Below, piece after piece: positions 1-12,328 of a DNA stretch of 12,328 nucleotides (positions are counted from its first letter, which is position 1; each line of letters begins with the position of its first letter). The stretch comes from Gemmatimonadota bacterium. GTDB taxonomy: Bacteria > GCA-2686955. Under the pieces are notes generated by a model. That model was not told where the DNA came from. It saw only the letters and a program-made list of their open reading frames with translations, and ran no database searches. The position numbers and the translations under genes were made by a program. Where the stretch lies: contig NYZA01000145.1 of the NCBI GenBank assembly GCA_002686955.1, positions 1 through 12,328 of the forward strand. Reading direction: 5' to 3'.

Positions 1-507
1 GCCCGCGAATCAATGCTCGGTCCTCCCGAAACTCCCCCGCGTCGAACCCTTAGGGTCCGCGCAAGAATAGCTTGTCATTTGGCATCCCATCCGCACCACA
101 TCTGCGGCACATCTGGGCGCCAAGATGACAAGTTATTCTTGGATCCGGAGAAGGTGCCAGAAGCGGATCGGGTTCTATTCGTGGAAACGGGGAGGAATTT
201 TTTCGAGGAGAATCCCCGTCGTCCGGTGGCCGGGGTCGAGGGGCACTGGGTTGGAGCCGTATCGGAGGGCTGGAAGTTCTTACGGATTCCAACGCCCATG
301 GGGCAGGACCGCGAGCTCTACGACCTGGCCGCGGACCCGGAAGAAGTCGACAATCGTCTCGCCTCCGATCCTGTCATCGCCAAGCGCCTGGAAGGGCTGA
401 TGGATGCCTGGATCGGGGGATTCGATGATACGGAATCCTCGGACCGCAACCCTGGGTTGGACGGCGACACCCAGCGTCATCTTCGTTCGCTGGGCTACAT
501 GGACTGA
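1..507 (+). CDS. Sulfatase-type protein, C-terminal part (5' end missing or replaced)
   Basis: The frame is open from the first base and ends at TGA 505-507; the first ATG is at 13. From about base 142 the product reads like the C-terminal domain of arylsulfatase/choline-sulfatase-like enzymes: an LFVETGRNFFEENPRR segment, then GHWVGAVSEGWKFLRIP, then the family-typical DRELYDLAADPEEVDN (paperwork-like end where 'ELYDL..DP.E..N' is the hallmark), finishing with HLRSLGYMD. The catalytic N-terminal half (metal ligands and the CxPxR formylglycine motif) is absent. Upstream of residue 47 the residues (CHLASHPHHICG and neighbours) are unlike a sulfatase and are encoded by the palindrome at 62-141. 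The gene therefore looks broken or chimeric at that point, and the product should be inactive as a hydrolase unless the missing half lies outside the window in frame. The family is likely; the exact substrate cannot be told. A 167-base non-coding gap follows. Confidence 0.7.
   Translation, partial: ARESMLGPPETPPRRTLRVRARIACHLASHPHHICGTSGRQDDKLFLDPEKVPEADRVLFVETGRNFFEENPRRPVAGVEGHWVGAVSEGWKFLRIPTPMGQDRELYDLAADPEEVDNRLASDPVIAKRLEGLMDAWIGGFDDTESSDRNPGLDGDTQRHLRSLGYMD
62..141. repeat. 80-bp hairpin-forming palindromic element
   Basis: Bases 62-80 pair with 123-141 over 19 positions with only two G-T pairs and no mismatch. Inside, GGC 81-83 can pair with GCC 119-121, CCCA 86-89 with TGGG 114-117, and CCGCA 91-95 with TGCGG 103-107, leaving a 7-base loop. 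The whole 80 bases can thus fold into one long imperfect hairpin. The palindrome is in codon phase: read on the plus strand it gives I-A-C-H-L...D-D-K-L-F-L, and on the minus strand I-T-C-H-L...N-D-K-L-F-L. It sits exactly where the sulfatase similarity stops. It could be a REP/MITE-like or RPE-like mobile palindrome inserted in a gene, or a fold-back assembly artefact. A second short palindrome, ACCCTTAGGGT, lies at 46-56. Confidence 0.75.
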
Positions 508-674
508 CCGTGGCCCGGGGCCCGGTTCGACGATCCCACGAGACGATTGGAATTCAGGTGCCTCTCCTCGTCTACACTCACATCGTCGGTCGGACCGGAT
601 GAAAAACCCAGTGTGCGGTCATCTCGACCCGCGCCGACGCGTGTTCCCGGAGTCAAAAGGGGGGATAATCGGGA

Positions 675-1445
675 ATGGACCATGACGAACAAAGTCCGGA
701 TCGCCTGATCAACCAGGATTTCGTGGACGACGTCATCCTCGAGAATGCCCGATGGAATTTCACCCACGGGGCCGCCTCGGGCTTCATGGGCTTCGGGATC
801 CTCTACTACGCCCTCGTCTACAGTACGCGGGCCAGAGTTGTGGTGTGCCTCGGCTCCGGGGACGGGTTCGTTCCGCGGATTTTCCGGCAGGCTCAGCGTG
901 ACCTGGGGGACGGGTTCGTCGGCCGAACGATTCTCGTCGATGGGAACGTGCCGGAAAAGGGCTTCGGCGCCCCGGATTACCTGGCAGAGGATTCCTTTTT
1001 CCGCACCCGCTTTCCCGACGTCGAAATGTGGATCCGTCCGACGGAGGAGGCCGCGCAGATCCTGGCGAAGGACGGCATCGAGATCGACCTTCTCCACATC
1101 GATGCCGATCACACCATTGAAGGGGTGATGGCCGATTACAGAAACTTCCGCCCACTCCTGTCCGACCGATTCGTGATCACCATGCACGACACCCGCTTTT
1201 CTCCGGGCGTCGTCGCGGCCTTGGAGCAGATTCGGGCGACCGAAGACGTGGACCTCATTGACTTCAATCACCTGGGATATGGGCTCGCGGTTCTCAAGCC
1301 GAGGGTGCCCAACGGTGACGTGGCCTCCGTGCGTATGAAGGCGGGTGCCTTTCTGCGGCATCCCAAGCCCCACCTTTCGGCTCGGATGCCGAGGTGGCTC
1401 CAGCGATTGCGGTCATGGTTGTCGCGACAGGAGCAAGCGCGGTGA
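675..1445 (+). CDS. Class I SAM-dependent methyltransferase (Methyltransf_24-like)
   Basis: The protein has 256 aa and is probably cytoplasmic. The start ATG 675 has a purine-rich AAGGGGGG at 657-664, 10 bases upstream. Residues 55-68 (VVVCLGSGDGFVPR) form the glycine-rich SAM-binding motif I at the end of strand 1. Residues 137-155 (IDLLHIDADHTIEGVMADY) match the 'DLL.IDADH.YE.V..D' signature of class I methyltransferases acting on small molecules or sugars, followed by ITMHDT at 168-173. The N-terminal 50 residues are probably a helical cap; the C-terminal 35 residues are basic and may touch the membrane or nucleic acid. The stop overlaps the start of the next gene (GTGA), so the two are translated as an operon. 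Sugar methylation in surface-glycan biosynthesis is a reasonable guess from the neighbourhood. The substrate is not shown by the sequence. Confidence 0.8.
   Translation: MDHDEQSPDRLINQDFVDDVILENARWNFTHGAASGFMGFGILYYALVYSTRARVVVCLGSGDGFVPRIFRQAQRDLGDGFVGRTILVDGNVPEKGFGAPDYLAEDSFFRTRFPDVEMWIRPTEEAAQILAKDGIEIDLLHIDADHTIEGVMADYRNFRPLLSDRFVITMHDTRFSPGVVAALEQIRATEDVDLIDFNHLGYGLAVLKPRVPNGDVASVRMKAGAFLRHPKPHLSARMPRWLQRLRSWLSRQEQAR
1429..1433 (+). promoter_or_regulatory. Shine-Dalgarno AGGAG deciding the GTG start at 1442
   Basis: AGGAG lies within the end of the methyltransferase gene, 8 bases before GTG 1442. The longer in-frame alternative, GTG 1394, would add 16 residues inside the methyltransferase gene and lacks a comparable site. 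The 1442 start gives the classic 4-base GTGA overlap and puts K-R just before the first hydrophobic segment. Confidence 0.7.
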
Positions 1446-3178
1446 AACGCGGAGGTCTCTGGTCCTTTCGGGGACTCCTGATCGGTCTGACGCTCTTGCA
1501 CCTCCTGCCGATCTGGTGCGTGGACCGGGTCCCCACCCAGGACGGCCCCATGCACCTGGAAACCGCCACGGCGCTACTGCACTACTCCGATCCAGGGCGG
1601 GACTACTCGCGCTTCTTTTACCGAAACACCGAGCCCGTGCCGAGTTTGCTCTCTCACGTCTTTCTTACGGGCGCGATGGCCGCGACGGGACCCCAGGTCG
1701 CAGAAAAACTCCTGCTGAGCATCTACGTCATCCTCTTCGTCGGGGGGGTCTATTGGCTTCTCTTTACCGTGGATCCGGAGCGAACGTTCTTCACCCTCCT
1801 CGCGTTTCCGATGATCTACAACTACTTGCTCCACGTCGGTCTTTACGGCTTCGTGATCAGTGTGCCCTTGTCGCTGTTGATCGTCGCCTGGTGGTGGAAG
1901 CAGGAGGAGCCACGGCGGTGGCGGACCCTGCTGATTCTCGTCGCCGCCCTCGTTCTGCTCTATTTCTGTCACCTGGTGCCGGTGGCGATTCTCTGTATGG
2001 TCCTCCCCGTCGTCGGGATCACCCGTCACCGCCTGGGCCCCGAGGGCCTGCTGCGCCTGGCGGTGGCGCTTCTCCTCGCGTGCGTCCTTCCGGCCTGGTT
2101 TCTGTATCGCTGGGGAACCGATGTTTCGCACTTCCGCCCTCTTTGGACCGGCGTGTGGGAGTTGGTCTCCTTTGATTCGCTGGCGTCCTTCAGTCCGGCG
2201 CAGCATTGGGTTGGACGCAGTCTCGGGTTGATCACCGCCCTCATCGTCGTTCACACCGTTCGGGCCCGCCGCAGCGACGCCACCTCCTCGACCGGTGCGT
2301 CCGGGGCTTTGCGGGCTGCGTGCGCGGGAGGCGAGGCGACATTCCTGGTCAGTGCTCTCTTGTGCGCGGCTCTCTACCTGGTCACCCCTGAAAACGTGTC
2401 CGAGGGTGGATTCGTGGTCGAGCGAGTGGCCCTTTATCCGTTTCTTCTTCTCCTTCCCTGGCTCGAACCCCGCTTTCGTCGATCGGCTCAAAAACGTGCC
2501 CTTGGGTGCGCCCTCGTCGCGCTGACCCTGGTCCACCTGGGGCAGACCCTGCACTACTACCGGGAAACGGTCGACGATCTCGGCGAATACACGTCCGGTA
2601 TCCACCTCGTCCACCCGGACGACACGATCCTGCCGGTCCATTTCGACGGGACGACGTCCGGACAGGTTTTCGAATCGCACTATCGTGTCGGTATTCTCTG
2701 GCATGGGGTGGGTCATTATTGTGCTGAAGCCGGCGCCATCGGGCTCTTCAATATTCAGGGGAACAAGCGGCTCTTCCCCTTGAGCTACTTTGCAGAAATG
2801 CACCCGTTCGACACGATGGGAGATCTTCGCGGTGGTAATCCTCGGGACATTGATCCGTCCGGGTATCCTGTGCCCATCGACGTCATCCTCGTCTGGGGCT
2901 GGACCGGCAACGTGGACGGGATCGATGAACCGGCTGAACTCGAGCGATTGACACGCAATTATCGGCTCGTTCACCGGACGCCTCGACTGCGGCTCTACCG
3001 ACTGCAGGGGCGGAAGTCTCCGGTGCGGATCGCATCGACCTGGGCATCAACGCTGTGGACTACTCGGGCTATCCCGATTGTCGGCCGGAGTATCTCGAGG
3101 CCTTCCAGCGGCTGGCCAACCTGGCGACAGCGTCCGGGGTCGAAGGACGGACTCAGGTCACGATCCATGCGCCCCTGA
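1442..3178 (+). CDS. Polytopic membrane protein, GT-C-like, with readthrough C-terminus
   Basis: The protein is 578 aa from the GTG start. I do not recognise a named family. About nine hydrophobic segments are visible, near residues 9-26, 88-108, 115-150 (two), 162-190, 202-222, 260-273, 300-315, 328-342 and 355-370. A hydrophilic domain of about 140 residues follows. The first loop carries [10 protein letters not shown], an acidic residue after the first membrane helix as in GT-C-fold glycosyltransferases (PMT/ArnT-like), which act on lipid-linked sugars. The natural C-terminus appears to be near LRLYRLQG (about residue 523). Residues after this, rich in S, R, T and W, are out-of-frame readthrough of a queC fragment and are probably not native. 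It is coupled to the upstream methyltransferase, suggesting a shared envelope or glycan task. The glycosyltransferase idea is an inference; a membrane protein is certain. Confidence 0.75.
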
Positions 3179-3357
3179 TCCACCTCGCGAAGGCCGAGAT
3201 CATTCGGCGAGGTCTCGCCTGCGGGGTCGACTACGGCCGGACCATGTCTTGTTATGAGCCTGACCCGTCGGAGGCGCCATGTGGTCGTTGCGACAGCTGC
3301 GCAATTCGCGCGGCGGCTTTTGCAGAGGTGGGAATCCCCGATCCACTCATCCGCTAG
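3010..3357 (+). pseudogene. queC: 3' fragment of queC (7-cyano-7-deazaguanine synthase)
   Basis: In frame 1, from about base 3010, the product reads [20 protein letters not shown] then [15 protein letters not shown], and later [16 protein letters not shown]. It ends with the zinc-binding cluster [18 protein letters not shown] (Cys-x9-Cys-x2-Cys-x2-Cys) and stops at TAG 3355-3357. These are signature blocks of QueC, the ATP-dependent enzyme making preQ0 for queuosine. About 115 residues remain, against about 220-230 in full QueC; the N-terminal PP-loop ATP-binding motif (SGGxDS) is missing. The fragment has no start codon or ribosome site of its own (the GTG at 3055 lies inside a conserved block) and sits in a different frame from the membrane protein it joins. 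It is a non-functional remnant left by a deletion or rearrangement, unless the junction is an assembly error. Confidence 0.85.
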
Positions 3358-3372
3358 AGGCGATCGAGTCGC

Positions 3373-3388
3373 GATGCCGTGGGGCATC
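3373..3388 (+). terminator. Small inverted repeat after the queC remnant
   Basis: GATGCC 3373-3378 pairs with GGCATC 3383-3388 across a 4-base loop, 15 bases after the queC stop. No T-run follows, so it is not a classical intrinsic terminator. It may be a weak 3' hairpin of the plus-strand transcript. Confidence 0.25.
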
Positions 3389-3454
3389 CGACGACGGGGT
3401 TAGAACGGAAGTTGCCAAGTTGCACGGCCGATTCGTTCGCTACCCCCTGATTCG

Positions 3455-3471
3455 GAGCCCCTGCGGGGCTC
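3455..3471. terminator. GC hairpin at the convergent gene ends
   Basis: GAGCCCC 3455-3461 pairs perfectly with GGGGCTC 3465-3471 over a 3-base loop. It overlaps two bases of the TGA stop of the minus-strand lipoprotein gene and lies between convergent genes, where a bidirectional terminator is expected. No U-tract is present on either strand, so termination, if any, would be of the U-less type. Confidence 0.4.
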
Positions 3472-5539
3472 AAGGGTCGGACAGGTCGTAGTAGAAGGGG
3501 AGCTTCGGGTCGACGCGTTCCATCAGAATTCGCTCCGTGGAGAGTTCGGGGTGTTCGTCGAAAGGTGCGAGCTTCAGGTGGTGGACGGTTCCGGGGATGC
3601 GGTCGGCTACCCCGGGCAATCGTTGACCGTCCAGGATCGTCCAGTGAACCACCTGGATCCGCTCGTCATCGAGACCGGCTTCGACGTCATAGCTGAATAC
3701 GGCCAGGGCCCGCCGATAGGGAGCCAGCGTGCGCGGTTCGGGCGTCGGTGTGGGATGAACCAGTCGGGCCTGTACTTCGACGCCTGGTACGGTGCGTCGA
3801 CGGTGAAGCCGACTCTGGTAGAGGTCATGTTTCAGGGAGACTTCCCGTGCCTTGACGGTTCGCGCGTAGATCGCGATCCCTTCGATGGAACCGGACCAGT
3901 TCGAATCATGGTTGGGTGTGTCGCCGAAGCGAAGAGAGCCGCCCGTCCAGGACCGTGGATCCGCCTCGGGGGCGTTGGCTGTGAAAACGGGCTCGCCATT
4001 CACGTGGCTCTCGACAGTGCCACCGCTGACGTTGACCACCAGGTGGGTTCGCATTTCGGCGGATGCGGACCCGACTGGAAAGCGGCTCACGCGGGAAGGA
4101 TCTTGCGCCGCGGAGATTTCCAGGTAGATCGTTTCTCGATCCTGTAGGAGTCGGATTTGCGTTTGCCCGGTGGTGTCCGAGAAGCAAACGATGGTGGCAC
4201 CGCCTGGTTCCATGGATCGACGCGGCGTGACGAGCATTTCCAGGGCGAAGGCACCGGTGAGTCGGCACGCTTCGATCACCTGCTCTCCCTCCCTTCGCGC
4301 GAGGAAGGATCCACCGTTGGTGTTCATCGTGCCGTGTCGGCCCCAGCGGGCGTGTTTCTGGGGCTCTACCCGGCAGACGCGGGTGGAGTTTCCCGAGATG
4401 ACTTCGTTGGGTGCCAGGGAGTCTCGCCACAAGAAGACGAGGTCTCTGAGGTCACCGGGCCAGTGGTTGGTGGAGTCGATCCCAGGCTCCTGCAACGCTG
4501 GGGTCGGGGCAGGGGAAGCCACGGAGGCGGGCACCCGCGCCTCGCTCCCCCCCTGGATCCAGGCATCCGGCCAGAAATCCCCGCGGTCATTGCGGGTCGC
4601 TCGAGCCCATGCTTCGATGCGGGTGTAGTTTGCATCGAAACGCCCCAGGTAGATCTCGACTCCCGGGCCACCCTTGTCGAGCTTTATATCGTCGTCTCCC
4701 AGCGTGTACGGGGCGCTGATTGCGAGATGGCGGACATGATTGGTCCATCGTGGGTGATAGATCTCGAGCCCCTCGATGCCCGGGGCCGTGCTCAAGTCCA
4801 CCTGCCACTCACTTCGGCTGGACTCCCGCAGGACGTGAAGATTGCGGTGGGGACCGTCCAGTGCCCAGAAAAGGTGGCTCCCGTCCGGGGCGATGTCCGG
4901 CCAGCATCCAATCCGGTATCGGTGCCAGCTTCCGGTCGTCAGGTCCAGCAAGCCCGCGTCGGGCCACGGGCAGGTGGCGGCGGCGCGGAGTCCGTCACCT
5001 GCCACGCTGAACCAGCCCCAGGTCACATCCATGCCGTCCCACACAGTTTCTTCGCGATGCGGCTCGTCGACAGGAAAGCGTCGGCAAGGGAGGGTGCCCT
5101 CGTTTCCGAATTGTTCCACGGCGTAGACCCAGTCGACCCGAGCGTCCTTGTCTCGCCATAGATCTACGGCGAATCCATCCGATAGGCGCCGGTGATTGGA
5201 TCCGTCCCAGTCGACGATCCAAATCGATCGATCGATGCGGTCGGAATAGACGATCCGGTTGCCCTCTGCGGTGATCATCGGCTTGGCATAATTCGAGACT
5301 GTGGGCAGGAGTGCTCGTTCTCCACGCCCGTCGTCGCTGTCCAGGCCCATGAGCCGGAGTTCCCCTCTGTCCGACAAGGGATCGGAGTCCGTACCGGCGT
5401 CTTGTACCCATGCAATCCGGGTATGGGCACCCGTGAGTTCACGGGTGTCCCGCGATGATTCGGAGGGTGTGCCGGGGCCGCAGGCGGAGAGAGCGGTTGC
5501 GGCCAACACGGTGCAGAATTCATTGGCGATTCGTTTCAC
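3470..5539 (-). CDS. Lipoprotein with PD40/TolB-like propeller and LamG-like domain
   Basis: The protein has 689 aa, starting at GTG 5539. This start gives the M-K-R n-region, a hydrophobic stretch, and the lipobox LSAC with Cys20 as the lipidation site; an in-frame ATG eight codons upstream (5563) would spoil the signal. The GTG overlaps the TGA of the preceding gene (GTGA), and AGGTGG sits 3-4 bases before it. Residues ~75-330 carry propeller-like repeats such as EGNRIVYSDRIDRSIWIVDW with DGSNHRRLSDG, as in TolB/PD40 proteins. Residues ~405-575 resemble a LamG/concanavalin-like sheet domain (SFLARREG, FALEMLVTP, TVESHVNGEPVF, GSIEGIAIYARTVKAREVSLK). Residues 580-689 are of unknown fold. It lacks obvious enzyme motifs, so an outer-membrane or periplasmic glycan-binding or scaffold role for the acetylation enzymes encoded upstream is inferred. 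A proline/alanine-rich linker near 335-350 separates the domains. Confidence 0.75.
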   Translation of the reverse strand: MKRIANEFCTVLAATALSACGPGTPSESSRDTRELTGAHTRIAWVQDAGTDSDPLSDRGELRLMGLDSDDGRGERALLPTVSNYAKPMITAEGNRIVYSDRIDRSIWIVDWDGSNHRRLSDGFAVDLWRDKDARVDWVYAVEQFGNEGTLPCRRFPVDEPHREETVWDGMDVTWGWFSVAGDGLRAAATCPWPDAGLLDLTTGSWHRYRIGCWPDIAPDGSHLFWALDGPHRNLHVLRESSRSEWQVDLSTAPGIEGLEIYHPRWTNHVRHLAISAPYTLGDDDIKLDKGGPGVEIYLGRFDANYTRIEAWARATRNDRGDFWPDAWIQGGSEARVPASVASPAPTPALQEPGIDSTNHWPGDLRDLVFLWRDSLAPNEVISGNSTRVCRVEPQKHARWGRHGTMNTNGGSFLARREGEQVIEACRLTGAFALEMLVTPRRSMEPGGATIVCFSDTTGQTQIRLLQDRETIYLEISAAQDPSRVSRFPVGSASAEMRTHLVVNVSGGTVESHVNGEPVFTANAPEADPRSWTGGSLRFGDTPNHDSNWSGSIEGIAIYARTVKAREVSLKHDLYQSRLHRRRTVPGVEVQARLVHPTPTPEPRTLAPYRRALAVFSYDVEAGLDDERIQVVHWTILDGQRLPGVADRIPGTVHHLKLAPFDEHPELSTERILMERVDPKLPFYYDLSDP

Positions 5540-8232
5540 GGGACCACCTGGATTTTCTGCCATCCGCCGATTGTGCGGGTCAAGCTTGGGGCGTTGACGA
5601 TCCACAGGACGCAACGCTTTCCGCGGAGCCGGTTCGGGTTTCGTGCGAGGGTCATTCGGGGCGCATTGGCCCCGGAACCGCGAACGGCGATCAGGTCGAC
5701 GGGAAAGCCCAATTCGAGGGCCAGGTGATCCGGAAGTCCGGCTCCCGTCGCGTGCATGTCGCCGCCTGCGTGGAATATGAGGCCGTGGCTGTCGGCGAGG
5801 ACCAGGAAGGGGCTCGATTCCGTGGGACGAATGGGCTCCGGGGGATCTGTGGCCTGTCGCTGGACGAAATCCAATTCCATCTCTTCGGTGCCGAAGGCTG
5901 GGTCGGCGAGGTTGCGGGCGAGGTCGCCGTAGATTTCCACCGTTCGCCGCTCCGTGGTCATTTCTACCTGTCGTTCTTCCTGGACCCAGGACCGGGACCG
6001 GATGACGTCCACGATGCGTTCGGCAACGATGCGGCTGGCCGTACCGGACCAGTGGGAGTCGCGCCGGCAAAAAAGCGGGTCTCCGCCCGCTCTTCGAGCG
6101 GCACGAAAATCCTGAACGAGATCGATGACGGTCACGCCTTGGCTTCGAAGGGCGGAGTAGAAAGCCTGGTGGTACGGATCGAGCCGCGCTCCGCTCGCCA
6201 GGTTCGGCCCCTCCCAACCGGGAAGGGCTTCATCGGGATAGATGATCGCTTTGGCTGGGACGGGGACGAAGAGCAATTCGATTCCGGCACGCTCTAGTTG
6301 TTGGTGGAAGTCCACGATCGCGTCCGCCGGGTCGCTCCCTCCGGCAGGCCCCTGCTCGGTGAAGCGGCCCATTCCCAGGTGCAGAAATTCGCCAACAAGA
6401 TAGAGCCACCCGTCCCGGCCCTTCACCACGGTTTCTCCGCGGCCCTCGGCGTCCGTGGCCCGGTCGATCAATCCGGCGCGAAAGGGGTCGGAGTCGGTGC
6501 CCGTGGTCCTTGCGGGGCTTGGCTCCAGCGGTTCGGCGAGCGGGGACGTCTGCGTCGAGCCTTCGGGCTCCGCCCAATAGGGGACCAGTCGACGAATTTC
6601 CGGGTCGTCGAGTTCGATCCGCTGGTGACTGCCCAGCCGGTCTTCTACCTGCGTCCATGGAGTCAGGCTCAGCCGAACCCGCTGTCCGGGGCGAAAATTC
6701 GCGGCGTTCGTCGGACGGTTGTCGAGAAGTCCCCACATGTAGGCCATCAATGTCGAGTTCCCGAACTCGGGACCTTCGGTCCGAATTTCGTCCAGGCGAA
6801 CCGAGATGATGCAATCTCGATAGGGAGTGGAACCGGGCTCAGGGATGCCCGACACAGCGGTGATCCGTCCCGTGACGACGACGGCGTCTGCGCCCTCCAC
6901 GGCGGAGCCCTCCTCTATCTTCGACGCCGGCGCGACGGTGCCCAGGTCGATCGATTTCCAATCGCCCCAGCTCAATTGGTGCATTGCGAACTCGTAGATC
7001 ACCATCTTTTTCCCTGCGAGCCGGTCGTTCCCGCGGGCAATGGCGTCGGCCAGTGCCCGTCGAACGGACAAGGCGCCTCCGGCGTTCATGCGGATTGCAT
7101 CGATGGGTCGTCCGAGTTCGACGCTCAGTTGTTCCACGAAGCCTGCTCCCTCACCCCATCCCAAGTCGCCCTGAGAGTAGATGTTGCTGTAGCTGTCTCC
7201 GAGGACCAGTACGTCAGCCTGCGGATCCGGACGCCACTTCCGCCCCTGCGAATCACTCACGGGGTGAATCGTGACGCTTTCCCGGAGGGACTCCTGGAGC
7301 GTGCTCGGTAGGCCCAACATGACGGCGACATCGCCGACGTTCTGGACGTTGACTGCGGCCGTGATTTCGAAAGGTCGAGATGGATTTCCCGGGTCCAGTT
7401 CTTCGCGAAGGAATCGGGCAAGGCCGTGAGCCGCGGCACGGGCCCCCTCCGGTGTCCAGTGGCTGTCGGTGTCCAGGTAGGCGGAGCCATACTTCCGGCG
7501 AGTTTCCCAGAGATCATGGCTGGGGTCGTACAGGTGCACGCTCGCGGCGTCCAGGCGGCGTCGAAACTCGTCGAAGGACGGGCTGTAGAGTGGACCGTCT
7601 TCTTCCGTGTAGCGTGCCGACCATTGCTCCGGGTGTAGGGCTGCCTTGGAGGGCACCGGCATCAGCACCAGGTCGATCCCGCGGGCGGCCAATTGATCCC
7701 GGAAGTCGATGATTGCCGTGAGAGGGTTCGGGTGGGCGGGTGCGTTCCACGGGGCCACGGACCGCTCCCGCCGAGTGAGTGCGCGGGCCTCGAGAAACCC
7801 CGGTGCTGTGAGGTGTGTGACGCCCGGCGCAAAGAAGAGCCAGTCATCGCGGCCGATCCATGCGCGCTCGGTGCCCACCCTCAAGACCGAGGCGAGCCAT
7901 GCATGGACGTGGGGTCGGACCATGGCGGCAACGGTCGACTGTCTTTCCAGGGCCTGCTCGTAATCGCGCAATTCGGGGACGGTCGGGAGAAGATCGAGGG
8001 CGTCTCGGAGTCCTCGGATTCCGGCGAGTTCCTTCACGGGGGGCACGAACTCGAACACGTCATAACACTGCGGGAGGCGAAAGCCGCCGGTGTCCGGCTC
8101 CCGGAGTTCCGTTACGTGCTGCACGATCGGCACGGAGAAGAGCGTGACGGCACAAAGGACCACCAGCCAACGCCCCGGAAGACCGGTGCCGGGACCAGGA
8201 TCGACGGTTTCTGGAGCGTGATTCGGGGACAT
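5536..8232 (-). CDS. Tandem (double-headed) AlgX/AlgJ-like SGNH O-acetyltransferase
   Basis: The protein has 898 aa. An N-terminal membrane anchor or uncleaved signal at residues ~21-40 implies export to the periplasm. Two AlgX/AlgJ-type units follow. Unit 1 (~120-430) has GRDDWLFF (127-134), FRDQLAARGIDLVLMPVPSK, the Asp-x-His motif DSHW (D256, H258) and the nucleophile motif LGDS (S347). Unit 2 (~600-898) has GRDGWLY (605-611), FHQQLERAGIELLFVPVPAK, DSHW (D725, H727) and LADS (S815). Both therefore keep the Asp-His-Ser residues used by AlgX-family enzymes. Between them (~445-545) lies a strand-rich domain (VVVTGRITAV, YRDCIISVRL, PGQRVRLSLTPW) like the extra module of some AlgX relatives. 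Pseudomonas AlgX and AlgJ have one SGNH domain each and about half this length. The start ATG 8232 overlaps the previous stop (TGATG) and lacks a Shine-Dalgarno, so it depends on coupling to the algI-like gene. Likely role: transfer of acetyl groups from the MBOAT partner onto a periplasmic polysaccharide. The polymer is unknown. Confidence 0.9.
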   Translation of the reverse strand: MSPNHAPETVDPGPGTGLPGRWLVVLCAVTLFSVPIVQHVTELREPDTGGFRLPQCYDVFEFVPPVKELAGIRGLRDALDLLPTVPELRDYEQALERQSTVAAMVRPHVHAWLASVLRVGTERAWIGRDDWLFFAPGVTHLTAPGFLEARALTRRERSVAPWNAPAHPNPLTAIIDFRDQLAARGIDLVLMPVPSKAALHPEQWSARYTEEDGPLYSPSFDEFRRRLDAASVHLYDPSHDLWETRRKYGSAYLDTDSHWTPEGARAAAHGLARFLREELDPGNPSRPFEITAAVNVQNVGDVAVMLGLPSTLQESLRESVTIHPVSDSQGRKWRPDPQADVLVLGDSYSNIYSQGDLGWGEGAGFVEQLSVELGRPIDAIRMNAGGALSVRRALADAIARGNDRLAGKKMVIYEFAMHQLSWGDWKSIDLGTVAPASKIEEGSAVEGADAVVVTGRITAVSGIPEPGSTPYRDCIISVRLDEIRTEGPEFGNSTLMAYMWGLLDNRPTNAANFRPGQRVRLSLTPWTQVEDRLGSHQRIELDDPEIRRLVPYWAEPEGSTQTSPLAEPLEPSPARTTGTDSDPFRAGLIDRATDAEGRGETVVKGRDGWLYLVGEFLHLGMGRFTEQGPAGGSDPADAIVDFHQQLERAGIELLFVPVPAKAIIYPDEALPGWEGPNLASGARLDPYHQAFYSALRSQGVTVIDLVQDFRAARRAGGDPLFCRRDSHWSGTASRIVAERIVDVIRSRSWVQEERQVEMTTERRTVEIYGDLARNLADPAFGTEEMELDFVQRQATDPPEPIRPTESSPFLVLADSHGLIFHAGGDMHATGAGLPDHLALELGFPVDLIAVRGSGANAPRMTLARNPNRLRGKRCVLWIVNAPSLTRTIGGWQKIQVVP

Positions 8233-9689
8233 CAGAACACGAAGTAGATGAATGGGTTGTGGGTTTGCGTCATCAGCATGATCAAAGAGAGCCAGAGCAA
8301 GACGGCGGCTACGATGGCTTTCGGCCAGGTGAATTCCTTGCACCAATGCCACGTATTGGGGCAACCCCAGATGACAGCGGCCGAAATGGCCAGCACTCCG
8401 ATGGAATGAGGTCCGTACAGAATCCCGCCGGCGAGCCCCGTGGCTTCCGGGACGTACCCGAGACCGAACAAGTTGCCGAGGAGCCGGAAGGCACTCTCCA
8501 GGTCCGGAGACCGGAAGAAGGGCCAGGTCACTTGGAGAACGAGGAAGGTCGCGGCGACCTGCAGCGGCTCGGGAAGCCGGTGGAAAAAGGAACGCCCCCC
8601 CAGCGCCCGTTCGCCCATGAGCAGTCCGGCGTGAATGACTCCCCACACCACGAACCTCCATGATGCGCCGTGCCACAGGGCGAAGAGAAGCATGACCGTC
8701 CACAGGTTGGCGAGGGTGCGAGCTTTGCCCCGGCGATTGCCGCCCAGGGGGATGTAGAGGTAGTCGCGGAGCCAGGAAGACAGTGAAATGTGCCAGCGTG
8801 GCCAGAAGGTCGTGAAGGACTTCGACTTGTAAGGGGAGTCGAAGTTGATGGGATAGGTGAAGCCGAAGACCAATCCAAGACCGACCGCCATATCGGAATA
8901 GCCACTGAAATCGAAGTAGATCTGAAACGCGTAAGCGATCATTCCGACCCACGCGTCGAGCGTCTCGGCCGCTCCGGCATCAAAAACCGCGTCCGCGATC
9001 GTCCCGCAAGGATTGGCGAGGAGGACCTTCTTCGCCATGCCGAGGCAGAAGAAGAGCGCCCCCCGGGCCGCCATGTCGATGCTGTGGGTGCGCCGGTGGA
9101 GCGCATCCGCCACCTGGTGGAAGCGCACGATGGGGCCCGCCACGAGTTGCGGAAACATCGACACGTAGCAGGCGAAATCCACGAAATTTCCGACGGGTCG
9201 AGCGCGTCCGCGGTACACGTCGATGGTGTAGCTCATTGACTGGAACGTGTAGAAGCTGATGCCGAGGGGAAGTGCGATGCGCAGCGTCGTGTGCCATTGC
9301 AGGGCGTCGAGGCCGAGCAGATGGAAGAACCCGTTGTAGCTGTCGAGGGCGAAGTGGAAGTACTTGAAGAAACCGAGGAGCGCCAGGTTGCACACGATCG
9401 ACACGGTCAATGCTGCCCGTTGATGACGGGAGCGGGGGGTGCCTTCGGGCAGCGCTTCTCGTCGACCGTCGGATCCACGGGGAGCGCGTCGCGCGATATA
9501 GGCTCCACACGCGTAATCCACCGCCGTGGACGCCATCATCAGGAAGACGTACCGGGGGTTCGACCAACCGTAGAAAGCGTAACTGAGAGCCGTCAGGCCG
9601 AGGTTCTTGCCTCGGCGAGGCAGAGCGAAATAGACGATCAGCGCCGTCGGCAGGAAGTAGTGAACGAAGAGGTGGCTGGAAAAGACCAT
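8232..9689 (-). CDS. algI: MBOAT O-acyltransferase, AlgI family
   Basis: The protein has 485 aa, normal for AlgI (about 470-520), and is an inner-membrane protein with many hydrophobic helices. The start ATG 9689 gives the usual N-terminus (MVFSSHLFVHYFLP); a weak CAGGA at 9706-9702 is 12 bases upstream. Family signatures include LPLGISFYTFQSMSYTIDVY (140-159), VAGPIVRF (183-190), YFDFSGYSDMAVGLG (258-272), the MBOAT block FWPRWHISLSSWLRDYLYIP (295-314) with GGNRRG next, and the catalytic-type His340 in LWHGASW. In alginate and related systems AlgI carries acetyl groups across the inner membrane to periplasmic AlgJ/AlgX-type transferases. Here the next gene encodes exactly such an enzyme, joined by a TGATG stop/start overlap. 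The gene is first in a three-gene coupled operon. Calling it AlgI describes family membership, not alginate as the substrate. Confidence 0.92.
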   Translation of the reverse strand: MVFSSHLFVHYFLPTALIVYFALPRRGKNLGLTALSYAFYGWSNPRYVFLMMASTAVDYACGAYIARRAPRGSDGRREALPEGTPRSRHQRAALTVSIVCNLALLGFFKYFHFALDSYNGFFHLLGLDALQWHTTLRIALPLGISFYTFQSMSYTIDVYRGRARPVGNFVDFACYVSMFPQLVAGPIVRFHQVADALHRRTHSIDMAARGALFFCLGMAKKVLLANPCGTIADAVFDAGAAETLDAWVGMIAYAFQIYFDFSGYSDMAVGLGLVFGFTYPINFDSPYKSKSFTTFWPRWHISLSSWLRDYLYIPLGGNRRGKARTLANLWTVMLLFALWHGASWRFVVWGVIHAGLLMGERALGGRSFFHRLPEPLQVAATFLVLQVTWPFFRSPDLESAFRLLGNLFGLGYVPEATGLAGGILYGPHSIGVLAISAAVIWGCPNTWHWCKEFTWPKAIVAAVLLWLSLIMLMTQTHNPFIYFVF

Positions 9690-9867
9690 TAGGCGACGAT
9701 TTCCTGCTTCCACAGGCCATGGGTCGTCGGCGTCCAAGCGCAACCCGGACGGATCGAGAACAAAGAGGAAGCCTCGGGAATGCGCTCCGAGAGCGATCGT
9801 GGTTCGACGGGGCCGATGCCCGAATGCTCTGGCGCAGCGGTCGTTTCGATAATCTCGCGGAAGTGGC

Positions 9868-11541
9868 TCACCCTGAAGTGCGGGTCATTGTATCGCTCGG
9901 TGGATTCCCTGCGATTGACTCCACTTCTCTTCGAAGATCGATGGAATCGCTCACCTGGGATGCGTTTCGGCGAGGATCGGGCCGTCCTGCCCCAGGCCGG
10001 ATCCGGCGGTGAATCGACATCCACATCTGGGCGATGGTGAGTCTCACCAGGTAGGTGAACTTGGTGTCTCCGATTCGCAACGCGTTGAGCGCGACCAGGA
10101 ACCGTTCCACCATTTCACTTCCTGGGAGGTGGGCCAGTCGCCACACCCATCGGTCCAGAGAGCGTCGATGGCCTCCGGGCAGCGGGATCATGGCCAGGAG
10201 GATTCTCTGGGCCCGGTAAGCCAAGGGGGCTTCGATCATCGGGCCGCGGGTAGGCTGGGGCGAGAGGTCGCCGTGTTCCAGCCGAGAGGCCTCTTCTTCC
10301 GTGAAAATGCCGGCGTCTACGCCCTGCGGAACCAACGAGGTGCCGGGATAATAGGATAGTGGGAAGGTCAGTAGCCGGTCCGGGTGGAGCGACCGAAAAA
10401 GTTCGATGTCCTGTTTCCGGTCTGCTGCGGTCTCCCCGGGAGAACCGATGATCTTGTCCACGGCGAGTTGGATTCCGGCGGATCGGAGGGTATCGGCGGT
10501 TCCCTGGATCCTGTCACCGGTTTCCGAACGATTCATGCTCGATCGTCGGATCTTCCGGCTACCGGACTGAACCCCCATGGTGATCATCCGGCACCCGGCA
10601 CCGGCGAGGCCCTCGGCCAATTCTCGATTCACCAACCCGGGGTAGGTATAGGCCCAAAACGGCAGCCCGATTTCCTCCCGGTAGGCGTCCAGGAAATCCT
10701 CGAGCCAATTGCGATTGAGGGTGAAGATCGCGTCCATGAAGGAAACTTGTCGCACCCGCCCCCGGGCCTTTACCGCGCGGAGTTCCGCCATTACGTGTTC
10801 GACGCTGCGGCGGCGCACCCGTCGCCGGTCGCCGATTTCCGCGTAGGTCCGGTTGTACATTTCCACGGAACAAAAGGAGCACGATTGTGGACATCCGAGA
10901 GACGTCATTGTCAGGTAGTTCGTTTCCATCGCCGGGACCTGGTCGTAGAAGAGCGTGAAATCTCGGATCGGCAGGCAATCGAGGTCATCGAAATAGGGTC
11001 GAATGGAGTTTCGAACGATCTCGTTTCCATCCCTCGACCAGACATTGGGGATACCCGGGGGCACGTGGCCCATTTCTACAGCTGCAACGAGTTCCGGCAA
11101 TGCTTCGAATGATTCCCCGAGCACGACGGCGTCCACCTGGGGATAGGACATCGTTGCTTCCGGGGCGGCCAGTACGTGCACACCACCAAATACGTTGACC
11201 GTTCGCGGGAGTGCTCGCTTGATGGCGGAGGCTGTAGCGAGCATCCAACGAAAGTTGTCCGTGTAGCATGAATAGCAAATGACGTCCGGATCGAACTCTT
11301 TCGCGGTCTTGACGATGTGATCAGTGCAGTCGAGGAGGCGCACCAGTGGTTCGATCCGAACGAGCGGTTCCCCGCGGAACGGCTGGGGGTCGAACGCCAG
11401 GCGAACGTCGTGCCCGGCCGCCTTCAACGTGGCCGAGAGCCAGGTGACGCCCAGGTGCTCGTTGGAATTGAAGACGAATAGAACCCGCTTGGCCCGGATG
11501 TTTCGGCGTGGTCCGATCGTTTGTGTCTCGCGCGTGATCAT
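9868..11541 (-). CDS. B12-binding-domain radical SAM protein
   Basis: The protein has 557 aa. Residues ~18-165 form a Rossmann-like cobalamin-binding type domain (KRVLFVFNSNEHLGVTWLSA, FDPDVICYSCYT, VFGGVHVLAAPE, VDAVVLGESFEALPELV), with NEHLG where the H-x-x-G of B12 domains is expected. The radical SAM core begins at SLGCPQSCSFC, with the iron-sulfur ligands C217, C221 and C224, followed by SFMDAIFTLN, GCRMITMGVQSGS and DKIIGSPGET, typical of Elp3/MiaB-like barrels. Family members methylate or rearrange unreactive carbons, often in lipid or natural-product pathways; the substrate here is unknown. Start ATG 11541 fits the domain start; there is no Shine-Dalgarno, but a TATAAT lies 7 bases upstream. 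The last ~40 residues (from RRIRPGAGRP) are low-complexity and could be readthrough past an older stop. It is separated by 178 bases from the AlgI-like gene, so co-transcription is possible but not shown. Confidence 0.88.
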   Translation of the reverse strand: MITRETQTIGPRRNIRAKRVLFVFNSNEHLGVTWLSATLKAAGHDVRLAFDPQPFRGEPLVRIEPLVRLLDCTDHIVKTAKEFDPDVICYSCYTDNFRWMLATASAIKRALPRTVNVFGGVHVLAAPEATMSYPQVDAVVLGESFEALPELVAAVEMGHVPPGIPNVWSRDGNEIVRNSIRPYFDDLDCLPIRDFTLFYDQVPAMETNYLTMTSLGCPQSCSFCSVEMYNRTYAEIGDRRRVRRRSVEHVMAELRAVKARGRVRQVSFMDAIFTLNRNWLEDFLDAYREEIGLPFWAYTYPGLVNRELAEGLAGAGCRMITMGVQSGSRKIRRSSMNRSETGDRIQGTADTLRSAGIQLAVDKIIGSPGETAADRKQDIELFRSLHPDRLLTFPLSYYPGTSLVPQGVDAGIFTEEEASRLEHGDLSPQPTRGPMIEAPLAYRAQRILLAMIPLPGGHRRSLDRWVWRLAHLPGSEMVERFLVALNALRIGDTKFTYLVRLTIAQMWMSIHRRIRPGAGRPDPRRNASQVSDSIDLRREVESIAGNPPSDTMTRTSG

Positions 11542-11547
11542 GCAACG

Positions 11548-11553
11548 ATTATA
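11548..11553 (-). promoter_or_regulatory. Perfect -10 box (TATAAT) placing +1 at the start codon
   Basis: On the minus strand TATAAT occupies 11553-11548, and the ATG of the radical SAM gene begins 7 bases downstream at 11541. With a usual 6-8 base spacing the transcript would start at or next to the A of ATG, giving a leaderless mRNA. This agrees with the lack of a ribosome-binding site. The -35 region (GGACCG about 17 bases upstream) is poor, so the promoter may need an activator, or the match may be chance. Confidence 0.45.
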
Positions 11554-12328
11554 GCGCGCGATTCGGGGGCCGGTCCGATCATGCGGACTTCCGCGCACTT
11601 CGTCGAGTTATGGTCGGCCCGGTGCGCGGTGGAAATGGAGCGGATAGGCACTCCAAACCGGGTTTCCGCTCTATTCGGTGTAACCAACCCGCCCGCAATC
11701 ATGCCCAGTCTTCTCTCGGCCTTCTCCCCGGCACCGCTCCTGACCGTCCTTTGCGGTGGCCCCCCGGGGGCCATTTCGGTTGAGTTCCTGCTTGGCGCGC
11801 GCCTTTTCACGCGAGAGCCGCCCACGCCGGGCAAGCTCCGCCCCTCGCACTACATGGATGCTGCGCTTCTTGCCGAGATCGAGAGCGGTCGCGGCGTGCG
11901 CGACGACGGGAGCGGCCGGAGTCAGGCGAAGTCGAGCTCGAGCTCATCGAGCGGGTTCGAGGGGCGGCGCTACTAGTGCTTTTGAACACACGTTTCAACA
12001 ACTGCGCCCAAGTCAGTCTATTGCGCCGCCGCGCGGGGAAATCCTCGACCTGATCTTCGCACTCTGTCGTGCGCTCGGGGCAATGGCCGGCCGGGAACCC
12101 GAAGGCGGCGAAGCGTGATTTGGCCGCTGCTTTTCTGTACCAGGTTGCAGCGAGACATCTTGGGACGACTGAGCACTGGCGATCTGGTCGCCGTGATTCG
12201 ACGCCAGGCACGCCCCGCCGATCCGCGCGGGCCGAACGCGGCGCCCTGCGTGACCGCGAGTCGACAAAGCAAGGCGCGCCCCAGACCTGGTCGACCAGGC
12301 ACGCCGGGCCTCCGCTCAAGCGACCCCA
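11554..12328. other. 775 bases without an intact gene
   Basis: Open frames here are short, overlapping on both strands and unlike known families, apart from the transposase-like stretch near 11984-12031. The segment holds two DNA palindromes: TGGCCCCC/GGGGGCCA around one base at 11757-11773, and GAGCTCGAGCTC at 11934-11945. It looks like a decayed intergenic or mobile-element region at the upstream side of the radical SAM gene. Confidence 0.5.
11984..12031 (-). pseudogene. IS91-family transposase relic (C-terminal motif)
   Basis: The minus strand encodes RRRNRLTWAQLLKRVF, very like the '[RY]xWAxLLxRVF' block that precedes the C-terminal zinc-finger (IDxLxCPxCGGRM) of IS91/ISCR-type transposases. 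Directly after RVF the expected cysteine pairs are missing and the frame continues as serine-rich KSTSSAAPRTRS, so the gene is truncated or rearranged at about 11983. Upstream (to 12319) the same frame is open but not convincingly transposase-like. The identification rests on one short motif. Confidence 0.4.

Follow-up and report, generated by a model that had tools for sequence, protein, structure and literature searches.

A two-headed AlgJ/AlgX-type SGNH protein beside an MBOAT gene in a Gemmatimonadota bacterium and its possible role in polysaccharide O-acetylation

A single polypeptide with two complete AlgX/AlgJ-type active sites is encoded in the 12,328-nucleotide stretch of Gemmatimonadota DNA analysed here (the window). 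As an earlier note on this DNA had proposed, one reading frame holds both Asp-His-Ser triads whole, and both halves have the SGNH fold. Sequence comparisons indicate that the double-headed gene arose by the joining of two paralogues, A and B, that had long been separate, and not by duplication. The earlier note recognized the two sites without noticing the OB-fold-like domain that separates the heads or the other genes of the operon. The features are as follows.

8232..9689, minus strand: MBOAT O-acyltransferase with C-terminus ...NPFIYFVF (PF03062, 99 bits)
5536..8232, minus strand: fused double-SGNH gene, 898 aa (ATG at 8232, stop at 5538-5536)
8101..8181, minus strand: residues 18-44, N-terminal helix and putative single membrane anchor (AlphaFold helix and alignment)
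6943..7878, minus strand: SGNH head A, residues 119-430 (Pfam, triad, AlphaFold, VIA)
7465-7467, 7459-7461 and 7192-7194, minus strand: head A triad D256, H258 and S347
6976..6981, minus strand: H418-Q419, where A proteins have R-E (R in 83/84, E in 80/84; alignment)
6562..6912, minus strand: OB-fold-like beta domain, residues 441-557 (model, VIA, profile homology)
6457..6561, minus strand: linker, residues 558-592, replacing the signal peptide of stand-alone B proteins (pLDDT and alignments)
5539..6456, minus strand: SGNH head B, residues 593-898 (Pfam, triad, AlphaFold, VIA)
6058-6060, 6052-6054 and 5788-5790, minus strand: head B triad D725, H727 and S815
5584..5589, minus strand: P882-S883, where B proteins have R-E (R in 67/68 non-gap; alignment)
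3470..5539, minus strand: lipoprotein, GTG start at 5539, lipobox-like LSAC

The two SGNH heads and the domain between them

The frame was intact across all 898 codons, with no stop between the halves. When the halves were searched separately, as the earlier note had suggested, they scored 115.7 and 99.6 bits against Pfam PF16822 (ALGX; cut-off 26.5); the whole protein gave an E value of 1.2e-62. The order of catalytic residues is permuted in both heads, with DxH preceding the nucleophilic serine (D256-H258 before S347 and D725-H727 before S815), and the triads of both heads were invariant in 11/11 aligned fused proteins. An AlphaFold model of the full chain (35 sequences) had a mean pLDDT of 83.9 and was confident in both halves. 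Structure comparison placed AlgJ, AlgX and PatB1 as the nearest solved structures. Head B (residues 600-895) superimposed on AlgJ with a VIA Z of 24.6 (rmsd 2.9, 256 residues) and on AlgX with a Z of 22.6, and head A (residues 115-431) superimposed on PatB1 and a DHHW protein with a VIA Z of about 16. The model and the structure comparison thus show the SGNH fold in both halves, and the outcome that the earlier note had named as refuting its claim, one half lacking this fold, did not arise.

The sequence landmarks lie at the residues given in the earlier note (DSHW at 256 and 725, GDS with Ser347, ADS with Ser815, ELG at 372 and 840), on a gene that is read from the minus strand. The GRD, PVP, DSHW and (G)DS landmarks that the two halves share are family-wide, however, and each head is much nearer to its separately encoded counterparts than the two heads are to each other. 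By sequence, AlgJ was nearest to both heads. Of the AlgJ signature motifs PhiPhiPhiPxK and (R/K)TDTHW (PMC4148444), PxK is retained as MPVPSK in head A and VPVPAK in head B, and the second motif is altered in both, to DTDSHW in A and RRDSHW in B. The AlgJ nucleophile motif GTSYS is absent from the two window heads, which have GDSYS (A) and ADSHG (B). The oxyanion tyrosine (AlgJ Y348) is also absent from both; the corresponding residue is Q419 in head A by profile alignment and S883 in head B by homologous motif, and relatives have Glu. The suggestion that one chain combines an AlgJ-like with an AlgX-like step is still the leading idea, although, judged by the defining motifs, neither half is orthologous to AlgJ or to AlgX.

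In the alignment the hydrophobic stretch within residues 18-44 coincided with A-protein anchors, and the fusion protein is probably held in the membrane by this one N-terminal helix. We assign residues 441-557 to A because the same domain is present in stand-alone A proteins. Modelled alone, this segment had a pLDDT of 87.8 and resembled PriB, RecO and SSB, with a VIA Z of 7.2 at which only a common arrangement can be claimed. Foldseek returned no match to it at E 0.001, and its profile matched none of the sequences of solved structures. The profile did match laminin-G lipoproteins over their last 100 residues (hhalign probability 94.7, E 6e-8) and, weakly, the N-terminus of further SGNH proteins beside some modules. 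The pLDDT fell below 50 at linker residues 559-578. No CBM family was found in the fusion protein by Pfam, and no domain follows head B.

Several loci carry a third, distant ALGX-type SGNH protein beside the module (L065:3-1910, L079:3-1601, L105:2272-4362, L073:6897-8432 and L049:4509-7948), which has an N-terminal OB-like domain in some genomes. The source genome itself encodes a second, weak ALGX-type SGNH protein of 352 aa adjoining a sulfatase-like gene (G000:C57:6748-7806, minus strand; L004).

The operon and the origin of the fused gene

The MBOAT C-terminus, FIYFVF, is an FxYxxF acetyl-shuttle motif, which was found at the C-terminal end of 77/77 complete MBOATs in the first set of loci and 20/20 in the second. 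This was the sole MBOAT found in the source genome, one MAG of 270 contigs and 84.5% completeness. The ATG of the double-SGNH gene overlaps the MBOAT stop codon (TGATG; 1 base) and the lipoprotein GTG overlaps the stop of the fusion (GTGA; 4 bases); these end-to-end overlaps of the three genes suggest translational coupling. The lipoprotein consists of a propeller-like region, a laminin-G domain and an OB-like C-terminus. Its family was matched by an ORF in 41/87 loci, a set that holds two duplicates and in which about ten Poribacteria match only in the OB-like end. In genome G084 the lipoprotein is fused directly to A; a seeming MBOAT-A fusion in very long frames of G084 relatives was rejected, as the frames merely overlap. 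At L045:6218-9913 (plus strand) head A is joined to propeller/laminin-G lipoprotein-type domains and not to B.

Glycosyltransferases follow the module at L065 and L068. Alginate genes were not found in the window, nor was a cellulose synthase context found at its locus. A search of six genomes for AlgF (PF11182) gave no match, though the positive controls likewise gave no signal. Upstream of the MBOAT gene, window positions 9868-11598 (minus strand) encode a B12-binding radical SAM protein that is absent beside the few other modules examined. A QueC gene cut short to profile positions 106-209 lies at positions 3004-3330 (plus strand). Contig 93 carries a full QueC that is 78% identical to it over 150 bases, and the truncated gene is likely what is left of a second copy.

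Scanning 84,980 species genomes yielded 80 loci, which were the top-scoring of 439; the set therefore leans towards relatives of the window protein. In many phyla an MBOAT gene is followed by A and B as separate, adjacent genes (e.g. G287, G266 and G149). With phmmer the N-terminal half scored 249-287 bits against A genes and 93-122 against B genes, the C-terminal half scored 177-241 bits against B genes, and cross-scores between the halves and the other group were 84-122 overall. In a tree of 108 heads the A/B split had SH-aLRT support of 99, with the N-terminal half of the window protein among A and the C-terminal half among B; our trees are unrooted, from a quick search, and include no AlgJ/AlgX/PatB outgroup. 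An internal duplication within one gene would also place the same fold twice in one chain, but the A/B tree refutes it: each half has its own stand-alone genes across a split with support of 99, and the N-terminal half scores far higher against A than against B. We regard this origin as having a negligible chance.

By A and B profiles, 58 of the 70 non-duplicate loci with both A and B (the window and a few survey loci included) have them as separate genes and 12 have them fused (the window, L061, L062, L063, L065, L066, L069, L070, L073, L074, L075 and L094). Locus L138 was rejected as a further case, since its A and B are not one chain. Hosts of the fused loci are Hydrogenedentes, Rhodothermota, Geomonas, Acidobacteriota, Verrucomicrobiota, a Deltaproteobacteria-labelled MAG and Planctomycetota. 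As 12 of 70 loci are fused, two of them in Geomonas isolates, we conclude that the fused architecture is real and recurrent. The window protein is not a singular case, with 11 further fused loci and widespread separate A and B genes; the earlier note's statement that such domains are on separate proteins in known systems holds for the alginate and cellulose systems (PMC4148444, PMC10302187). We found no description of a fused or tandem AlgJ/AlgX-type protein in open-access full text. On a concatenated tree the fused state requires three changes, at least two of them forced by well supported branches; most fused rows fall in one region and L075 lies clearly elsewhere. The fused chain of a Hydrogenedentes MAG (L062:5914-11391, plus strand) exceeds 1825 aa and continues as far as the contig end. 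It includes a propeller/laminin-G-like region and a further one or two SGNH matches, and the protein may carry three or four heads.

Stand-alone B proteins start with signal-peptide-like stretches, some with a lipobox, and the fused proteins have an Ala/Pro-rich or otherwise variable linker in that place, which argues for a real fusion behind the membrane anchor of A and not a missed stop. A sequencing error that deleted a stop and joined two genes is conceivable in a fragmented, incomplete MAG with a truncated QueC remnant about 2 kb from the fusion gene. However, the swap of the B signal peptide for a linker is more than a lost stop, and the fusion gene overlaps both of its neighbours. The 11 other fused loci, including those of the Geomonas isolates, rule out a one-off assembly fusion, and we consider an artefact very improbable.

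Occurrence of A without B and residues altered in the window copy

Many genomes have A and the MBOAT without B, and we therefore take A to be the MBOAT-proximal partner. Many A genes of G084-related genomes end before the OB domain, and B is mostly missing from those genomes. Across 44 genomes B was present in 13/18 with an OB-bearing A versus 3/26 without OB (Fisher 7e-5, in a test that ignores the relatedness of genomes), leaving five OB-bearing genomes without a detected B. This count left out G422, which has only a weak OB match elsewhere, and scored the weak B calls in G487, G394, G430 and G426 as B. Without the 11 genomes reached via loci selected for no adjacent B, the comparison was 7/7 versus 3/26. 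The distribution suggests that the smallest form of the system is a PatAB-like pair of A and the MBOAT, to which B is added as a second head accompanying the OB domain. In Spartobacteria and relatives (L087, L088, L089, L092, L096, L119 and L136) B is a divergent gene that lies upstream of MBOAT-A. A widespread MBOAT-A-B module is indicated, in which a propeller/laminin-G lipoprotein recurs and an OB-like domain is shared; no description of it was found in the open-access literature.

Next to the active site of each head, the window copy has lost an Arg-Glu pair that is otherwise nearly invariant. Position 419 is Glu or Asp in 83/84 A proteins and Gln in the window; position 883 is Glu or Asp in 64/68 B proteins and Ser in the window. 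The single exceptions at positions 418, 419 and 882 are each time the window copy itself. By profile alignment, with numbering converted from Ser288, position 419 aligns with AlgJ Y348, which is assigned to the oxyanion hole (PMC4148444). Both heads have thus changed at the same site. The residue before Asp814 is Ala in the window, Gly in 66/68 B domains and Ser in one. The earlier note had read this Ala as a hint of divergent specificity; it is unique among the compared B domains but is a weaker clue than the Arg-Glu loss. Head B also carries T856N. Overall, 8/81 conserved positions were changed in A and 9/65 in B, the fourth most deviant rank in each set, and the branch length of the window copy was 1.28 against a median of 0.58. 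The loss of the pair from both heads and the long branch imply that this copy may be altered or weakened: it has either shifted in specificity or rate or begun to weaken.

Proposed acetyl transfer and comparison with known systems

We give about an even chance to the reading that the fusion protein and the MBOAT form a system resembling AlgI/AlgJ/AlgX that adds O-acetyl groups to a polysaccharide outside the cytoplasm, with the heads in a relay from MBOAT to A to B. Architecture, triads, fold, fusion history, operon and shuttle motif are the observed basis of this reading; the membrane topology, acetyl group, glycan acceptor and A-to-B direction are the parts that we infer. The MBOAT would take acetyl from acetyl-CoA onto the tyrosine in the FIYFVF sequence at its C-terminus. 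Head A, kept near the MBOAT by the membrane helix, would accept the acetyl on Ser347, and head B, tethered via the OB domain and linker, would accept it on Ser815 and hand it to the glycan. In the alginate model acetyl passes from AlgI to AlgJ to AlgX with AlgF as mediator (PMC10641220), and PatA acetylates the Tyr of its FxYxxF tail, PatB using the acetyl-Tyr (PMC12148441). Tyrosine loading and handover to an SGNH serine are demonstrated for PatA/PatB only, and the A-to-B step would follow by analogy. A more specific form is possible but more tentative: a hard-wired two-step relay in which A charges B, the OB-like domain acts as an AlgF-type mediator, the MBOAT-A-B-lipoprotein system crosses phyla and the oxyanion/acceptor site is changed in both heads.

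Alternatively, the heads may be parallel transferases that both draw acetyl from the MBOAT tail and act on two positions or two places on the polymer, the fusion merely keeping both close to a single MBOAT. The invariant triads of both heads, their common nearest relative AlgJ and the single MBOAT found in the genome are consistent with this, as is the finding that WssI itself acetylates cello-oligomers, on account of which two terminal enzymes were suggested for cellulose (PMC10302187). However, the deep divergence of A and B and the occurrence of B mostly alongside A suggest different jobs, and alginate acetylation of any kind requires both active sites (PMC10641220); we hold parallel action to be less likely than the relay, though a serious rival to it. 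It is less likely still that one of the heads works as an esterase or a regulator, or that the window copy is degenerate, its Arg-Glu losses cutting transferase activity. Such a reading would account for R418H/E419Q and R882P/E883S at near-invariant positions, for G813A and T856N and for the long branch, and hydrolases are the majority of SGNH enzymes (PMC12148441). Against it, the open reading frame is intact, both triads and the overlapping operon are retained, and all but the few conserved positions counted above are kept, the copy being the extreme of neither set. For the relay, the AlgJ-to-AlgX step is itself a proposal, and the need for two active O-acetyltransferases in alginate acetylation has been described as unclear (PMC4148444). 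A natural fusion fixes the ratio of the heads, so single active-site mutants of one chain could separate relay from parallel action.

Like AlgI/AlgJ/AlgF/AlgX of Pseudomonas alginate, the system described here combines an MBOAT with two permuted AlgJ/AlgX-type SGNH proteins, A resembling AlgJ as a putative membrane-anchored partner and B resembling AlgX as one exported without an anchor. It differs from the alginate system in that the heads are fused, A carries the OB-fold-like domain whereas the second alginate enzyme carries a CBM, and the heads have GDS/ADS in place of GTSYS and lack the oxyanion Tyr. WssH/WssI/WssF of acetylated cellulose likewise join an MBOAT and two SGNH proteins in one operon, but the SGNH proteins are separate. 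PatA/PatB and PatA1/PatB1, which act on peptidoglycan and secondary wall polymer, share an FxYxxF-tailed MBOAT feeding an SGNH enzyme, and A with the MBOAT alone, as in many genomes, resembles such a pair. These systems have a single SGNH head, however, and PatB has the canonical S-G-N-H order with a block III Asn, whereas the order in A and B is permuted. OatA-type AT3-SGNH fusions also have an acyl-Tyr donor, an SGNH acceptor and a fusion holding partners together; in those proteins the membrane donor is joined to a single SGNH domain, whereas in the present system the fusion unites two SGNH heads and leaves the MBOAT separate.
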